Source: Clostridia bacterium (GTDB taxonomy: Bacteria; Bacillota; Clostridia; TANB77; CAG-465). From it: DNA of 64,000 nucleotides. Positions 1 to 64,000 of the stretch are shown piece by piece; the stretch's first letter is position 1; every line of letters starts with the position of its first letter. The stretch covers positions 124,001 to 188,000 of the forward strand of contig JAFWCU010000001.1 in assembly GCA_017534305.1 (NCBI GenBank), given 5' to 3'. The translations under genes were made by a program, and so were the position numbers. Under the pieces are notes generated by a model that saw only the letters and a program-made list of their open reading frames with translations, did not search any database and was not told where the DNA came from.

Positions 1-351
1 GACATATTGAATGTTACTTCAGAAAGTGAACTTGAAATAGTAAATGCTAATTACAAATTAGCAAAAGAAAAATTAGATATAAACAATAATATATTTATAC
101 TTGACTCTAAAAAAGTAGTATATGATGTTCAAGAAGTATTAACTAGTTTCTTAAATGTAAATCATTATGTAGCAGAAAAGATAGATGAGTATGAAAAGAC
201 AATTGAATACTTTAAAGAGGAAAATAGTAAGATACCAAGTTATCTTGAAAAAATAGATGATTTAAATGAAAAACTTCAAGCAATTTATGGAAGTAGAACA
301 TATAAAATTTCAAAGAAAGTATCAAACATAATAAATAGAAAAAATAAGTAA
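1..351 (+). CDS. C-terminal fragment of a glycosyltransferase-cluster protein (5' end outside window)
   Basis: The reading frame is open from the first base, so this is the tail of a longer protein; the TTG at position 7 is not a convincing start because no ribosome binding site can be seen. About 116 residues are visible. They are charged and predicted helical, with a coiled-coil-like stretch in the middle (EKIDEYEKTIEYFKEEN). The end, YGSRTYKISKKVSNI, resembles the basic tails of many surface-polysaccharide glycosyltransferases. The stop is 14 bases before the next glycosyltransferase, with no terminator, so it belongs to the same operon. No catalytic motif is visible, so the enzymatic role is inferred only from context. 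Confidence 0.6.
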   Translation, partial: DILNVTSESELEIVNANYKLAKEKLDINNNIFILDSKKVVYDVQEVLTSFLNVNHYVAEKIDEYEKTIEYFKEENSKIPSYLEKIDDLNEKLQAIYGSRTYKISKKVSNIINRKNK

Positions 352-365
352 AGGAGTATGATAAT

Positions 366-2570
366 ATGAATGAATTAAAATTTTTTGATTTCTCAAAAGA
401 ACCAGGAAAAGTACTAGAAAGAGATATAAATGTAAAAATAGAAAAACCTCTAATTAGTATTATTACGTCATACTATAATGCAAAAGATTATATAATGCAA
501 ACTGCAAATTGTGTTTTTAATCAAACATTTCCATATTGGGAATGGATTATAGTTGATGATTGTAGTTCTAAAGAGGATCAAGAAATACTTGAAAAGCTAA
601 AGAACATGGATCAAAGAATAGTATTATATAGAAATGAAGAGAATCTTAATGCTATTAAAACTAGAGATTTTGCAATTAAAAAAGCTAGTGCAGAGTTTAT
701 TTATATTTTAGATTCAGATGATTTAATAGATAATACTGCACTTGAAACATCTTATGTGGCTATGATGACTCATCCAAAAGCCACTTGGGTGTATAGTAAT
801 TCTGTTGGATTTGGTTCACAAGAGTATTTATGGTGCCCTCCTTTTGATACAGATAAAGAGAAAAAAGAAAATTTATTATGTTGTACTGCTTTAATTAGAA
901 AACAAGCTGTACTAGATGTAGGATATATTTCTCCTGAAAAAGGATATGAAGACTGGTCTTTATGGTTAAGACTACTTGCTAATGGTGCAACACCACTTAG
1001 AATGTCATATTATTCTTTCTGGTATAGAAGGCACAATAAAGGAATACTAAGTAGCATTAACTCTAATAATTCTGCTATGAAAAAAGCATTTAAACAAATT
1101 AGAAAACTTGCTAAAAATGTTAAAGAAAAAGCAAATGCTATTCAATTTCCAAAAACTGATGATTATATTAGTTATGGTGCGCATCCTAAAGATTTTGACT
1201 TCGAAATGCCATTTATTCCAGTTGAAAAAAATCAAAAGAGAATATTATGTATTTTCCCTTGGTTAACACTTGGTGGAGCAGATAAATATAATTTACATCT
1301 TTTAGAAAAACTACATGAAGAAGGTTATGAGGTAACAATTGTTACAACTATTCCATGTGAATATGTTTGGAGACAAAAATTTGAAGATTATGCAAAAGAA
1401 ATTTTTGACCTTACTACTTTCTTAGACAAAAATGATTGGCCAGCTTTTATTAGCTATCTAATTAAATCTAGAAATTATGATTTATTATTCCAAAGCAATA
1501 GTATTCAAGGATATTATATGTTACCATGGATAAAATGTATGTATCCAGAATTACCAATAATAGATTATGTACATATGGAGGAATGGCACTGGAGAGATGG
1601 AGGATATCCAAGAGATTCTGTTGCCGTTGAAAAATATTTAGATCACACATATACATGTTCAGCATATTTAATAGATATTATGAAAAAAGATATGCATAAA
1701 CAGAAAGACAATATTGATGTTGTTTATATTGGAACAGAACATGATAAGTTTGATCCAGAAATAACTGAATTACCTAAAGATGAAGAATTAAAGAAACTTG
1801 AAGGTAAGAAAAAAGTTTTGTTCACATGTAGAATTGCAGAACAAAAGAGACCAATGCTTATGGTTGAAATTTTGAAGTACTTATGTAAGAGAAGAAATGA
1901 TATTGGTTTTGTTGTAGTAGGTGATGGAGACATGCTACCTGCTGTTAAAGAAAAAGCTCAAGCTTATGGAATTGCAGATAATATCGCTTGCCTTGGAGTA
2001 AAAAATGACGTTAGACCTTACTACAAATTATGTGATCTTACATTAATTTGTTCAATGATTGAAGGCTTAGCTTTAACTACATATGAATCATTATCTATGG
2101 GGGTTCCTGTAGTTACTGCTGATGTAGGTGGACAAAAAGAATTAGTAGATTCAAACGTTGGAAAAATAGTAAAATTATATCAAAATCCAAATGTAGATAT
2201 TAATAACTATAATTATTCTGAAGAAGAAATAAATGCTTATGTTGATGCAATTATAGAAGTACTAGACAAAGGCGATGAACTTAAGAAAAATTGTAGAACA
2301 AAAATATTAAATGGATTTACTGTAGAAAATATGAAAACAAATATGTTAAATATAATAAAGGAGAAAATCCAAAGTGGTACTAATATAAATCCAGATGATA
2401 TCAAAGGTGACTTAAATCTTGCAGAAAGAATTAATGTTTTATTCTTTGAATCAGATAGGGATGAATATATAAATCCGGATGCTCCTAAACTTCCACTTAA
2501 AAATGTTATTGGAAATAAGATGTGGAAGTATAAATTCTATAGAGATATAATGAACTCTAGAAACAAATAA
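366..2570 (+). CDS. Two-domain glycosyltransferase (GT2 + GT4 fusion)
   Basis: A 734-residue cytoplasmic protein with two catalytic modules. Residues about 28-230 are a GT-A fold GT2 domain (LISIITSYYNAKDYI, acidic VDD at 63-65, metal-binding DSDD at 116-119). Residues about 291-690 are a GT-B fold GT4 domain, beginning ILCIFPWLTLGGADKY and carrying the E-x7-E motif EGLALTTYE near 566-574, followed by GVPVVTADVGG. Such fusions usually add two successive sugars to a lipid-linked glycan; which sugars cannot be read here. A good ribosome binding site (AAGGAG) precedes the ATG. Only a few bases separate it from the next gene. The two families are clear; acceptor and donor are unknown. Confidence 0.9.
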   Translation: MNELKFFDFSKEPGKVLERDINVKIEKPLISIITSYYNAKDYIMQTANCVFNQTFPYWEWIIVDDCSSKEDQEILEKLKNMDQRIVLYRNEENLNAIKTRDFAIKKASAEFIYILDSDDLIDNTALETSYVAMMTHPKATWVYSNSVGFGSQEYLWCPPFDTDKEKKENLLCCTALIRKQAVLDVGYISPEKGYEDWSLWLRLLANGATPLRMSYYSFWYRRHNKGILSSINSNNSAMKKAFKQIRKLAKNVKEKANAIQFPKTDDYISYGAHPKDFDFEMPFIPVEKNQKRILCIFPWLTLGGADKYNLHLLEKLHEEGYEVTIVTTIPCEYVWRQKFEDYAKEIFDLTTFLDKNDWPAFISYLIKSRNYDLLFQSNSIQGYYMLPWIKCMYPELPIIDYVHMEEWHWRDGGYPRDSVAVEKYLDHTYTCSAYLIDIMKKDMHKQKDNIDVVYIGTEHDKFDPEITELPKDEELKKLEGKKKVLFTCRIAEQKRPMLMVEILKYLCKRRNDIGFVVVGDGDMLPAVKEKAQAYGIADNIACLGVKNDVRPYYKLCDLTLICSMIEGLALTTYESLSMGVPVVTADVGGQKELVDSNVGKIVKLYQNPNVDINNYNYSEEEINAYVDAIIEVLDKGDELKKNCRTKILNGFTVENMKTNMLNIIKEKIQSGTNINPDDIKGDLNLAERINVLFFESDRDEYINPDAPKLPLKNVIGNKMWKYKFYRDIMNSRNK

Positions 2571-2583
2571 TGAAGTGGTGAAT

Positions 2584-4305
2584 ATGATTAAAATAACTTT
2601 TTTTAATAATGATGATGTTTTTGTTAATAAATTTAAAGCTTTAGATGATGTAGAAATTGAATATGCAGATATTCGTGAAATGGAATCTAAAGCTAAAATA
2701 GGAAAAGATAATTCTCTTTATGAGGATTATCTTAGACTATTATATGCACGTGAACATGAAGGATTAAATATTTTTTCAAAATGTGAGCTCGTAGGTGAAA
2801 TGAGACAAGTATTAACTAATAATTTTTTTATGGGTTTTGATACTGAAAATACAATTTCATCTTCACTTATATATGTAAAAGAAAAAGATAATGTGTACAT
2901 TAACAAAGCAATAGAAATTATAGAAAATGAAAATGTAGATAATATAACTGAGGTTATGTCTAAAGCGGTTGGAGTGAATTTGTCTAAAATATATACAAGT
3001 CTAGTTAAGCTGGACAATAATTCATTTATATATCCTTATGACTATTTCTTTCCACTAGATTATGAAAAACATGGAAAAAGATTTTCAGAAAATACTAAAC
3101 TTGTAATGTATAAAGATGAACCTATGTCTAAAAAGGTTAAAAGAAAACTTAATTCTTTTAAAAAATATGGTGGAGCAGCCACTGTATATTTTAACTCTTT
3201 AATAGATACTTGGAGAGTTAATATAGGAAGAAAAAAGTATAATTTTATGCTTAAAGCTGGTATTGCTACAGATAAAAAAGCTGCTAAAGATCAAATTGAA
3301 GAAACAATAAATGTGTTGAGTAAATATGAAAAAAATATAGATTATATAATTATTCATAATCCAAATTGGATGGGTGTAACTTCTGCAACAAAAGAATTAT
3401 TTACAAACCTTGTACCATTACAAGAATTAAATTCAAATTCTGAAGTTGAAAAAGTTTGTTCAAAAATATTGGAGTTAAACCCTAAACAAGTTATTTTTAG
3501 CGCATTTGTAGATGGATGGGAAAAACTAGCTAGAGAGCTTAGAAAGAGAAATCCACAAATTAAGCTGAAAAGCTTTTGGCATGGATCTCATTCTCAAGTT
3601 GTAGATGAAATAAACTGGAGAACAAATACTCATGTGATTGAACTTCACAAAGAAGGCGTAATTGATGTTATGGGTACTTGTAAAGAAAGTTTACTTAATT
3701 TCTATTTATCTCAAGGGTATAAAGCTGCGTTTTTGAAAAATACAGTAAGACTAGATGATGAATTATTAAAAGAAGTTGAAGAATCTAAAAAATTAAACAA
3801 GAGTAAAAACATTAAAATAGGATTATATGCAGCAGGATTAGACTGGAGAAAAAACATGTATACTCAAATGGCTGCAGCGTCTTTATATGATAATGCAATT
3901 ATAGATTCACTACCTTTAAGTTATGAATCTGAAGTATTTATGTCTAAATTTAAAATAGGTTTAGACGGAAAAACTAAAGGTGTTCCTAGAAACGAACTTC
4001 TAAAGAGAATGGCACAAAATGATGTTAATTTATATGTAACATTTTCCGAGTGTGCTCCAATGCTTCCAATAGAATCAATGGAAGTTGGAACTCTTTGTGT
4101 TAGTGGTAATAATCATCATTATTTTAAGAATACTCCTTTGGAAGAATATTTAATTGTAAATAGAGAAGATGATGTTATTGCAATTAAAGAAAAAGTAGAC
4201 TATGCACTTAAAAATAAAGATAAAATCTTTGAATTATATAAAGCTTGGAAAGAAGATTATGATAAATCTTCTGCTGAAAGTATCGAAGAATTTTTGAAAA
4301 TGTAA
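2584..4305 (+). CDS. Putative GT-B glycosyltransferase, long form of a tandem pair
   Basis: A 573-residue protein; I start it at the ATG at 2584 rather than the upstream GTG codons, which overlap the likely ribosome binding site. Residues about 235-573 align along their length with the next gene: a HNPNWMG segment, KQVIFSAFVDGW, SFWHGSHSQ, and a C-terminal block with MAQNDVNLYVTFSECAP then LPIESMEVGTLCVSGNNHHYF. That block has the look of the donor-binding half of a GT-B enzyme. Residues 1-235 are extra and unlike anything I recognise. It lies between known glycosyltransferases in one operon, so a role in the same glycan is inferred. No signal peptide or membrane segment. Confidence 0.7.
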   Translation: MIKITFFNNDDVFVNKFKALDDVEIEYADIREMESKAKIGKDNSLYEDYLRLLYAREHEGLNIFSKCELVGEMRQVLTNNFFMGFDTENTISSSLIYVKEKDNVYINKAIEIIENENVDNITEVMSKAVGVNLSKIYTSLVKLDNNSFIYPYDYFFPLDYEKHGKRFSENTKLVMYKDEPMSKKVKRKLNSFKKYGGAATVYFNSLIDTWRVNIGRKKYNFMLKAGIATDKKAAKDQIEETINVLSKYEKNIDYIIIHNPNWMGVTSATKELFTNLVPLQELNSNSEVEKVCSKILELNPKQVIFSAFVDGWEKLARELRKRNPQIKLKSFWHGSHSQVVDEINWRTNTHVIELHKEGVIDVMGTCKESLLNFYLSQGYKAAFLKNTVRLDDELLKEVEESKKLNKSKNIKIGLYAAGLDWRKNMYTQMAAASLYDNAIIDSLPLSYESEVFMSKFKIGLDGKTKGVPRNELLKRMAQNDVNLYVTFSECAPMLPIESMEVGTLCVSGNNHHYFKNTPLEEYLIVNREDDVIAIKEKVDYALKNKDKIFELYKAWKEDYDKSSAESIEEFLKM

Positions 4306-4320
4306 AGTGAGGAATAGTAT

Positions 4321-5382
4321 ATGTCTAGACATGTTGAAAAAATAAAAAGAATAATACTAAAAGGTGGACAAGATAAAGAAGATAAAAAATACATTTTAGA
4401 TACTATATCTTCTTTTAAAGATAAAGATATTTTAGCTATATACAATCCTGAAAGTATTGGAATAATGAATTCAACACGTGATATGTTTGAAAACACAATA
4501 GGTATTAAGGAAATATATAGTGTTTCACTTGCTAAAGAAATAGCTCAAGCTATCGTGCAAGCAAATATAAAACAAGTTGTTTTTAGTTCTATTGCTTTTG
4601 GTTGGAAAACTTTAGCTGAACAAATTAGCATTTTGAATTCAGAAATTAAAATTAAATTTTTCTGGCATGGTGCACAAGCTATGCTTGTCCAAAGAGATGA
4701 ACCATACTTTTTCTATTCAATTATTGAATTATTAGATAGAGGTATTGCTCATTCTATTGGTTTTGCAAAAGAAAGTATGGCTGAGTTTTATAAACTAAAA
4801 GGATATAATTCATATTTTGTTCCTAATAACGTAAAAGGACTTAAAGCAAATAATAAATATGAGAAAAAAGAGGGAGTAAATAGAATTGGACTTTATTCTG
4901 CTGGAAGCAGATGGGAAAAAAATACATATAATCAATTAAGTGCAACTTCTTTAATAGATAATTCACTAGTAGATTTAAGCCCTTCTACAGAACTATCTAA
5001 TAGTTTTTGTGATCTTATGAATATAAATCTTGTTGATAGGAACTTAAAATATATGAAAAGACAAGATTTACTAGATAGAATGGCACAAAACGATGTTAAT
5101 TTATATGTAACATTTACTGAATGTTCACCGGTTCTTCCTCTTGAAAGTTTAGAACTAGGTGTTCCATGTTTAACAGGAGATAATCATCACTATTTCAGAG
5201 GTTCTAAATTATATGATTATTTAGTTGTTCATAGTGAAGACGATATTAATGAAATTGCTCAGAAAGCTAAAGATGCAATCGAAAATAGAGATGAAATTAT
5301 TAGATTGTATAGAGAATGGAAAGAAGACTATGATAAATTTGTAGAAGAAAGGTTAAAAGATTTTATCGAGAGTTGGGAGTAA
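4321..5382 (+). CDS. Putative GT-B glycosyltransferase, short form of a tandem pair
   Basis: A 353-residue paralogue of the preceding gene, matching its residues about 235-573 and lacking the N-terminal 235. Shared blocks are AIYNPESIGIMNSTRDMF, KQVVFSSIAFGWKTLAEQI, FFWHGAQA, and the strongly conserved RMAQNDVNLYVTFTECSP followed by LPLESLELGVPCLTGDNHHYF. The ATG is preceded by GTGAGGAATAGT (GAGG core). The stop codon lies three bases before the next start. It looks like a tandem duplication that either lost or never gained the N-terminal domain. Glycosyltransferase activity is inferred from the GT-B-like C-terminal block and the neighbours. Confidence 0.7.
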   Translation: MSRHVEKIKRIILKGGQDKEDKKYILDTISSFKDKDILAIYNPESIGIMNSTRDMFENTIGIKEIYSVSLAKEIAQAIVQANIKQVVFSSIAFGWKTLAEQISILNSEIKIKFFWHGAQAMLVQRDEPYFFYSIIELLDRGIAHSIGFAKESMAEFYKLKGYNSYFVPNNVKGLKANNKYEKKEGVNRIGLYSAGSRWEKNTYNQLSATSLIDNSLVDLSPSTELSNSFCDLMNINLVDRNLKYMKRQDLLDRMAQNDVNLYVTFTECSPVLPLESLELGVPCLTGDNHHYFRGSKLYDYLVVHSEDDINEIAQKAKDAIENRDEIIRLYREWKEDYDKFVEERLKDFIESWE

Positions 5383-5384
5383 AT

Positions 5385-6431
5385 ATGAATGGTATAAGTT
5401 TATCTATTATTGTACCTGTATATAATACAGAAAAATATTTAAAAAAATGTATAGACTCTATTATTAAAGCTATTGAGGTGTTAAATAAAAGAGTAGAAAT
5501 TATTGTTATTAATGACGGATCTAAAGGAAACACAGATGAAATAATTCAATCATATAGTGATATTTCCTTTATAAGATATATTAAACAAGAAAACCGAGGA
5601 AGAGGAGCAACTAGAAATCTTGGAATAAGAGAGGCTAAAGGAAGATATATTACTTTTGTTGATTCTGATGATTATATCAATGAAAATATGTATTATGATA
5701 TGTTTTTAGAAATAGATGCTAATGATAGAGATCTTGTTATTTGTGATGTTGAATCTGTTGATGAGAGTGAAAATAACCTTTTGCTTATACCTGGAAGAAA
5801 TAGCTTGATAGAAGATGTAAGATTATCTTGCTTTGATGTTATGATGGTTGCATCTTCAGTTAATAAAATATTTAAAAAAGAATTATTTGATGGAATTAAG
5901 TTTCCAGAAGATATTAACTATGAAGATTTAGCAACTATTCCTGTTGTTTATTTAAAATCAAAAAACATTGGCTATATTAATAAAGTGTATTATTATTATT
6001 TGCAAAATAGTAATTCAATAATGAATCAGGAATATGGTGTCGAAAAGTTGAATATTATTAAAGCTTTGCAAATAGCATTTGAAAATATAGATAAACTTAA
6101 TATATTAGAAGATGAAAAAGAAAAAGCTAAATATATGTTATTTACTAGAAGGTATTATGAAGAGATACTTGAAAAAATAATATTATCTGAAAATAAAGAT
6201 GAATTAATAGATTCATTTTTGGTATTAAGTAAAATGGTTATTGAAGTTATGAAAAATAATAGTTATTTATTAAAAGACTTTAAGACTCAAGGATTTATAA
6301 AAAACTATTATAATCAGAAGATGTTTGAATATATCTTATCTGGTAATAAAAATAAAATTAAAAAATTACTTCGAAAGAAAAGATATTATAGAAAAATAGC
6401 TATAATATATTCTTCTAATGGAATAAAGTAG
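5385..6431 (+). CDS. GT2 family glycosyltransferase
   Basis: A 348-residue GT-A enzyme. The N-terminal domain begins LSIIVPVYNTEKYLKKCIDSI, with IVINDGS for nucleotide binding and FVDSDDYI as the DXD-type metal site. The C-terminal 130 residues are helical and basic (KIKKLLRKKRYYRK), typical for membrane-surface association. I start at the ATG at 5385; the in-frame TTG at 5373 is part of the TTGGGAG ribosome binding site, and this site overlaps the stop of the previous gene, which suggests translational coupling. Donor and acceptor cannot be read from sequence. Confidence 0.9.
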   Translation: MNGISLSIIVPVYNTEKYLKKCIDSIIKAIEVLNKRVEIIVINDGSKGNTDEIIQSYSDISFIRYIKQENRGRGATRNLGIREAKGRYITFVDSDDYINENMYYDMFLEIDANDRDLVICDVESVDESENNLLLIPGRNSLIEDVRLSCFDVMMVASSVNKIFKKELFDGIKFPEDINYEDLATIPVVYLKSKNIGYINKVYYYYLQNSNSIMNQEYGVEKLNIIKALQIAFENIDKLNILEDEKEKAKYMLFTRRYYEEILEKIILSENKDELIDSFLVLSKMVIEVMKNNSYLLKDFKTQGFIKNYYNQKMFEYILSGNKNKIKKLLRKKRYYRKIAIIYSSNGIK

Positions 6432-6438
6432 GTATAAA

Positions 6439-6948
6439 ATGAAAGAAAAAGTTATAGAAAAGAAAAATATTATAGATAAAATAGTAGATTTTATAGGTAA
6501 GCCAAAGTTTTTAAAACCACTTGCAAACTTATATTATAATCATAGAGAAGTATGGCTTTATTTATTCTTTGGAGCACTTACTGTACTTGTAAATATTGTT
6601 TCATATAAGCTAATAAATATTACAGGTATAAATTATATGATAAGTAATGTCATTGCTTGGATTATCGCTGTAGTATTTGCTTATGTAACAAATAAATTAT
6701 ATGTTTTTGATAGTGTTACTGATACTAAAAAAGCATTTTTAAAAGAAATGATATCGTTTTTTGTGGCTAGAATTCTATCATTAGGAATAGATGTTTTAAT
6801 TATGTATATTGGAGTTACTTTAATGGGGATTAATGACATTTTAACTAAAGTATTAGCTAATATTGTAGTAATAATAGCCAATTATGTTATGAGCAAATTA
6901 TTTATTTTTAATAGAGATGACAACAGAGGTGAAAAAATTGAAAATTAA
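6439..6948 (+). CDS. GtrA family membrane protein (putative polyprenyl-linked sugar flippase)
   Basis: A 169-residue protein with a cytoplasmic N-terminus and four predicted membrane helices. It matches the GtrA family pattern: WLYLFFGALTVLVNIVSY for helix 1, the NVIAWIIAVVFAYVTNKLYVF signature for helix 2, and a final helix ending NYVMSKLFIF. GtrA proteins flip polyprenyl-phosphate sugars or assist their use; the mycobacterial relative Rv3789 works with the decaprenyl-phospho-arabinose pathway. Here the UbiA and HAD genes of a similar pathway lie two and three genes downstream. Its 3' end overlaps the next gene, so the two are probably translationally coupled. Confidence 0.85.
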   Translation: MKEKVIEKKNIIDKIVDFIGKPKFLKPLANLYYNHREVWLYLFFGALTVLVNIVSYKLINITGINYMISNVIAWIIAVVFAYVTNKLYVFDSVTDTKKAFLKEMISFFVARILSLGIDVLIMYIGVTLMGINDILTKVLANIVVIIANYVMSKLFIFNRDDNRGEKIEN

Positions 6949-8671
6949 AGAAGTTTTAAAAGATGAAAATACAACACCATTTATATTAGATTTAGGAATA
7001 ATCACTTTATTTTTTATATGTATTAATATTTTAAGTACAACAGCTTTGCAATTCTTGAATGTTGCAATAAATGGATTTAATGTTGTTTTTTCTGCAATAT
7101 TATCAATTATATTATTTATGGTATTAAGAGATAAGAAATATAGTATTAAAAGAAATTCAATTTGTATTTTGAGTGCTTTTTTAATATTTGTTATATTAAC
7201 TATTTTTGCAAGTAATGTTTATGATTTATCTGAAGATGGAAATACATATCATAAAACTGCAATAGGTAGTTTAAAAAATGGTTGGAATCCATTGTATGAA
7301 GATAATTACGAATTTAATAAAGAGAATATACCTAATATTTCAAATGAAAAAAATTCACTTTGGGTAAATCATTATCCAAAAGCTACATGGAATATTGCAG
7401 CTTCAATTTATTATATTACAGGAAATATTGAATCAGGAAAAGTTATAACATTTTTAACTATTTTTGCGTCTTTATGCATTTCCTATGCATATTTTGCAAT
7501 CAAGAAAATGAAAAAATGGCAAGCGTTACTTTTAAGCTTAGTGTTGTCATTTAATCCATTAGTTCTAGCGCAATTGTTTACGTATTATGTTGATGGAATA
7601 ATGGCTTTATATATTTATATGCTAGTATTAGCTTTGTTAGTTCTATATGATGATAGCATTGAATTAATATCTAAAACAGAAAAATGGTTACTAGTTGCTT
7701 CAATTATTATTTTTGTTATGAATATAAAATTTACTGGAGCATTTTTTGCATGCTTATTTACTATACCTTTTTATATTTTAGATTTAATTATAAATAAAAA
7801 AGTGGAAAAATTTTGGAAGTACTTCTTTGTGCAAACTGCATTATTTGCATTAATTGTAATAATTGGAATATTGCTTGTTGGTGCATCTTCATATGTGAAG
7901 AATACAATTTTTTATAAAAATCCGCTTTATCCATTAGCTGGTGAAGGGAAAGTAGATATAGTAACTACTATGCAACCAGAATCATTTGGAAGCAAAAACA
8001 GATTTGTAAAACTATTTGAATCACTTTTTGCAAAAACTGAAAATATTACATATGAATCAGGAGATGATCCTCAATTAAAAATACCATTTACAATTGAGGA
8101 TTTTGAACTTGAAAATATGAGATTACCTGATTCAAGAATAGGTGGATATGGTGCCTTGTATAGTGCAATATTTGTATTATCACTTGTTACAATTGTTATT
8201 AGTATGATATTTATATTTAAAAAAGACAAAGCTGTATTTACAATTATTTGTGTATTACTTATTCCTATCATTCTTACTACAGTTTTACTTGAAGAAGCAT
8301 GGTGGGCTAGATATTCTCCTCAATTATGGATACTTACTGAGATTGCTATATTTAATTTATTTTTCTTATTTAACACTTCAAATAAAAAAATTGGAAAATA
8401 TTTATCTGCTCTAGCATTTGTTTTATTGTTTGCTACAACTATTTCAAATAATTATTTATATTGTAAGCTTAGAGTGGATGATATTAAAGTGTTTAGAGGA
8501 ATATCTTCAGAAATTAATGTATTAAAAGAAAGCGATAACAAGGATATATCATTAAATTCACCTAAAGTTGGAATTTTATTTAATATTGAAGATGCAAATA
8601 TAGATTACACTTTAGTAGAGAAAAATGATAGTCAAGAAACATTTATATATAATTGGCAAATTGTATACTAG
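6938..8671 (+). CDS. Polytopic membrane glycosyltransferase-like protein (GT-C type)
   Basis: I choose the TTG at 6938 (577 residues) because AGAGGTG lies 6 bases before it; an ATG at 6917 would add 7 residues. The protein has roughly ten to twelve membrane helices. After the first helices there is an acidic extracytoplasmic loop with YDLSEDGNTYH and then NHYPKATWNIAASIYYITG, which resembles the first-loop acidic motif of GT-C enzymes that use polyprenyl-phosphate sugars. The C-terminus is a short soluble tail. The position between GtrA and UbiA suggests it consumes the lipid-linked sugar these make and flip. I do not recognise a precise family. Confidence 0.65.
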   Translation: MKIKEVLKDENTTPFILDLGIITLFFICINILSTTALQFLNVAINGFNVVFSAILSIILFMVLRDKKYSIKRNSICILSAFLIFVILTIFASNVYDLSEDGNTYHKTAIGSLKNGWNPLYEDNYEFNKENIPNISNEKNSLWVNHYPKATWNIAASIYYITGNIESGKVITFLTIFASLCISYAYFAIKKMKKWQALLLSLVLSFNPLVLAQLFTYYVDGIMALYIYMLVLALLVLYDDSIELISKTEKWLLVASIIIFVMNIKFTGAFFACLFTIPFYILDLIINKKVEKFWKYFFVQTALFALIVIIGILLVGASSYVKNTIFYKNPLYPLAGEGKVDIVTTMQPESFGSKNRFVKLFESLFAKTENITYESGDDPQLKIPFTIEDFELENMRLPDSRIGGYGALYSAIFVLSLVTIVISMIFIFKKDKAVFTIICVLLIPIILTTVLLEEAWWARYSPQLWILTEIAIFNLFFLFNTSNKKIGKYLSALAFVLLFATTISNNYLYCKLRVDDIKVFRGISSEINVLKESDNKDISLNSPKVGILFNIEDANIDYTLVEKNDSQETFIYNWQIVY

Positions 8672-8680
8672 GGGGAAAAA

Positions 8681-9556
8681 ATGGAAAAAATAAAAAATTA
8701 CTTTAAATTACTTAGAGTAAATCATTATTTGAAAAATTTTTTGGTTCTGCTTCCACTTGTATTTAGTTCAGAATTATTAAATCTTTCAAAGTTAAAAACA
8801 ACAGTGTTAGGCTTTATTGCCTTTTGTCTAACAGCATCAATTGTTTACATTATAAATGATTTAAAAGATATAGAAAATGACAAAAAGCATCCTGTAAAAA
8901 AGAACAGACCATTTGCAAGTGGCAAAGTTAGTAAAGTTGAAGGAATAATAATTCTTATAGTACTTACTTTAATTGTATTAGGACTAAGCTATTTTATTGG
9001 ATTTGAACATTGGATTACTTTACTACTTTTAGGTGTTTATTTATTACTTAATGTTTTCTATTCGTTTGGACTTAAAAATGTTCCAATTGTAGACATAGTA
9101 ATACTTGTTTCGGGGTTCTTCATTAGAGTAGTATATGGTGCTCAAATAATAAATCTAACTGTTTCTAATTGGATGTATTTAACTGTTATCTCTGCATCAT
9201 TCTATATGGGTCTTGGTAAGAGAAGAAATGAAATAATTAAGCAAGGTGATAAATCAAGAAAAGTATTAAAGTACTATACAAAAGAGTTTTTAGATAAGAA
9301 CATGTATGTTTTTTTGGGGTTATGTATTGTATTTTATGCATTATGGGCTGTAGATCCAACAACAATTAATAAACTTGGAAATAACTTGATGATTTGGACT
9401 GTTCCTTTTATTATGGTTATTTTAATGAAATATAGCTTAAATGTAGAAGGTAATTCATTTGGAGATCCAGTAGATGTAATTTTACATGATAAATCATTGC
9501 TTGCTATTGGAGTAATATATGCTCTTTCTATGTTTGGAATAATTTATATATTATAA
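8681..9556 (+). CDS. UbiA family prenyltransferase, decaprenyl-phosphate phosphoribosyltransferase type
   Basis: A 291-residue membrane protein with about eight or nine helices. The first aspartate motif NDLKDIEND is at residues 59-67, followed by KKHPVKKNRPFASG. The GLGKRRNEI segment and the C-terminal GDPVDVILHDKSLL are typical of the branch that moves phosphoribose from PRPP to a polyprenyl phosphate (mycobacterial Rv3806c), rather than menaquinone or heme prenyltransferases. The next gene is a HAD-IB phosphatase that could remove the 5-phosphate. A GGGGG ribosome binding site lies just upstream. Family is secure; the exact polyprenyl substrate is inferred. Confidence 0.85.
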   Translation: MEKIKNYFKLLRVNHYLKNFLVLLPLVFSSELLNLSKLKTTVLGFIAFCLTASIVYIINDLKDIENDKKHPVKKNRPFASGKVSKVEGIIILIVLTLIVLGLSYFIGFEHWITLLLLGVYLLLNVFYSFGLKNVPIVDIVILVSGFFIRVVYGAQIINLTVSNWMYLTVISASFYMGLGKRRNEIIKQGDKSRKVLKYYTKEFLDKNMYVFLGLCIVFYALWAVDPTTINKLGNNLMIWTVPFIMVILMKYSLNVEGNSFGDPVDVILHDKSLLAIGVIYALSMFGIIYIL

Positions 9557-9565
9557 AGGTGAAAT

Positions 9566-10138
9566 ATGAATATAATAGACGTATTTGATTTTGATAAAAC
9601 GATTTATAAGAAAGATAGTAGTGTAGAGTTTTATTTTTATACTTTAAAAAAACACTTTAGTATAGTTAAATATTTACCACTACAGGCTTATGCATTTATA
9701 TTATATAAGCTTGGAATTAAAAAACTAGAATTCTTTAAAGAAAAGTTTTTCTTATTTTTAAAAGTATATAAAAATATTGATGAAGAAATAGAAAAGTTTT
9801 GGGATGATGAAAGAAAAAAGGATATTCGATATGATATATTAAAAAATACAAATAATCCAAATGTTGTTATTTCTGCGTCTCCATATTTTTTACTAGAAGG
9901 AATTTGTAAACAATTAGGAGTAGAGAAATTAATTGCAACTGATGTAGATAAAAAGACAGGCAAATTTTTATCTCAAAATTGCAAAGGAGAACAAAAAGTC
10001 GTAAGGTTAAATGAGGAAGTTAAAGATTATGAAGTTGAGTTATTTTATTCAGATTCATATTCTGACACTCCACTTGCTCGTTTAGCTAAAAAAGCATATA
10101 TAATAAAGAAAGATCAATATAATGATTGGATTTTTTAG
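9566..10138 (+). CDS. HAD-IB family phosphatase
   Basis: A 190-residue soluble HAD hydrolase of the phosphoserine-phosphatase-like IB branch. Motif I is DFDKT (residues 8-12, two catalytic aspartates), motif II is the serine in VVISASPYF, and motif IV is YSDSYSDTPL. HAD-IB enzymes often sit beside UbiA-type phosphoribosyltransferases, where they are thought to dephosphorylate polyprenyl-phosphoryl-5-phosphoribose. This assignment is from context; the catalytic residues alone do not give the substrate. Ten bases separate it from the UbiA gene and the stop overlaps the ribosome binding site of the following gene. Confidence 0.85.
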   Translation: MNIIDVFDFDKTIYKKDSSVEFYFYTLKKHFSIVKYLPLQAYAFILYKLGIKKLEFFKEKFFLFLKVYKNIDEEIEKFWDDERKKDIRYDILKNTNNPNVVISASPYFLLEGICKQLGVEKLIATDVDKKTGKFLSQNCKGEQKVVRLNEEVKDYEVELFYSDSYSDTPLARLAKKAYIIKKDQYNDWIF

Positions 10139-10149
10139 GAGGTATTTAT

Positions 10150-10920
10150 ATGAATGATGAACCAGTAAAAATTATACATTACTGTTGGTTTGGACCAAGA
10201 AAACTATCTAAAGTAGCTAAAAAATGTATAAAAACTTGGAAAAAATTTTTACCAGACTATGAAATAAAACTATGGACAGAGTCAAATTTTGATTTTAATC
10301 AAAATGAATTTGTAAGACAAGCTTATGAAAATAAAAAATGGGCTTTTGTTGCAGATTATGCTCGTCTTAAAGCTTTATCTGAGTATGGCGGAATATACTT
10401 TGATACAGATATAGAAGTAACTAAAGATATTTCACATATTACAAAGAATGAAGTATTTTTAGGGGTAGAGGATTCAGGAAAAGTTAATGCAGCAGTTCTT
10501 GGTGCAAAGAGACCTCACGAAAAATTTATTGATGATATGATTGCTGTATATGATTCTTTAGAAAAATTTGATAAAGAAAATATTTATAGTATTACAATAC
10601 CAGCTTTAATTACTAAAGAATTAGAAAAATATGGCTTTGATGAGAATAAAAAGGAAATACAATATTTCTTTAATGGTGATGTTGTTGTATATCCAAGAGA
10701 TTATTTTTATCCATTAAGTTATGATTATCAAGATAATTTATTCTCAGAAAATACATGTATGAAACATTTATATGATGCCACATGGGCTTCAACTCCTGAA
10801 AAAATAACATTGTTCTTTAGAAGACACAATATGAAGTTTATGGTGGGAATTGTATTTTCTTGTGTAAATGTAAAAAATAGAATAAAGAAATTTTTTAAAG
10901 GTGGAAAAGAAGATAAATAA
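10150..10920 (+). CDS. GT32-like glycosyltransferase (DXD sugar-binding type)
   Basis: A 256-residue protein. IIHYCWFGPRKLSKVAKKCIKTWKK at the start and the block FVADYARLKALSEYGGIYFDTDIEV, containing the DTD metal site, are the hallmarks of the Gly_transf_sug/GT32 family found in bacterial capsule clusters. I start at ATG 10150, with AGGAGGT 6-7 bases upstream; the ATG at 10126 lies inside the preceding gene. A basic C-terminus (KNRIKKFFKGGKEDK) suggests attachment to the membrane face. Sugar donors for this family vary, so none is assigned. Confidence 0.88.
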   Translation: MNDEPVKIIHYCWFGPRKLSKVAKKCIKTWKKFLPDYEIKLWTESNFDFNQNEFVRQAYENKKWAFVADYARLKALSEYGGIYFDTDIEVTKDISHITKNEVFLGVEDSGKVNAAVLGAKRPHEKFIDDMIAVYDSLEKFDKENIYSITIPALITKELEKYGFDENKKEIQYFFNGDVVVYPRDYFYPLSYDYQDNLFSENTCMKHLYDATWASTPEKITLFFRRHNMKFMVGIVFSCVNVKNRIKKFFKGGKEDK

Positions 10921-10931
10921 AGGAGATATAT

Positions 10932-12545
10932 ATGAAAAAGAAACTAATTATTTGTCTTCTAGCATTAATAATAGCAGCTTTAGCAACTATTGAGTTAAGT
11001 ATTGCAAACTTTGCTAGAGATGCTATTACTTATAATGTTGAAATTTCAGATGAATCTCAAATAGATGAAATTTTAATTAATGAAAATGAGACAACAATTC
11101 AATTTGAAAATTTAGATAATGTTAATATAGAGGCAAGTGTAATTGATGATATTAAAATTGAGTATAATGGAGATATTATAGTTACAGATAACACAGGCAA
11201 AATTGTCGAAGACAAAACTGGTGTAGATGATAATGTGTTTCTACATAGTGTGTCAAAAAAAGATGTAATACTTGGTAGTTTAAACATAATGTCTCTAGTA
11301 TATTTTGTTATTTGTTTTATTTTAAGTGTATTATCTCTAGTTTATATTAGTTATTTTGTGAATAAATATAATGGTACTAAAGATAGTTTTAAGATACGAG
11401 ACTTTATAATTCTATCTATTAGTGTGTTTTTTATATTTATGCTCACTTTTTATTTTTTACTATATATTCTAGATGTAGCAGTAGTAATATTGCCTTTAGC
11501 AGTTGTTTTTTATTTGGTACATAAGCTTAAAGATAATATTAAAGAAAGAATTGAAAACTTATATATTATTCTTGCTATAGCTTTTGGTGTTACAATGATA
11601 TTTGTGTTGCCACCTTTTAATGCACCAGATGAATATGCACACTTTGTAAAGAGTTATACATTTACTACATTTGCTGATGATAAAGGTGTTACAAATCTTC
11701 CAGTAAGTCTAGAGAGTTTGTATTCAAAATATGGTCATTCACTTTTAGATCAAAAAATGGATTTTGAAACAAAGTCATATTTTAATGATCTAATGCAAGA
11801 TAATAATAAAGATGTCTTAAGTGAAAATGAATTTGTTTATACAAATACTAAATATTTGAAGGTTCTACCATATTTACCTTCAGCAATTTTATTATTTTTG
11901 CTAAAACTAATTGGTGTTTCTCCATTGGTTATGAGCGTTGCTGGTAGATTTTTGTCTTTAATTGTAATGCTTATTATGTATTACCTAGCAATAAAGAATG
12001 TTCCAATTTTAAAAAGACTATTTATGGTTATATGCTTATTACCAATAGTTTTACATCAAGCGGTAATAAATCAAGACTACTTAACAAATGCAACTGTTAT
12101 ACTGCTTATTGCTATGGTATTAAAATATAGATATAAACAAATTAGAATTGGAATAGAAGAGATGTGCATTTTGTCTGTCTTGGGAATAATGATTGCTTGT
12201 TGTAAATTTGGATATTTTGTATTTTTAGGAGTAATATTCCTAATTCCTTGTAGACTGTTTAAAACAAAGAAAGTTGCTGTATTATTCAAATTGGCATTTA
12301 TTATTATTCCACTAATGGTGTCATTTATAGGTAATGTAGCGATAACATCTGCAGAGGATACAACTCACTATTCAATAAGTTATTCATTATCTAATCCAGT
12401 AAATACAATAAAAGTATTTGCTAAAACATTTTGGCAACGAGCTGAATTAGATTTGTTTAGAGGACAATTTGATGGCTTTGGTGTATCTACAAAATGGAAC
12501 AATGGATTTATATCTTCAGTATTATATTTTATATTTATTAAGTAG
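10932..12545 (+). CDS. DUF2142 family membrane protein, N-terminal part of a frameshifted gene
   Basis: 537 residues up to a premature TAG. A first helix and an extracytoplasmic domain of about 85 residues precede a series of membrane helices. FVLPPFNAPDEYAHFVKSYTF is the DUF2142 signature, matching FLMPPCNVPDEASHYTKGYEI in the intact paralogue just downstream. The alignment with that paralogue runs cleanly to RGQFDGFGVST, then leaves the family within the last 20 residues. The missing C-terminal part continues in the next-but-one frame (see following entry), as if one base were extra near 12510-12542. DUF2142 proteins are GT-C-like and probably use polyprenyl-phosphate sugars outside the membrane. 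A sequencing error is possible. Confidence 0.75.
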   Translation: MKKKLIICLLALIIAALATIELSIANFARDAITYNVEISDESQIDEILINENETTIQFENLDNVNIEASVIDDIKIEYNGDIIVTDNTGKIVEDKTGVDDNVFLHSVSKKDVILGSLNIMSLVYFVICFILSVLSLVYISYFVNKYNGTKDSFKIRDFIILSISVFFIFMLTFYFLLYILDVAVVILPLAVVFYLVHKLKDNIKERIENLYIILAIAFGVTMIFVLPPFNAPDEYAHFVKSYTFTTFADDKGVTNLPVSLESLYSKYGHSLLDQKMDFETKSYFNDLMQDNNKDVLSENEFVYTNTKYLKVLPYLPSAILLFLLKLIGVSPLVMSVAGRFLSLIVMLIMYYLAIKNVPILKRLFMVICLLPIVLHQAVINQDYLTNATVILLIAMVLKYRYKQIRIGIEEMCILSVLGIMIACCKFGYFVFLGVIFLIPCRLFKTKKVAVLFKLAFIIIPLMVSFIGNVAITSAEDTTHYSISYSLSNPVNTIKVFAKTFWQRAELDLFRGQFDGFGVSTKWNNGFISSVLYFIFIK

Positions 12546-12846
12546 TGAGAAACAAGATGTAGAAAAAATTGAAAAAAAGACAAGAATTGTATTATTTGTA
12601 ATAGCATTTCTTCTTATTGGAGTAGTATATAGTGCAATGTATTTAAATTGGACAAATATTGGAGCAGATACAATAGATGGACTACAACCAAGATACTTTA
12701 CTCCAGCTATTTTATGTTTAGCTTTAGCTTTTTCAAATAGTATAATTAAGATAGATGTTAATAATAAAGAAAAATTAGATACAATACTTATGTGTGTAAT
12801 ATATGTATGTGTATTTTCAACTATTATTTTAGGATTTTATGCTTAA
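12469..12846 (+). pseudogene. C-terminal part of the frameshifted DUF2142 gene
   Basis: From about 12535 this frame encodes the missing end of the DUF2142 protein: two helices and the motif WTNIGADTIDGLQPRYFTPAI, which corresponds to WTKMGARSILGVQSRYFIPLL in the downstream paralogue. The first 20 or so residues of the open frame overlap the coding sequence of the upstream part and look meaningless. There is no ribosome binding site before the ATG at 12469, so independent translation is unlikely. Joined, the two parts would give a protein of about 640 residues, close to the 681 of the paralogue. Confidence 0.65.
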
Positions 12847-12857
12847 GGGGATAGTGT

Positions 12858-14903
12858 ATGAAGAAAAAATTAAAAAAGATTAGGACGTTTTTGATTATAT
12901 TATTATCTATAACTGCATTTAGTGTTATAGGTTACATGAATTATGATTATGGTGCTAATAATTACAATGAGTATGTAATTAATCTTAAAGCCGGAAATAT
13001 AATTGAAGAAATTAGAATAGATGATGTTAATTATAGATTAGCTATGTATGAGAGTGATTGCTTAAAAGCTATTGAGCAAGATCCCCAAACATATGATTTT
13101 CAGCTTGAGGTTATAAAAGACACTTCATTATATTATAATTTGTCCTGTAGTGAAACAATAGATGTAACATTTGTTGATAGTCAAGGAGCATCTTTTTATA
13201 TTAACGGAGAAGATCATAGTGATTTGATTGTAGATAATATGATTAACTATGATCCTTTACCTTATGAATTTATTATAGAATCTAATAAAGCAAAAACAAC
13301 TCTTGTTGGAATGGCATTTTTGCTTGTAAACGCAATATTCTTATATATTATATTTAGATTTTATGATTATATGAAAAGTGATAATAAAGAAACACTATTA
13401 GTAATTATTAATAGTATAGCATACGCTATTTCGCTTTTTGTTATTTTATTATTTTTATATTATCCGTTGTATGATGGTTTTAGGTTTTTTGTAATAGTAC
13501 CAATTGCTGCACTTATTATATATAATATAGCTTGTTTTAAAGGAAAAGATTATGAAAAGCTATATATTACTTGTGCTATTACATTTGGTGTTTTAATGAT
13601 ATTTTTAATGCCACCATGTAATGTACCAGACGAAGCATCACATTATACTAAAGGATATGAGATTGCTCATGTATATGGCGATGAAGGACAAGGTTTTATA
13701 CAAACTCCTGTGGCTACAAATGAATTCTTAAAGGTTGCTGCAAATGTTCAATCTCATGATAATGATATAAGTGCTAGGTTTTATTATAAAGAAGTGTTGA
13801 GAAATTCAGATTATAGTCAGTTTATAGATGGAAAAGTAAATTATGCAAATGTTAAAAAAGCATTTATTGTACCATATATTATATGTGGTATTGTTGTTAA
13901 GATAGGGACAATGTTAAGTTTATCTCCACTAGTGATATTTTTGCTTGTGAGACTTTTAAATTTATTATTTGCAACAATTGTTACTTATTTTGCTATAAGA
14001 ATTGCACCTAGATTTAAAAGAGTTTTCTTTATTATTGGATTACTTCCAATAGTAATACAACAAAGTGCAGCTATTAATGTAGATACTTACACAGACGCTG
14101 TAGCTTTCTTATTAATTGCTTTTATATTAAAATTAATATATGAAATTAAAGAGATTGGTATTAAGCAGCTACTATTATTATTTGGTGCGGGATTACTATT
14201 ATGCTTTGGTAAATTTGGATATTTTCCAGTTGCATTAATGCTAATTCTTATTCCAAATTCTAAATTTAAATCTAAAGCTAGTGGTATAATTGTAAAAATA
14301 TCATTTTTTGTATTTATGCTAGTTGTTTCGTATTTCTTTAATACAATAAATAACTATATAATTACTGATGTAATAAACGATGAGACTAATGTATACGGAC
14401 TTAAATATATATTAACAAATCCATTTTCAGCAATAGCAGTATACTTTAGATCTTTCTTAATTAGACTAGATCAAGATATATTTAGAGGATATTTTAACTG
14501 CTTTGGTTATTCTACAGTAGTTCTTAAAACAATACCATATCTTGTAACATTTGCAATGTTTATTATTATACTTTGTACTAAAGAGGCAGACGATGAAGAG
14601 AAAAAATTAACTATACTGGAAAAGATAGTTTATACAGCTATATTTGTAATGTTAATTGGAATAATTTATACTGTTGCATTTTCTGCTTGGACAAAGATGG
14701 GGGCTAGAAGTATTTTAGGTGTACAATCTAGATATTTTATACCACTTTTACCATTATTATATTTTGTAATACAGGATTTAGGGTTAAAGATAAGTATGCC
14801 AGAAAAGATAAAAGAAAAGTTAGGAAATAGAGATTTAAGCTTTGTACTTGTCTCTGTAACATATATTATAGCATTTGCAACAATTATTTCGTTTTTTTGC
14901 TAA
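12858..14903 (+). CDS. DUF2142 family membrane protein (GT-C-like)
   Basis: A 681-residue intact paralogue of the broken gene before it. One N-terminal helix, an extracytoplasmic domain of about 110 residues, then roughly twelve helices. The family signature FLMPPCNVPDEASHYTKGYEI lies in the first large loop, where GT-C enzymes keep their catalytic acid, and the C-terminal SRYFIPLLPLLYFV is also conserved. By family and context it would transfer a sugar from a polyprenyl-phosphate donor to the growing polymer outside the membrane. It is followed by a GT2/DUF2304 pair that could make such a donor. AAGGGG ribosome binding site. Confidence 0.8.
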   Translation: MKKKLKKIRTFLIILLSITAFSVIGYMNYDYGANNYNEYVINLKAGNIIEEIRIDDVNYRLAMYESDCLKAIEQDPQTYDFQLEVIKDTSLYYNLSCSETIDVTFVDSQGASFYINGEDHSDLIVDNMINYDPLPYEFIIESNKAKTTLVGMAFLLVNAIFLYIIFRFYDYMKSDNKETLLVIINSIAYAISLFVILLFLYYPLYDGFRFFVIVPIAALIIYNIACFKGKDYEKLYITCAITFGVLMIFLMPPCNVPDEASHYTKGYEIAHVYGDEGQGFIQTPVATNEFLKVAANVQSHDNDISARFYYKEVLRNSDYSQFIDGKVNYANVKKAFIVPYIICGIVVKIGTMLSLSPLVIFLLVRLLNLLFATIVTYFAIRIAPRFKRVFFIIGLLPIVIQQSAAINVDTYTDAVAFLLIAFILKLIYEIKEIGIKQLLLLFGAGLLLCFGKFGYFPVALMLILIPNSKFKSKASGIIVKISFFVFMLVVSYFFNTINNYIITDVINDETNVYGLKYILTNPFSAIAVYFRSFLIRLDQDIFRGYFNCFGYSTVVLKTIPYLVTFAMFIIILCTKEADDEEKKLTILEKIVYTAIFVMLIGIIYTVAFSAWTKMGARSILGVQSRYFIPLLPLLYFVIQDLGLKISMPEKIKEKLGNRDLSFVLVSVTYIIAFATIISFFC

Positions 14904-14940
14904 ATGTAGTATAATTATATAGAATAAATTGGAGGTAATT

Positions 14941-15630
14941 ATGAGAACAATAATAATAGTACCAGCATATAATGAAGCATTAAATATTGAAAAAACAATA
15001 AAAGATATTACAACTAATACAAATTATGATTACGTTGTAATTAATGATTGCTCAAAGGATAATACAAAAGAAGTATGTGAGAAAAATGGTTTTAATATGG
15101 TATCATTACCTGTAAACTATGGCCTTACTAGTGCAATTCAAGTTGGAATGAAATATGCAAAACAGAATGGTTATGATATTGCAATTCAATTTGATGGTGA
15201 TGGACAACATGATGCAAGATTCCTTTCAAAACTTGTTGAAAAAATTGAAAATGATGGAGTAGATGTTGCAATTGGTTCAAGATTTGTAGATGAAAAGAAA
15301 CCATTAACATTAAGAATGCTTGGAAGCAGATTGTTGTCTTTTGCAATTAGACTGACAACATTTAAAAAGATTACAGATCCTACTTCTGGAATGAGGGCAT
15401 ATGGTAAGAAAGCAATAGATATGTTTAATTCAAATGCAAGTCTTACTCCAGAACCAGATACAGTTGTATTTATGATTAAAAAAGGACTTAAAGTTAAAGA
15501 AGTTCAAGTTGAGATGAAAGATAGAGAGTTTGGCGAGAGCTATCTTAATGCTTTCAAATCTATTAAGTATATGATGAATATGATGTTATCTATTCTATTT
15601 ATTAGAAACTTTACTAGAAAGGACAAGTAG
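14941..15630 (+). CDS. GT2 polyprenyl-phosphate glycosyltransferase (DPM1/GacI-like)
   Basis: A 229-residue soluble GT2 enzyme. RTIIIVPAYNEALNIEKTI, VVINDCSKDN, and QFDGDGQHD are the motifs of the dolichol-phosphate-mannose-synthase branch; RMLGSRL and TDPTSGMRAYG are further marks. There are no C-terminal membrane helices of its own. The next gene, DUF2304, supplies helices, as in streptococcal rhamnan clusters where GacI (GT2) is helped by GacJ (DUF2304). Start chosen at ATG 14941 with TTGGAGGT 6-7 bases upstream; the in-frame TTG at 14929 is part of that site. Confidence 0.88.
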   Translation: MRTIIIVPAYNEALNIEKTIKDITTNTNYDYVVINDCSKDNTKEVCEKNGFNMVSLPVNYGLTSAIQVGMKYAKQNGYDIAIQFDGDGQHDARFLSKLVEKIENDGVDVAIGSRFVDEKKPLTLRMLGSRLLSFAIRLTTFKKITDPTSGMRAYGKKAIDMFNSNASLTPEPDTVVFMIKKGLKVKEVQVEMKDREFGESYLNAFKSIKYMMNMMLSILFIRNFTRKDK

Positions 15631-15639
15631 GTGAGTAAT

Positions 15640-15996
15640 ATGTCAATAACACTTAGAATTATATTAATTGTTTCATCAATTATTTCTTTTTTACTATGTA
15701 TTAAAAGAATTAAACAAGCAAAGCTTAAAGTGGAAAATTCAATACTTTGGATGTGTGGAAGCTTTGTATTAATTCTTATGGCTATTTTTGATAAAGCTAT
15801 AGCATGGATTGCAGCTAAGCTTGGATTTATGGCTACAGTGAACTTTGTATATTTAATAGTTATAGCATTTTTACTTGCTCAAGTGTTTATAGATAATTTA
15901 AGAATTGCTGAATTAAATGAAAAAGTAAAGAATTTAGATCATTATATAGCTTTAGAAAATAACAAAAAAGATAGAGAAAACAATATAAATAAATAA
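15640..15996 (+). CDS. DUF2304 family small membrane protein (GacJ-like)
   Basis: A 118-residue protein with three predicted helices and a charged coiled-coil-like tail (IAELNEKVKNLDHYIALEN). Length, topology and position directly after a DPM1-like GT2 fit DUF2304, whose streptococcal member GacJ binds GacI and raises its activity. Two starts are possible: GTG 15631 with AAAGGA upstream, and ATG 15640 with AGGTG upstream; I prefer the ATG. It likely anchors the preceding enzyme to the membrane. Confidence 0.8.
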   Translation: MSITLRIILIVSSIISFLLCIKRIKQAKLKVENSILWMCGSFVLILMAIFDKAIAWIAAKLGFMATVNFVYLIVIAFLLAQVFIDNLRIAELNEKVKNLDHYIALENNKKDRENNINK

Positions 15997-16021
15997 AAGG
16001 GAAAATACTAGAGGTGAAAAA

Positions 16022-17062
16022 ATGGAAAATAAGTACAAGCTATCTATTGTAGCTCTTGTATATAATCTTGAAGATTATCTTCCAAGATGCTTAGATGCGC
16101 TAGTTAATCAAACACTAGATAATATTGAAATACTTTGTGTTGATGATGGCTCAAAAGATAGTGCACCAAAAATTGTAGATGATTATGCAAGAAGATATCC
16201 AAATCTTGTAAAAGCTTTTCATAAGGAAAATGGTGGAGAGTTTACAACAAGAAATTATGGACTTGAAAGAGCTCAAGGAGAATATGTAACTTTTGTAGAT
16301 ACAGATGATTATGTGGAACCAGACTGGGCTGAAAAATTATACAATGCTGCAAAAGAAAATGATGCTGATATGGCTGTTTGTGGTTTTGAAAGAATAGATC
16401 TTAAAACTGGTAAAGTAGTAAGCCGTGATATGACTGGATTTGGAAATTCAGTAAAAACTTTAAGTGCAGATGATGATTTCCCTGTATTTATTAATCCAGC
16501 ACCTTGGAATAAAATATATAAAAGAGAAAAAGTTAAAGACTTAAGATTTAAAAATTTTAGAGGATTTAATGATATGATCTTTCTTGCAAGTTCATATTCA
16601 AGAGTAGAAAAAATTGCGTTTGTGCCAGATGTTTTATATCATTATTTTTTAAGATACGACTCTCAAATACATAGCGTTAATGAAAAAGACGTAGAAAATT
16701 TTAAAAAATATTTACTGGAACTTAAAGATTTATATGTTCAAGAAGGAAAATATGAAAAGATGCAAGATATTATTTCTTTTCTTGTATTTTTACATCTTGG
16801 AATGAGTGTAATGTATAGAGCTTCTTATGATAAATCCATTAAAATGGGTGCTATGCTTAGAGATACGGTAAAATATATGGATGACAACTTTAAATCTTGG
16901 CGTAGAAACAAGTTTTTACGCTTTGGGTATAGTTTGAAACATGGATTCAAAAGATTTGCTCTATGGGGCATATGGTGGCTATACAGACATAACATGGGTA
17001 TGTTATATATACACATTTATAGATTTGTTATAGATAAACTAAAAATAGATATTAAATGGTAG
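16022..17062 (+). CDS. GT2 family glycosyltransferase
   Basis: 346 residues. LSIVALVYNLEDYLPRCLDAL, ILCVDDGSKDS and FVDTDDYVEPDW show a GT-A GT2 domain; the C-terminal half is helical and basic and ends LKIDIKW. The same ending occurs in the GT2 enzyme two genes downstream, with which it shares the CGFERID/CGFKRID block, so they are paralogues that probably add related sugars. An AGAGGTG ribosome binding site precedes the ATG. The stop codon overlaps the leader of the next gene. Confidence 0.88.
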   Translation: MENKYKLSIVALVYNLEDYLPRCLDALVNQTLDNIEILCVDDGSKDSAPKIVDDYARRYPNLVKAFHKENGGEFTTRNYGLERAQGEYVTFVDTDDYVEPDWAEKLYNAAKENDADMAVCGFERIDLKTGKVVSRDMTGFGNSVKTLSADDDFPVFINPAPWNKIYKREKVKDLRFKNFRGFNDMIFLASSYSRVEKIAFVPDVLYHYFLRYDSQIHSVNEKDVENFKKYLLELKDLYVQEGKYEKMQDIISFLVFLHLGMSVMYRASYDKSIKMGAMLRDTVKYMDDNFKSWRRNKFLRFGYSLKHGFKRFALWGIWWLYRHNMGMLYIHIYRFVIDKLKIDIKW

Positions 17063-17070
17063 GTAAATAT

Positions 17071-17982
17071 ATGGAAGATAAAAAAGTTGCTATTGTAATG
17101 TCTACATATAATGGTGAGAAATATATAGAAGAACAATTAGATTCACTTTTTAGACAAACATATAAAAATATTGAGATTTATGTAAGAGATGACGGTTCAA
17201 AAGATAAAACTGTAGAAATTTTAAAAAAATATGAAACACAAGGAAAAATTCATCTTTATGCTAAAGAAAACAAAGGATTTATAAAGAGTTTTTTTGAATG
17301 TTTATCTTATTGTGAAGATGCTGATTATTATTCATTTTGTGACCAAGATGATGTTTGGTATGAAGATAAGGTTGAAAGAGCAGTCAATGCTTTAAATAAT
17401 ATGGATAATGAAAAACCATTATTATATTTTTCAAATTATGATTATGTGAATGAACAACTAGAGTTTATTTCACATTCTAATACACATAAAAAAGGTCCAT
17501 CATTTACTAATGCTATAGTAGATTGTATTAATATGGGTACAAATACAGTTATAAATAAAATAGCTAGAGATATGATGGTAAATTCTAATATTGAAAAAAG
17601 CTGTGGACATGATTGGACTGCCTATATGATTGTTAGTGCTTTTGGAGATATTTATTATGATAAAGCTCCAACACTTAAGTATAGAAGAACAGGTAATAAT
17701 GTAAGTGGTGGTGGAAAAGGATTTATTGCTTTTCAAATATGGAGAATTAAGAAATTCTTCATAAATGATTATTTTAAAAATGTTAAAGAGGAAATCATTG
17801 AGTTTAACAATATTTTTGGAGATAAACTAACACCGGATAAAAAGAAAGTAATAGATATGTTTACTAGTCCTAAATATAGCTTTACTAAAGCAATGAAGAG
17901 AGTTTTTTATCCACATATGTTTAGACAAAAAATGATAGATGAAATATTCTTAAGATTTATTATATTTATTGGTAAATTATAG
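17071..17982 (+). CDS. GT2 family glycosyltransferase (rhamnosyltransferase-like)
   Basis: 303 residues. VAIVMSTYNGEKYIEEQLDSL, VRDDGSKD and FCDQDDVW are the motifs of the GT2 branch that contains many rhamnosyltransferases (FCDQDD rather than the VDSDD of its neighbours). A later GHDWTAY segment is also typical. I start at ATG 17071; an ATG at 17056 overlaps the preceding stop and has no ribosome binding site. The rhamnose specificity is only suggested by the motif. Confidence 0.86.
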   Translation: MEDKKVAIVMSTYNGEKYIEEQLDSLFRQTYKNIEIYVRDDGSKDKTVEILKKYETQGKIHLYAKENKGFIKSFFECLSYCEDADYYSFCDQDDVWYEDKVERAVNALNNMDNEKPLLYFSNYDYVNEQLEFISHSNTHKKGPSFTNAIVDCINMGTNTVINKIARDMMVNSNIEKSCGHDWTAYMIVSAFGDIYYDKAPTLKYRRTGNNVSGGGKGFIAFQIWRIKKFFINDYFKNVKEEIIEFNNIFGDKLTPDKKKVIDMFTSPKYSFTKAMKRVFYPHMFRQKMIDEIFLRFIIFIGKL

Positions 17983-17995
17983 TAAAGGAGATTTT

Positions 17996-19036
17996 ATGGA
18001 TAAACCAAAAATTAGTTTTGTTGTTCCTGTATATAAGTCTGAAAATTATATAAGAAGATGTTTAGATTCTTTAATTAATCAAACTCTAGAAGATATAGAA
18101 ATAGTCTGTGTAAATGATGGATCACCAGATAATTCTTTAAATATTTTAAGAGAATATGAAGAAAAATATTCAAACATTAAAGTTATTAGTAAAGAAAATG
18201 GTGGGGTATGGTATGCAAGACTTGATGGAGTAAAAGCTGCAGATGGGGAATATATTGGTTTTCTAGATGCGGATGATTATGTAGAAAAAGACTTTGCTAA
18301 ACTCATGTATGAAAGTGTGATCAAAAATCAGTCAGACATAGCTGTTTGCGGATTTAAGAGAATAGATGAAGAAACTAAAAAAATTTTATCCCAGGAGATG
18401 AAACATTCTTCTTCTAGGGTTATTTATATGGATAAAAATCCAGAAGAAATAATATCTGTAAATACTGCTCTTTGGAATAAAATATATAAAGCAGATGTGT
18501 TAAAAGCCACATTTAATGTACAAAGTCCTCCAAGGATACTTGAGGACGCTATGTTTATATCTCTTGTATATATAAATGCACATAAGATATCATTTGTAGA
18601 TGAATATCTTCATAATTATATGGTTATTAATGGCTCTGCTATGCATTCGTTAAGAAGTAATGATATTGTTAAGATTAAAGAGTCAATGCTAGAGGTAAAA
18701 GAAGAATATTTGAAAGCAAATCTAAGAAAAGAAATGATGGAAATACTTTCAAGTTTTGTTTTCTTACATCTTGGTATTTCTTTAATGCTTAATGTTTATA
18801 CTTTTGATAAAGCAAACTTCAAGTCTGAATATAAGCAAATACTAAATTATTTAGACTCTAATTTTGGCGAGTGGAGAAGTACAAAATATACAACTATTTG
18901 GTATAATTTAACTCATAAAAAATATAATCTAAAAGTTGCCATAGTTAGAAAAGTATATAAAATGCATATGTTTAAAGCATTTTTAGATATTTATAGTTTT
19001 GTTACAAAAACTTTAAAAATAGATATTAAATGGTAG
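17996..19036 (+). CDS. GT2 family glycosyltransferase
   Basis: 346 residues, paralogous to the gene at 16022: ISFVVPVYKSENYIRRCLDSL, IVCVNDGSPDN, FLDADDYVE, the shared VCGFKRID block, and the same LKIDIKW end. The ATG at 17996 has a strong AAAGGAG ribosome binding site; the TTG at 17969 lies inside the previous gene and is rejected. Seven bases separate it from the flippase gene. Soluble or peripheral, no helices predicted. Sugar unknown. Confidence 0.88.
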   Translation: MDKPKISFVVPVYKSENYIRRCLDSLINQTLEDIEIVCVNDGSPDNSLNILREYEEKYSNIKVISKENGGVWYARLDGVKAADGEYIGFLDADDYVEKDFAKLMYESVIKNQSDIAVCGFKRIDEETKKILSQEMKHSSSRVIYMDKNPEEIISVNTALWNKIYKADVLKATFNVQSPPRILEDAMFISLVYINAHKISFVDEYLHNYMVINGSAMHSLRSNDIVKIKESMLEVKEEYLKANLRKEMMEILSSFVFLHLGISLMLNVYTFDKANFKSEYKQILNYLDSNFGEWRSTKYTTIWYNLTHKKYNLKVAIVRKVYKMHMFKAFLDIYSFVTKTLKIDIKW

Positions 19037-19043
19037 GAGAATT

Positions 19044-20276
19044 ATGATTAGAAAGAGAGAATTTATTTGGAATACTATTGGAAGTTTTATTTCAGCATTA
19101 CTTAATGCGATAATTCTTGCTTTTTGTACAAGAATTAATGGAATAGAAATTGCAGGTATATTTGCTATTAGTTATGCATCTATGTGTATACTAAATTCTA
19201 TAGGGGATTTTGGACTTAGAATTTATCAATCAACAGATGTAGAAAGAAAGAGTAATTTTTCAGAATATTTAGTTGCAAGAATTGTAGCTCAAGTATTAAT
19301 GTATGTAATTGGTATAATTTTTGTTTGTATTAAAGGATATACACATGAAAAATTATTTATACTATTATTGCTTTTAGCATTTCGTATTATTGAAAATTTA
19401 AGTGATAGTTATCAAGCAGAATTTCAATTAAATGGAAGACTTGAGCTTGGTGGAAAATCTATAGTATACAGAAATGTTTTAGGTCTTGTTACTTTCTTTG
19501 CATTAGATATTTTAACAAAAAATATATTAATAGCTTTGATAGGGCTTGTAATTGCTCAATTAATAGTATTTATATTATATGATTTAAGATTAATAAAACA
19601 ATTTACTAAAACAACACTTAAAGTAGATAAGAAACAAGTAGTAAAAATACTTAAGGATTGTCTTCCGCTTGCAATTTCCACAGTAATAAGTATGTATGTA
19701 ATTAATGCTGTAAAATATGCAATAGATGACTTTGGAGATTATGAAATGCAGACATATTTTAATATAATTTATATGCCTACATTTGTTATTAATCTTGTTA
19801 GTGTATTTTTAATTAAGCCATTCTTAAAACCATTTGGAGATACTTGGACAAATAAAGAATATATGAAATTTGTTAAAATGATTGGAATAATAATTGTAGT
19901 ACTTGCATTAGCAACATTGTGTGTTGAAGCAGGATGCTTTTTACTTGGAATTCCATTCTTAAACCTATTATATGGTGTTGAACTAAGTATGTATAAAGCA
20001 GACTTACTATTGTTAGTTTTATCTGGTTTTTTATATGCATGTGCAAATGTTTTATTCAATGCACTTGGTACAATGAGACATCAAAAACTTACAACTATTA
20101 CATATATTTTTACAGCTATATTTGCATTTTTTGTACCTGCAATTTGGGTTAAAAACTATGGCATGAGAGGCGCAACATATTCTTGTATGGCCGTTATGGG
20201 ATTACTTTTTGTATTTATGTTAGTATTTTTTGTATATGTCTTAATAGTAACTAAAAATAAAAGAAAAAATGCATAA
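19044..20276 (+). CDS. Wzx-type polysaccharide flippase (MOP superfamily)
   Basis: 410 residues, about twelve membrane helices. The N-terminus EFIWNTIGSFISALLNAIILAF and the segment INSIGDFGLRIYQSTD-like (ILNSIGDFGLRIYQSTD in this protein) are typical of oligosaccharide-repeat-unit transporters. It would move the lipid-linked repeat unit across the membrane. It is the last gene of the long operon: a hairpin terminator follows at 20300. No Wzy polymerase is obvious in the window; one of the GT-C-like proteins or a gene upstream could play that part. Confidence 0.85.
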   Translation: MIRKREFIWNTIGSFISALLNAIILAFCTRINGIEIAGIFAISYASMCILNSIGDFGLRIYQSTDVERKSNFSEYLVARIVAQVLMYVIGIIFVCIKGYTHEKLFILLLLLAFRIIENLSDSYQAEFQLNGRLELGGKSIVYRNVLGLVTFFALDILTKNILIALIGLVIAQLIVFILYDLRLIKQFTKTTLKVDKKQVVKILKDCLPLAISTVISMYVINAVKYAIDDFGDYEMQTYFNIIYMPTFVINLVSVFLIKPFLKPFGDTWTNKEYMKFVKMIGIIIVVLALATLCVEAGCFLLGIPFLNLLYGVELSMYKADLLLLVLSGFLYACANVLFNALGTMRHQKLTTITYIFTAIFAFFVPAIWVKNYGMRGATYSCMAVMGLLFVFMLVFFVYVLIVTKNKRKNA

Positions 20277-20299
20277 TTATAAAAAGTTTGTAATAGAGT

Positions 20300-20325
20300 C
20301 AAATGTTGACAAACATTTGGCTTTT
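20300..20325 (+). terminator. Intrinsic terminator of the polysaccharide operon
   Basis: Perfect 8-bp stem CAAATGTT/AACATTTG (20300-20307 and 20312-20319) with a GACA loop, then GGCTTTTATT. The T tract is short, so termination may be partial. Confidence 0.6.
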
Positions 20326-20335
20326 ATTATATAAT
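20306..20335 (+). promoter_or_regulatory. Promoter for the GT4-deacetylase genes, overlapping the terminator
   Basis: TTGACA at 20306-20311 and TATAAT at 20330-20335, both perfect consensus, 18 bases apart. The -35 box uses the loop and inner stem of the terminator hairpin just described. It would drive the TTG-initiated GT4 gene at 20361. Confidence 0.75.
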
Positions 20336-20360
20336 TTTAGAGAATTTATGGAGGCATAAT

Positions 20361-21500
20361 TTGAAAAAATTAACGTTTTTAATGCTACATTTAAATTATG
20401 GTGGACTCGAAAAACAAACAATTACACTAGTAAATGAACTAGCAAAAACAGAAAAATATGACATTACTATTATTTCTGTTTATGATATGCTTCATGGTAA
20501 ATCTTTTTATGATATTGATAGTCGTGTAAAAGTTGAGTTTTTAAGCAATTTTGGACCACATCATAAAGAGTTCTATGATTCAATGAAACACTTTAATATT
20601 CCAAAATTTGTTAAAGAAGCAATTGTTATGATTAAATGTGGTATATATAAATCTAAAGTGTTAAAGAAGAAAATAAAAGAGTTAGATACAGATGTTATTA
20701 TTTCATCTCGTATTGAGTTTTCTAAACTAATTGATAGAAGAGATACTTTAAATATTTCTCAAGAACATTCATATGTAACTACTAATAAGTACATTGGTAG
20801 AGTTAAAAAATGGTTTAAGAATATTGACTCTATAGTGGTTATGACAAAGAAAGCTAAAGAAGATTATGAAAAGTGGCTTATTAATTCTAATTCTCAAGCT
20901 AAAGTATATAACATTTCTAATATGATAGAAAAAGTAGTAGATGGTGTTAATGCTAATTATGATAATAATACAATTATTAGTGTAGGTAGACTTGAAAGAG
21001 TTAAAGATTTTCCTACTCTTTTAGAAGTGTTTAAAAAAGTTCATGATTCTCATGAGGAGTTAGAACTTAAAATTGTAGGAGAAGGTTCACAAAGAGAAAC
21101 ATTAGAAAGAAGAATTAAAGAGTTAAATCTTGAAGGATCTGTTACTATTACAGGTAGAATTCCTACAGATATGGTAAAAAGAGAGCTAGAAAAAGCTAAA
21201 ATATTTGTTTTAACTTCAGTATGTGAAAGTTTTTCACTGGTATTATGTGAGGCAATGGAACAAGGACTTCCATCACTTTCTTTTGATATTGATGTTGGGC
21301 CAAAGGAAATAATAAAAGATGGATATAATGGATTTTTAATTGAAAATAGAAATGTAGATAAAATGGCTCAAAAAATAATTGAACTGGTTGAAAATAGAGA
21401 ACTATGGAATAATATTTCAAAAAATGCACTTGAGGACGTTTCTAAATATTATAGTGAAAATGTTGCTCAAGGTTGGATTAGTATTTTAGATAGAAAATAA
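20361..21500 (+). CDS. GT4 family glycosyltransferase
   Basis: 379 residues, GT-B fold. The N-terminal domain starts LTFLMLHLNYGGLEKQTITLV (acceptor side), the C-terminal half has IISVGRLERVKDFPTLLEVF and the E-x7-E motif ESFSLVLCE with GLPSLSFDIDVGPKEII. The start is TTG at 20361, preceded by a strong GGAGG; no ATG fits. It opens a second transcription unit from its own consensus promoter, followed by the deacetylase gene 14 bases on. It may finish or modify the same glycan. Confidence 0.9.
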   Translation: MKKLTFLMLHLNYGGLEKQTITLVNELAKTEKYDITIISVYDMLHGKSFYDIDSRVKVEFLSNFGPHHKEFYDSMKHFNIPKFVKEAIVMIKCGIYKSKVLKKKIKELDTDVIISSRIEFSKLIDRRDTLNISQEHSYVTTNKYIGRVKKWFKNIDSIVVMTKKAKEDYEKWLINSNSQAKVYNISNMIEKVVDGVNANYDNNTIISVGRLERVKDFPTLLEVFKKVHDSHEELELKIVGEGSQRETLERRIKELNLEGSVTITGRIPTDMVKRELEKAKIFVLTSVCESFSLVLCEAMEQGLPSLSFDIDVGPKEIIKDGYNGFLIENRNVDKMAQKIIELVENRELWNNISKNALEDVSKYYSENVAQGWISILDRK

Positions 21501-21514
21501 TTTTGGAGGATTTT

Positions 21515-22390
21515 ATGAAAAAAAATAAAGGAAATGTATTAACAATAATTATTTGTATAGTAGTTTTGATTGCAGTATGTGTGGGAGGTTTCTTTTTAAT
21601 AAAACACTTTACTGGAATTCATGTATCACTTAATTCAGATACAAAATTTGATATTACATTTGATACAAAAGCTAATGTAAAAGCAGATGAAACACCAGTT
21701 CCACAAAATTGGAGTGTGTCAATGCCAATATTTATGTATCATTTTATTTTAGATGATTATGGACCATATCCAGATACAGAAAACTTTTTGAAACCAGAAA
21801 CACTAGATGAACAATTAAAATATATTAGTGAAAATGGCTATCAAACTGTATTTATGAATGAGTTTGATAAACTTTACAAGTATGAAAAACCGGTTTGCTT
21901 AACATTTGATGATTGCTTTGTTTATTTTTATAACAACGCATTCCCATTACTTAAAAAATATAACCAAAAAGCAACTATATATGTAATAACAGATTACATT
22001 AATGGAGAAAACTATTTAACTGAAGAGCAAATAAAAGAGATGGATGAGAGTGGACTTGTAGAAATTGCTTCTCATACATGTTCTCATCAATATTTAAATG
22101 AAATGACTAGAGAAGAACAATTACATGAATTAAGAGATTCTAAACAAAGACTTGAAGAAATTGTGGGACATGAGATAACAAATGTTGCATATCCAACAGG
22201 ATTAAATAATGACACTACAGTGGATATTTGTGAAGAGTATTATGAGTTTGGAGTAGAAATGCTTGGGGGCACATACAATTCACTTGTTCATACAGATAAA
22301 TATAGAATCCCAAGAATATATGCAAATAGAACAATGCCACTTGAAACATATATTTCATATCTAGAACAAGCTAAAGTAAGAATTAATTAA
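21515..22390 (+). CDS. Membrane-anchored polysaccharide deacetylase (NodB domain, CE4)
   Basis: 291 residues. One N-terminal membrane helix (residues about 9-30, uncleaved anchor or signal), then an extracytoplasmic NodB domain. The metal and catalytic motifs are present: LTFDDCF (two aspartates, motif 1) and SHTCSHQYL (H-x3-H, motif 2), then VAYPTG (motif 3-like). CE4 enzymes remove N-acetyl groups from cell-wall or exopolysaccharide amino sugars. Start at ATG 21515 after TTTTGGAGG. It ends before a clear promoter for galE, so it is probably the last gene of its unit. Confidence 0.88.
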   Translation: MKKNKGNVLTIIICIVVLIAVCVGGFFLIKHFTGIHVSLNSDTKFDITFDTKANVKADETPVPQNWSVSMPIFMYHFILDDYGPYPDTENFLKPETLDEQLKYISENGYQTVFMNEFDKLYKYEKPVCLTFDDCFVYFYNNAFPLLKKYNQKATIYVITDYINGENYLTEEQIKEMDESGLVEIASHTCSHQYLNEMTREEQLHELRDSKQRLEEIVGHEITNVAYPTGLNNDTTVDICEEYYEFGVEMLGGTYNSLVHTDKYRIPRIYANRTMPLETYISYLEQAKVRIN

Positions 22391-22394
22391 TTTC

Positions 22395-22423
22395 TTGAAT
22401 TTATCACAAAATTGTTATATAAT
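22395..22423 (+). promoter_or_regulatory. galE promoter
   Basis: TTGAAT at 22395-22400 and TATAAT at 22418-22423 with 17 bases between them; about 60 bases before the galE start. Confidence 0.7.
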
Positions 22424-22482
22424 ATTCACGCTAAAGAAATAATATTTAATTGTATATTAAATACGAAAGGAAGGTAATATTT

Positions 22483-23493
22483 ATGTCTAAAATATTAGTA
22501 ACAGGAGGAGCAGGTTATATTGGAACACATACATGTGTTGAGCTTTTAAACAAAGGAGAAGAAATTGTTGTATTAGATAACTTTTCTAATAGCAATCCAT
22601 CAGCTATTGATGCTGTTGAAAAAATTACAGGTAAATCTGTAAAAGTATATGAAGGAAATATGATTGATAGAGAAATTCTAGAAAAAATATTTACAGAAAA
22701 TGATATTGATGCCGTAATAGATTTTGCTGCATATAAGGCTGTTGGTGAATCTGTACAAAAACCAGTTGAATATTATACAAATAATGTTTCAACAGTTTTA
22801 GTGCTACTAGATGAAATGAAAAAACATAATGTTAAAACATTAGTATTTTCTTCATCTGCAACAGTTTATGGTGATCCGGAAAGAATTCCAATTACTGAAG
22901 ATTGTAGAGTAGGTGGAACTACTAATCCATATGGTACTTCAAAACTAATGGTTGAACAAATATTACAAGATTTATATAAATCAGATAATGAATGGAATAT
23001 TGCAATTTTAAGATATTTCAATCCTGTAGGTGCACATGAAAGTGGCCTAATTGGTGAAGACCCAAAAGGGATTCCTGCAAATTTAATGCCATTTATTTCT
23101 AAAGTTGCTGCAGGAAAACTTCCACAACTATCTGTATTTGGTAATGACTATGATACAAAAGATGGTACAGGTGTTAGAGATTATATTCACGTTGTAGATC
23201 TTGCATGTGGACACATTAATGCATTAGATAAACTAAAAAAAGATGGAAGTGGAATGCATATATATAATCTAGGCACAGGCGTTGGATATAGTGTACTAGA
23301 TATGATAAACGCTTTTGAAAAAGCAAATAATATTAAAGTTCCATATAAAATAGTTGATAGACGTCCAGGAGATATTGCAACTTGCTATTCAGATCCAACA
23401 AAAGCAAGAGAAGAAATTGGATTTGTTGCAAAAAAATCTCTTGAAGATATGTGTAGAGATGCATGGAATTATGAACATAATAAAATAGGGTAA
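22483..23493 (+). CDS. galE: UDP-glucose 4-epimerase
   Basis: 336 residues, extended SDR. The NAD-binding GGAGYIG is at the N-terminus, [10 protein letters not shown] holds the catalytic Ser/Thr region and Y150-GTSK the Tyr/Lys pair. [18 protein letters not shown] and the [12 protein letters not shown] segment are typical GalE. It interconverts UDP-glucose and UDP-galactose (possibly also the GlcNAc forms), supplying donors for the glycan cluster. Start at ATG 22483, behind AAAGGAAGGT. It has its own promoter and a strong terminator. Confidence 0.96.
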
Positions 23494-23519
23494 TTTTAAA
23501 TAAAAAGTAAACATAAAAT

Positions 23520-23564
23520 CACTCAGAATATTAAATTTCTTTTAATATTTTGGGTGTTTTTTTT
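23520..23564 (+). terminator. galE terminator
   Basis: 16-bp stem (23520-23535 with 23541-23556, two G-T wobbles), TTTCT loop, then eight T. Strong intrinsic terminator closing the polysaccharide region. Confidence 0.9.
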
Positions 23565-23625
23565 ATTAAAAATTACAAAAATATTAAAAATATTATGTAA
23601 ATTAAAGAAAATCTTAATCATATTA

Positions 23626-23654
23626 TTGACTTATTTTTTTTAGTATATTATAAT
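23626..23654 (+). promoter_or_regulatory. Promoter of the 43-aa/606-aa gene pair
   Basis: TTGACT at 23626-23631 and TATAAT at 23649-23654, 17 bases apart, about 36 bases before the small gene. Confidence 0.75.
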
Positions 23655-23689
23655 TTAAGTATAAGAGGTTTTTAGAGGGGGTTTTTCAT

Positions 23690-23821
23690 ATGACTGTGGA
23701 AGATATTGAAAAAGAATTTGAATTGTTGCAAAGTGATGTTAGAGAGATAAAAGAAGAGGTTGAGCGTGATGCTCATATGGATTTTATTAATTCACTTAAA
23801 CAATATGTGAATAAATATTAA
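23690..23821 (+). CDS. Small acidic coiled-coil protein, 43 aa
   Basis: ATG at 23690 follows AGAGGGGG by 7-8 bases and a near-consensus promoter. The 43 residues run MTVEDIEKEFELLQSDV... and end LKQYVNKY; charged heptad-like spacing suggests a short coiled coil. No cysteine, no membrane segment, no family recognised. The stop is 21 bases before the 606-residue gene, with no terminator, so the two are co-transcribed and may work together. Confidence 0.6.
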   Translation: MTVEDIEKEFELLQSDVREIKEEVERDAHMDFINSLKQYVNKY

Positions 23822-23842
23822 TTATTAAGGAGGTAAAATGTT

Positions 23843-25663
23843 ATGGATGACGAAAAACAAAATGTAAATGAAAATGCAGAAGGTGAAATAAACTCTGCTG
23901 CTGAAGAAACTGTAGAACAACAAGAGCAAAAACTAAACGATATAAGAAATGAACTTGATAATGGTGTTAAAACTGAAAGGATAGATGTTCAATACGACGA
24001 ATCTAAAGCAATTGGCACAGTTAAATCAACTATTGCTAAATATAAGAAACAAGCCGAGAAAAAATATTCTGATCCAAAACTTAAATTTAAATATTTCAAA
24101 AAAGAAAAAGGAATAGATAAAAATAGTATTGATGATTTATCTGAAGAAGAAAAAGCTGATTTTGATAAATTTGAACTATCTGATGAGGCTAAAGAAGAGG
24201 TAGCTTCAGAAATATATGAAAATGCTAAAGATGAAATTATTCATATCAATACTGCAAGACATGCAAAAATTAAAGAAATGGGAACTAGAATTGATGATTT
24301 AAGAGCTAAAGCACAAAAATTACTTGACGATAAAATAGATAAATTAAATGGAATGGATCCATCAGATAAGAATTATAGTGAAGTTGAAAATGAAATTAAT
24401 AGATTAAAAGCTGTTTTGGGTAAAATTGGTCAAAGAGGTTCAATAGTTGAAGGAACTCTTACTAAAGATTTATCTGGAATTATGAGTACACAAGATAAAG
24501 TTAGAGAAAATGCGTATACTCAATTAAAAGATGTTTTTGGTGAAAAGTTAATTTCAAAAGATAGAGCTGTTTTGATACCTGAAAGAGATACTTCTGAAAA
24601 TAGAACTAAAGAAAATGAAACTAATGTTGACAGAAGTGTGGATGAAGGTAATGAAGAAAAAGATTTAGATGAAGAAAATAAACAAGAACAAGCACAAAAT
24701 ACAGTAAGTGGACCTGCTCAACAAGTTGCCGGTGCTGCAGCTGCACAAAAAGTTGCTGGAGCTGCTCAACAAGCTGCTTCTCAAGGTGCAAGAGCAGATG
24801 GAGCTCAACAAAATCCTGGTGCTGTTACTGTAGATGATGTAAAAAAAGGTAATATTCCAAAGGAATACTTATCTGCTATGTTTGGAATTGAAAATTTAAG
24901 TTCTCTAGATGGTAATTATGAAAAATCATGGGAAGTTTTACAAATGTTCTCTTCTTCTGCAATACCAGATTCAACTAGACTTGAATTATTAAATGATAAT
25001 AAATCTAGATTAATAATTATGAAAGCGTTTGAAGAAGTAGATACCTTCCATCCTAGAAAAGGTGCGCAATACATAGATACTAGAATGAAACTTTTAAATT
25101 TAAGAACACCTATGATGGAAACAGCTTTAAAATCTATGGGAATAGAAATTACTGATACTAAAAATATTGCAAGTGATTTTGCTAAGATGTCTAAAGAATT
25201 AGATAAAATGGAAAAAACTATCAAAGAAGATAAATCAATGGATCCAGAAATGAAAGAAGCAAAACTTGAAGAACTTAATAAATATAGAGATTCATACAAA
25301 AATGTTAATAAATTTATTGCAGCAACAAATAAAGTTAAATCTCCAAGAACATATTTAAGACAAGCTAAACAATGGTTATCTCAAAATATTAGAATATTTG
25401 AAAAAGATAATTTACAAAAATTAGCTGCAGCAGATGAAGAAGTAAAACCTAAAGATAATAGAGCAGATGAACCAACAGTAGATAATACTGAAGTTAGAGA
25501 ACAAGAGGTTAAAACTACTGATAGAGCAGAATTTGTAAAAAATTATGGCACTAATACTGAAATGACTGAATTAAAAGCTAAACAAATATTAGATGAAGAT
25601 AAAACTCAAGAAACTAAAAATATAAATAGTCAAGAAATTGATGAAAGTCAAATTGGCAAATAA
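23843..25663 (+). CDS. Unknown acidic, helical 606-aa protein
   Basis: No recognised family. The protein has no signal peptide and no membrane helix. It opens with an acidic Glu/Gln/Asn-rich stretch, then a long charged helical region (residues about 40-240), an Ala/Gln/Gly-rich low-complexity linker near 290-330 (repeats such as QQVAGAAAAQKVAGAA), and a more globular part at about 335-520 with DLSSLDG-like turns and many hydrophobic positions. The last 80 residues are again acidic and repetitive. AAGGAGGT precedes the ATG by 8 bases. Composition suggests a scaffold or cytoplasmic structural protein, but that is a guess. It has its own promoter with the 43-aa gene and a strong terminator. Confidence 0.8.
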   Translation: MDDEKQNVNENAEGEINSAAEETVEQQEQKLNDIRNELDNGVKTERIDVQYDESKAIGTVKSTIAKYKKQAEKKYSDPKLKFKYFKKEKGIDKNSIDDLSEEEKADFDKFELSDEAKEEVASEIYENAKDEIIHINTARHAKIKEMGTRIDDLRAKAQKLLDDKIDKLNGMDPSDKNYSEVENEINRLKAVLGKIGQRGSIVEGTLTKDLSGIMSTQDKVRENAYTQLKDVFGEKLISKDRAVLIPERDTSENRTKENETNVDRSVDEGNEEKDLDEENKQEQAQNTVSGPAQQVAGAAAAQKVAGAAQQAASQGARADGAQQNPGAVTVDDVKKGNIPKEYLSAMFGIENLSSLDGNYEKSWEVLQMFSSSAIPDSTRLELLNDNKSRLIIMKAFEEVDTFHPRKGAQYIDTRMKLLNLRTPMMETALKSMGIEITDTKNIASDFAKMSKELDKMEKTIKEDKSMDPEMKEAKLEELNKYRDSYKNVNKFIAATNKVKSPRTYLRQAKQWLSQNIRIFEKDNLQKLAAADEEVKPKDNRADEPTVDNTEVREQEVKTTDRAEFVKNYGTNTEMTELKAKQILDEDKTQETKNINSQEIDESQIGK

Positions 25664-25670
25664 AAAAATG

Positions 25671-25703
25671 GTACATACCCCTAAAAAGGTATGTACTTTT
25701 TTT
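25671..25703 (+). terminator. Terminator of the 606-aa gene
   Basis: Perfect 9-bp stem GTACATACC/GGTATGTAC, 8-base loop, seven T. Confidence 0.92.
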
Positions 25704-25751
25704 GCCCTTTTGTGATACAATATAATTGTTAAGAAATTGAGGGATGTAAAA

Positions 25752-26489
25752 ATGAGTAAAACAGTTGTTATTACCGGAGCAGCAAAAGGGATTGGAAAGG
25801 CTATAGCTAAAACTTTTGCATATTCAGGATATAATGTATGTATTAATTATAATACTTCAGAAGAAGAAGCAAAATCTTTATGTGAAGAACTTGCAAAAGA
25901 TGGATGTAATGTCATTATTTGTAAAGCTGATGTAACAGACAGAAAACAAGTAGATAAAATGATAGATACAGTTATTTCTTCTTTTGGAAATATTGATGTA
26001 CTTGTAAATAATGCTGGGATAAGTGAATATAAATTATTTATAGATATTGATGAAAAAGATTTAAAAAGAATGTTAGATGTGAATATTCTTGGAACTTTTA
26101 ATATGACACAATCTGTGCTAAAAAAATCTATGCTTCCTAGAAAAGATGGAACAATAATAAACATTTCTTCAATTTGGGGAATGGTTGGTGCTTCACTTGA
26201 AGTGGCATATTCAACTTCTAAAGCTGCAATTATTGGTATGAGTAAGGCTTTGGCAAAAGAGCTTGCCCCATCAAATATTACAGTAAATGTTGTAGCTCCT
26301 GGAGCAATTTCTACAGATATGTTAAAAGAATTATCTGATGAAGATATGAAAGTACTTCAAGATGAAATACCTCTTGGAAAAATCGGTAGAGTAGAAGATG
26401 TAGCGGCAACAGTTAAATTTTTGGCTTCATATGAGGCAAGATATATTACAGGACAAGTAATAAGTCCAAATGGAGGACTTGTAATTTAA
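25752..26489 (+). CDS. Short-chain dehydrogenase/reductase, FabG-like
   Basis: 245 residues, classical SDR. GAAKGIGKAIA is the NADP-binding turn, NNAGIS the structural motif, S140-region INISSIWG and Y153-STSK the catalytic tetrad. The C-terminus TGQVISPNGGLVI fits 3-oxoacyl-ACP reductases, but no other fatty-acid gene is nearby, so it could equally be another FabG-type oxidoreductase. I start at ATG 25752 after GAGGGATG; the TTG at 25737 is too near the previous terminator. A TATAAT at 25721-25726 may be its -10 box. Single-gene unit. Confidence 0.85.
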   Translation: MSKTVVITGAAKGIGKAIAKTFAYSGYNVCINYNTSEEEAKSLCEELAKDGCNVIICKADVTDRKQVDKMIDTVISSFGNIDVLVNNAGISEYKLFIDIDEKDLKRMLDVNILGTFNMTQSVLKKSMLPRKDGTIINISSIWGMVGASLEVAYSTSKAAIIGMSKALAKELAPSNITVNVVAPGAISTDMLKELSDEDMKVLQDEIPLGKIGRVEDVAATVKFLASYEARYITGQVISPNGGLVI

Positions 26490-26503
26490 ATAGAGCAAAG
26501 AGT

Positions 26504-26533
26504 AATGATAGGGTAACCTATCATTATTTTTTT
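26504..26533 (+). terminator. Terminator between convergent genes
   Basis: Perfect 9-bp stem AATGATAGG/CCTATCATT with GTAA loop and seven T on the plus strand. The right arm reaches the stop codon of the minus-strand small gene. Confidence 0.85.
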
Positions 26534-26733
26534 GCATTCATAATTTGTTCATATTCTTTCATTTTTATTCTATATTCTAATACTTGCGTTAAATATCTAT
26601 AGTATATGTATTGTTGTTCATAATACATCATAGGATTATTCATTTGATCGATTGGTTGAATTTGTGTTGGATCTTGAAAATTTGTATTAGTATTAAAATT
26701 GTACGGATCAAAGAAAGGTTGTGTTTTATCCAT
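26524..26733 (-). CDS. Small Tyr/Asn/Gln-rich protein, 69 aa
   Basis: Minus-strand gene starting at 26733, preceded by the strong site AAAGGAGGTGAAAAA; a longer reading frame to 26769 lacks a ribosome binding site. The sequence begins MDKTQPFFDPYNFNTNT, is rich in Asn, Gln, Pro and Tyr (YYEQQYIYYRYL), and ends in a charged helix. Such composition recalls small spore-coat proteins, and the neighbour upstream on the same strand is YlbJ-like, but no family can be named. The ribosome binding site makes it a real gene. Confidence 0.65.
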   Translation of the reverse strand: MDKTQPFFDPYNFNTNTNFQDPTQIQPIDQMNNPMMYYEQQYIYYRYLTQVLEYRIKMKEYEQIMNAKK

Positions 26734-26823
26734 TTTTTCACCTCCTTTATGAATATATTTAAATTTCATGTATATAATAATAGTGTAGACTTAAAGTTTA
26801 CCCCCTTCTTTAATTTATATATT

Positions 26824-26858
26824 GTAACTAGAATTATTTTATTCTAGTTACTTTTTTT
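26824..26858. terminator. Hairpin at the 3' end of the YlbJ-like gene
   Basis: Perfect 11-bp stem GTAACTAGAAT/ATTCTAGTTAC, TATTTT loop. The T tract (seven T) is on the plus strand; on the minus strand, where the gene ends, there is no good T run, so its direction is uncertain. The YlbJ stop codon lies inside it. Confidence 0.55.
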
Positions 26859-27898
26859 ATAGTTGAACTAAATAAAAAGAGTAATGTAACAATAATTAAA
26901 AAGAATGTTGTGCTATTCATGTTATTAATTATTTTTATATTGTTTTTTACAACATATAAATTACAATTTGAAATGTTTAACAAAGCATATGTAATACAAA
27001 AAGATAATAATCCTTGTATTAGCTTGTATTTTATTATATGCATAATTGATATTTTCATATTATAAATGCATGAATATATTTGAAATATTATAGAAATACC
27101 ACTAAAGCCTAATATAAATGAAATTAAAGATATAGTAATATTTGTAGATGCATTATAATTTAGTACTAGTTTTGCAATGCCACTTGTAGACTCAAGTATT
27201 GATTCAAATATGTATATTAAGTTGTTGGGTATATTTAGTTTAACTAATATAATTCTTGCATCTTGACTTAATACACTAAAAATAATAATATATGCAAATA
27301 TTTGGGATAGAGTAAAATATGTTGCTTTAATTGCTTGATTTAAAGATTCAAAAATAGTTTTATGTAATTTTTTATCACTATTATTATCTTTACACTTTAA
27401 ATTTGTTTTTGTTTCGTGTATAATGTTTTTGTGAAAATAATAAATGCAAATAATTAATGAAGATAAGTAATGACTTATAGCTAAGACAAAACCTAAATAG
27501 ATATTTTCAAGTGTTGCTATTCCTATTGTACTAATTATATAAATAGGATTAGCATTATTTGCAAAAGACATCAAAAACATAGCGTCATTATATGATATTT
27601 CTTTTTTGTCATAAAACTTAGAAACTGCTTTTGCACCCATTGGATAACCACAAAACATTCCAATTATAGCAATATATATAAGAGAATAATTCTTTTTAAA
27701 AATTCGTTTTAAGCCATTTTTTATATCTAATTCTAAAATTATATTAGTAAATAGTATAAATAGAAATAAAGAGGGCATTACGCTTTTTAGGAATATAGTT
27801 ATTGTGTTTTGTATTGTCAAAAAGTTTTGCTTTTGAAAAGTGAATATTATAAAAAGGAATATCATTGTAAATATGTATTTAGTTTTTGTTTTAGTCAT
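26834..27898 (-). CDS. YlbJ-like integral membrane protein (nucleoside-recognition/gate domain)
   Basis: 354 residues, minus strand, eight or more membrane helices. The motif GYPMGAKAVSKFYDKKEISYNDAMFLMSFANNANPIYIISTIG corresponds closely to the conserved block of sporulation membrane protein YlbJ (GYP-GAK ... NN-GP-FI-GTIG); I quote it in pieces: GYPMGAK, then FANNANPIYIISTIG. In Bacillus YlbJ is needed for spore cortex formation; some non-sporulating Firmicutes keep relatives of unknown role. The protein is diverged and shorter than the usual 400 or so residues. It is divergent from the methyltransferase gene, with only 29 bases between the starts. Confidence 0.72.
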   Translation of the reverse strand: MTKTKTKYIFTMIFLFIIFTFQKQNFLTIQNTITIFLKSVMPSLFLFILFTNIILELDIKNGLKRIFKKNYSLIYIAIIGMFCGYPMGAKAVSKFYDKKEISYNDAMFLMSFANNANPIYIISTIGIATLENIYLGFVLAISHYLSSLIICIYYFHKNIIHETKTNLKCKDNNSDKKLHKTIFESLNQAIKATYFTLSQIFAYIIIFSVLSQDARIILVKLNIPNNLIYIFESILESTSGIAKLVLNYNASTNITISLISFILGFSGISIIFQIYSCIYNMKISIMHIIKYKLIQGLLSFCITYALLNISNCNLYVVKNNIKIINNMNSTTFFLIIVTLLFLFSSTIKKVTRIK

Positions 27899-27927
27899 AA
27901 TAAAACATATGTTGAAGGAGAGAATTT

Positions 27928-28794
27928 ATGCGTTATTCAAAAGAATGGATAGACTATGAATTATTAGATATGGCAGATGGAGAAAAGTTAGAAAAATGGG
28001 GAGATTATATATTAATTCGTCCAGATCCACAAATTGTATGGAAGGATAAAACAAATCCTAAGCTTTGGAAACAAGCTCATGCAAGATATGTAAGAAGCAA
28101 TACTGGTGGAGGACATTGGGAAAAACTTCGTGCTATGGATGACTCATGGGCAATTAAATATAAAGACTTAACATTTAATCTTAAACCTATGGGATTTAAA
28201 CATACTGGTCTATTTCCAGAGCAAAGTGTTAACTGGGATTATATGATAGGAAAGATATCTAAAGAATCTAAAAAAAGAGATATAAAAGTATTAAACTTAT
28301 TTGCATATACAGGTGGTGCTACTGTAGCATGTGCATATGCAGGAGCAACCGTAGTTCATGTGGATTCTTCACAAGGAATGGTAAACTGGGCTAAGGAAAA
28401 CATTGTATCTTCTGGATTACAAGATAGAACAGTTAGATTTTTAGTAGATGATGTAATTAAATTTGTAAAAAGAGAAATTAGACGTGGTAATAAATATGAT
28501 GCAATAATTATGGACCCACCATCTTATGGTAGGGGAAAAAATGGAGAAGTATGGACTCTAGAGAAAAACATTTATGAGTTAATTGAATTATGTTCAGAGC
28601 TACTATCTGAAAATCCATTATTTATGATAATAAATACGTATACAGGTGGATTTAGTGGTACAGTAATTAAAAATGCGCTAAACCATGCAATAGATAGAGA
28701 AAAAATTATTACTTTTGATGAAATAGGTCTTAGACAAAAAAACAGTGAAGAGTTTTTACCATGTGGTATGACAACTATTTGTGAATTTAACTAG
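27928..28794 (+). CDS. Class I SAM-dependent methyltransferase (RlmI/RlmK-like)
   Basis: 288 residues. The Rossmann core has LNLFAYTGGATVACAYAGA (SAM-binding glycine loop), HVDSSQGMVNWAKEN (acidic ribose-binding residue), and MDPPSYGRGKNGEVW (catalytic DPP motif). This is the Methyltrans_SAM family related to 23S rRNA methyltransferases RlmI and RlmK, but without the PUA domain of RlmI. Target is probably rRNA; not proven. Ribosome binding site AAGGAGAG. It stands between the divergent YlbJ-like gene and a separate rpoZ promoter. Confidence 0.85.
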   Translation: MRYSKEWIDYELLDMADGEKLEKWGDYILIRPDPQIVWKDKTNPKLWKQAHARYVRSNTGGGHWEKLRAMDDSWAIKYKDLTFNLKPMGFKHTGLFPEQSVNWDYMIGKISKESKKRDIKVLNLFAYTGGATVACAYAGATVVHVDSSQGMVNWAKENIVSSGLQDRTVRFLVDDVIKFVKREIRRGNKYDAIIMDPPSYGRGKNGEVWTLEKNIYELIELCSELLSENPLFMIINTYTGGFSGTVIKNALNHAIDREKIITFDEIGLRQKNSEEFLPCGMTTICEFN

Positions 28795-28824
28795 AAAAAA
28801 CGAGAAATTATGTAGATTTATATA

Positions 28825-28853
28825 TTTACAAAACGTAAAAAATATTATATAAT
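28825..28853 (+). promoter_or_regulatory. rpoZ promoter
   Basis: TTTACA at 28825-28830 and TATAAT at 28848-28853, spacer 17; 30 bases before the rpoZ start. Confidence 0.7.
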
Positions 28854-28882
28854 ATATGTTATAGTTTGAAGGGGGAAATAAA

Positions 28883-29191
28883 ATGTTATCTAAACCAAAC
28901 GTTAAAGAAATTATGCCAAAAGTAGGAAACAGATACCAATCTGTTCTTGCAATTTCTAAAAGAGCTAGAGCACTTGAAGCTCAAAGATTAAAAAAATATT
29001 CAGAAAACAAAGATAAGATAAAAGAAGGAAAAGAAGATTATTCAGAATACGTTTTTGATGCAGTAGATAGAGCTGCAAAAGAAATTGTTGATGGAAAAGT
29101 ATATATTAAAATTAACGGACAGTATTCTGTTACACCAGAATCTGAACTAGAAAAAGAAATAAGAGAAGTACAAGAAGCAAACAAGGAGTAA
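28883..29191 (+). CDS. rpoZ: RNA polymerase omega subunit
   Basis: 102 residues. The family signature is MLSKPNVKEIMPKVGNRYQS followed by VLAISKRARALEAQR (compare P-x2-L-L-x-K-x-x-SRY and A-K-RAR). A charged C-terminal tail follows. Omega helps assemble and stabilise the beta-prime subunit. Ribosome binding site GAAGGGGG. Its usual Firmicute neighbours are gmk upstream and priA downstream; here priA is present but a cytidylate-kinase-like gene lies between. Confidence 0.92.
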   Translation: MLSKPNVKEIMPKVGNRYQSVLAISKRARALEAQRLKKYSENKDKIKEGKEDYSEYVFDAVDRAAKEIVDGKVYIKINGQYSVTPESELEKEIREVQEANKE

Positions 29192-29195
29192 GCCT

Positions 29196-29759
29196 ATGAA
29201 TATACACATTATATCAATAACAGGAGATATTGCTAGTGGAAAGGGTACAATAACTAATCTACTACAAAAAGAACTTGGATACAATGTATATAAAAATGGT
29301 GAGTATGTAAGAAAACTTGCAACTCAAATGGGTATGTCTATTGTAGAATTCCAAGAATATTTAAATCAACATGAAGAGATTGACAGACAAGTTGAAAAGT
29401 CTGCCTCAGAATATGCTGCTGAGCATGATAATTTAATTATAGATGCTCGTCTTGGATTTTATGCTGTTCCATATTCTTTTAAAGTATATTTGAAAGTAGA
29501 TTTAATGGAATCTGCAAGACGTGCATATAATGATGCTTTAAGAGAAGCAACAGAGAAGTACACTTCTGTTGAACAAGCAGCTGAGGCTATTAAATATAGA
29601 TTTGAACAAGAAAATTATAGATACATTAAAACATATAATGTAGATAGAACAGATATGTCTAATTATGATTTAGTAGTAGATACTACAGATAAGACTCCAG
29701 AAGAAGTTTTCAAAATTGTACTAGATGCATATAAACAATGGTTAAAAGATAAAGAATAA
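29196..29759 (+). CDS. Cytidylate-kinase-like nucleotide kinase
   Basis: 187 residues. P-loop GDIASGKGT at residues 8-16; the substrate region has GEYVRKLATQMGM and DNLIIDARLGFYAV, and the lid is arginine-rich. This fits the cytidylate kinase-like (AAA_33/Cmk2) family, which phosphorylates CMP/dCMP or a related nucleotide, rather than guanylate kinase. It follows rpoZ by four bases, so they share an operon. Nucleotide specificity is not readable; its place beside rpoZ and priA is where gmk commonly lies. Confidence 0.8.
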   Translation: MNIHIISITGDIASGKGTITNLLQKELGYNVYKNGEYVRKLATQMGMSIVEFQEYLNQHEEIDRQVEKSASEYAAEHDNLIIDARLGFYAVPYSFKVYLKVDLMESARRAYNDALREATEKYTSVEQAAEAIKYRFEQENYRYIKTYNVDRTDMSNYDLVVDTTDKTPEEVFKIVLDAYKQWLKDKE

Positions 29760-29766
29760 TATATTG

Positions 29767-29795
29767 GTAACATCCATTTGGATGTTACTTTTTTT
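29767..29795 (+). terminator. Terminator of rpoZ operon
   Basis: Perfect 9-bp stem GTAACATCC/GGATGTTAC, ATTT loop, seven T. Confidence 0.92.
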
Positions 29796-29826
29796 ATTTC
29801 TATTGTGTTAAACATCTGTTTTATTC

Positions 29827-29855
29827 TTGACTACTTTTTTTCTCTAATATATAAT
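29827..29855 (+). promoter_or_regulatory. priA promoter
   Basis: TTGACT at 29827-29832 and TATAAT at 29850-29855, spacer 17; expected transcript start about ten bases before the ATG at 29872, leaving a very short leader with GAGAGGTG. Confidence 0.75.
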
Positions 29856-29871
29856 AGTGGAGAGGTGTGAA

Positions 29872-32115
29872 ATGCTAGCAAAAATATTAATAAATACATC
29901 AGTAAATTCACTAAATAAGGTATATGATTACTTAATTCCAGAAGAACTAGAGCCTGAAGCTGAAATTGGTAAAAGGGTTGAGGTAAGTTTTGGTAGAGGT
30001 AAGGAATTAACTGAGGGGATAATAGTAAAACTTGAAACAGAATATGAAGAACCTAAATATAAATTAAAACCAATAGAGTCATTTTTAGATGATATTTCAT
30101 ATATAGATGAAAAACGTTTAAAACTTGCAAAATATATTTCATACGTATATTTTTGCAATGTATATGATGCATTGAAGCTAATGCTTCCACCTGGAACTAA
30201 ATCTAAAAATAGTTCTAAGAGTTTGGATACAAGAAAAGATAAACGTGTAATACTAATTAAATCTCACGACGATATTATGCAAGACATAGAAGCAAACGTT
30301 GTTAAAAGTGCTAAGCAAATACAACTACTATCTTTTTTAATGTATAATGATAACGTTTTAATTAGTGATATTATTGAAGGTCTTGGTATTTCTCGTAGTG
30401 TTATATCTACTGCACAAAAGAATGGCTATGTAGATATAGTAGAATGCGAAAAACAAGTAGATTTTTTAAAAGATTTAAATGTTGAAAGAACAAAAGCACT
30501 TACTCCTACAGATGAACAAAAGAAAGTAATTGCTGGAATTTGTGGGTATATTTATGATGAAGAGTATAAGCAATGCCTAATTCATGGAGTTACAGGATCT
30601 GGCAAAACTGAAGTATATTTGCAACTAATAGAAAATGTATTAAATCAAGGAAGAAGAGCAATTGTTCTTGTTCCAGAAATATCTTTAACTTACCAAACAG
30701 TTGAAAGATTTGTATCTAGATTTGGTAATAACATTGCTATACTTCATAGTAAGATGACGGTATCTCAAAGAAAGGATGAGTATAAACGTATTAAAAGAGG
30801 AGAAGTAGATATAGTAATTGGTGCTCGTTCTGCTATTTTTGCTCCGGTTGAAGATTTAGGACTAGTAATAATAGATGAAGAACATGATACAAGTTATTAT
30901 TCACAAACAAAACCTAAATATTCAACAAAAGATATTGCTGCATATATTTGTAAAGAAGCAGGAGCCGTTCTTGTTCTTGGTAGTGCAACTCCTGAAATTA
31001 ATACATATAATAAAGCAATAAATGGTCAAATAGAACTTTTTGAAATGAAAAATAGGGCTGCAGATGCAAAGCTTCCATCAATTGAACTTGTAAACTTAAG
31101 AGATGATAGAATAATGGGAAACACTTCTAGTATTTCATTAAAACTTAAAGCTGCAATTGAGGAAAATATAAAAAATCATGAACAGACAATGCTTTTCTTA
31201 AATAAACGTGGATATAATTCGTATCTGACTTGTAAGCAATGTGGATATGTATTTAATTGTCCAAATTGTGATGTTGCGATGACTTATCATAAAACGAATA
31301 ACTTACTTTTATGTCACTATTGTTCACATGTTGAAAAGAATGTTTCTATCTGTCCAAAATGTGGTTCAGAAGAAATATCTAGTTATAATCTTGGTACCGA
31401 AAAACTTGAGGAAGAATTAAAAGAAATGTTTCCAAATATTAGTGTGCTTAGAATGGATGCAGATACTACTGTTGCACGTGATTCACAAGCAAAAATTCTT
31501 GATGAATTCAAAAATGAAGATGTAGATGTCTTAATTGGTACACAAATGATTTCAAAAGGACATGATATGCCAAATGTAACTTTAGTTGGAATTATTGGTA
31601 CTGATTCGCTTCTTGCAATGAATGATTTTTGCGCAAGTGAGAGAGCTTTTTCCAATATTTACCAAGTTTCAGGAAGAGCAGGACGCAGTACAAAAGAGGG
31701 ACGTGTACTTATTCAAACAAGTGATACAGATAACTATATCTTACAAGCTGTAGAACATAATGATTATAACGAGTTTTTTGATAAAGAAATAGAATATAGG
31801 AAGACATTTGGTTATCCACCATTTATAGATATATTATTATTTGAAATTAGTGGTCAAAACTTATATGATGTAAAACAAAATGCTCAAATATTATATAGTT
31901 TATTAAATGAAAATAATTATAATGAATATAGAGTATATAGTCCAAAATCTCCGTTTATTCAAAGAATAAATAATAGATATAGAGTAAATGTAATGCTTAA
32001 AGCTAAGCTAAATACAAAAATATATTCAAGTATTTACGAAAAAATTAAAATATATAATTCAAAAGCTAAAAATAATACTAATTTAATAGTTACTAAAAAT
32101 CCTACTTTTATATAG
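29872..32115 (+). CDS. priA: Primosomal replication-restart helicase PriA
   Basis: 747 residues, the normal length. N-terminal DNA-binding domain (SVNSLNKVYDYLIPEEL), winged-helix part, then the SF2 helicase core: Walker A GSGKT at 242-246, DEEH near 335, GSATPE motif III. The zinc-binding domain at about 450-505 has eight cysteines in CKQCGYVFNCPNCD ... CHYCSHVEKNVSICPKCGS. IGTQMISKGHD and QVSGRAGR are motifs V and VI. It reloads the replication machinery at stalled forks. Start is ATG 29872; the GTG at 29857 would sit in the promoter. Confidence 0.96.
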   Translation: MLAKILINTSVNSLNKVYDYLIPEELEPEAEIGKRVEVSFGRGKELTEGIIVKLETEYEEPKYKLKPIESFLDDISYIDEKRLKLAKYISYVYFCNVYDALKLMLPPGTKSKNSSKSLDTRKDKRVILIKSHDDIMQDIEANVVKSAKQIQLLSFLMYNDNVLISDIIEGLGISRSVISTAQKNGYVDIVECEKQVDFLKDLNVERTKALTPTDEQKKVIAGICGYIYDEEYKQCLIHGVTGSGKTEVYLQLIENVLNQGRRAIVLVPEISLTYQTVERFVSRFGNNIAILHSKMTVSQRKDEYKRIKRGEVDIVIGARSAIFAPVEDLGLVIIDEEHDTSYYSQTKPKYSTKDIAAYICKEAGAVLVLGSATPEINTYNKAINGQIELFEMKNRAADAKLPSIELVNLRDDRIMGNTSSISLKLKAAIEENIKNHEQTMLFLNKRGYNSYLTCKQCGYVFNCPNCDVAMTYHKTNNLLLCHYCSHVEKNVSICPKCGSEEISSYNLGTEKLEEELKEMFPNISVLRMDADTTVARDSQAKILDEFKNEDVDVLIGTQMISKGHDMPNVTLVGIIGTDSLLAMNDFCASERAFSNIYQVSGRAGRSTKEGRVLIQTSDTDNYILQAVEHNDYNEFFDKEIEYRKTFGYPPFIDILLFEISGQNLYDVKQNAQILYSLLNENNYNEYRVYSPKSPFIQRINNRYRVNVMLKAKLNTKIYSSIYEKIKIYNSKAKNNTNLIVTKNPTFI

Positions 32116-32122
32116 CCTTTGG

Positions 32123-32154
32123 TTGAAAATAGTTTCTTTTTGTTATAATATAAT
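32123..32154 (+). promoter_or_regulatory. Probable promoter of the metallo-beta-lactamase RNase gene
   Basis: TTGAAA at 32123-32128, and overlapping TATAAT copies at 32144-32149 and 32149-32154. Spacings (15 or 20) are not ideal, hence modest confidence. Confidence 0.4.
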
Positions 32155-32186
32155 AGTGTAAATAGTAATTTTGAGAGGATGATTAT

Positions 32187-33803
32187 ATGAATATAACATT
32201 TTATGGTGCTGCTCAAAATGTAACTGGATCATGTCATATGGTTGAAGTTGCTGGGCACAAGTTTTTAATAGATTGTGGTTTGTTTCAAGGTAGTCTTACA
32301 AATCAAATGATGAACTATGAGGATTTTCCTTTTAATATTCAAGAAGTTGAATTTGTAATTTTAACTCATGCACATATAGATCATAGTGGTAGAATTCCAA
32401 AACTATATAAAGCTGGGTATAAAAATCCAATTTATTGTACAACAGCTACACATGAGCTTTGTAAAATAATGCTACCAGATAGTGGCCATATACAAGAAAC
32501 AGAAATTGAATGGGTAAATAGAAAAAGAATGCGTGCAGGTAAAGCACCAAATGACCCAATATATACTGAACAAGATGCAATAGATTGTTTAGAGATATTT
32601 GCTGGAATAGATTATGGCACTAGAGTAACAATAAATGAAAATATTTCATTTGAACTAACTGATGCTGGTCATATGCTTGGTTCATCTGTGGTTCATTTAT
32701 ACTTAACAGAAGATGGAGTGGAAAAGAAAGTTGTATTTACAGGTGACCTTGGAAATACAAATCTTCCAATTATTAATGATCCTGAACCAATAGACTCAGC
32801 AGATGTACTTGTAATGGAATCTACTTATGGTGATAGACTTCATAGTTCTATTTCAGATCAATCAGATAAATTTATTCATATTATTCTTGATACTATAAGA
32901 CGTGGGGGAAATGTAATTATACCTTCTTTTGCCGTAGGTAGAACACAAGAATTATTATATGAGATTAACAAGTATTTAACAGATGATAATCTTAGAGAAG
33001 AACTTGAAAAGATACCTGTTTATGTAGATAGTCCATTGGCCGTAAATGCAACTAAAATATTTGAAACACAACATAGCTATTATGATGAAGAAGCATTAAG
33101 ATATCTTTTAAAGGGAGATAATCCTTTAGAATTTGAAAATCTTCATTTTGTAGAGACTAGTGAAGGCTCTATGGCACTAAACGAAGATCCTGTACCTAAG
33201 ATTATAATTAGTGCAAGTGGTATGTGTGAAGTTGGTAGAATTAAACACCATTTAAAACATAACCTATATAGACCTGAGTCAACAATACTATTTGTCGGTT
33301 ATCAAGCTGAAGGAACTTTGGGTAGAAAGATACTTGATGGAGAAAAACTTGTAAAAATATTTGGTGAGGAAATTGCTGTTAATGCAGAAATAAAATATCT
33401 TGATGCATTCTCAGGACATGCAGATAGAGATGGTTTAATTAACTGGATTGGTGCAATGGATAAAAAACCTGAACATATATTTATTGTTCATGGTGAAATT
33501 GAAGCACAAACAGTTTTAAAAGAATATATTGAACAGGGATTTAAAATTGAAAGTACAATTCCTGCATATCAAGAACAATATGATATGGATGGAAAACTTC
33601 TTCATGATGGTAAAAATTCATATAAAGCTACAAGATATAACATCTTAGAATTAATGGCATCATTAAAAGAAGAAGTAGATAGTATGACAAATAATGTTAA
33701 GAGAAATCTTAAGAGTGATGTAGATCAAGAATATTTACAACTTATTGTAGATAAATTAAAAGATGTTCAAGACTCAATAGATATTGTTAATGAAAATACT
33801 TAA
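32187..33803 (+). CDS. Beta-CASP metallo-beta-lactamase RNA-processing nuclease
   Basis: 538 residues. The zinc motif THAHIDHSG has H61, H63, D65 and H66; further metal ligands are in LTDAGHMLGS and TGDLGN. The beta-CASP insert carries VMESTYGDRLH, VIIPSFAVGRTQELLYEI and ISASGMCEVGRIKHHL, and the C-terminal RMMBL part has DAFSGHADRDGL and FIVHGE. This is the CPSF-like exonuclease family (Ysh1/KEGG-type RNA exonuclease), acting on RNA in the cytoplasm. It is distinct from RNase J. The C-terminal 80 residues form an extra helical tail. Own promoter and terminator. Confidence 0.92.
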   Translation: MNITFYGAAQNVTGSCHMVEVAGHKFLIDCGLFQGSLTNQMMNYEDFPFNIQEVEFVILTHAHIDHSGRIPKLYKAGYKNPIYCTTATHELCKIMLPDSGHIQETEIEWVNRKRMRAGKAPNDPIYTEQDAIDCLEIFAGIDYGTRVTINENISFELTDAGHMLGSSVVHLYLTEDGVEKKVVFTGDLGNTNLPIINDPEPIDSADVLVMESTYGDRLHSSISDQSDKFIHIILDTIRRGGNVIIPSFAVGRTQELLYEINKYLTDDNLREELEKIPVYVDSPLAVNATKIFETQHSYYDEEALRYLLKGDNPLEFENLHFVETSEGSMALNEDPVPKIIISASGMCEVGRIKHHLKHNLYRPESTILFVGYQAEGTLGRKILDGEKLVKIFGEEIAVNAEIKYLDAFSGHADRDGLINWIGAMDKKPEHIFIVHGEIEAQTVLKEYIEQGFKIESTIPAYQEQYDMDGKLLHDGKNSYKATRYNILELMASLKEEVDSMTNNVKRNLKSDVDQEYLQLIVDKLKDVQDSIDIVNENT

Positions 33804-33823
33804 TAGATTATAATGTAGTAAAG

Positions 33824-33849
33824 AGGCAAGTAGAGATACTTGTCTTTTT
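33824..33849 (+). terminator. Terminator of the metallo-beta-lactamase gene
   Basis: Stem AGGCAAGTA/TACTTGTCT (9 pairs, one wobble), GAGA loop, five T. Confidence 0.85.
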
Positions 33850-33893
33850 CATTTTTTATATTTATTTTCATATAATATATTGGTGAATTTTAG

Positions 33894-34031
33894 TTGAAAA
33901 ACAATTTTTTTATTATAAACATTAAGTTTGAAGATTTAGTAAAAGCAGTGATAATAATAGCTGTTATTATTGCTACTATTGTAATAATCTTTTCATTTAT
34001 TTATATTTTTTCAACTAGTAAAATTTGTTGA
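33894..34031 (+). CDS. Possible 45-aa single-pass membrane peptide
   Basis: TTG start at 33894, TGA stop. After a short charged N-terminus (KNNFFIINIKFEDLVKA) there is a strongly hydrophobic segment VIIIAVIIATIVIIF, then FSTSKIC. A TATAAT at 33871-33876 and a weak TGGTGA lie upstream. Size and shape recall small hydrophobic peptides such as type I toxins, but ribosome binding is poor and AT-rich DNA easily encodes hydrophobic runs. If real it would be the only TGA-ended gene here, which counts against it. Confidence 0.25.
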   Translation: MKNNFFIINIKFEDLVKAVIIIAVIIATIVIIFSFIYIFSTSKIC

Positions 34032-34083
34032 TTATTGTAATATTTCATTAAAATTATACTTTAAAAAAATAAAGTACAAGGTA

Positions 34084-34112
34084 TTTACTAAAGAAAAGTA
34101 ATAGTGTATAAT
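34084..34112 (+). promoter_or_regulatory. Possible mazF promoter overlapping its ribosome binding site
   Basis: TTTACT at 34084-34089 and TATAAT at 34107-34112, spacer 17. A transcript from here would begin within the AAAGGAGGT site at 34113-34121, so translation of mazF from it would be weak; a start farther upstream is possible. A 7-bp inverted repeat TACTTTA/TAAAGTA at 34057-34077 lies upstream and could be an operator. Confidence 0.35.
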
Positions 34113-34130
34113 AAAGGAGGTAGAATATAT

Positions 34131-34487
34131 TTGGTTGTAAGACTTGGGGATATTTTTTATGCTATATTGCCTACTGGAGTAGGCAGTGAACAGAATGGGC
34201 TAAGACCTGTTTTGATTGTTCAAAACAATATTGGAAACAGATATAGTCCTACTACAATAGTTATCCCTATAACCTCAAAATTGGTAAAGAAAGATTTACC
34301 AACTCATGTTGTTTTGCAATATACAACTGAGCTAAAAAAGAAATCTGTAGTTCTTGTTGAACAGATTAGAACTATAGACAAATCTAGATTACTAGATAAA
34401 ATTACAACTATTGATCCTAGAGATTTTGATAGGGTAAAGAAAGCTGTAAAGAAAAATTTAAATATAAGAGGTTCAAATATATTTTAG
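34131..34487 (+). CDS. MazF/PemK family endoribonuclease toxin, without visible antitoxin
   Basis: 118 residues from the TTG at 34131, which has a full AAAGGAGGT 9 bases upstream. RLGDIFYAILPTGVGSEQNG-LRPVLIVQNN, TTIVIPITSK, THVVLQ and SVVLVEQIRTIDKSRL are the conserved blocks of MazF (EndoA-like), with the catalytic Arg and Thr regions present. MazF cuts single-stranded mRNA at short sequences. Its antitoxin MazE normally lies directly upstream; no such gene is seen in the 320 bases before it. It runs into the PBP1A gene 27 bases later with no terminator. Confidence 0.88.
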   Translation: MVVRLGDIFYAILPTGVGSEQNGLRPVLIVQNNIGNRYSPTTIVIPITSKLVKKDLPTHVVLQYTTELKKKSVVLVEQIRTIDKSRLLDKITTIDPRDFDRVKKAVKKNLNIRGSNIF

Positions 34488-34514
34488 GATAGAATAACTA
34501 TTCGGGAGGAAAAA

Positions 34515-36929
34515 ATGAGTAATAACAAACCTTTAAATGTAAGACTTAGAGGAAATAGCAACAAAAACGCTGATAGAAAAAAATCTACTAGCATAGTGAA
34601 AAAAGTTAAAAAGAAAGATGATAAAGTAGTTAATTCTAACAATAACGGACAAAAAAAGCAAAAGAAAAGTAAAAAAATAGGCTGGAAGATATTTAGAATA
34701 TTTTTACTTTTAGGACTTGCTATGTGTATAGTTGGAGTTGGTATCGTTTTAGGTGTTATTTCTGGAATAATAGATGGTACTGATAGTATTAGTCTAGATG
34801 AACTAGAATTATTACCACAAACATCTTTTGTATATGATATGAACGGAAATCAAATTGCCGCTTTATATGATAGCGAAAACAGAATTGTTGTATCATATGA
34901 AGATATTCCTAAACATACAGTAGATGCTGTAGTAGCCATTGAAGACGAAAGATTCTATAAACACCATGGTATAGATTTAAAAAGAACTATAGGTGCTATA
35001 GGAAACTATGTAATCAAGGGTGGAGACTCAGATTATGGTGCTAGTACAATAACTCAACAATTAGTTAAGAATATAACTTCAGATAACGAGAGAGCTTGGC
35101 AAAGAAAAATAAGAGAATGGTATAGAGCTATTTCTCTAGAGACTAAGCTTTCAAAAGAAAAAATATTTGAATCATATGTAAATACAATTTATTATGGTGA
35201 TAGTAGCTGGGGAATTGAAGTTGCTGCTAACCATTTCTTTGGAAAATCTGTAAGTGAGCTAAATATTGCTGAATCTGCTGCTATTGCTGCAATGATTCAA
35301 TCACCTGAAATAACTAATGCTTATAGAAGTGATGAAGCTAGAGCTGCATTACTTGCAAGAAAAGACTTAGTACTTGGAAAAATGTTATCTTTAGGATTTA
35401 TTAACCAACAAGAATATGATGAAGCAAAAGCATATAATTTAGAGTTTAAATCTAAACAAGTTAATTATGGTGGAACACAAACATATTTTGTTGATGCAGT
35501 TGTTGAAGCTGTTATAGCAGATTTAATGGAACAAAGAAATGTATCTAGAGGTATAGCATTAAAAATGATTTATACTGATGGATATAAAATAAATTCAACA
35601 CAAGATCCAGATGTTCAAGCTAAAGTAGATTATGCATTTACAAATGGTGACATTTTCTATGATGACATTCAAGGTGCTATGGTTGTACTTGATCACTCAA
35701 CAGGACAAGTAAGAGGTCTTATTGGTGGAGCTGGACAAAAAGTTGGTGCTTTAACATTAAATAGAGCAACTCAATCATACAGACAACCAGGTTCTTGTAT
35801 GAAACCATTTGGTGCATATGGACCTGCTATGGAAAAAGGACTATTAAATTGTGGTTCAGGTATAGATGATAACCAATTTACAATGGGTAACTGGACACCA
35901 CATAACTGGTATGGATCTTTCTATGGATTTGTTACTGTAAGAGATGCAATTAGTGACTCAATGAACATTCCTGCTGCAAAAGCTAACCTGCTTGTAGGAG
36001 ATGAAGATTACTGCTGGAATTTTGCATATAATTGCGGATTAACTTCACTTAGCGAAAGTGATAAATCTGCTGCATCATTGGGACTTGGTGGTGTAACTAA
36101 TGGTTTCACACCAATGATGATGGCAAATGCTTATGGAACTATAGCAAATGGTGGTTACTGGATTAAACCAAAACTTTATACAACTGTTGTAGATAGAAAT
36201 GGAAATATAGTTTTAGACAATAGTGCTATTGATGGAAAACAAGTAATGAAAGATTCAACATCTTATATGCTTGCAAGTTGTCTACAAAGTGTTGTAACTA
36301 CTCCTGTTTGGGGTACTGCATATGGAGCTGTATCTATTCAAGGTGGAGCAATGCCTTGTGCTGGTAAAACTGGTAACACAAATGATGATAAAGATAGATG
36401 GTTCTGTGGATTTACTAAATACTATACAATAGCATGCTGGACTGGATATGACCAACCAGTTCCAATCAATAGAGGATATCCATATGATTCTACTAAGTTA
36501 TTTAACTCAGTAATGAATATGATATGTGAAGGAAAAGAACCTGCAGAAATAATGCCTCAACCTTCTTCTGTAAGAAGTGTAGCTTTATGTAGAGATTCTG
36601 GTAAAGTACCTACAGATGCATGTAATGCAGATCCAAGAGGATCAAGAGTACTAACAGATTTATGTGCAATTGATGCAATACCTACAGAAACATGTACAGT
36701 ACATGAATTTGTTAATATTTGTAATGTAAGTAAAAAGCTTGCATCACCTTCTTGTAGTAGTACATCTAAAGAATCACGTTTAGTAAGAAGTGCACCTTCA
36801 CAAGGACAATATCCAAGTGATTGGGGATATACAAAACCTACAGAAACATGTAGTGGAAACCATTCTGGATCTAGTGCAACTCCTGGAAACCCAAGAGTAA
36901 CTATTTATAGAAATGGTGTAGCTCAATAA
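34515..36929 (+). CDS. Class A penicillin-binding protein (PBP1A-type)
   Basis: 804 residues. Basic cytoplasmic N-terminus, one membrane helix at about 55-80, then a GT51 glycosyltransferase domain (VVAIEDERFYKHHGID with the catalytic Glu; GASTITQQLVKN) and a transpeptidase domain with S427-CMK (SxxK), S482-MN (SxN) and K618-TG. The C-terminal 130 residues are Ser/Pro/Cys-containing, with paired cysteines (ALCRDSGKVPTDACNAD, ETCTVHEF), probably disulfide-linked outside. It polymerises and cross-links peptidoglycan. Co-transcribed with the upstream mazF-like gene. AAlso note ribosome binding site GGGAGGA. Confidence 0.96.
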   Translation: MSNNKPLNVRLRGNSNKNADRKKSTSIVKKVKKKDDKVVNSNNNGQKKQKKSKKIGWKIFRIFLLLGLAMCIVGVGIVLGVISGIIDGTDSISLDELELLPQTSFVYDMNGNQIAALYDSENRIVVSYEDIPKHTVDAVVAIEDERFYKHHGIDLKRTIGAIGNYVIKGGDSDYGASTITQQLVKNITSDNERAWQRKIREWYRAISLETKLSKEKIFESYVNTIYYGDSSWGIEVAANHFFGKSVSELNIAESAAIAAMIQSPEITNAYRSDEARAALLARKDLVLGKMLSLGFINQQEYDEAKAYNLEFKSKQVNYGGTQTYFVDAVVEAVIADLMEQRNVSRGIALKMIYTDGYKINSTQDPDVQAKVDYAFTNGDIFYDDIQGAMVVLDHSTGQVRGLIGGAGQKVGALTLNRATQSYRQPGSCMKPFGAYGPAMEKGLLNCGSGIDDNQFTMGNWTPHNWYGSFYGFVTVRDAISDSMNIPAAKANLLVGDEDYCWNFAYNCGLTSLSESDKSAASLGLGGVTNGFTPMMMANAYGTIANGGYWIKPKLYTTVVDRNGNIVLDNSAIDGKQVMKDSTSYMLASCLQSVVTTPVWGTAYGAVSIQGGAMPCAGKTGNTNDDKDRWFCGFTKYYTIACWTGYDQPVPINRGYPYDSTKLFNSVMNMICEGKEPAEIMPQPSSVRSVALCRDSGKVPTDACNADPRGSRVLTDLCAIDAIPTETCTVHEFVNICNVSKKLASPSCSSTSKESRLVRSAPSQGQYPSDWGYTKPTETCSGNHSGSSATPGNPRVTIYRNGVAQ

Positions 36930-36939
36930 TGAATAATAG

Positions 36940-36975
36940 AGTGGCAGTATTTGACAAAAGTACTGCTACTTTTTT
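36940..36975 (+). terminator. Terminator of the PBP1A gene
   Basis: 10-bp stem AGTGGCAGTA/TACTGCTACT (one wobble), 11-base loop, seven T. Confidence 0.88.
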
Positions 36976-37008
36976 ATGTGAATATTATGTGAAATAAACA
37001 GATATTTG

Positions 37009-37037
37009 TTGAAATTAGTTATATTATTTTGTATAAT
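37009..37037 (+). promoter_or_regulatory. Promoter of the NAGPA-PAP2 operon
   Basis: TTGAAA at 37009-37014, TATAAT at 37032-37037, spacer 17. Confidence 0.7.
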
Positions 37038-37042
37038 AAAAT

Positions 37043-37072
37043 AGTAACATACTAAAGATGTTATTATTTTTT
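37043..37072 (+). terminator. Terminator-like hairpin in the leader of the NAGPA gene
   Basis: 8-pair stem AGTAACAT/ATGTTATT (one wobble), 7-base loop, six T, placed right at the predicted transcript start and before the start codon at 37092. It could be an attenuator, a 5' stability hairpin, or chance. Confidence 0.45.
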
Positions 37073-37091
37073 GTGAAAAGAGAGGGAAAAA

Positions 37092-38069
37092 ATGAAAAAA
37101 TTCTTTAAAGGACTTTTAAAAGTATTAGGAGTTTTATTATTTGAAATTATTTATATTGTAGGGCTTGGAGTGTATTTAATTTACTATACAAATCTATTCA
37201 CTACAACAAAAGAGATGATAGTTACAACATCTATGACAACAATGACACATCAATATTTTGCAACTTGGTTCTTATCTGACGAAGAAATTAACGATATTTT
37301 ATCTAGAGCTAGAGGATCAGTTGAAGCAGTTGAACAAAATTTACAAGATATTGAAATTAAACAAACAGAAAAACAAACAAATACAGAAGGTATAAAAATC
37401 GAAGATGTAAGTACTGATACATTTAAAGGATATCTTATGATTATAGACGACCCATCTCGTGTAGACTTGGTTGTTGGGCCTAAGGTTCCTACTGTTGGTT
37501 CTACTACATCTCAAATAGTTGAAGCATATGGAGCTGTTGCAGGAATTAATGCTGGTGGCCTTGCAGATGATGCTGCTGGTACTGGTGCTGTTCCTACAGG
37601 ACTATTAATAGTAGACAGCAAATATTATGATAGTATATTCAATTACTGGGAAGACTGCAGTATGTGTGGATTTACACAAGATAACATTTTATATGTATCA
37701 GATAGTATCTATCCAAGCTCAGTTGAAAGCCTAAACTTAAGATGTGCTATTTCATTTGGACCTGCTTTAATTATAAATGGTCAACCAAGAATTTATGGTG
37801 CATATGGTTGGGGTGTTCAACCTAGAACTTGTATTGCACAAAGACAAGATGGTGCTGTATTATTCTTAGTTATTGACGGAAGACAAGCGGATAGTTATGG
37901 AGCAACTTTAAAACAAGCTCAAGATATACTACTAAATTATGGTGCATATAACGCATTTAACTTAGATGGTGGTGCTTCATCTACTATGGTATTTGATGGC
38001 AACGTAGTAAATAAACCAAGTGATATTGCTGGTGAACGTTATGTTCCTACAGCATTCATTGTTAAATAG
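37092..38069 (+). CDS. Membrane-anchored phosphodiester glycosidase (NAGPA domain)
   Basis: 325 residues. N-terminal helix at about 12-33 anchors it; the NAGPA domain covers about 115-325. Marks are VDLVVGPKVPTVGSTTSQIV, GAVAGINAGGLAD, AISFGPALIINGQ, RTCIAQRQDGAVLFLVIDGR and FNLDGGASSTMVFDG. The mammalian founder uncovers mannose-6-phosphate; bacterial members trim sugar phosphodiesters of wall polymers and exopolysaccharides. The pair with PAP2 and a lysozyme downstream points to envelope glycan turnover. Ribosome binding site AGAGGG. Confidence 0.88.
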   Translation: MKKFFKGLLKVLGVLLFEIIYIVGLGVYLIYYTNLFTTTKEMIVTTSMTTMTHQYFATWFLSDEEINDILSRARGSVEAVEQNLQDIEIKQTEKQTNTEGIKIEDVSTDTFKGYLMIIDDPSRVDLVVGPKVPTVGSTTSQIVEAYGAVAGINAGGLADDAAGTGAVPTGLLIVDSKYYDSIFNYWEDCSMCGFTQDNILYVSDSIYPSSVESLNLRCAISFGPALIINGQPRIYGAYGWGVQPRTCIAQRQDGAVLFLVIDGRQADSYGATLKQAQDILLNYGAYNAFNLDGGASSTMVFDGNVVNKPSDIAGERYVPTAFIVK

Positions 38070-38095
38070 TTATATGAGAGGAAGAGGTAGAATTA

Positions 38096-39160
38096 ATGAA
38101 AAAATTTAGAAAATTTCTAATTAAATTTTTTATAATGATTGCTGTTGGTACAGGAATTACATTTGGAATTTTAAAAGCAGTTGATCACTGGTTATATAAA
38201 ATATCTCAATCTAGTTATTTGGAAGTTGAGACTTATAGAACTGGTGGAGAAGTAACTTTAAAAGATGAAGATATAATTGAGATACCAGATGGCGCAGAAC
38301 AACTACAATTTTCATATAATAATAAATATTATGCATATTTAGAAAATGGTAGTATTCATATTCATACAATTGATGATAAAAAAGAGTATTGTGTAGTAAC
38401 AGATAATAATCCAATTTGTTATTTTTACATGCTTTATGATAAAAACTTACTAATGTACTTTACACAAGAAGGAGATGGATCTTATTCTACAATTACTTTA
38501 AAAACTTTTGAAATTGCTACTCAAAGATCTACTTTATATAATGACTTTGATGTTAGAAACTTCTCAAGAATTAAAGATATTACAATGTCTCCACTTGTTA
38601 ATATTATTTATATCAATGTTGAAACTAAGAGTGGTGTATCTACTAATAATACAATCTATAAAATCGACTTATTTAACTCAATGTCTCAAGTAAGATCTGG
38701 AAGTATAATTTCTAGAATTAGAATGTTACAACACGTTGATAGATTATATTATGGTGATACTAATGGTGGCGTTTACACTGCTGGTGCAACTGTTAACTAT
38801 TTGTTTGGTTATGCAGACGTTGAACTTATTGGTATAAATTCAAATTTAGCTAATGCTGACGATAGTGAAAAACAATACTATTTAGACACTCAAACTCATG
38901 ATAAAGTATATATTGTTAGTGCTGGAAGCTTAATTGATACATTATATTTAAGTGATTCAGACATTGTTACAACATATAATGAATATGGAGATGTTTATTT
39001 AGTATATCCAACATATATCTTAAAAATTACTGGTAAGAACCCATATAAACGTATTGCTAAACTTTCAAAATACGTAAAATTTGAAGCAATTAAAGGTGAT
39101 ACAGTATACTTAAGAACATCTAATAATAAGATAATAACTACTAAATTACTAGACAACTAG
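38096..39160 (+). CDS. Unknown membrane-anchored extracytoplasmic protein
   Basis: 354 residues. A signal-anchor helix (residues about 9-30) is followed by an all-beta-looking domain with repeated short strands and turns (LQFSYNNKYYAYLENGSIHIH, KDITMSPLVNIIYINVE, NEYGDVYLVYPTYILKI), which resembles a small beta-propeller, though no repeat signature can be proven by eye. No catalytic motif. It sits between NAGPA and PAP2 genes in the same operon, so it may hold or guide these enzymes at the cell surface. Family not recognised. Confidence 0.75.
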   Translation: MKKFRKFLIKFFIMIAVGTGITFGILKAVDHWLYKISQSSYLEVETYRTGGEVTLKDEDIIEIPDGAEQLQFSYNNKYYAYLENGSIHIHTIDDKKEYCVVTDNNPICYFYMLYDKNLLMYFTQEGDGSYSTITLKTFEIATQRSTLYNDFDVRNFSRIKDITMSPLVNIIYINVETKSGVSTNNTIYKIDLFNSMSQVRSGSIISRIRMLQHVDRLYYGDTNGGVYTAGATVNYLFGYADVELIGINSNLANADDSEKQYYLDTQTHDKVYIVSAGSLIDTLYLSDSDIVTTYNEYGDVYLVYPTYILKITGKNPYKRIAKLSKYVKFEAIKGDTVYLRTSNNKIITTKLLDN

Positions 39161-39197
39161 TCTAGTAATTTAGGGTTTATATGAAAGGAAAATTGAT

Positions 39198-39902
39198 ATG
39201 AAAAAAACAAATTATTTATTATCTTTCATCCTTTTAGTTATTGCTATAGTATTTACTATTTTAGTATCTAAAGTGGATGTAAAAACAGTTGAAGTAAAAC
39301 CTATTGATGGAGTTACTCAAAATGGAGCTTTAACAACAGATATTGGTTTTTCATCATTAAACCAATCTATAGCAGATAAAATTGGATTTAATAATACTTT
39401 TTATAAAATATCAAAATATGCAGGATATCTTGCATTAGTATTTGTAGCTTTTTATGGTTTTACAGGACTTATTGAATTAATGCAAAAGAAAAGCTTAAAA
39501 GGAGTAAATAAAGCATTATATATGCTAGCTGCATTTTATGTATGTGTTGCAATAGTTTATGTTTTATTTGAAGTTGTAGTAATAAATAATAGACCTGTAG
39601 ATATGGGAGAAGGTTTAGAAGCATCATTCCCATCATCTCATACAATGCTTGCTCTTTGTGTTTGTGGAAGCTCACTTATAGCTAGCAAATATATAATTAA
39701 AAAAGATAATTTTAGAAAATGTTTAAATTTAATATCATGGGTAGTTATGCTTCTTGTAGTATGTACAAGAACTTTATCTGGTGTTCATTGGATTACAGAC
39801 ATTTTTGGTGGAATACTTATTTCTGTTTTTATGCTAAATGTATTTTCAAATGCTGTTAAATGTTTAGACAAAGCAGAAAAAGAAGAAAAAGTTGAACAAT
39901 AA
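39198..39902 (+). CDS. PAP2 family membrane phosphatase
   Basis: 234 residues, five to six helices. The three phosphatase motifs are present: NNRPVD (motif 1, preceded by a Val/Ile run rather than the usual lysine), FPSSHTM (motif 2, PSSH for PSGH) and RTLSGVHWITDIFGG (motif 3, catalytic His). It could act on undecaprenyl pyrophosphate or another lipid phosphate on the outer face; the substrate is not fixed by the motifs. An extracytoplasmic N-terminal loop of about 60 residues precedes the core. Last gene of the operon. Confidence 0.87.
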   Translation: MKKTNYLLSFILLVIAIVFTILVSKVDVKTVEVKPIDGVTQNGALTTDIGFSSLNQSIADKIGFNNTFYKISKYAGYLALVFVAFYGFTGLIELMQKKSLKGVNKALYMLAAFYVCVAIVYVLFEVVVINNRPVDMGEGLEASFPSSHTMLALCVCGSSLIASKYIIKKDNFRKCLNLISWVVMLLVVCTRTLSGVHWITDIFGGILISVFMLNVFSNAVKCLDKAEKEEKVEQ

Positions 39903-39908
39903 AATTTT

Positions 39909-39941
39909 GAGCATTAGATTCTTTTTCTAATGCTCTTTTTT
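39909..39941 (+). terminator. Terminator after the PAP2 gene
   Basis: 9-bp stem GAGCATTAG/CTAATGCTC, six T. The next ribosome binding site starts four bases on, so some read-through into the lysozyme gene is possible. Confidence 0.88.
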
Positions 39942-39954
39942 AAAAGGTGATATA

Positions 39955-41565
39955 ATGAAAAAAATTAGAATAATAATTATACTTATTTTTACTTTTGCAT
40001 TATTTTTATGTTTTTCAACTGACTATGCAACAACAGAGTTTGTTGTACCTAGAAAAGCTATGAAAATATATGACAAATTAGATTTAAGCAGTATTGTGAC
40101 ATCAGACAATGATTCATATACATTTACTTCTTCAAATCCTAGTGTTGTTTCTATTAATGATAAAACTGCAATAGCTAATAAATTAGGACAGGCTACTATT
40201 ACTGTTAGTGATGGCAATAGTACTGATACAATTAGTATTTCTTCTGGATATTATGTTGGAATAGATGTTTCAGTATGGAATGGAGATGTAGATTGGCCAA
40301 GAGTTAAGGCTCAAGGAATAGATTTTGCTATGATTAGATCTTCGTTTGGTTGGTATGATGATAGTGATGCGGCTGCTGGTAGGGCTTATGATTTTCAGTA
40401 TGATAAAAAACTTCAAAGAAATGTTAAAGGCGCAATAGATAATGATATACAGTTTGGAATTTATCATTATTCATATGCAGATACATTAAATGAAGCTGAA
40501 ATGGAAGCAGAATATGTAATTAGTGCAATAAATAGTTTGGGAGACGAGTATAAAAATAAAATGAGTCTGCCTGTTACATATGACGTAGAACATGTTAAAA
40601 CATTGAGTAAAAAAGATTTAACAGATATAGTTGTAACATTTTGTACGAAGATAACAGAAGCAGGTTATAGACCAATGATTTATGCTAATACAGATTTCTT
40701 TTTAAACAAATTAGAGCTTTCAAGACTTACATCTATGCTTTATGATCTTTGGTATGCTTGGCCTACAAGTAATCCAAACTTTAATAATAAAATGACAATT
40801 CGTGGTACTGACGTAGTACCAATTATGTGGCAATATTCTTGGGATGGAGATATAGCCGGAGCACAAACATCTGGTGGAGAACTAGATATGGATGTGCTAT
40901 ACATGAAAGATAGGGTTAAAGTTGAAGTGTATAATGAAAATACACTACTAGATTTTTATGGTGTAAATATAGGAGAAACATTAGATGTAGAGTTACCTCA
41001 ACTAGAAAAAGAAGGATATACTTTTGATGGATATTATGATCAAAATAATAGTTTAGTAGATAGTGACACAATTTATAGTCAAAATACAAGACTAGATGCT
41101 AGATTTACTAAAATTAAAATCACATCAATTGTTCCAGTATTAAGCGAAATAGAAGTAGATAGTGTATATACAAAATATATATCTTTTAATGTTTTGCCAG
41201 GTAATGCATCACTAGTAGATGAAACAATAAATTATATAGTTGAAGATAAAACAATACTTGATGTAGATTCAAGTACTGGGAAAATATTACCAAGAAAAGA
41301 TGGAAGAACAACTGTAACTTGTGTTTTAGATTCAGACAGTAGTATACAAGCAACAGTTTCTTTAAATGTTCATTTAGGATATGTTAAAGGAGACTTAGAT
41401 AGAAATAACCTAGTTGATGCAAATGATGCGTCTATTGCATTAGAAATATTTAAAAGTGAATCACAAACTCAAGAAGATTTAAAATATGGCGATATGGATG
41501 ATAACGGAATAATAGATGCAAATGATGCATCATTAATACTAGAATTATATAAGATAAATAAGTAA
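39955..41565 (+). CDS. Secreted GH25 lysozyme with Ig-like, InlB-like and dockerin-like repeats
   Basis: 536 residues. Signal peptide (about 1-26); a short Big_2-like domain (SFTSSNPSVVSINDKTAIA-type strand pattern); GH25 catalytic domain at about 98-300 with D104 in GIDVSVWNGDVDW and E212 in TYDVEH; an InlB B-repeat-like unit (EKEGYTFDGYYDQN); a second Big-like domain; and a C-terminal dockerin-like module of two calcium-binding repeats, GDLDRNNLVDANDASIALEI and GDMDDNGIIDANDASLILEL. It cuts the glycan strands of peptidoglycan. A dockerin implies docking to a cohesin partner, unusual for a lysozyme. The aspartate-rich Ca loops are intact. Confidence 0.9.
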   Translation: MKKIRIIIILIFTFALFLCFSTDYATTEFVVPRKAMKIYDKLDLSSIVTSDNDSYTFTSSNPSVVSINDKTAIANKLGQATITVSDGNSTDTISISSGYYVGIDVSVWNGDVDWPRVKAQGIDFAMIRSSFGWYDDSDAAAGRAYDFQYDKKLQRNVKGAIDNDIQFGIYHYSYADTLNEAEMEAEYVISAINSLGDEYKNKMSLPVTYDVEHVKTLSKKDLTDIVVTFCTKITEAGYRPMIYANTDFFLNKLELSRLTSMLYDLWYAWPTSNPNFNNKMTIRGTDVVPIMWQYSWDGDIAGAQTSGGELDMDVLYMKDRVKVEVYNENTLLDFYGVNIGETLDVELPQLEKEGYTFDGYYDQNNSLVDSDTIYSQNTRLDARFTKIKITSIVPVLSEIEVDSVYTKYISFNVLPGNASLVDETINYIVEDKTILDVDSSTGKILPRKDGRTTVTCVLDSDSSIQATVSLNVHLGYVKGDLDRNNLVDANDASIALEIFKSESQTQEDLKYGDMDDNGIIDANDASLILELYKINK

Positions 41566-41570
41566 TATAT

Positions 41571-41614
41571 ATAATAAAGCGTAAATTTTTAAGTTTATGC
41601 TTTATTATTTTTTT
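41571..41614 (+). terminator. Terminator of the lysozyme gene
   Basis: 15-pair stem (41571-41585 with 41594-41608, one wobble), six T. Confidence 0.92.
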
Positions 41615-41645
41615 GTTTTTGTATATAATTTTAGTAGGTGAAATT

Positions 41646-42581
41646 ATGATAATATCTAATGAAGTTAAGAAAAATATAAAAGTAGCTATTTTTTCTTCTT
41701 CAAATAGTATATTAGATGTAGTAAAAAATGAAATCGAAAACATAGGATATAAGGTAGTAGAGTACACACAAATAGATACTTTAAAAAGCAATATACAAAA
41801 AGGGAAGATTAAGATTCTTTTGCTCCCTGAAAGCTTAAATTTAGCTTTTAACGAACTAAATTTAGAAAATACTAAAGTTATACTATATAACGACAAAAAC
41901 TTAAATTTAGACGTTTTAAAAGTTGAACTATATTATAATTGTAAGCTTATTGAAAAAGAAGAGAAAATAGATTTTGAAAAATATAAATTAGAGTTAGTTG
42001 GAAATCTTGTTGAGAGCATTTCGCATAAAATTCAAGCAAATTTGTTAATACTTGGTGCAAGCCAAGATATAATTAAAATGCTAAGTGATGATAAAGAAAC
42101 AAATCCGGAGAAAAAAGACGTTTTAAATAATCTTTATCATAAAAATGATGATGCTTTAGATAAAGCAAATATCTTGTTACAACTTGTTTCTAATGCTGCA
42201 AATATTTCTTGTGAATCTATTATGTCTGGAGATGAAATAGAAGATACAATTAATCTAATTTTGGATGAATATTTAAAAGACAAACTAAAAGTATTAAAAA
42301 TAGAGAAAAAACTTAAAGAAGGATCATATATTTGTGGCCCTTTAAATGATGTTATATTTGTAACATGTAGAATAGTAAAACATCTTATTGAAATAAATGA
42401 GTCTAATATCAGTATTTGCATAACAGAAGATGCACAAAATTGGTATTTTAAAATTGGAAATTCTAACAATTGTGATTCAGACTTTTTAGATAAGATAAAA
42501 AGGTTTGTTACTTATGTAAAAAATGTTAGATATAAGTATGCAAATGATTCTATAATTCTAGTAATTAAGAAAATTAAATAG
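41646..42581 (+). CDS. Degenerate histidine-kinase-like protein
   Basis: 311 residues, start at ATG 41646 after GTAGGTG. Residues about 8-100 look like a receiver-type alpha/beta domain (KVAIFSSSNSILDVVKNEIE, IKILLLPES). Then a two-helix region with SISHKIQANLLIL, H127 in the place of a phosphorylated H-box histidine. The C-terminal part resembles a worn ATPase domain: LNDVIFVTCRIVKHLIE where an N-box asparagine would be, and WYFKIGNSNN where DNG would be. The ATP-binding asparagine and glycines seem lost. It may bind rather than phosphorylate a partner. No signal peptide. Single gene between two terminators. Confidence 0.55.
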   Translation: MIISNEVKKNIKVAIFSSSNSILDVVKNEIENIGYKVVEYTQIDTLKSNIQKGKIKILLLPESLNLAFNELNLENTKVILYNDKNLNLDVLKVELYYNCKLIEKEEKIDFEKYKLELVGNLVESISHKIQANLLILGASQDIIKMLSDDKETNPEKKDVLNNLYHKNDDALDKANILLQLVSNAANISCESIMSGDEIEDTINLILDEYLKDKLKVLKIEKKLKEGSYICGPLNDVIFVTCRIVKHLIEINESNISICITEDAQNWYFKIGNSNNCDSDFLDKIKRFVTYVKNVRYKYANDSIILVIKKIK

Positions 42582-42620
42582 AGCTAAATGGCAGTTTATT
42601 GCTATTTAGCTTTCTTTATT
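42582..42620 (+). terminator. Terminator of the kinase-like gene
   Basis: 12-position stem AGCTAAATGGCA/TGCTATTTAGCT with one mismatch, then TTCTTTATTTT. Confidence 0.75.
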
Positions 42621-42663
42621 TTATACGGGTTACATAAACATTTACATAAATATTAAAAAAAAG

Positions 42664-42692
42664 TTGCATTTAAATTACACCTGTGCTATAAT
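42664..42692 (+). promoter_or_regulatory. Strong promoter of the surface-protein gene
   Basis: TTGCAT at 42664-42669, TATAAT at 42687-42692, spacer 17, plus a TGC extension before the -10 box (extended -10). Confidence 0.8.
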
Positions 42693-42699
42693 ATACAAC

Positions 42700-42839
42700 G
42701 TAATGAAATAGGGAAAGAGCTAAGACAGATTTGTCAAAGCGTTTAGATTCAACAATACTTTGTTGAAAAATTAATTGGCATATTAGTTTTAATGCTCGAA
42801 GTTCTGTTTCGTTCATTAATTATTAAGGAGGAGTAAAAA
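42700..42839 (+). promoter_or_regulatory. Long structured 5' leader
   Basis: About 140 nt from the predicted transcript start to the start codon. It can form at least three hairpins: GACA/TGTC near 42726, CAACAA/TTGTTG near 42754, and GCATATTA/TAATGC near 42778. AAGGAGGAG follows at its end. No known riboswitch consensus is recognised; it may stabilise or regulate the mRNA. Confidence 0.45.
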
Positions 42840-44291
42840 ATGAAAGAGAAAAGAGAAAAGTTAGAGAATTTTTCTTCACTTGGCATTTTTTTAGCCAACG
42901 CACTTACAGCAGCTTTAGTCCTTTTAATGTGGGTTATCACTCATAATATTTGGATAACTGTTGGAAGCTTAATTCTTCTTCCATTCTTTATGATGAAACT
43001 TTTCAACCGCGAAGTTAAATTGGTTGCAAAGATTGTCGTAGCCTTAATAGCTGCCGTGTTATTCGGAATGTTCGCTTACTTCTTCAGGTACAAGCCTGTT
43101 GAGACAAAGCCTATTTCGAGTGATCCGGGAACTGTTATTGTAGAGGAAGACAAAAAGGACGAAGATGAAGATGATACTCCACAAGTATCTGAACAAGAAG
43201 TAATCGTTAGTCCATACGGAAACAAGAACGGCAGGAGGAAAACTCCAACTGCTCAAGAGCGTTTGACACCTACGTATTCTAATACTGGTGGAAGTTCAAA
43301 AAAAGGTGAAACCGTAAATCACGGTGAGGCTAAAGTAACCAAGGAGGGACCTGCAAACATCGTCGATACTAGCGAAAGCGAAAAGAAACAAGACGAAAAA
43401 ATACAAAAAGATGTCGATAATGGTAAGACGAAAGTCGAACTTAAAGACGGCATAATTGCAACTACTGATGCAAAGCCTGGGGACGAGGCAACAACAAATA
43501 CATCTAATAAGGATGACCACAAGGATGAGAAACCTGCAGTAGATGTAACTAGTCCAAATATTGTGGATCTTAAGCCACAAAAAGAACCGGACCCAATTCC
43601 GGCACCATTACCAGAGTCTGAACAACTTAAGAAAGACGTCAAAGAAATGAGCGACGACGAGTTGAAAGATATTCTAGGTGATGTTAAACCTACTAAAGAC
43701 ACCGAGTCTGATACAACAAAGACCGAAATTTCTTCTGATCAGAAATCAGAGGAGTCTACTAAACCTGATGAAGGTACTTCAAAGTCTGAAACTGACACAA
43801 AAGTAGATGAGCCAAAGGAGAACACTCCTGAGTCTAATAAAGACGATAAAAAGGATCAAACTACTCCAGCTTCAGATCAAAATGCTCAAACCGAGGTAAA
43901 GGGGGAAGATGAGAAGCAACCAGAGTCTACTAATACTAACACTAAACAGGAAGAAACAACACCTAATGTAACAAAAACTGAAGATACTACTACAGTTGTA
44001 ACTGAGAAAGAGCCAGTTGTAACTCCAACTCAACCCGAATATACACCTGTAAGTATATCATCTCTTGATGGTAGTTCAGCATACGCTGGAGATTCTGTTC
44101 AATTTAAAGTGTCTGGAGATGTAAAAAGCGTTGATGGTCTAGGAGGACTTAAATACACTTTTGCTGGTGGATACATTACTGTTGATACCAATCCAGGTGA
44201 GGCTACAGTGATAACTCCTGTTGTTACTGGCAAAGACGGAAGTACTGCTACTACTTCAGTAACAGTAAATGTTTTAAATGTTCAACAATAA
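42840..44291 (+). CDS. Acidic low-complexity surface protein with two membrane helices and an Ig-like C-terminus
   Basis: 483 residues. Two membrane helices at about 15-40 and 60-82 are followed by a Lys/Asp/Glu/Thr/Ser-rich disordered stretch of about 300 residues and a C-terminal Ig-like (Big-like) domain of about 85 residues (YTPVSISSLDGSSAYAGDSV, KYTFAGGYITVD). Topology would place the long linker and Ig domain outside, like a stalk. Base composition and codon use (GTC, GAC, CGC, CCG codons) are clearly more GC-rich than every neighbour. A strong promoter, long leader and perfect ribosome binding site suggest high expression. No family recognised. Confidence 0.82.
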   Translation: MKEKREKLENFSSLGIFLANALTAALVLLMWVITHNIWITVGSLILLPFFMMKLFNREVKLVAKIVVALIAAVLFGMFAYFFRYKPVETKPISSDPGTVIVEEDKKDEDEDDTPQVSEQEVIVSPYGNKNGRRKTPTAQERLTPTYSNTGGSSKKGETVNHGEAKVTKEGPANIVDTSESEKKQDEKIQKDVDNGKTKVELKDGIIATTDAKPGDEATTNTSNKDDHKDEKPAVDVTSPNIVDLKPQKEPDPIPAPLPESEQLKKDVKEMSDDELKDILGDVKPTKDTESDTTKTEISSDQKSEESTKPDEGTSKSETDTKVDEPKENTPESNKDDKKDQTTPASDQNAQTEVKGEDEKQPESTNTNTKQEETTPNVTKTEDTTTVVTEKEPVVTPTQPEYTPVSISSLDGSSAYAGDSVQFKVSGDVKSVDGLGGLKYTFAGGYITVDTNPGEATVITPVVTGKDGSTATTSVTVNVLNVQQ

Positions 44292-44469
44292 ACTAAACCT
44301 TAGAGATAGGTTTTAAGTTAAGTAAGTTGACATTCCGAATAACACGATATTTTGAACGAACATTCAATATTAAAGAATTTCAAAAAGTGAAAGTAACTCA
44401 AAAGCTTTGGAGTAGAGAGAGCATTTTACTTAATATGTTGTCATACATATAAATTAAAAAGTGGTTTGA

Positions 44470-44487
44470 CTATACAAATTTGTATAG
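44470..44487. repeat. Perfect 18-bp palindrome
   Basis: CTATACAAATTTGTATAG is its own reverse complement and sits directly after TTGACT-like sequence in a non-coding stretch. It has the form of a dimeric repressor operator; no gene downstream in the expected direction is obvious. Confidence 0.5.
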
Positions 44488-44714
44488 GTACTAATATGTA
44501 TGATTTTAATATCATTCATCACAGCTTACTTTTTTATTAAAAGTATAGATGAAAATATCCTAAAACCGTAGATAAATCTTGTTGTATATACATAAGATTG
44601 AAAGACGCGTTGGTGGACATGCAGATAGCATTTAGCTAAGCTCGCATGTAAAAAAGATAGGTGAATGCATATTTAATATATTGGTGGAGTGGTATTAATA
44701 TTCCATGGTCAAAG

Positions 44715-44742
44715 AGAATTTCATTTATGAAATTCTTTTTTT
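44715..44742 (+). terminator. Terminator closing the non-coding stretch
   Basis: 10-bp stem AGAATTTCAT/ATGAAATTCT with a tight loop, seven T on the plus strand. Confidence 0.85.
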
Positions 44743-44746
44743 ATGC

Positions 44747-44777
44747 CCAAAAAAGAAGTAGTATCAAATACTACTTC
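44747..44777 (-). terminator. Minus-strand terminator of the Smr gene
   Basis: 9-bp stem GAAGTAGTA/TACTACTTC read on the minus strand, followed there by six T. Confidence 0.88.
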
Positions 44778-45208
44778 AAAAATGCTATTGTTACGCCATA
44801 GCTTCCTTCATAATATCCACCAAGTCTATGTTCTTTAACATATGGTGAATTATCTAAGTATTCATGAACTGCATGTCTTAATATACCGCCTTGTTTTCCA
44901 TGAATTATTTTTACTATTTTTACATTATTACAAATTGCATTATCTATAAATTTATCTAGATTTGCTAAAGCTTCTTCAACAGTTTGATGTCTAATCATAA
45001 TTTCATACTCGGGCGGAGTAGAAATCTTTACATTAACACTAAATCCGTTATTTTTGTTTTCTGGTTCTTTAGCTTTTTCTATATCATTTATATTAACTTT
45101 TACTATTTTTTCATTAGCTTTTATTGAAACTATATCTTTAACAATATTTACTACTTTTCCTTCAATATTGTGATTTTTAACTTTTACATATTCTCCTATG
45201 GAATACAC
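44771..45208 (-). CDS. Stand-alone Smr-domain protein (MutS2 C-terminal-like)
   Basis: 145 residues, minus strand. I choose the GTG at 45208 because TGTAAGGGGG lies about 8 bases upstream; longer starts would place that site inside the gene. The N-terminal part (SIGEYVKVKNHNIEGKVVNI) resembles the small beta-barrel before the Smr domain of MutS2; the Smr domain is at about 70-145, with VEEALANLDKFIDNAI, VKIVKIIHGKQGGILRHAV and HRLGGYYEGSYGVTIAFL. Smr domains nick DNA or cleave RNA. The MutS-type ATPase is absent, and no remnant of it lies upstream. Divergent from the NUDIX gene. Confidence 0.83.
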   Translation of the reverse strand: MYSIGEYVKVKNHNIEGKVVNIVKDIVSIKANEKIVKVNINDIEKAKEPENKNNGFSVNVKISTPPEYEIMIRHQTVEEALANLDKFIDNAICNNVKIVKIIHGKQGGILRHAVHEYLDNSPYVKEHRLGGYYEGSYGVTIAFLK

Positions 45209-45334
45209 TTTGGTTTCCCCCTTACACATGAAAGATATTATATCACTAAACATCTTAAATGTATATAATCTTTTATTATAATACTATATATTTTATTTTA
45301 TATGTGATATAATATGCAAGGTAAAGGAGACATT

Positions 45335-46318
45335 ATGGCAAATATATTTTATACGAATTCATTTCCGTATCTAGGATATATTTTTGCATTACTTAGTGTT
45401 TTACCTCATATATTGATATGTTCAATATTTAAACCAAATTACAAGAAAGTTAAGTTTTCTACTTTAGATAGAAATGAAAAAATATTTGAAACTGTTAAAA
45501 ATATATTATATGTAATAAATCTAATTATTTTAGTAGTAATAAATAACAAATTAAATATCGTTAATGTTAATGTACTATTTGGCATTGCTTTGTTTTTTAT
45601 TGTTATATATTATGAAATGTTTTTTAGATATGTTTTTAAAGGTAAACAACAAAAGATATTATATAAAAGGTTTATGTATGTACGTATTCCATTATATATA
45701 GCAATGTCATTTTCAAATCTATTTTTTGCAATTTGGTCTAAAAATATAGTGTATATTATTGCTGCAATAATATTTGCGATAGTAAACATATATGTTGAAA
45801 ACAGAAAATATATGAAGTATTTTACAGAGTATAGAGAGCTTTATGGCAAAAACAAGAAAAAGACAGGAAAGAAAATGCTAAAAGACGCTATACAACCTAA
45901 AGGATTAAAATATATTACATGTGCAGTTATTATATATAATCCTAAAACACAAAAATTTTTAATGCAAAAAAGAACTAAAGATAAGGGTGGAAAATGGGCT
46001 ACAACTTCTGGTCATCCAATTTATGGACAAACAAGTGTAGAAGGTATGCAAACAGAAATTAAAGAAGAGATTGGACTAGACGTAAATGTTGATGAATTAG
46101 AATTTGTAGACACAATAGAAAGAAAAGAAAAATATGTAGATTTATATTATCTTGAAGGAGATTATTCACTTGATAGTATCATTATGCAAAAAGATGAAGT
46201 AGATGATGTTAAATGGATGTCTAGAAGGGAAATAGAAAATTTACATAGTGCAAATAAATACAAAGAAACACATTATAATTATTTTATTGAAGTTGTTAAA
46301 TTTAAAAAGATAAAGTAA
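45335..46318 (+). CDS. Membrane protein fused to a NUDIX hydrolase domain
   Basis: 327 residues from ATG 45335 (AAAGGAG upstream). Residues 1-165 contain about five membrane helices and a basic loop (YRELYGKNKKKTGKK); residues about 185-325 form a NUDIX domain. The NUDIX box is GQTSVEGMQTEIKEEIG: the metal-binding E residues of xxEExG are present, but the usual Arg of REUxEE is Thr. The domain is most like the isopentenyl-diphosphate isomerase/ADP-ribose branch (MQKRTKDKGGKWATTSGH). A membrane-tethered NUDIX enzyme acting on a nucleotide or lipid-linked diphosphate is inferred. A TATAAT at 45308-45313 may be its -10 box. Confidence 0.78.
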   Translation: MANIFYTNSFPYLGYIFALLSVLPHILICSIFKPNYKKVKFSTLDRNEKIFETVKNILYVINLIILVVINNKLNIVNVNVLFGIALFFIVIYYEMFFRYVFKGKQQKILYKRFMYVRIPLYIAMSFSNLFFAIWSKNIVYIIAAIIFAIVNIYVENRKYMKYFTEYRELYGKNKKKTGKKMLKDAIQPKGLKYITCAVIIYNPKTQKFLMQKRTKDKGGKWATTSGHPIYGQTSVEGMQTEIKEEIGLDVNVDELEFVDTIERKEKYVDLYYLEGDYSLDSIIMQKDEVDDVKWMSRREIENLHSANKYKETHYNYFIEVVKFKKIK

Positions 46319-46330
46319 AGGAGGAAGAAT

Positions 46331-47077
46331 ATGGAAATAAACAACAAAGAGTTAATTGAATTAATTAACAAAATGAAAGAGGAAAAAACACCAGAATCTC
46401 AAAATAAAGTAATAGGTCAAGTATTAAAATCTAAATTTTTATGTCCTGTTGTACTTGCTGATGCACCTAAAGGTGGAGGTAAAGTACAAATAACAAAAGA
46501 TACAAAAATTCAGTTTTCTATTATTAAAACAACTGATGAAAGAAGCTTTTTAATAGCTTTTACATCAGATGAAGAAGTAAATAAATGGCAAAAAGAAAAG
46601 ATGCAACAATCTATTGTATATACATTTGAAGACTATGCAAAAATTGTTACTGAAAATGAAAATCTTCATGGATTTATCATAGATCCAAAAGGTGCAAATC
46701 TTGTATTTACAGAAGATATGATAAAACAAATTAAAACAAGTATTACAAAAGTTGAAACATTAGAACCAGATACAGAGGTTCAAATTGCGGCCCCTAAAGA
46801 ATATCCTGAAGAGCTACTTTCAAAACTTCAAGATACATTAAGAAATTATACTGAAGTAAAAAAAGCATATTTATTACTTATGAAAAAAGGAGAAGAGGTA
46901 AGTTACATTTTAATTCTTGACGCTTCTGGTAAAGAACAAGAATTATTTAATACAATTGCATCTAGTGTAATACCTTTCTTAGATGGTATGTCACTTAATA
47001 TGGCACCTCTTGCTACAGACTTTGGAAACCAAATAAGTCAAAGATTTGAGCCAATATATATAGCAGTCGAAGAATAA
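46331..47077 (+). CDS. SseB family protein
   Basis: 248 residues, soluble. The N-terminal SseB-like domain has LCPVVLADAPKG and IQFSIIKTTDERSFLIAFTSDEE plus GFIIDPKGANLVFT; the C-terminal part (VQIAAPKEYPEELLSKLQDTL ... AYLLLMKKGEEVSYILILD) matches the SseB C-terminal domain. E. coli SseB alters serine sensitivity; the biochemical role is unknown. It follows the NUDIX gene by 12 bases with GGAGGA, so they form an operon. Confidence 0.85.
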   Translation: MEINNKELIELINKMKEEKTPESQNKVIGQVLKSKFLCPVVLADAPKGGGKVQITKDTKIQFSIIKTTDERSFLIAFTSDEEVNKWQKEKMQQSIVYTFEDYAKIVTENENLHGFIIDPKGANLVFTEDMIKQIKTSITKVETLEPDTEVQIAAPKEYPEELLSKLQDTLRNYTEVKKAYLLLMKKGEEVSYILILDASGKEQELFNTIASSVIPFLDGMSLNMAPLATDFGNQISQRFEPIYIAVEE

Positions 47078-47080
47078 AAA

Positions 47081-47109
47081 AGAAGATGGAGTAAAATCCA
47101 TCTTTTTTA
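47081..47109. terminator. Bidirectional terminator between convergent genes
   Basis: 8-bp stem AAGATGGA/TCCATCTT, flanked by A run on the left and T run on the right, so it serves sseB and the minus-strand regulator. Confidence 0.88.
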
Positions 47110-47144
47110 TTTTGTTTATATATAATATATTACATTATTATTCT

Positions 47145-47774
47145 TTAATATTTCAATGTTACTTTGTTTCCGTCTCTGGATATAAATCCTTCTTCTTGAA
47201 GAGATTTTAATTCTCTCATCATAGCACTTCTGTCTACACTTAAATAGTCTGCAAGATCGGTATAAGATAGAGGTATTAAAAATGTTCTAGACATTCCAGC
47301 CTTTGTAAGAGTAGTAAAATATGTTTGAAGTTTTTCTCTTATACTTCTTTTTGTTAATAGTTCTATTCTAATGTTTTGAGCCATCGTTTTGTTTAATACT
47401 AGTTTTAGGAGAGAGCTATTTAATACTTCGTGGAATCTACAGCCTCTTGTACATTTTTCTGTAATTTCGTCATAGATGAAATATACAACTTCACATTTAG
47501 ATTTGGCTATTACAAATAGTTCATTATTTGTTGTAACAGGGAAGAATATTTCTCCAAAAACTTCGCCCTCTTTGAGGGTTTCAACTATAGTTTTGTTTCC
47601 GTTTACATCATAACGAACAAGGTCAGCGCTTCCAATTTTTAATATACAAACTTGGTTTCTGTTTTTAATGTATGAAGTTATTGTATCACCTTTTTGAAAT
47701 ATTTTTGTTTGAGCTTTTGCACAACTATTTTGTAATTGTTGTGTAAACTCATGTATGTTAAAATCGCTGTACAA
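47145..47774 (-). CDS. Crp/Fnr family transcription regulator
   Basis: 209 residues on the minus strand. Start at TTG 47774: AAGGAGG lies 8 bases before it, and longer frames put this site inside the gene. The N-terminal half is a cyclic-nucleotide-binding-like beta-roll (IFQKGDTITSYIKNRNQVCIL, LKEGEVFGEIFF). The C-terminal winged helix has PLSYTDLADYLSVDRSAMMRELKSLQEEGFI. Several cysteines (NSC, VCI, KCE, EKCTRGC) could hold an Fe-S cluster or sense redox state, but the spacing is not that of E. coli FNR. It is divergent from nrdD, whose promoter carries a Crp/Fnr-geometry palindrome, so it is the likely activator there. Confidence 0.88.
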   Translation of the reverse strand: MYSDFNIHEFTQQLQNSCAKAQTKIFQKGDTITSYIKNRNQVCILKIGSADLVRYDVNGNKTIVETLKEGEVFGEIFFPVTTNNELFVIAKSKCEVVYFIYDEITEKCTRGCRFHEVLNSSLLKLVLNKTMAQNIRIELLTKRSIREKLQTYFTTLTKAGMSRTFLIPLSYTDLADYLSVDRSAMMRELKSLQEEGFISRDGNKVTLKY

Positions 47775-47917
47775 TCTCAACCCCTCCTTATTGGACATCA
47801 TTATACTATAATTTTTTGAAAAAATAAATACTATTTTTTGTAATAAAAATGATATAAATTTTAAAACCCTTGTGCAGTCTAGCTTTCCGTTCGACAAAAA
47901 AATAAAAAAATATCTTT

Positions 47918-47933
47918 TGTTGCATTTGCAACA
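47918..47933. promoter_or_regulatory. Palindromic operator upstream of nrdD
   Basis: TGTTGCATTTGCAACA, a near-perfect palindrome with the 5-6-5 layout of Crp/Fnr sites (TGTTG-N6-CAACA). The -10 box TATAAT lies at 47954-47959, 20 bases after it, and there is no good -35 box. The centre falls near -40.5 relative to the predicted transcript start, the place where Crp/Fnr proteins activate. The same element, with the same spacing, stands before the second nrdD gene. Confidence 0.8.
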
Positions 47934-47994
47934 GATTTAATTTTTTTTGAATGTATAATTAGAAGTGTAAAAGATCAAGAGGAGGAATTGTAAA

Positions 47995-50187
47995 ATGAAA
48001 GTAATAAAAAGAGATGGAAGAGTTGTAGATTATGATAGAGAAAAAATATCTGTTGCAATTCAAAAAGCAAATAAAGAAGTAAAACCAAAAGAAAGAGCGT
48101 CTAAAGAAGACATTAAAGCTGTTATTGAGTATATTGAGGACTTAGACAAAAAAAGAATGCTAGTTGAGGATATACAAGATATTATTGAAGAACAATTAAT
48201 GGAGCTAGGAAAATATGAACTAGCCAAAAAATATATAGTATATAGATATACTAGAGCATTAGTTAGAAAATCTAATACTACTGACCAAACTATTAAAGAA
48301 TTAATAGAGGGAACAAACGAGTATTGGAATAGCGAAAACTCTAACAAAAATGCTACAGTTATAACTACACAAAGAGATTATCTTGCAGGTATAACTAGTA
48401 CAGATATAACAAGAAGATTTTTACTACCTGAAGATATAGTTAAAGCACATGATGAAGGAATAATTCACTTCCATGATGCAGACTATTTTGCACAAAATGC
48501 ACTTCACAATTGTGAGTTAATAAACTTGGATGATATGTTACAAAATGGAACTATCATAAATGGTGTAATGATTGAAAAACCACACAGATTTATTACTGCT
48601 GCAACAATTGCAACTCAAATTATACTTGCAGTTTCTTCTTCAAGTTATGGTGGTGCTACAGTTTCACTTTCACACTTAGCTCCATTTGTACGTGCAAGTT
48701 ATGAAAAATATTACAAAAAATATAAAGATAGAAAATTCTCAGATGAGGATGCTAAAAAATATGCAGAGCAAGATACTAAAAAAGAAGTTGAAGATGGTGT
48801 TCAAACATTTAACTATCAAGTAAACTCAATGACAAATACTAATGGTCAAGCACCTTTCTTATCTGTTGCTATGTATCTTGGAGAAACAGATGAATACAAA
48901 AAAGAACTTGCTATGATTATAGAAGAATTCTTAAATCAAAGAATTCAAGGATTTAAAAATGAAAAAGGTGTATACATTACTCCTGCTTTCCCAAAACTAC
49001 TTTATGTTTTAGAGGAAGATAACATTCATGAAAACAGCAAATTCTGGTATTTAACAAAACTAGCTGCTAAATGTACAGCTAAGAGAATGGTTCCAGACTA
49101 CATTTCAGAAAAAATGATGAAAAAATTAAAGAAAAATGAAATGGGAGATGGAGAATGTTATCCATGTATGGGATGTAGATCTTTCTTAACTCCAGATAGA
49201 ACAATGAGTCTTGGAAACATAGCTAAAGCTAAAAACTATGTTGAAGGTAAAGGTAAATACTATGGTAGATTTAACCAAGGTGTTGTTACTATTAACCTAC
49301 CAGATGTTGCACTTTCTTCTGATGGAGATATGGATAAATTCTGGAAAATCTTTGATGAAAGACTAGAACTATGTCACAGAGCATTACAATTAAGACATAA
49401 TAGACTTGCTGGTGTAACATCAGATGTTGCTCCAATACTATGGCAACATGGAGCTTTAGCAAGATTAGATAAGGGAGAACCAATTAAAGAATTATTATTA
49501 CATGGTTACTCTACTATATCTTTAGGATATGCAGGTCTTTATGAATGTGTTAAATTTATGACTGGACATTCACATACAGACAATGGTGAAGGAAAAGACT
49601 TTGGTCTTGCAGTAATGCAACATTTAAATGATAAATGTAAAGAATGGAAAGCTGCTGAAGATATAGACTACTCAGTATATGGAACACCAATTGAGTCAAC
49701 TACATATAAATTTGCTAAATGTCTACAAAAGAGATTTGGTAAAGTTGAAGGAATTACAGATAGAGGATATATTACAAACTCTTATCACGTTCCTGTATTT
49801 GAAGAAATTGATGCATTTACTAAGTTAGCACTTGAATCTGAATTCCAACAATTAAGCCCAGGTGGAGCAATTTCTTATATTGAAACTCCAAACCTACAAA
49901 ACAACCTAGAAGCAGTAATTGATGTTATTAAATTCATTTACGATAACATTATGTATGCAGAATTAAATACAAAATCTGACTATTGTCAACAATGTGGTTT
50001 TGATGGAGAAATATTAATAGATGAAAACCTTGAATGGTACTGTCCAAACTGTGGTAATAGAAACCATGATACTTTAAACGTTGCAAGAAGAACTTGTGGT
50101 TACATTGGAAGTAACTTCTGGAATAAAGGAAGAACTCAAGAAATTAAAGAAAGAGTTCTACATATAGATAATAAAGAGGCTAAATAA
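47995..50187 (+). CDS. nrdD: Anaerobic (class III) ribonucleoside-triphosphate reductase
   Basis: 730 residues, normal length. ATP-cone at 1-90 (VIKRDGRVVDYDREKISVAI), then the ten-stranded barrel with C173 (HNCELIN) and the thiyl-radical cysteine C394 in CMGCRSFL, a C-terminal zinc site (YCQQCGFDG ... WYCPNCGNR) and the glycyl-radical loop RRTCGYIGSNFW with the radical glycine at G702. It reduces ribonucleotides to deoxyribonucleotides without oxygen. The activase nrdG overlaps its stop codon by one base. Start ATG 47995 after AGAGGAGG. Regulated, very probably, by the upstream Crp/Fnr-type site. Confidence 0.97.
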   Translation: MKVIKRDGRVVDYDREKISVAIQKANKEVKPKERASKEDIKAVIEYIEDLDKKRMLVEDIQDIIEEQLMELGKYELAKKYIVYRYTRALVRKSNTTDQTIKELIEGTNEYWNSENSNKNATVITTQRDYLAGITSTDITRRFLLPEDIVKAHDEGIIHFHDADYFAQNALHNCELINLDDMLQNGTIINGVMIEKPHRFITAATIATQIILAVSSSSYGGATVSLSHLAPFVRASYEKYYKKYKDRKFSDEDAKKYAEQDTKKEVEDGVQTFNYQVNSMTNTNGQAPFLSVAMYLGETDEYKKELAMIIEEFLNQRIQGFKNEKGVYITPAFPKLLYVLEEDNIHENSKFWYLTKLAAKCTAKRMVPDYISEKMMKKLKKNEMGDGECYPCMGCRSFLTPDRTMSLGNIAKAKNYVEGKGKYYGRFNQGVVTINLPDVALSSDGDMDKFWKIFDERLELCHRALQLRHNRLAGVTSDVAPILWQHGALARLDKGEPIKELLLHGYSTISLGYAGLYECVKFMTGHSHTDNGEGKDFGLAVMQHLNDKCKEWKAAEDIDYSVYGTPIESTTYKFAKCLQKRFGKVEGITDRGYITNSYHVPVFEEIDAFTKLALESEFQQLSPGGAISYIETPNLQNNLEAVIDVIKFIYDNIMYAELNTKSDYCQQCGFDGEILIDENLEWYCPNCGNRNHDTLNVARRTCGYIGSNFWNKGRTQEIKERVLHIDNKEAK

Positions 50188-50702
50188 TGAGATACCATTT
50201 AGTTAGAAAAATGGATATTTCCAATGGCCCTGGAGTTAGAGTTTCAGTATTTATGCAAGGATGTGAATTCCATTGCAAGAATTGTTTTAATCCAGAAACT
50301 TGGTGTTTTGATGGTGGTCAAGAGTTTACAGATGAAAAAATAGATGAAGTAATGAAGCTTTGTGCGCCATCTCACATCAAAGGATTATCTATTCTTGGTG
50401 GTGAACCAATGCATCCAAGAAACATTGAAGCTACAACTAAACTTGCAAAGAAATTTAAAGAATTATATCCAGATAAAAATATTTGGAGTTGGACAGGTTT
50501 TAAAATGGATGAAGATTTAAAAGGTAAAGAAGTGCTAAACTATATAGATGTACTTGTAGATGGTCAATATGTAGATGAATTACATGATCCTACACTTAAA
50601 TGGAGAGGTTCTTCTAACCAAAGAGTAATAGATGTTCAAAAATCATTAAAAGAAAACAAAGTTGTATTACTTGATGGACAAAATTCACATTTTAGTATAT
50701 AA
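50187..50702 (+). CDS. nrdG: Class III ribonucleotide reductase activating protein (radical SAM)
   Basis: 171 residues. The radical-SAM [4Fe-4S] motif is CEFHCKNC (C26, C30, C33), here with CxxxCxxC spacing, preceded by NGPGVRVSVFMQG. GGEPMHPRN and WSWTGF follow as in NrdG. It makes the glycyl radical on NrdD using SAM. The ATG shares its first base with the last base of the nrdD stop (TAATG), so translation is coupled. A strong terminator follows. Confidence 0.95.
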   Translation: MRYHLVRKMDISNGPGVRVSVFMQGCEFHCKNCFNPETWCFDGGQEFTDEKIDEVMKLCAPSHIKGLSILGGEPMHPRNIEATTKLAKKFKELYPDKNIWSWTGFKMDEDLKGKEVLNYIDVLVDGQYVDELHDPTLKWRGSSNQRVIDVQKSLKENKVVLLDGQNSHFSI

Positions 50703-50707
50703 AAACA

Positions 50708-50743
50708 AATAACAACTGGATATAATTCTAGTTGTTATTTTTT
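50708..50743 (+). terminator. nrdDG terminator
   Basis: 10-bp stem AATAACAACT/AGTTGTTATT with 12-base loop, six T. Confidence 0.88.
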
Positions 50744-50826
50744 GTTAATCTTAAAATTTTTATTATTATAATTATTATTAATAATACAAGTAATTATACA
50801 TACTAAATTTACATATTTATTTTCTG

Positions 50827-50842
50827 TGTTGCATATGCAACA
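50827..50842. promoter_or_regulatory. Palindromic operator upstream of the nrdD paralogue
   Basis: TGTTGCATATGCAACA, a perfect 16-bp palindrome. The -10 box TATAAT is at 50863-50868, again exactly 20 bases downstream, and the flank CAGATTT is shared with the nrdD site. No good -35 box, as expected for an activator-dependent promoter. Confidence 0.85.
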
Positions 50843-50911
50843 GATTTTTAACAAAATTGAAATATAATATAATTGTATGAGTGTAAATTCATACATAGGG
50901 GGAAGATATAG

Positions 50912-52870
50912 ATGAAGGTAATCAAGAGAGACGGAAGAATAGTTGAATACGATAGTGAAAAGATATCTATAGCTATACAAAAAGCAAATAAAGAGGTTAA
51001 GGGTGAGCAAAAAGCTTCTCTTGATGATATTAAAGGAATCATAGATTATATTGAAGACTTAGATAAAAAACGTATCTTAGTTGAAGATATACAAGATATA
51101 ATAGAACAAAAGCTGATGGAAATTGGTAAGTTTGAACTTGCAAAAAAGTATATTGTATATAGATATACTAGAGCATTAGTTAGAAAAGCAAATACTACAG
51201 ATGAATCAATTTTAGGCTTGATTAGAAATGAAAATAAGGAAGTATATGAGGAAAACTTAAATGATAATTTAATGCTTGCCTCAACTCAAAGAAACTATAT
51301 TGCAGGTGAAGTATCAAGAGATTTAACTCGTAGAATACTTCTACCAGAAAAAATATCTAAAGCACATGAAGAAGGTATATTATATTTTCATAATGCAGAT
51401 TATTTTGTTCAACCAATATTTAATTGCAGTTTAATAAATATTGGAGATATGCTAGATAATGGAACTGTAATGAATGGTAAAATGATTGAAACACCAAAAA
51501 GTTTTTTAAGTGCATGTTTAGTTACTACTCAAATAATTGAAGCTGTTGCATGTAATCAATATGGTGGACAGTCTGTAGATTTAATACATCTTGGAAAATA
51601 TTTAAGATATTCTCATGATAAATTTGAAAAAGAGTTAAGAAAAGAATATGGAAAGAAACTATCAGATGAAATGATTGAAGGAATAGTTTCTATGCGTATA
51701 AAATATGAACTGGCATCAGGTATTCAAACAATTCAGTATCAAATTAATACATTGATGACTACTAGTGGTCAATCTCCATTTGTAACTTTATTCTTACATT
51801 TAGATAAAGATGATCCATATATAAAAGAAAATGCAATGATTATTGAAGAAGTATTAAAACAAAGAATTAAAGGAATAAAAGATGAAAAAGGAGAATTTGT
51901 TACTCCAGTTTATCCTAAACTTGTATATGTTTTAGATGAATTTAATAATCTTACTGGTGGTGATTATGATTACTTAACAGAGCTTGCTGTTAAATGCTCA
52001 ATTAATAGAACATATCCAGATTACATTTCTGCAAAGAAAATGAGAGAAAATTACAAAGGTTATGTATTTTCGCCAATGGGTTCAAGAAACTTTTTATCTC
52101 CATATAAAGATAGTAATGGAAATTATAAATGGGAAGGAAGATTTAATCAAGGTGTTGTTAGTATTAACCTTCCTCAAGTAGCTCTTGCTGCAGATAAAGA
52201 TGAAAATAGATTCTTTGAAGAACTAGATAGAAGACTTGAAATATGCTTTGAAGCATTAATGTGTAGACATTATGCACTACTTGGAACTACATCAGATATT
52301 TCACCGGTACATTGGCAATATGGTGCAATTTCAAGACTTGCTAAAGGAGAAAAAATAGATTCACTTCTTAAGAATGGATATTCAACTCTATCTTTAGGAT
52401 ATATAGGTATATATGAAACAACAAAACTAATTAAAGGTGTTTCTCAAGTAGAAAAAGAAGGTCATGATTTTGCAATTAAACTAATGAAAAGGTTAAAAGA
52501 GACTGTAGAAAAATGGAAAGATCAAACAGGAATTGCTTTTACCTTATACGGAACTCCTGCAAAAAGTTTGTGCTATAGATTTGCAAGAATAGATAAAGAA
52601 CTATTTGGTAATATTTCTGGAATAACAGATAAAGGGTATTATACTAATTCTTATCATATTGATGCAGATGAGCATATGAGTATTAAAGATAAATTGTTAT
52701 TTGAAGCAGAATTTCAAAATTTATCTTTAGGTGGTGCTATTGCAAATATAGATATTAAAGAGCAAGATGAAGAAAAATACAAAGATTTAATTAAATTCAT
52801 ATATGAAAATATTCAATATGCTGAATTTAATAATGACGAAAAACAATCAAATGTTAATGAGAAATTTTAA
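50912..52870 (+). CDS. Degenerate NrdD paralogue lacking the glycyl-radical domain
   Basis: 652 residues, similar to nrdD along its length. The ATP-cone is kept (VIKRDGRIVEYDSEKISIAI), as is the first active-site cysteine (C172, FNCSLIN) and the overall barrel. Two key features are gone: the thiyl-radical cysteine of MGCR is serine (S391 in PMGSRNFL), and the protein ends before the zinc site and glycyl-radical loop, finishing FNNDEKQSNVNEKF. It cannot be a reductase by the known mechanism. The frame is intact and under the same palindromic operator as nrdD, so it looks selected. A regulatory subunit or nucleotide-sensing partner of NrdD is possible. Ribosome binding site GGGGGAAG. Confidence 0.9.
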   Translation: MKVIKRDGRIVEYDSEKISIAIQKANKEVKGEQKASLDDIKGIIDYIEDLDKKRILVEDIQDIIEQKLMEIGKFELAKKYIVYRYTRALVRKANTTDESILGLIRNENKEVYEENLNDNLMLASTQRNYIAGEVSRDLTRRILLPEKISKAHEEGILYFHNADYFVQPIFNCSLINIGDMLDNGTVMNGKMIETPKSFLSACLVTTQIIEAVACNQYGGQSVDLIHLGKYLRYSHDKFEKELRKEYGKKLSDEMIEGIVSMRIKYELASGIQTIQYQINTLMTTSGQSPFVTLFLHLDKDDPYIKENAMIIEEVLKQRIKGIKDEKGEFVTPVYPKLVYVLDEFNNLTGGDYDYLTELAVKCSINRTYPDYISAKKMRENYKGYVFSPMGSRNFLSPYKDSNGNYKWEGRFNQGVVSINLPQVALAADKDENRFFEELDRRLEICFEALMCRHYALLGTTSDISPVHWQYGAISRLAKGEKIDSLLKNGYSTLSLGYIGIYETTKLIKGVSQVEKEGHDFAIKLMKRLKETVEKWKDQTGIAFTLYGTPAKSLCYRFARIDKELFGNISGITDKGYYTNSYHIDADEHMSIKDKLLFEAEFQNLSLGGAIANIDIKEQDEEKYKDLIKFIYENIQYAEFNNDEKQSNVNEKF

Positions 52871-52872
52871 TG

Positions 52873-52902
52873 AGTAAGTGAGGAATTTTTTCCTCACTTA
52901 TT
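52873..52902 (+). terminator. Hairpin after the NrdD paralogue
   Basis: 12-bp stem AGTAAGTGAGGA/TCCTCACTTATT (one wobble) but only TTCTTG after it, so termination may be weak. Confidence 0.55.
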
Positions 52903-52957
52903 CTTGAATAATTATTATCAATAATATAAAATTTTATATTGGAAGGTGAAAAAAATA

Positions 52958-53785
52958 ATGAATATTTATCCAAAAACATGTAGAAATTTTGTTGGCATAG
53001 AAACTTTAATGCCATTTATTAAAAAATATGGTGGAGTAGAACTTCAATTTTTTGATGAAACTAAAGGACAAATTCTTGCTCCTTTTGAGTTTAAAAGCAG
53101 AATAGATGCTCTTGTTGAAATGGTGCCTGAATTGAAGGAAGTTACAATTCATCCGCCACTTAGTCATTATGATATTGAACAGGTAATAGCAAAAGATATT
53201 AATATATTAAAGAGGCAATTTGAAGAATTAGTTGAAATATCTAATAAGCACAATATAAAAGTTAATATGGTTTACCATACAATGATAGATTTTGATTATC
53301 ATAAAGCTGTAACGTTAGATAAGCTTAGAGAATTATTAAAAATACTAGAAGGATCTAATGTTAAAATAGTTTTAGAAAATATTTTTATGTTTATGGAGAA
53401 GAAATGTACAGTATACCAAATTGCTGAGGCTTTAAATCATCCTAACCTATTTTGTTGTTTTGATATTTGTCATTTACATTGTAGAGCAAACATTGTAAAG
53501 AAGGATGTATTAGAATATGCAAGAGAGTATTTAGATAAAGATTTATGCAAGAAGTATACTTACCAAGTACATTTTTCATATACTGGAAATAATGATGGAT
53601 ATGTAGATAAGAAAACACATGGTATTGGACATATAAATGTTGAAGATTTAAGAAAAGACTATGAAATTTTAAAAGAGTTTAATATGACAGATTGTAATAT
53701 TATTACTGAAGTTGCAGAAGATGATTATTCTTCACGTAAAGACCAGTTTAAGGAACTAGTGATGCTTGAAATGGTAGCAAATTAA
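52958..53785 (+). CDS. TIM-barrel protein of the sugar isomerase / AP endonuclease-2 superfamily
   Basis: 275 residues from ATG 52958. The fold is suggested by VTIHPPLSHYD, VNMVYHTMIDFDYH, VKIVLENIFMF (metal-binding Glu), LFCCFDICHLHC (metal-binding Asp/His), YTYQVHFSYTG and a final ITEVAEDD; these are positions of metal ligands in xylose-isomerase-like barrels. Substrate unknown. GGAAGGTG serves as ribosome binding site and overlaps an alternative GTG start at 52946. Single gene between two hairpins. Confidence 0.75.
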   Translation: MNIYPKTCRNFVGIETLMPFIKKYGGVELQFFDETKGQILAPFEFKSRIDALVEMVPELKEVTIHPPLSHYDIEQVIAKDINILKRQFEELVEISNKHNIKVNMVYHTMIDFDYHKAVTLDKLRELLKILEGSNVKIVLENIFMFMEKKCTVYQIAEALNHPNLFCCFDICHLHCRANIVKKDVLEYAREYLDKDLCKKYTYQVHFSYTGNNDGYVDKKTHGIGHINVEDLRKDYEILKEFNMTDCNIITEVAEDDYSSRKDQFKELVMLEMVAN

Positions 53786-53789
53786 AAAT

Positions 53790-53818
53790 AGAACAGTTTA
53801 TACTGTTCTTCTTTTCTT
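53790..53818 (+). terminator. Terminator of the TIM-barrel gene
   Basis: Perfect 8-bp stem AGAACAGT/ACTGTTCT, TTAT loop, then TCTTTTCTTT. Confidence 0.78.
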
Positions 53819-53875
53819 TATTGTTTTATAACTACTTTTGTGATATTATAATAATATCTTTTAAGGAGAATTAAA

Positions 53876-54409
53876 ATGAGTATTGAATATGAGGTACGTA
53901 TACTTGAAGTAGATGATAAAGCTTTAATTGAAAGATTAGAAAAGCTTGGTGCAAAACATATTGGAAATTTTGAACAAAAAAGATATGTTTTTGATACCGT
54001 CCCAAAAGTTGAGTCTAAATGGATTAGACTTCGTACAAATGGAAAAACATCTACACTTACATATAAGTCTGTAGAAAAAGCAACTATAGATGGTACACAA
54101 GAAATTGAAGTTGAAGTTTCAGATTTTGAAAAAACAAGAGAACTTCTTGAAGCTTGTGGTATAAAACATAGAGGATATCAAGAAAACAGAAGAAATCAAT
54201 ATGTTTTAGATGATGTTGAAATAGATATAGATTCTTGGCCTATGATTCCAACATATGTTGAAATTGAAGGAAAAGATGAACAAAGTGTAATGAAAATGGT
54301 AGACAAGCTTGAATTAGATAAATCTAAGCTTACTGCACTAGATGTTATGAGTGTATATGATCAAATTTATCACATAGATATGAATAAAATTAAACATTTA
54401 AAATTTTAG
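53876..54409 (+). CDS. CYTH domain protein (class IV adenylate cyclase / triphosphatase-like)
   Basis: 177 residues, a single CYTH domain. The start IEYEVRILEVD corresponds to the ExExK motif (here ExExR), then KWIRLRTNGKTSTLTYKS, QEIEVEVSDFEKTRELL, and DVEIDIDSWPMIPTYVEIEG with the acidic metal-binding positions of the tunnel. CYTH proteins hydrolyse triphosphates or make cAMP; the class IV cyclase annotation is by similarity only. The next gene, pheA, follows by 11 bases in the same operon with no evident functional link. Confidence 0.85.
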   Translation: MSIEYEVRILEVDDKALIERLEKLGAKHIGNFEQKRYVFDTVPKVESKWIRLRTNGKTSTLTYKSVEKATIDGTQEIEVEVSDFEKTRELLEACGIKHRGYQENRRNQYVLDDVEIDIDSWPMIPTYVEIEGKDEQSVMKMVDKLELDKSKLTALDVMSVYDQIYHIDMNKIKHLKF

Positions 54410-54420
54410 GAGGGGTTATA

Positions 54421-55215
54421 GTGAAAATAGGATATTTAGGACCTATTGGTTCATATTCATATGAAGCAGCACAAAAATATAAAAAAGATACAGATGAATT
54501 AAAAGAGAGTAAAACAATAGAAAAAGTTTTTTCAAGTCTTGAAAATGGTTCAATAGATATTTGCATTGTTCCACTTGAAAATGCAATTCAAGGTGCAGTT
54601 GTAGATACAATGGATACAATTCTAGAAAATAGAGATTTAAATATAATAGATGAAATTGTTTTAGATGTTCATCATATGTTAATGAGTAAAACTAAAGATT
54701 CAACTATAGCTAAGATTTATTCTCATTCCCAAGCATTAGAACAGTGCAGAACATATCTTAATGAGAAGTTTGCCGATGTTGAAAAGATACCTGTATCTAG
54801 CACTTCTTATGCAGCATCTCTTGCACAAAAAGAGAGTGACACAGCATGTATTTGTAACGCAATATGTAAAGATTTATATAATCTTGAAATTGTTTCAGAT
54901 AATATCCAAGATATGAAAGATAATAAAACTAGATTTATAGTGTTATCTAAATCTAAAAATATAAGAGAAACTAAAAAGACATCTATTGTATTTTCAACAA
55001 AAGATGAACCAGGTGCTTTATATAAGATTCTTGGAATGTTTTCAATTGCTGAAATAAACCTTACTAAAATTGAATCAAGACCTGCTAAAACAAAGCTTGG
55101 AGATTATATTTTCTTTGTAGATTTAGAAGGTGATGAAAAGGATTCAAAAATAAAATTAACATTAGAAAATATTGCTAATCTTTGTGATGAATTTAGAATA
55201 CTTGGTTCATATTAA
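54421..55215 (+). CDS. pheA: Prephenate dehydratase
   Basis: 264 residues, a two-domain monofunctional enzyme. The catalytic domain has IGYLGPIGSYSYEAA, VPLENAIQGAVVDTMD and NKTRFIVLSK (TRF motif); the C-terminal ACT domain has DEPGALYKILGMF and the ESRP phenylalanine-binding motif. It converts prephenate to phenylpyruvate in phenylalanine synthesis, with feedback by Phe through the ACT domain. GTG start with a perfect AGGAGGGG upstream. No other aromatic gene is nearby. Confidence 0.95.
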   Translation: MKIGYLGPIGSYSYEAAQKYKKDTDELKESKTIEKVFSSLENGSIDICIVPLENAIQGAVVDTMDTILENRDLNIIDEIVLDVHHMLMSKTKDSTIAKIYSHSQALEQCRTYLNEKFADVEKIPVSSTSYAASLAQKESDTACICNAICKDLYNLEIVSDNIQDMKDNKTRFIVLSKSKNIRETKKTSIVFSTKDEPGALYKILGMFSIAEINLTKIESRPAKTKLGDYIFFVDLEGDEKDSKIKLTLENIANLCDEFRILGSY

Positions 55216-55306
55216 ATTATTGTTAAATTGTTGTAATAAAACTTGTAATATATTGCTAAAAAGGTAATATAGATATATAATTTTTGTGTATAAGGATTGT
55301 GGTTAT

Positions 55307-55855
55307 ATGAAAAAAGGAAATAAAAAATCAAATTTTCTTAAAAAATCATTAATTTATTTGGCATTTTTTGCTATTTTATTGTTTGCCACTGTAAAGGGAA
55401 CAAAGTACTATTTTTATGATAGTGATTTAACTGTTAAACAAACAGATTTATCTGGGTTAACAATTGATGGAATTAAGTTAAAAGATATTGCTGCAGATGT
55501 TGATACTTCAAGTTATAATTATACAGATTATACTGAGCCTAGCTGTAACTATAATTTTAAGGAATTAAGTTATAGATCAAATGCAGAAGATCAAATTGAA
55601 TATATAGTTGCAGACTATAAGAAAGTAAATGTTAAATTTAATGAAGAACAAGCCGAAAAATTATATAGAATTTCAGATGTTTGGAAAGCATTAGGTTCAA
55701 ACTATACAAAGGATACATATAAACCAGAGGAAAACAATTATTGGAGAATTTGTAGATATACAGATTCTAAACATGGAATATATATAGGAATTGTTTATTC
55801 TAGATATAATAATGACATAGCAAAAATAATTGTATCTACTCGTAAGATAAAATAA
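55307..55855 (+). CDS. Unknown membrane-anchored protein
   Basis: 182 residues from ATG 55307 (TAAGGA upstream). Basic N-terminus and one helix at about 14-32, then an extracytoplasmic domain of about 145 residues with LTVKQTDLSGLTIDGIKLKD, YNFKELSYRSNAEDQI and a final KHGIYIGIVYSRYN. This looks like a small alpha/beta domain; no family recognised. It has its own short upstream region and terminator. Confidence 0.7.
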   Translation: MKKGNKKSNFLKKSLIYLAFFAILLFATVKGTKYYFYDSDLTVKQTDLSGLTIDGIKLKDIAADVDTSSYNYTDYTEPSCNYNFKELSYRSNAEDQIEYIVADYKKVNVKFNEEQAEKLYRISDVWKALGSNYTKDTYKPEENNYWRICRYTDSKHGIYIGIVYSRYNNDIAKIIVSTRKIK

Positions 55856-55863
55856 TAAATTAT

Positions 55864-55897
55864 AAATACTTAAAGATAAAACTTTAAGTATTTTTTT
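55864..55897 (+). terminator. Terminator
   Basis: 12-bp stem AAATACTTAAAG/CTTTAAGTATTT with six-base loop, seven T. Confidence 0.9.
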
Positions 55898-55960
55898 CTT
55901 GCTTTTTGGTATAAACTATGGTATATTTGTCTTTGGAGTAATGGAGAGGGGAAGATTACT

Positions 55961-57397
55961 ATGAAAAATTATGATATTATAGTTGTAGGAGGAGGCCCTA
56001 GTGCTGCGTTTTTAGCATATGAAATGGTTGAGCTTCACAGCGATAAAAAAATACTTCTTGTTGAACAAGGAAGAAGTGTAGATAAAAGAGTATGTCCAAT
56101 AGAAAAAGGAGGTACTTGCAAACACTGTAAACCAATGTGTAATATTACATGTGGATTTAGTGGTGCCGGAGCATTTTCTGATGGTAAGTTATCATTATAT
56201 AATCCAGAAGATGATGAGATACATGTTGGCGGAATTTTACATGAGTATATTGGAGTTGAAGAAACTAAAAAATTAATAGATTATACAGATAATATATATT
56301 TAAAATTTGGTGCTGACCCTCATCTTGAAGGAATTGAATATAAGGATGAAGTTAGAAAAATATGTAATAAAGCTAAGAAAGAAAATATTACTTTAATAGA
56401 TATACCAATTAGACATCTAGGTACAGAAAAATCTCATGAATTATATTTAAGAATTCAAAAATATATTATGGAACATGGTGTAGATATTATGTTTGATACT
56501 ACAGTTAGAGATTTAATTGTGGAAAATAACATTATTAAAGGTGTTCAAGTTCAAAATTCAATGGACTATGTAAATGGAAAAGATAACACTGAAAATATTA
56601 TGGCAGATAAAGTTGTACTTGCTGTTGGAAGAAAAGGAGCTAACTGGCTTGTAGATATGTGTGAGAAACACAATATTGAAACAACAACAGGTACAGTAGA
56701 TATTGGTATTAGATATGAGTTACCAGATGACGTTATGAAAGATATCAATAAATATATGTATGAAGGAAAATTTGTAGGTAGAGTTGGTAGATATAAAGAT
56801 AAAGTTAGAACATTTTGCCAAAATCCTAGTGGATTTGTTTCTGCAGAAGTATATGATAATAACATTACACTTGTTAATGGACATTCATATAAGGAAAAGA
56901 AAAGTACAAATACTAACCTAGCAATTTTAGTATCACATAACTTTAATTATCCTTTCAACAAACCAATTGAATATGGTAGAAATATTGCAACAAATATGAA
57001 TGCACTTGGTGCAGGTAAGATTGTTGTTCAAAGACTTGGAGATATTTATAGAGGAAAGAGAACTTGGAAAGAAGAACTAGAAAACAATTCTGTTGTCCCA
57101 ACTCTTAAAGATGCAGAACCTGGAGATTTAACATTTGCTTTAGGTTATAGAACTATGACAAACATTTTAGATTTTATACAATCTGTAGATAAAGTTGTAG
57201 AAGGTTTTGCTAATCCAAACAATCTTCTTTATGGACCTGAAATAAAATTTTATAGTAATAAAGTTAAAATAACTAATGATTTTGAAACAAGTATTAATGG
57301 TCTATATTCTATAGGAGATGGTGGCGGTATGACTAGAGGCTTAATGATGGCTTCTTGTTCTGGCGTTCAAATGGCAAGAATATTAAACGAAAAATAG
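55961..57397 (+). CDS. FAD-dependent dehydrogenase (COG2509-like)
   Basis: 478 residues. FAD-binding VVGGGPSAAFLAYEM at the N-terminus with EQGRSVDKRVCPIEKG following; a cysteine-rich segment GTCKHCKPMCNITCGFSGAGAFSDGKLS; later VVLAVGRKGANWL and a C-terminal GLYSIGDGGGMTRGLMMASCSG, which closes the flavin site. This is the pattern of the uncharacterised FAD dehydrogenase group COG2509. The clustered cysteines could be redox-active. Substrate unknown. Ribosome binding site AGAGGGGAAG. Confidence 0.87.
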   Translation: MKNYDIIVVGGGPSAAFLAYEMVELHSDKKILLVEQGRSVDKRVCPIEKGGTCKHCKPMCNITCGFSGAGAFSDGKLSLYNPEDDEIHVGGILHEYIGVEETKKLIDYTDNIYLKFGADPHLEGIEYKDEVRKICNKAKKENITLIDIPIRHLGTEKSHELYLRIQKYIMEHGVDIMFDTTVRDLIVENNIIKGVQVQNSMDYVNGKDNTENIMADKVVLAVGRKGANWLVDMCEKHNIETTTGTVDIGIRYELPDDVMKDINKYMYEGKFVGRVGRYKDKVRTFCQNPSGFVSAEVYDNNITLVNGHSYKEKKSTNTNLAILVSHNFNYPFNKPIEYGRNIATNMNALGAGKIVVQRLGDIYRGKRTWKEELENNSVVPTLKDAEPGDLTFALGYRTMTNILDFIQSVDKVVEGFANPNNLLYGPEIKFYSNKVKITNDFETSINGLYSIGDGGGMTRGLMMASCSGVQMARILNEK

Positions 57398-57404
57398 TAT
57401 AAAA

Positions 57405-57431
57405 AGAGGTAAGAGAAATCTTACCTTTTTT
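57405..57431 (+). terminator. Terminator
   Basis: 8-bp stem AGGTAAGA/TCTTACCT with GAAA loop, six T; it ends a few bases before the rdgB ribosome binding site. Confidence 0.85.
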
Positions 57432-57446
57432 GAAATGGAGGGGTTT

Positions 57447-58037
57447 ATGAAAAGAATTGTAATGGCTACAAATAATAAAGGAAAAATTGAAGAGTTAAGT
57501 AAAATGCTTAATGGTTTTGAAGTGATTTCTCAAAAGGCTGCCGGAATTGATATTGATCCTGAAGAAAATGGTAAATCTTTTATTGAAAATGCTATTATTA
57601 AAGCAGAAGCTATAAGAGGTATTGTAACAGATTCTTTTATTCTTGCAGAAGATTCGGGAATTATGATAGATGCACTTGACGGATATCCAGGCGTTATGAC
57701 AAAACGTGCAGCACTCGAAGAACTTGGAAAAAACATTTCAAATGAACAAAGAAATGAGTATTATATTAAAAAACTTGGAGATAATACTAATAGAAAAGTT
57801 GTATGGGAGACTGCTATTTGCTTATTAGAACCAAATGGCCAAAGGAAAGAATTTATTGGACAGGTAATAGGTGAAATTGCTTTGAGTCCAATGGGAGAAG
57901 GTGGATTTGGTTTTGACCCAATCTTTTATATACCTGAAAAAAACAAGACTCTAGGTCAGATGACTTTTGAAGAAAAAGAAAAATACAGCGCTAGAAAAAG
58001 AGCTGTAGAAAAACTTGTTGATTATTTAAATAGTTAA
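57447..58037 (+). CDS. rdgB: XTP/dITP diphosphatase (RdgB/HAM1)
   Basis: 196 residues. ATNNKGKIEELSKML is the family signature near the N-terminus; FILAEDSGIMIDALDGYPGV and GEGGFGFDPIFYIPE are the catalytic and binding loops. It removes non-canonical purine triphosphates. Start at ATG 57447 after GGAGGGG; an in-frame ATG at 57435 precedes this site and is rejected. Confidence 0.95.
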   Translation: MKRIVMATNNKGKIEELSKMLNGFEVISQKAAGIDIDPEENGKSFIENAIIKAEAIRGIVTDSFILAEDSGIMIDALDGYPGVMTKRAALEELGKNISNEQRNEYYIKKLGDNTNRKVVWETAICLLEPNGQRKEFIGQVIGEIALSPMGEGGFGFDPIFYIPEKNKTLGQMTFEEKEKYSARKRAVEKLVDYLNS

Positions 58038-58040
58038 TAT

Positions 58041-58072
58041 AAAAACAGCACCTCTAATAATCTAGAGGTGCT
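58041..58072 (-). terminator. Terminator of the minus-strand RNA
   Basis: Perfect 10-bp stem AGCACCTCTA/TAGAGGTGCT, six-base loop. The T run is on the minus strand; on the plus strand it may still weakly end rdgB transcription. Confidence 0.85.
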
Positions 58073-58285
58073 TATTCAGAAATTGATACATGTTACAATT
58101 ATCTCTACTATTAAATCTATTGCCTAATTAACGATTAATAGTTTGTAACTCGTTTCGTATCAACTTCGCTAAGTTTGTAAAAATATCCGGACAAAATCTG
58201 TAGTTACCGACTAATTTTTCTCCCTTTTCATTCAGCGTGTGTCCGTTCAATTGTTAATTAATGATTGATTAAATATATAATCATC
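58041..58285 (-). ncRNA. Candidate minus-strand non-coding RNA, about 245 nt
   Basis: It lies in a 400-bp gap and has a minus-strand promoter and terminator with no convincing gene between. The middle is more GC-rich than the surroundings. Possible stems: CGGACA/TGTCCG closing a 50-base domain, AACTT-AGCG-AAGTT, and AACGA/TCGTT. A 40-codon frame (58250 to 58128, TTG start) reads MNGHTLNEKGEKLVGNYRF... but lacks a ribosome binding site. No known RNA family is recognised by eye. Confidence 0.5.
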
Positions 58286-58291
58286 AATTAA

Positions 58292-58320
58292 ATTTTAACA
58301 TAGTTTACATAATTTGTCAA
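58292..58320 (-). promoter_or_regulatory. Promoter of the minus-strand RNA
   Basis: On the minus strand: TTGACA (58320-58315), 17 bases, TAAAAT (58297-58292). Predicted start near 58285. Confidence 0.7.
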
Positions 58321-58437
58321 TATTTTTACTTTTTGTAACTAATGTTAAAATAATATTAAATTATTATTAAATTTATTATGTTTTATTAGATATATGGTAT
58401 ACTAATATATGTAAATAATTATATTGGAGGAAAATAT

Positions 58438-59655
58438 ATGGGATCAAAAAGAGGAATATCAAAAATTGCAATTGTATTTATTGTTTTAATCATTGTTTTA
58501 ATTATAATTGGTGGTACAATATTAACAATTTGGCTTATAGATAAAAATTCGAATAATACACCTGTTGAAATAGAACTTTATGAGGACTATGTTGAAGGTG
58601 AAGGATTTGTTACAGATGAAGATATGGCTGGTGCACAAATGACACCACTTGCAGAAGGACTTAAAGAATATAGAAATGATGAATTAGGAATTAGATTTGG
58701 TTATTTAGATGAATTAGAAATTCCAGAGGATAGTGAAGAAGAAGATGGTACATATGTATCTGTTATGAAAAGTAATTCTTCAGAAAAAAGTGTAATGTTT
58801 AGAGTTGGTAAAATTGATGTATCTCAAACAGATATAGATCATATTCAAAAACAAAAAGAAGCATTAACTAAAGAACTTATTAAAGCAGAAACTTATACTA
58901 TTGAAGAAGAAGTTGATGGAAAAATGGTTACTAGAACTATTGTTCCAGAAAAAGTTTCAGATATTAATTCATCATACTCATTATTTGCAGGTCAATTGGC
59001 TGTTAGATTCTCTTATACAGAAAAGGGATTAAAATGTACAAGAATACTAACTATTAAGAACAACTATGTATTCTCATTAACTTATAAAGCTAATAATGAT
59101 AATTATAAAGCTGCTGAAGAAACTAAAATGTTTAATAGTTTTGAATTTATAGATAAAATTGATGAAGTTGAAAAGAGCGAATTAAATACTATTACAATAG
59201 ATGAGAAAGAATATGTTCTTCCTATTAAACAATCTAAGATGGAAGGATTAATGATTGACCCTAAATATTCAACTCAAAAAATTCAACCAAACTATTTTAC
59301 AATTGTTTCATTATATAATAATCAAGCACCAAAATATAGTGCATATATATATAATGCAAAAGCAAGTATAGCAAACATAGGCGATGGATATTTAACAGCT
59401 ATATCTACAGATGTAAGTAGAGGAGGAAATATTAAAATCTATAAAGGAATAGAACTTGGTACTACTTATTCTAAAGCTCAAGAACTATTAGGAAGCCCTT
59501 CAAGACAATATACATCTGAAGATGATACTATGCTTACAAATATTTATCAAATTGAAGGTGTAACAATTCAATTGAAATTTAGAAATGATGATGCTACTGG
59601 AAAACCAGGAAATAATTCAAAAGTTGTTTCAATTTTAATTAAAGTTGCAAGATAA
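58438..59655 (+). CDS. Unknown membrane-anchored protein, 405 aa
   Basis: One strong membrane helix at about 9-33, then an acidic extracytoplasmic region. Residues about 75-235 (YRNDELGIRFGYLDELEIPED ... FSLTYKANNDNYKAAEETKMFNSFEFID) resemble the PsbP-like fold common in lipoproteins. The C-terminal part, TTYSKAQELLGSPSRQYTS with VTIQLKFRND, resembles small SmpA/BamE-type or PepSY-like modules, but this is tentative. TATTGGAGG is the ribosome binding site; an extended -10 TGGTATACT lies at 58395-58403. Function unknown. Confidence 0.75.
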   Translation: MGSKRGISKIAIVFIVLIIVLIIIGGTILTIWLIDKNSNNTPVEIELYEDYVEGEGFVTDEDMAGAQMTPLAEGLKEYRNDELGIRFGYLDELEIPEDSEEEDGTYVSVMKSNSSEKSVMFRVGKIDVSQTDIDHIQKQKEALTKELIKAETYTIEEEVDGKMVTRTIVPEKVSDINSSYSLFAGQLAVRFSYTEKGLKCTRILTIKNNYVFSLTYKANNDNYKAAEETKMFNSFEFIDKIDEVEKSELNTITIDEKEYVLPIKQSKMEGLMIDPKYSTQKIQPNYFTIVSLYNNQAPKYSAYIYNAKASIANIGDGYLTAISTDVSRGGNIKIYKGIELGTTYSKAQELLGSPSRQYTSEDDTMLTNIYQIEGVTIQLKFRNDDATGKPGNNSKVVSILIKVAR

Positions 59656-59665
59656 AATATAATAT

Positions 59666-59695
59666 AGAGACATTCGCTTTGAGTGTCTCTTTTTT
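59666..59695 (+). terminator. Terminator
   Basis: 10-pair stem AGAGACATTC/GAGTGTCTCT (one wobble), five-base loop, six T. Confidence 0.88.
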
Positions 59696-59776
59696 GCGTA
59701 AAAATACAAAAAAATATAATTAATATTAAAATTCTTTTAAGTTTTATGATATAATAATTGGACATGGAGGCAAACT

Positions 59777-60583
59777 ATGGGAAAAATTGCAATAATTTCG
59801 GATATACATGGCAACTTAACAGCTTTAAATGCTGTTTTGGATGATATTAAATCTAGAGGCGTAGATAAAATTATGTGTTTAGGTGATATGATTGTTAAAT
59901 GTTCATCACCTAAAGAATGTGTTGATAAAATTTTAAAAAGTTGTGAAGTAGTTGTCAAAGGCAACTGCGAGGAAAGAGGAGTAGAAGATCCTCGTATCGA
60001 TGAACATATTTGGAATAGAGAAAAATTAACACAAAAACAAAGGGAAATAATTAGTAATCTTCCTTTATCTTATGATTTTTATATTAGTGGTTATAAGGTA
60101 AGAATTATGCATGCTAGCCCAAGAAGTATACATCAAAAATCTTTCTTTTGGAATTTTGACAGCGAATTTGATGAGCATTTTAATTTTATGTTTGAAAACA
60201 CAGAATATCTTGGCAATATTGGTCAAGAAACTCCAGATATAGTAATATTTGGACATATACATAGACCATTTATAGTAAGAAGAAAAGATCGAGTATTAAT
60301 TAATCCTGGTGCTGTTTCTAATGCTAGTGATATATTAAAAATTGATGAAGAAGATGTTTTTTATGGCTCTTATTTAATTCTTGATGGGGATATAGGTAGT
60401 AAGAAAAAGTCTAGATTATCATATAAAATAATTAAATTTACATACAATAATGTAATTGAAGCTAATAAAATCATTAATAGTGATATGCCAAATAAAGAAC
60501 AAGCATATGAAGAAATGATGACAGGAAAGTATTTTAGTAGATTAAAATTACATTTGGAAGCGGAGAAAAAGAGAAATGGATAA
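59777..60583 (+). CDS. Calcineurin-like metallophosphoesterase (1 of 2)
   Basis: 268 residues. The metal-binding motifs are SDIHGN, CLGDM, GNCEE, MHASP and FGHIHRPF with INPGAVS. It belongs to the YfcE/MJ0936-like phosphodiesterases. The gene overlaps the next, a paralogue, by eight bases, so both come from one message. Substrate unknown. A TATAAT at 59750-59755 is its likely -10 box, and ATGGAGGC its ribosome binding site. Confidence 0.88.
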   Translation: MGKIAIISDIHGNLTALNAVLDDIKSRGVDKIMCLGDMIVKCSSPKECVDKILKSCEVVVKGNCEERGVEDPRIDEHIWNREKLTQKQREIISNLPLSYDFYISGYKVRIMHASPRSIHQKSFFWNFDSEFDEHFNFMFENTEYLGNIGQETPDIVIFGHIHRPFIVRRKDRVLINPGAVSNASDILKIDEEDVFYGSYLILDGDIGSKKKSRLSYKIIKFTYNNVIEANKIINSDMPNKEQAYEEMMTGKYFSRLKLHLEAEKKRNG

Positions 60584-61325
60584 AATAGCGATTATTTCAG
60601 ATGTGCATGGAAATTTAATTGCACTAAAAGAAGTTTTAAAAGATATAAAAAATCAAAAAATTGAGCATATTTACTGTTTAGGAGATTTGGTAGCAAAGGG
60701 TGCAGAACCTAAAGAAACTGTTGAACTTGTTAGAAAAAAATGTGAAGTGGTAATTAAAGGAAATTGTGATGATATTGTTTCAGAAAATATGGAAACATCT
60801 GAACATAAATGGAATAGAAAACAAATTGGAGAAAAAAATGCACAATATCTTAAAAACTTACCATTAAGCTACGACTTTTTGCTAAGTGGACTTAAGGTTA
60901 GATTAATTCATGCAAGTCCAAATAGTATGTATGATAGTATAAATTATTATGATATAGAAGAAGGTTTAAATGATCAAATAAAAGGAATGTTTAAATTTGA
61001 TGATGGCTATAAACCGGATATTGTTATTTTTGGACATATTCATTCTCCTTTTATATATAGATTAGACAAAAAAATGTTACTAAATCCAGGATCTGTATCT
61101 AATGGTTGCGATATAGTTAAAGATGGAAAAAACACATATAATCTTGCATCTTATATGATACTTGAAGGAGAATTGAATTCTAAAGAAAAAGGTATAATTT
61201 CATATGAGATAGTTAAAATTCCTTATGATTATAAAAAAGAAATAGATAATCTTCAAAAAAGTGATATGCCTAATAAAAAGCTTGCAATAAAAGAACTTGA
61301 AACAGGTATATATAATAAAAGATAG
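60576..61325 (+). CDS. Calcineurin-like metallophosphoesterase (2 of 2)
   Basis: 249 residues, a tandem paralogue of the preceding gene: SDVHGN, CLGDL, GNCDD, IHASP, FGHIHSPF, LNPGSVS. Both end with a matching tail, SDMPNKEQAYEEMMTGKY versus SDMPNKKLAIKELETGIY. The overlap puts the start after GGAAGCGGAG of the upstream gene. The two proteins may form a heteromer or have split substrates. Confidence 0.88.
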   Translation: MDKIAIISDVHGNLIALKEVLKDIKNQKIEHIYCLGDLVAKGAEPKETVELVRKKCEVVIKGNCDDIVSENMETSEHKWNRKQIGEKNAQYLKNLPLSYDFLLSGLKVRLIHASPNSMYDSINYYDIEEGLNDQIKGMFKFDDGYKPDIVIFGHIHSPFIYRLDKKMLLNPGSVSNGCDIVKDGKNTYNLASYMILEGELNSKEKGIISYEIVKIPYDYKKEIDNLQKSDMPNKKLAIKELETGIYNKR

Positions 61326-61330
61326 ATGAA

Positions 61331-61358
61331 AAAGACTAGGTAATACTAGCCTTTTTTT
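61331..61358 (+). terminator. Terminator of the metallophosphoesterase pair
   Basis: Stem AAAGACTAG/CTAGCCTTT with one mismatch, GTAATA loop, seven T. Confidence 0.78.
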
Positions 61359-61422
61359 ATTTCAAAAATGTTACAACAGTAATACATTTTAAGTTTGGTT
61401 GTTCTATTTAAAGGTTTATTTA

Positions 61423-61451
61423 TTGAATATTATTAATATTAATAATAAAAT
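61423..61451 (+). promoter_or_regulatory. Promoter of the surface-protein gene with a palindromic spacer
   Basis: TTGAAT at 61423-61428 and TAAAAT at 61446-61451, spacer 17. A perfect 20-bp AT-only palindrome, TATTATTAATATTAATAATA, at 61428-61447 fills the spacer and could be an operator. Confidence 0.55.
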
Positions 61452-61486
61452 ATGAATTGTAAAAGGTAAAGAAAGGGGATAAATAT

Positions 61487-64000
61487 ATGAAAACTAAAAA
61501 AAGTGCTATTTTATTAGCTATAACTTCTTTACTTCTAGTTGTTACAGCTGTTTTTTCAACTGTAACAGCAAATGCAGATCAAGGATATACCACAACTATT
61601 ACCTTAGATGATGGTCATTCTATTGATGTTGCAAACATTACTGAATGTGATGTTTTAAGTGAGGAAGATTATATTAAACAACATTTAAATACAGATTTAG
61701 TTCAAGATACAGGCAAATTTGAACTAGCTGATATGTTGCTTGCTAAAAACTTAATAGCAGATGAAACAATGTTCAATGGTGAAGAAGAAACTATTGATAA
61801 CTTAAACTACAATCATATGGATGCATTAATCATAATGAACGATATTCCTGTTCTTGTTTATGATTTAGATGATGAAAGCCCATACTACGTAGCAAAAGCA
61901 AACACTCTAATTAATGATCCTAATTATAGAGTACCTTTTGCAGATTTTGCTTATACTAACGTAAATGGTGAATTAATCTATGATGCAATTTATGATTATG
62001 AAACTGGACTTGCTTATATTCCAAAATATTATAAAGAGGAAGATAAGAATGGATTTGGTTTCTACAATGTACAAATAGAGTTATTACAAATGACTAGTAC
62101 TCAAAATCCAACAACAACTATAGATGTTATGGTTAACGTTGACGGAATGCCTGGTGAGTATGCAAAATCTGGTAAAGCAACACTTAAAGGTATTGCAACA
62201 GATTTTGGTGTTAAAATAGCTTTAGATGATGAAGCAATTAAAAATACTTATGCTGAAAACATAAGGGTTAAAGTTAATGGTGTATACGATGAAGAATGGT
62301 ATTATTTTGATAGCGAAGGTATTGTTCAAATTCAATTATCACCTAACACAATTAACTCATTAGAAATTGAAATTAATCCAGAAAATGCAGAAACATATCT
62401 ATCTCGTTTAGAAGATACTGCAAACTTTACTGGCCAAGAAACTCATATTAATTATAACCCTGATAATATGACAGTTAAAACTGAAGCTGGTACTTGGACT
62501 TTTGAGGATGATCCTGTAGTTGGACAATCTTATATTTTAAATGCTGGAAATAGTTCTACAGGAAGTAGAAATTCTCCATTCTATGATGTATATTATGCTT
62601 CTGAACAAAGTGGTAGATATGGTGTCTATATAGATAGACCAAATGGTGGAGATACTTGGAATGCTCTATCTAGAAGAATTATTCAAGGTACTAATGATTT
62701 TAACTTAAGTAATTTAAATGAGTCTGGTGGTATGATTCAACACGTTGTTGTATTTAACCAAACAGTAGAACAAAATGGTGTTTCAATACCTGCTGGTACA
62801 ACTATTCACTTGAGATGTTCTCATGGTGGTGTTCCTGTAGATAATACTGGATGGAACATGCAATATATTGATGGTGCAAATAGACCTACAGCTTATTCAT
62901 TACTTATTAGAGTTTTAGATGTTCAAGAAGAATATCTTGTAGTTGGTCTTGCAACTAACGAATTATATACACAAAACGGTGCTGCTATTTGTAAAATCAG
63001 ATATAAGTCTGATGGCGGTGGATTTATTCACCTACACAAAACTGACGTAGATACAGGAGATGCTAAAAATGGTGATGCTGTTCGTGTAAGTGCTACTTAT
63101 GGCGTATGGCAAGGATCAGAGCTGATAACAACTGTTACTACAGATAATAATGGTAATGCTGTTACTGAAAAAATTAAAAAAGGTACATATTCAATTAGAG
63201 AAATATCTGCTCCTGTTGGATATAACCTATCTAATGATACATTTACTGTAGAAATTACATCAGATAACAAAGAGCCACTTGTAACAGTTACTGAAAAAGT
63301 AAAAGAAAATGACTTAATAATTAAAAAAGATATTGAAGCTACATCTAATACTGAACAAAAAGCTTTAGATGAGTGTCAATTTACTGCAACTTTAATATCT
63401 GATAGATCTAAAGTATATACAAGTGAACGTACTGCAGAAGGTGAATATACAATTAGAAACCTTCCATATGGTACTTATGAGGTTGTTGAATCTCAAACAA
63501 ATAAATACTCTTTAACTTGTGATAAATTCAATGTATTTATTGAAAAAGATAGAAGTGAAAGAGGTGCTTATGGCGCTGCAGATGGACAATATGAAACAAG
63601 TAAATTAGCTCAAAATCCAAATAGAACTCAATGGACTGATGCTCAAGGACATCTTGTAGATATAGCTAAAGTTATGGTAATTAATATCCATAAAGTAGAT
63701 TATGATAAAGATGAAAACGATCCTAAAACATATATGCAAGGTGACGCAAAACTAGAAGGCGCTGTATATGAAATATATAAATTCAATGAGGAAACTCAAG
63801 ATTACACAGACTATGTATATGATATAACAGTAGATCATATGGATGATGGTTATTGGACAGCTACATCTGGTGAATTACTTGTTGGAAAATATATGGTAAA
63901 AGAAAAAGTTAAATCTGAAGAAGAAATTGACGGAGTAACTTACCAATATTCTTATGCTAAAGGATATTTAGTAGATCCAGATCCTCATTATTTTGAACAA
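61487..64000 (+). CDS. Large secreted SpaA/Cna-B type surface protein (3' end outside window)
   Basis: The frame is open from ATG 61487 (GAAAGGGG upstream) to the window end, at least 838 residues. A signal peptide (KKSAILLAITSLLLVVTAVFS, about 5-30) is followed by a unique N-terminal region of about 480 residues. From about residue 505 come SpaA/Cna-B-like beta-sandwich domains: IHLHKTDVDTGDAKNGDAV ... GTYSIREISAPVGYNL, then IIKKDIEATSNTEQ ... LPYGTYEVVESQTNKYSL, then INIHKVDYDKDEND ... LLVGKYMVKEKV. The repeated Lys near each domain start and E in the xExxAP-like motif fit isopeptide-bond domains of pilins and adhesins. Any LPXTG anchor would lie beyond the window. Confidence 0.87.
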   Translation, partial: MKTKKSAILLAITSLLLVVTAVFSTVTANADQGYTTTITLDDGHSIDVANITECDVLSEEDYIKQHLNTDLVQDTGKFELADMLLAKNLIADETMFNGEEETIDNLNYNHMDALIIMNDIPVLVYDLDDESPYYVAKANTLINDPNYRVPFADFAYTNVNGELIYDAIYDYETGLAYIPKYYKEEDKNGFGFYNVQIELLQMTSTQNPTTTIDVMVNVDGMPGEYAKSGKATLKGIATDFGVKIALDDEAIKNTYAENIRVKVNGVYDEEWYYFDSEGIVQIQLSPNTINSLEIEINPENAETYLSRLEDTANFTGQETHINYNPDNMTVKTEAGTWTFEDDPVVGQSYILNAGNSSTGSRNSPFYDVYYASEQSGRYGVYIDRPNGGDTWNALSRRIIQGTNDFNLSNLNESGGMIQHVVVFNQTVEQNGVSIPAGTTIHLRCSHGGVPVDNTGWNMQYIDGANRPTAYSLLIRVLDVQEEYLVVGLATNELYTQNGAAICKIRYKSDGGGFIHLHKTDVDTGDAKNGDAVRVSATYGVWQGSELITTVTTDNNGNAVTEKIKKGTYSIREISAPVGYNLSNDTFTVEITSDNKEPLVTVTEKVKENDLIIKKDIEATSNTEQKALDECQFTATLISDRSKVYTSERTAEGEYTIRNLPYGTYEVVESQTNKYSLTCDKFNVFIEKDRSERGAYGAADGQYETSKLAQNPNRTQWTDAQGHLVDIAKVMVINIHKVDYDKDENDPKTYMQGDAKLEGAVYEIYKFNEETQDYTDYVYDITVDHMDDGYWTATSGELLVGKYMVKEKVKSEEEIDGVTYQYSYAKGYLVDPDPHYFEQ

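Follow-up and report, generated by a model that had tools for sequence, protein, structure and literature searches.

The nrdDG locus and its second nrdD-like gene

The DNA analyzed here (the window) is a 64,000-nucleotide stretch of a Clostridia genome, G000 below, and in it a class III ribonucleotide reductase (RNR) locus is followed by a second nrdD-like gene. The features of the locus are as follows.

47145–47897, minus strand: Crp/Fnr-type regulator gene, divergent to nrdD (cNMP_binding and HTH_Crp_2 domains); homologs flank most truncated copies elsewhere
47918–47933: operator TGTTGCATTTGCAACA upstream of nrdD, a palindrome near-identical to TGTTGCATATGCAACA
47995–50187, plus strand: complete catalytic NrdD, 730 amino acids, "NrdD-A" (open reading frame, profile matches)
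50187–50702, plus strand: NrdG activase, 171 amino acids (open reading frame, Pfam)
50827–50842: operator TGTTGCATATGCAACA upstream of the paralog, a perfect 16-bp palindrome
50863–50873, plus strand: possible −10 element TATAATATAAT, read directly off the sequence
50912–52870, plus strand: truncated NrdD paralog, 652 amino acids, without radical machinery (open frame, identity to NrdD, Pfam domains, predicted fold)
50912–51196, plus strand: ATP-cone, residues 1–95 of the paralog, with all mapped nucleotide contacts kept
52082–52084, plus strand: Ser391 codon at the thiyl-radical Cys position (by alignment; Cys in 100/100 full-length orthologs)
52876–52899, plus strand: terminator-like hairpin directly 3′ of the stop codon, with a perfect 10-bp stem (AAGTGAGGAA/TTCCTCACTT)

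The paralog begins 209 bases after the end of nrdG, on the same plus strand. A sequence-only reading of this DNA had described it as NrdD-like along its length, ATP-cone included, and this is borne out by its open frame, by 51% identity to the neighboring NrdD over 661 aligned columns, by Pfam matches to ATP-cone (residues 1–87) and NRDD (residues 115–642, profile positions 2–507 of 562), and by a TIGR02487 score above cut-off. The same reading held that the thiyl-radical Cys is replaced and that the chain stops ahead of the zinc site and glycyl-radical loop, and both points stand: the finger loop CMGCRS of NrdD is PMGSRN here, and the protein ends in NNDEKQSNVNEKF at the point where NrdD continues into CQQCG..CPNCG..RRTCGY, so the two CxxC motifs of the zinc site are absent. 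The Pfam Gly_radical profile matches the neighboring NrdD and has no match in the paralog. A C-terminus hidden downstream by a frameshift was considered and rejected, since the 330 bases 3′ of the stop codon hold no remnant of the zinc site or glycyl loop. Because the Cys and the loop are both missing, the known class III radical chemistry is excluded for this protein.

Other parts of the enzyme are still present in the window copy. These include the second active-site Cys (Cys172, the equivalent of T4 Cys79), the NxN flap (Asn115 and Asn117), and all of the cone contacts K5, R6, K17, Q61, Y80, Y83, R87, and R91, which correspond by alignment to K19, R20, K31, Q79, Y98, Y101, R105, and R109 of Streptococcus thermophilus NrdD (StNrdD; PMC12662201). 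The predicted structure has an intact fold (mean pLDDT 88.5) that superimposes on T4 NrdD (1h7b) with a Z score of 45.9 and a deviation of 1.7 Å over 510 residues.

Origin and distribution of the truncated genes

The closest relatives in other genomes (69–77% identity) are full-length NrdDs of ∼708 amino acids with MGCR and the glycyl loop, two of them in the same genus, and the named matches are from uncultured gut Clostridia. We call this full-length type NrdD-B and the window's catalytic type NrdD-A; by sequence, then, the window gene belongs to the NrdD-B type and is truncated. Of 100 full-length NrdD-B genes, 79 have a Crp/Fnr gene divergent to them and 59 are followed by nrdG, and the sequences place the origin of all truncated copies among such full-length NrdDs, which usually adjoin the divergent regulator.

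The sequence-only reading had proposed a search for NrdD homologs that end before the zinc site, and order-level scans of about 287 sampled genomes found 17 truncated copies, a count that excludes two contig-edge cases (L042 and L132) and two apparent truncations with a C-terminal remnant downstream, indicating a frameshift (L153 and L160). The replacement of the thiyl Cys is not a constant feature of this set, since five of the 17 keep it, and co-location with another complete nrdD is seen in six. Beyond the order, the ∼67 members of the class that gave a match yielded no clear truncated copy; the short frames seen there, few in number, are contig-edge or partial, with G411 left out. Parsimony on a tree from which the finger loop and C-terminal end had been left out assigns the truncated copies to six or more positions, an approximate figure, since the tree was made quickly and some of its branches are long. 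Four separate placements are well supported, those of the window's genus (98), G120 (100, with a full-length copy), G246 (99), and a clade of family f5 (100), which indicates at least four independent origins.

The sequence-only reading would have taken the Cys and glycyl loop in close relatives at this locus as the sign of a strain-specific truncation. Genomes G010 and G013 do carry full-length copies with both features beside the same regulator, but the truncation is not strain-specific, since it is shared by G017 and G004 of the same genus. An assembly error is rejected as well, since these two have the same arrangement with different sequences. A converse variant was also seen: four NrdD-B-like proteins (L100, L101, L102, and L218, in G245, G160, G187, and G282) have matches that start at about residue 80–93 of the query and so have no ATP-cone or a partial one, and the first three of these keep the Cys and glycyl loop.

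Selection and residue retention

The window gene had been read as not simply decaying, with a dN/dS near 1 across homologs as the observation that would speak against this. Between G000 and G017, both with the truncated form, dS is 0.52 and dN/dS is 0.071 (95% bootstrap 0.050–0.095); two full-length pairs give 0.054 and 0.086, and other truncated pairs 0.11–0.19, the value of 0.19 coming from shorter 538-amino-acid forms without the finger loop (L067 and L068, in G135 and G071). Residues 1–200 have a dN/dS of about 0.025. Essential catalytic residues have thus been lost from a gene that is under purifying selection, as in a pseudoenzyme.

These values bear on the reading of the paralog as the relic of a replaced NrdD in slow decay, not yet lost. 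Such decay does occur in some genomes, as the NrdD-B copies of G190 (contig C32) and G186 (contig C28) are truly broken, with several stops or split frames, and the long branches of the truncated copies and the drift of their catalytic sites and C-terminal ends would also fit. Nevertheless, the relic reading is strongly disfavored by ratios of 0.07–0.19 at a dS of 0.5–1.7 accumulated after truncation, in frames that have stayed open over 538–675 codons; the very low ratio in the N-terminal 200 residues and the cone contacts kept through the 17 copies argue against it too, and we regard it as improbable.

Retention across the 17 truncated copies was scored at 345 positions that are invariant in 100 full-length relatives. 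The cone keeps 97% of these and barrel residues 403–500 keep 92%, and retention falls to 65% for the flap region, 61% for the finger loop, and 47% for residues 601–642. Among the cone contacts, K5, R6, Q61, Y80, Y83, and R91 are present in 17/17 copies and K17 and R87 in 16/17, and the specificity-site residue Gln207 is in all 17. The second active-site Cys is kept in eight and each flap Asn in ten, and in three copies a deletion has removed the entire finger loop; both Cys residues and both Asn residues are present in 100/100 full-length proteins. The ten cone and specificity-site contacts tested, which were taken from StNrdD and mapped by alignment (PMC12662201), are conserved above random draws (p = 0.0002), whereas conservation of the catalytic residues is below them (p = 0.027). 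With effector sites kept and catalytic sites drifting, the pattern fits a nucleotide-sensing regulator, and nucleotide sensing, one of the roles first suggested for the protein, appears from residue conservation to be its best-preserved function. Matching between the cone and the resident NrdD-A, for example by gene conversion, was rejected: in cone similarity to NrdD-A the truncated copies do not exceed full-length relatives, and nothing points to special matching.

The high conservation of the barrel might instead reflect a non-radical catalyst, or a protein that binds nucleotides in some new role apart from RNR control. This seems unlikely, as the flap that closes over the substrate is degraded in many copies, and the truncated gene has its operator, and often its location, in common with nrdDG.

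Gene neighborhoods, operators, and NrdR

The gene order in the window's own genus is Crp/Fnr, nrdD-A, nrdG, truncated nrdD-B. In other genomes the truncated gene usually lies beside Crp/Fnr without nrdG; in G173 a different full NrdD and nrdG come next, and the truncated genes of G071 and G135 come after a different NrdD and nrdG pair with the operator upstream of that NrdD. Another complete nrdD adjoins 6/17 truncated genes (from a flank scan plus the window and G017 flanks) vs 0/100 full-length ones (Fisher p = 4e-6, or 0.008 on rough lineage counts), a comparison that is approximate because flank lengths differ between loci.

The paralog was also said to have its own operator, and indeed the 1.6-Mb assembly has no more than three exact TGTTGC-N4-GCAACA sites, of which TGTTGCATATGCAACA is one and TGTTGCATTTGCAACA another; the third (L211:7253–7268, contig C19) precedes an adhE gene, the first of a run of genes which we take, from their sequences and general knowledge, to encode AdhE, pyruvate formate-lyase (PFL), and an activase. 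The third site suggests that the Crp/Fnr factor may have a glycyl-radical-enzyme regulon. A near-match at window position 22183 sits inside a gene and was taken as chance. Across genomes, the operator precedes truncated genes from three families, nrdD-A genes on other contigs (G084, G113, and G045), and the nrdD–nrdG–truncated gene cluster in G135 and G071. Linkage and operator may be in part ancestral leftovers, because full-length copies have both too.

Homologs of the Crp/Fnr regulator have five Cys positions (59, 84, 135, 149, and 153 in the L049 copy) that are Cys in 77–90% of 102 sequences, and a role as an Fe-S or redox sensor is possible. Separately, an NrdD-A-like gene (75% identical; L066:3842–6038, in G121) lies amid phage-like genes and has a frame break ahead of the glycyl loop; it may be that phages carry NrdD-A with them.

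No NrdR (TIGR00244) match over cut-off was found in the 26 genomes with NrdD-A, NrdD-B, or truncated copies (in G000 there is none at E ≤ 0.001), whereas 4/4 same-genus genomes without NrdD-A/B (G001, G002, G008, and G009) have one. The absence of NrdR was rejected as a mark of truncation, as it goes with NrdD-A/B in general. A divergent Crp/Fnr gene is adjacent at 11/17 truncated loci and is in the same cluster in the three own-genus cases. Together with the absence of NrdR, this could mean that dNTPs are sensed by the dead NrdD, which would modulate the divergent regulator and so fill an NrdR-like role in NrdR-less genomes. Full-length NrdD-B genes, however, share the Crp/Fnr neighbor and the lack of NrdR, so both features predate truncation, and the paralog has no recognizable DNA-binding or regulator-binding part; we consider a co-regulator of this kind quite unlikely.

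A split class III RNR in the same genome

Elsewhere in G000 (L086:2498–6082, contig C31) there is a split class III RNR, in which a 753-amino-acid NrdD has MGCR and the zinc site and is without a glycyl loop; the loop RRITGYLVGTLDRFNDGKRAEEQDRVKH is carried by a 90-amino-acid open reading frame (L086:3012–3284, minus strand) that lies between this NrdD and its nrdG and overlaps the latter. The same arrangement is present in G017, G010, G004, and G009, and by profile match also in G003 and G013; G001 has an intact NrdD plus a 93-amino-acid spare protein. The small protein resembles in concept the PFL spare part YfiD/GrcA. The split nrdD locus gave no match in Rfam.

That the window protein might work with a separate glycyl-radical domain had been suggested at the outset, and as half of a two-part enzyme it would borrow that domain in trans. 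The genome does encode a loop protein ahead of another nrdG, and some truncated relatives (G054 and G246) keep both active-site Cys residues. Against this, the main chain of the split enzyme has the thiyl Cys and zinc site and its loop is encoded adjacent, a combination that the paralog, with its Ser and no zinc site, does not have; the loop protein sits beside a different NrdD that is itself without a loop, no stand-alone Gly_radical match accompanies the paralog, and no stand-alone glycyl domain was found in G054. The suggestion is therefore not supported in the case of the window protein, and a two-part enzyme is highly improbable.

A proposed role for the paralog

The same chemistry has been lost several times in related bacteria and the products preserved by selection, a pattern suggesting that a dead enzyme has become a regulator. 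A former full-length NrdD would have lost its glycyl-radical domain and thiyl-radical Cys where another NrdD catalyzes, and would have been retained since it still folds and probably dimerizes. Its cone would bind ATP or dATP and its specificity site a dNTP effector, and it would be expressed with the active nrdDG under the common Crp/Fnr-type operator, most likely tuning class III RNR output by nucleotide levels. That it is a class III RNR pseudoenzyme regulating class III RNR is in our judgment slightly favored, with a mixed assembly as the lead model in this genome.

In the window's genome the paralog would most likely act through mixed dimers, or mixed cone–cone assemblies, with the 51%-identical NrdD, and a mixed dimer is plausible here. 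The cones of S. thermophilus NrdD pair when dATP is bound (PMC12662201), and such pairing would let the paralog hold the flap of NrdD off the active site; the inhibitory partnership with NrdD suggested in the sequence-only reading is possible. A mixed dimer cannot be the general mechanism, as it is doubtful in seven genomes (G054, G068, G070, G120, G173, G071, and G135) whose other NrdD is of a distant type, ∼23–30% identical to the window's NrdD; in G081 no other NrdD was found besides the truncated copy. The main alternative route would be interaction with the Crp/Fnr regulator, which is the more constant neighbor in lineages where the other NrdD is distant. The broader proposition, a recurrent class with at least four independent origins in one gut-Clostridia order, in which NrdDs of NrdR-less lineages shed radical chemistry and became nucleotide-sensing regulators of active class III RNR, we hold at even chances.

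Comparison with known systems

The paralog shares its fold and specificity site with the class III NrdDs of S. thermophilus (9d3x), Prevotella copri (8p23), and T4 (1h78, core), and its cone with the first two only; structural matches to class III NrdD are 21–36% identical. Unlike these catalytic proteins, it has no thiyl Cys, zinc site, or glycyl-radical loop. Aminoacyl radical enzymes, glycyl radical enzyme (GRE) homologs with Ala, Ser, or Thr for Gly (PMC11528403), are likewise noncanonical GRE relatives from metagenome-assembled genomes, but these have both the catalytic Cys and the radical loop and do form radicals, whereas the paralog has no loop domain and has Ser for Cys. SP0239 is a GRE-fold protein without the radical glycine, whose function was unknown in PMC4390871. 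The paralog likewise has a GRE/RNR fold without that glycine. To our knowledge, SP0239 is not known as an NrdD paralog with an ATP-cone.

The inactive betaherpesvirus R1 homologs M45 and UL45 (PMC5469499) are, like the paralog, RNR large-subunit homologs retained after catalysis was lost; they differ in being of class I type, viral, and acting on host signaling. Dead paralogs that activate an enzyme include the trypanosome AdoMetDC prozyme (PMC5201418) and a dead DHS paralog (PMC3663545). As is proposed here, each stands beside an active copy as a possible allosteric partner, but these are eukaryotic proteins with demonstrated heteromers, whereas the partnership of the NrdD paralog is proposed from its sequence. 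Dead paralogs as regulators are thus a known kind, and none was found for class III RNR in the open-access library searched; nor did that library yield a paper on a selected radical-less class III NrdD, although absence there is no proof of novelty.

In the class III RNR papers found, ATP/dATP control lies within one catalytic chain and NrdR is the separate nucleotide sensor. NrdR is an ATP-cone repressor of RNR genes (PMC12176259; PMC9110341), and nucleotide sensing by an ATP-cone without catalysis, shown for NrdR, is what is proposed for the paralog. The two differ in build: NrdR (∼150 amino acids) has an N-terminal Zn-ribbon DNA-binding domain, whereas the paralog has 652 amino acids, a full RNR core, and no Zn-ribbon match. 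Because the origin is repeated, the idea can be tested by comparison as well as by simple biochemistry. If it is true, the selected radical-less NrdD would be a natural protein with allosteric sites separated from catalysis, and a third layer of control beside in-chain allostery and NrdR.
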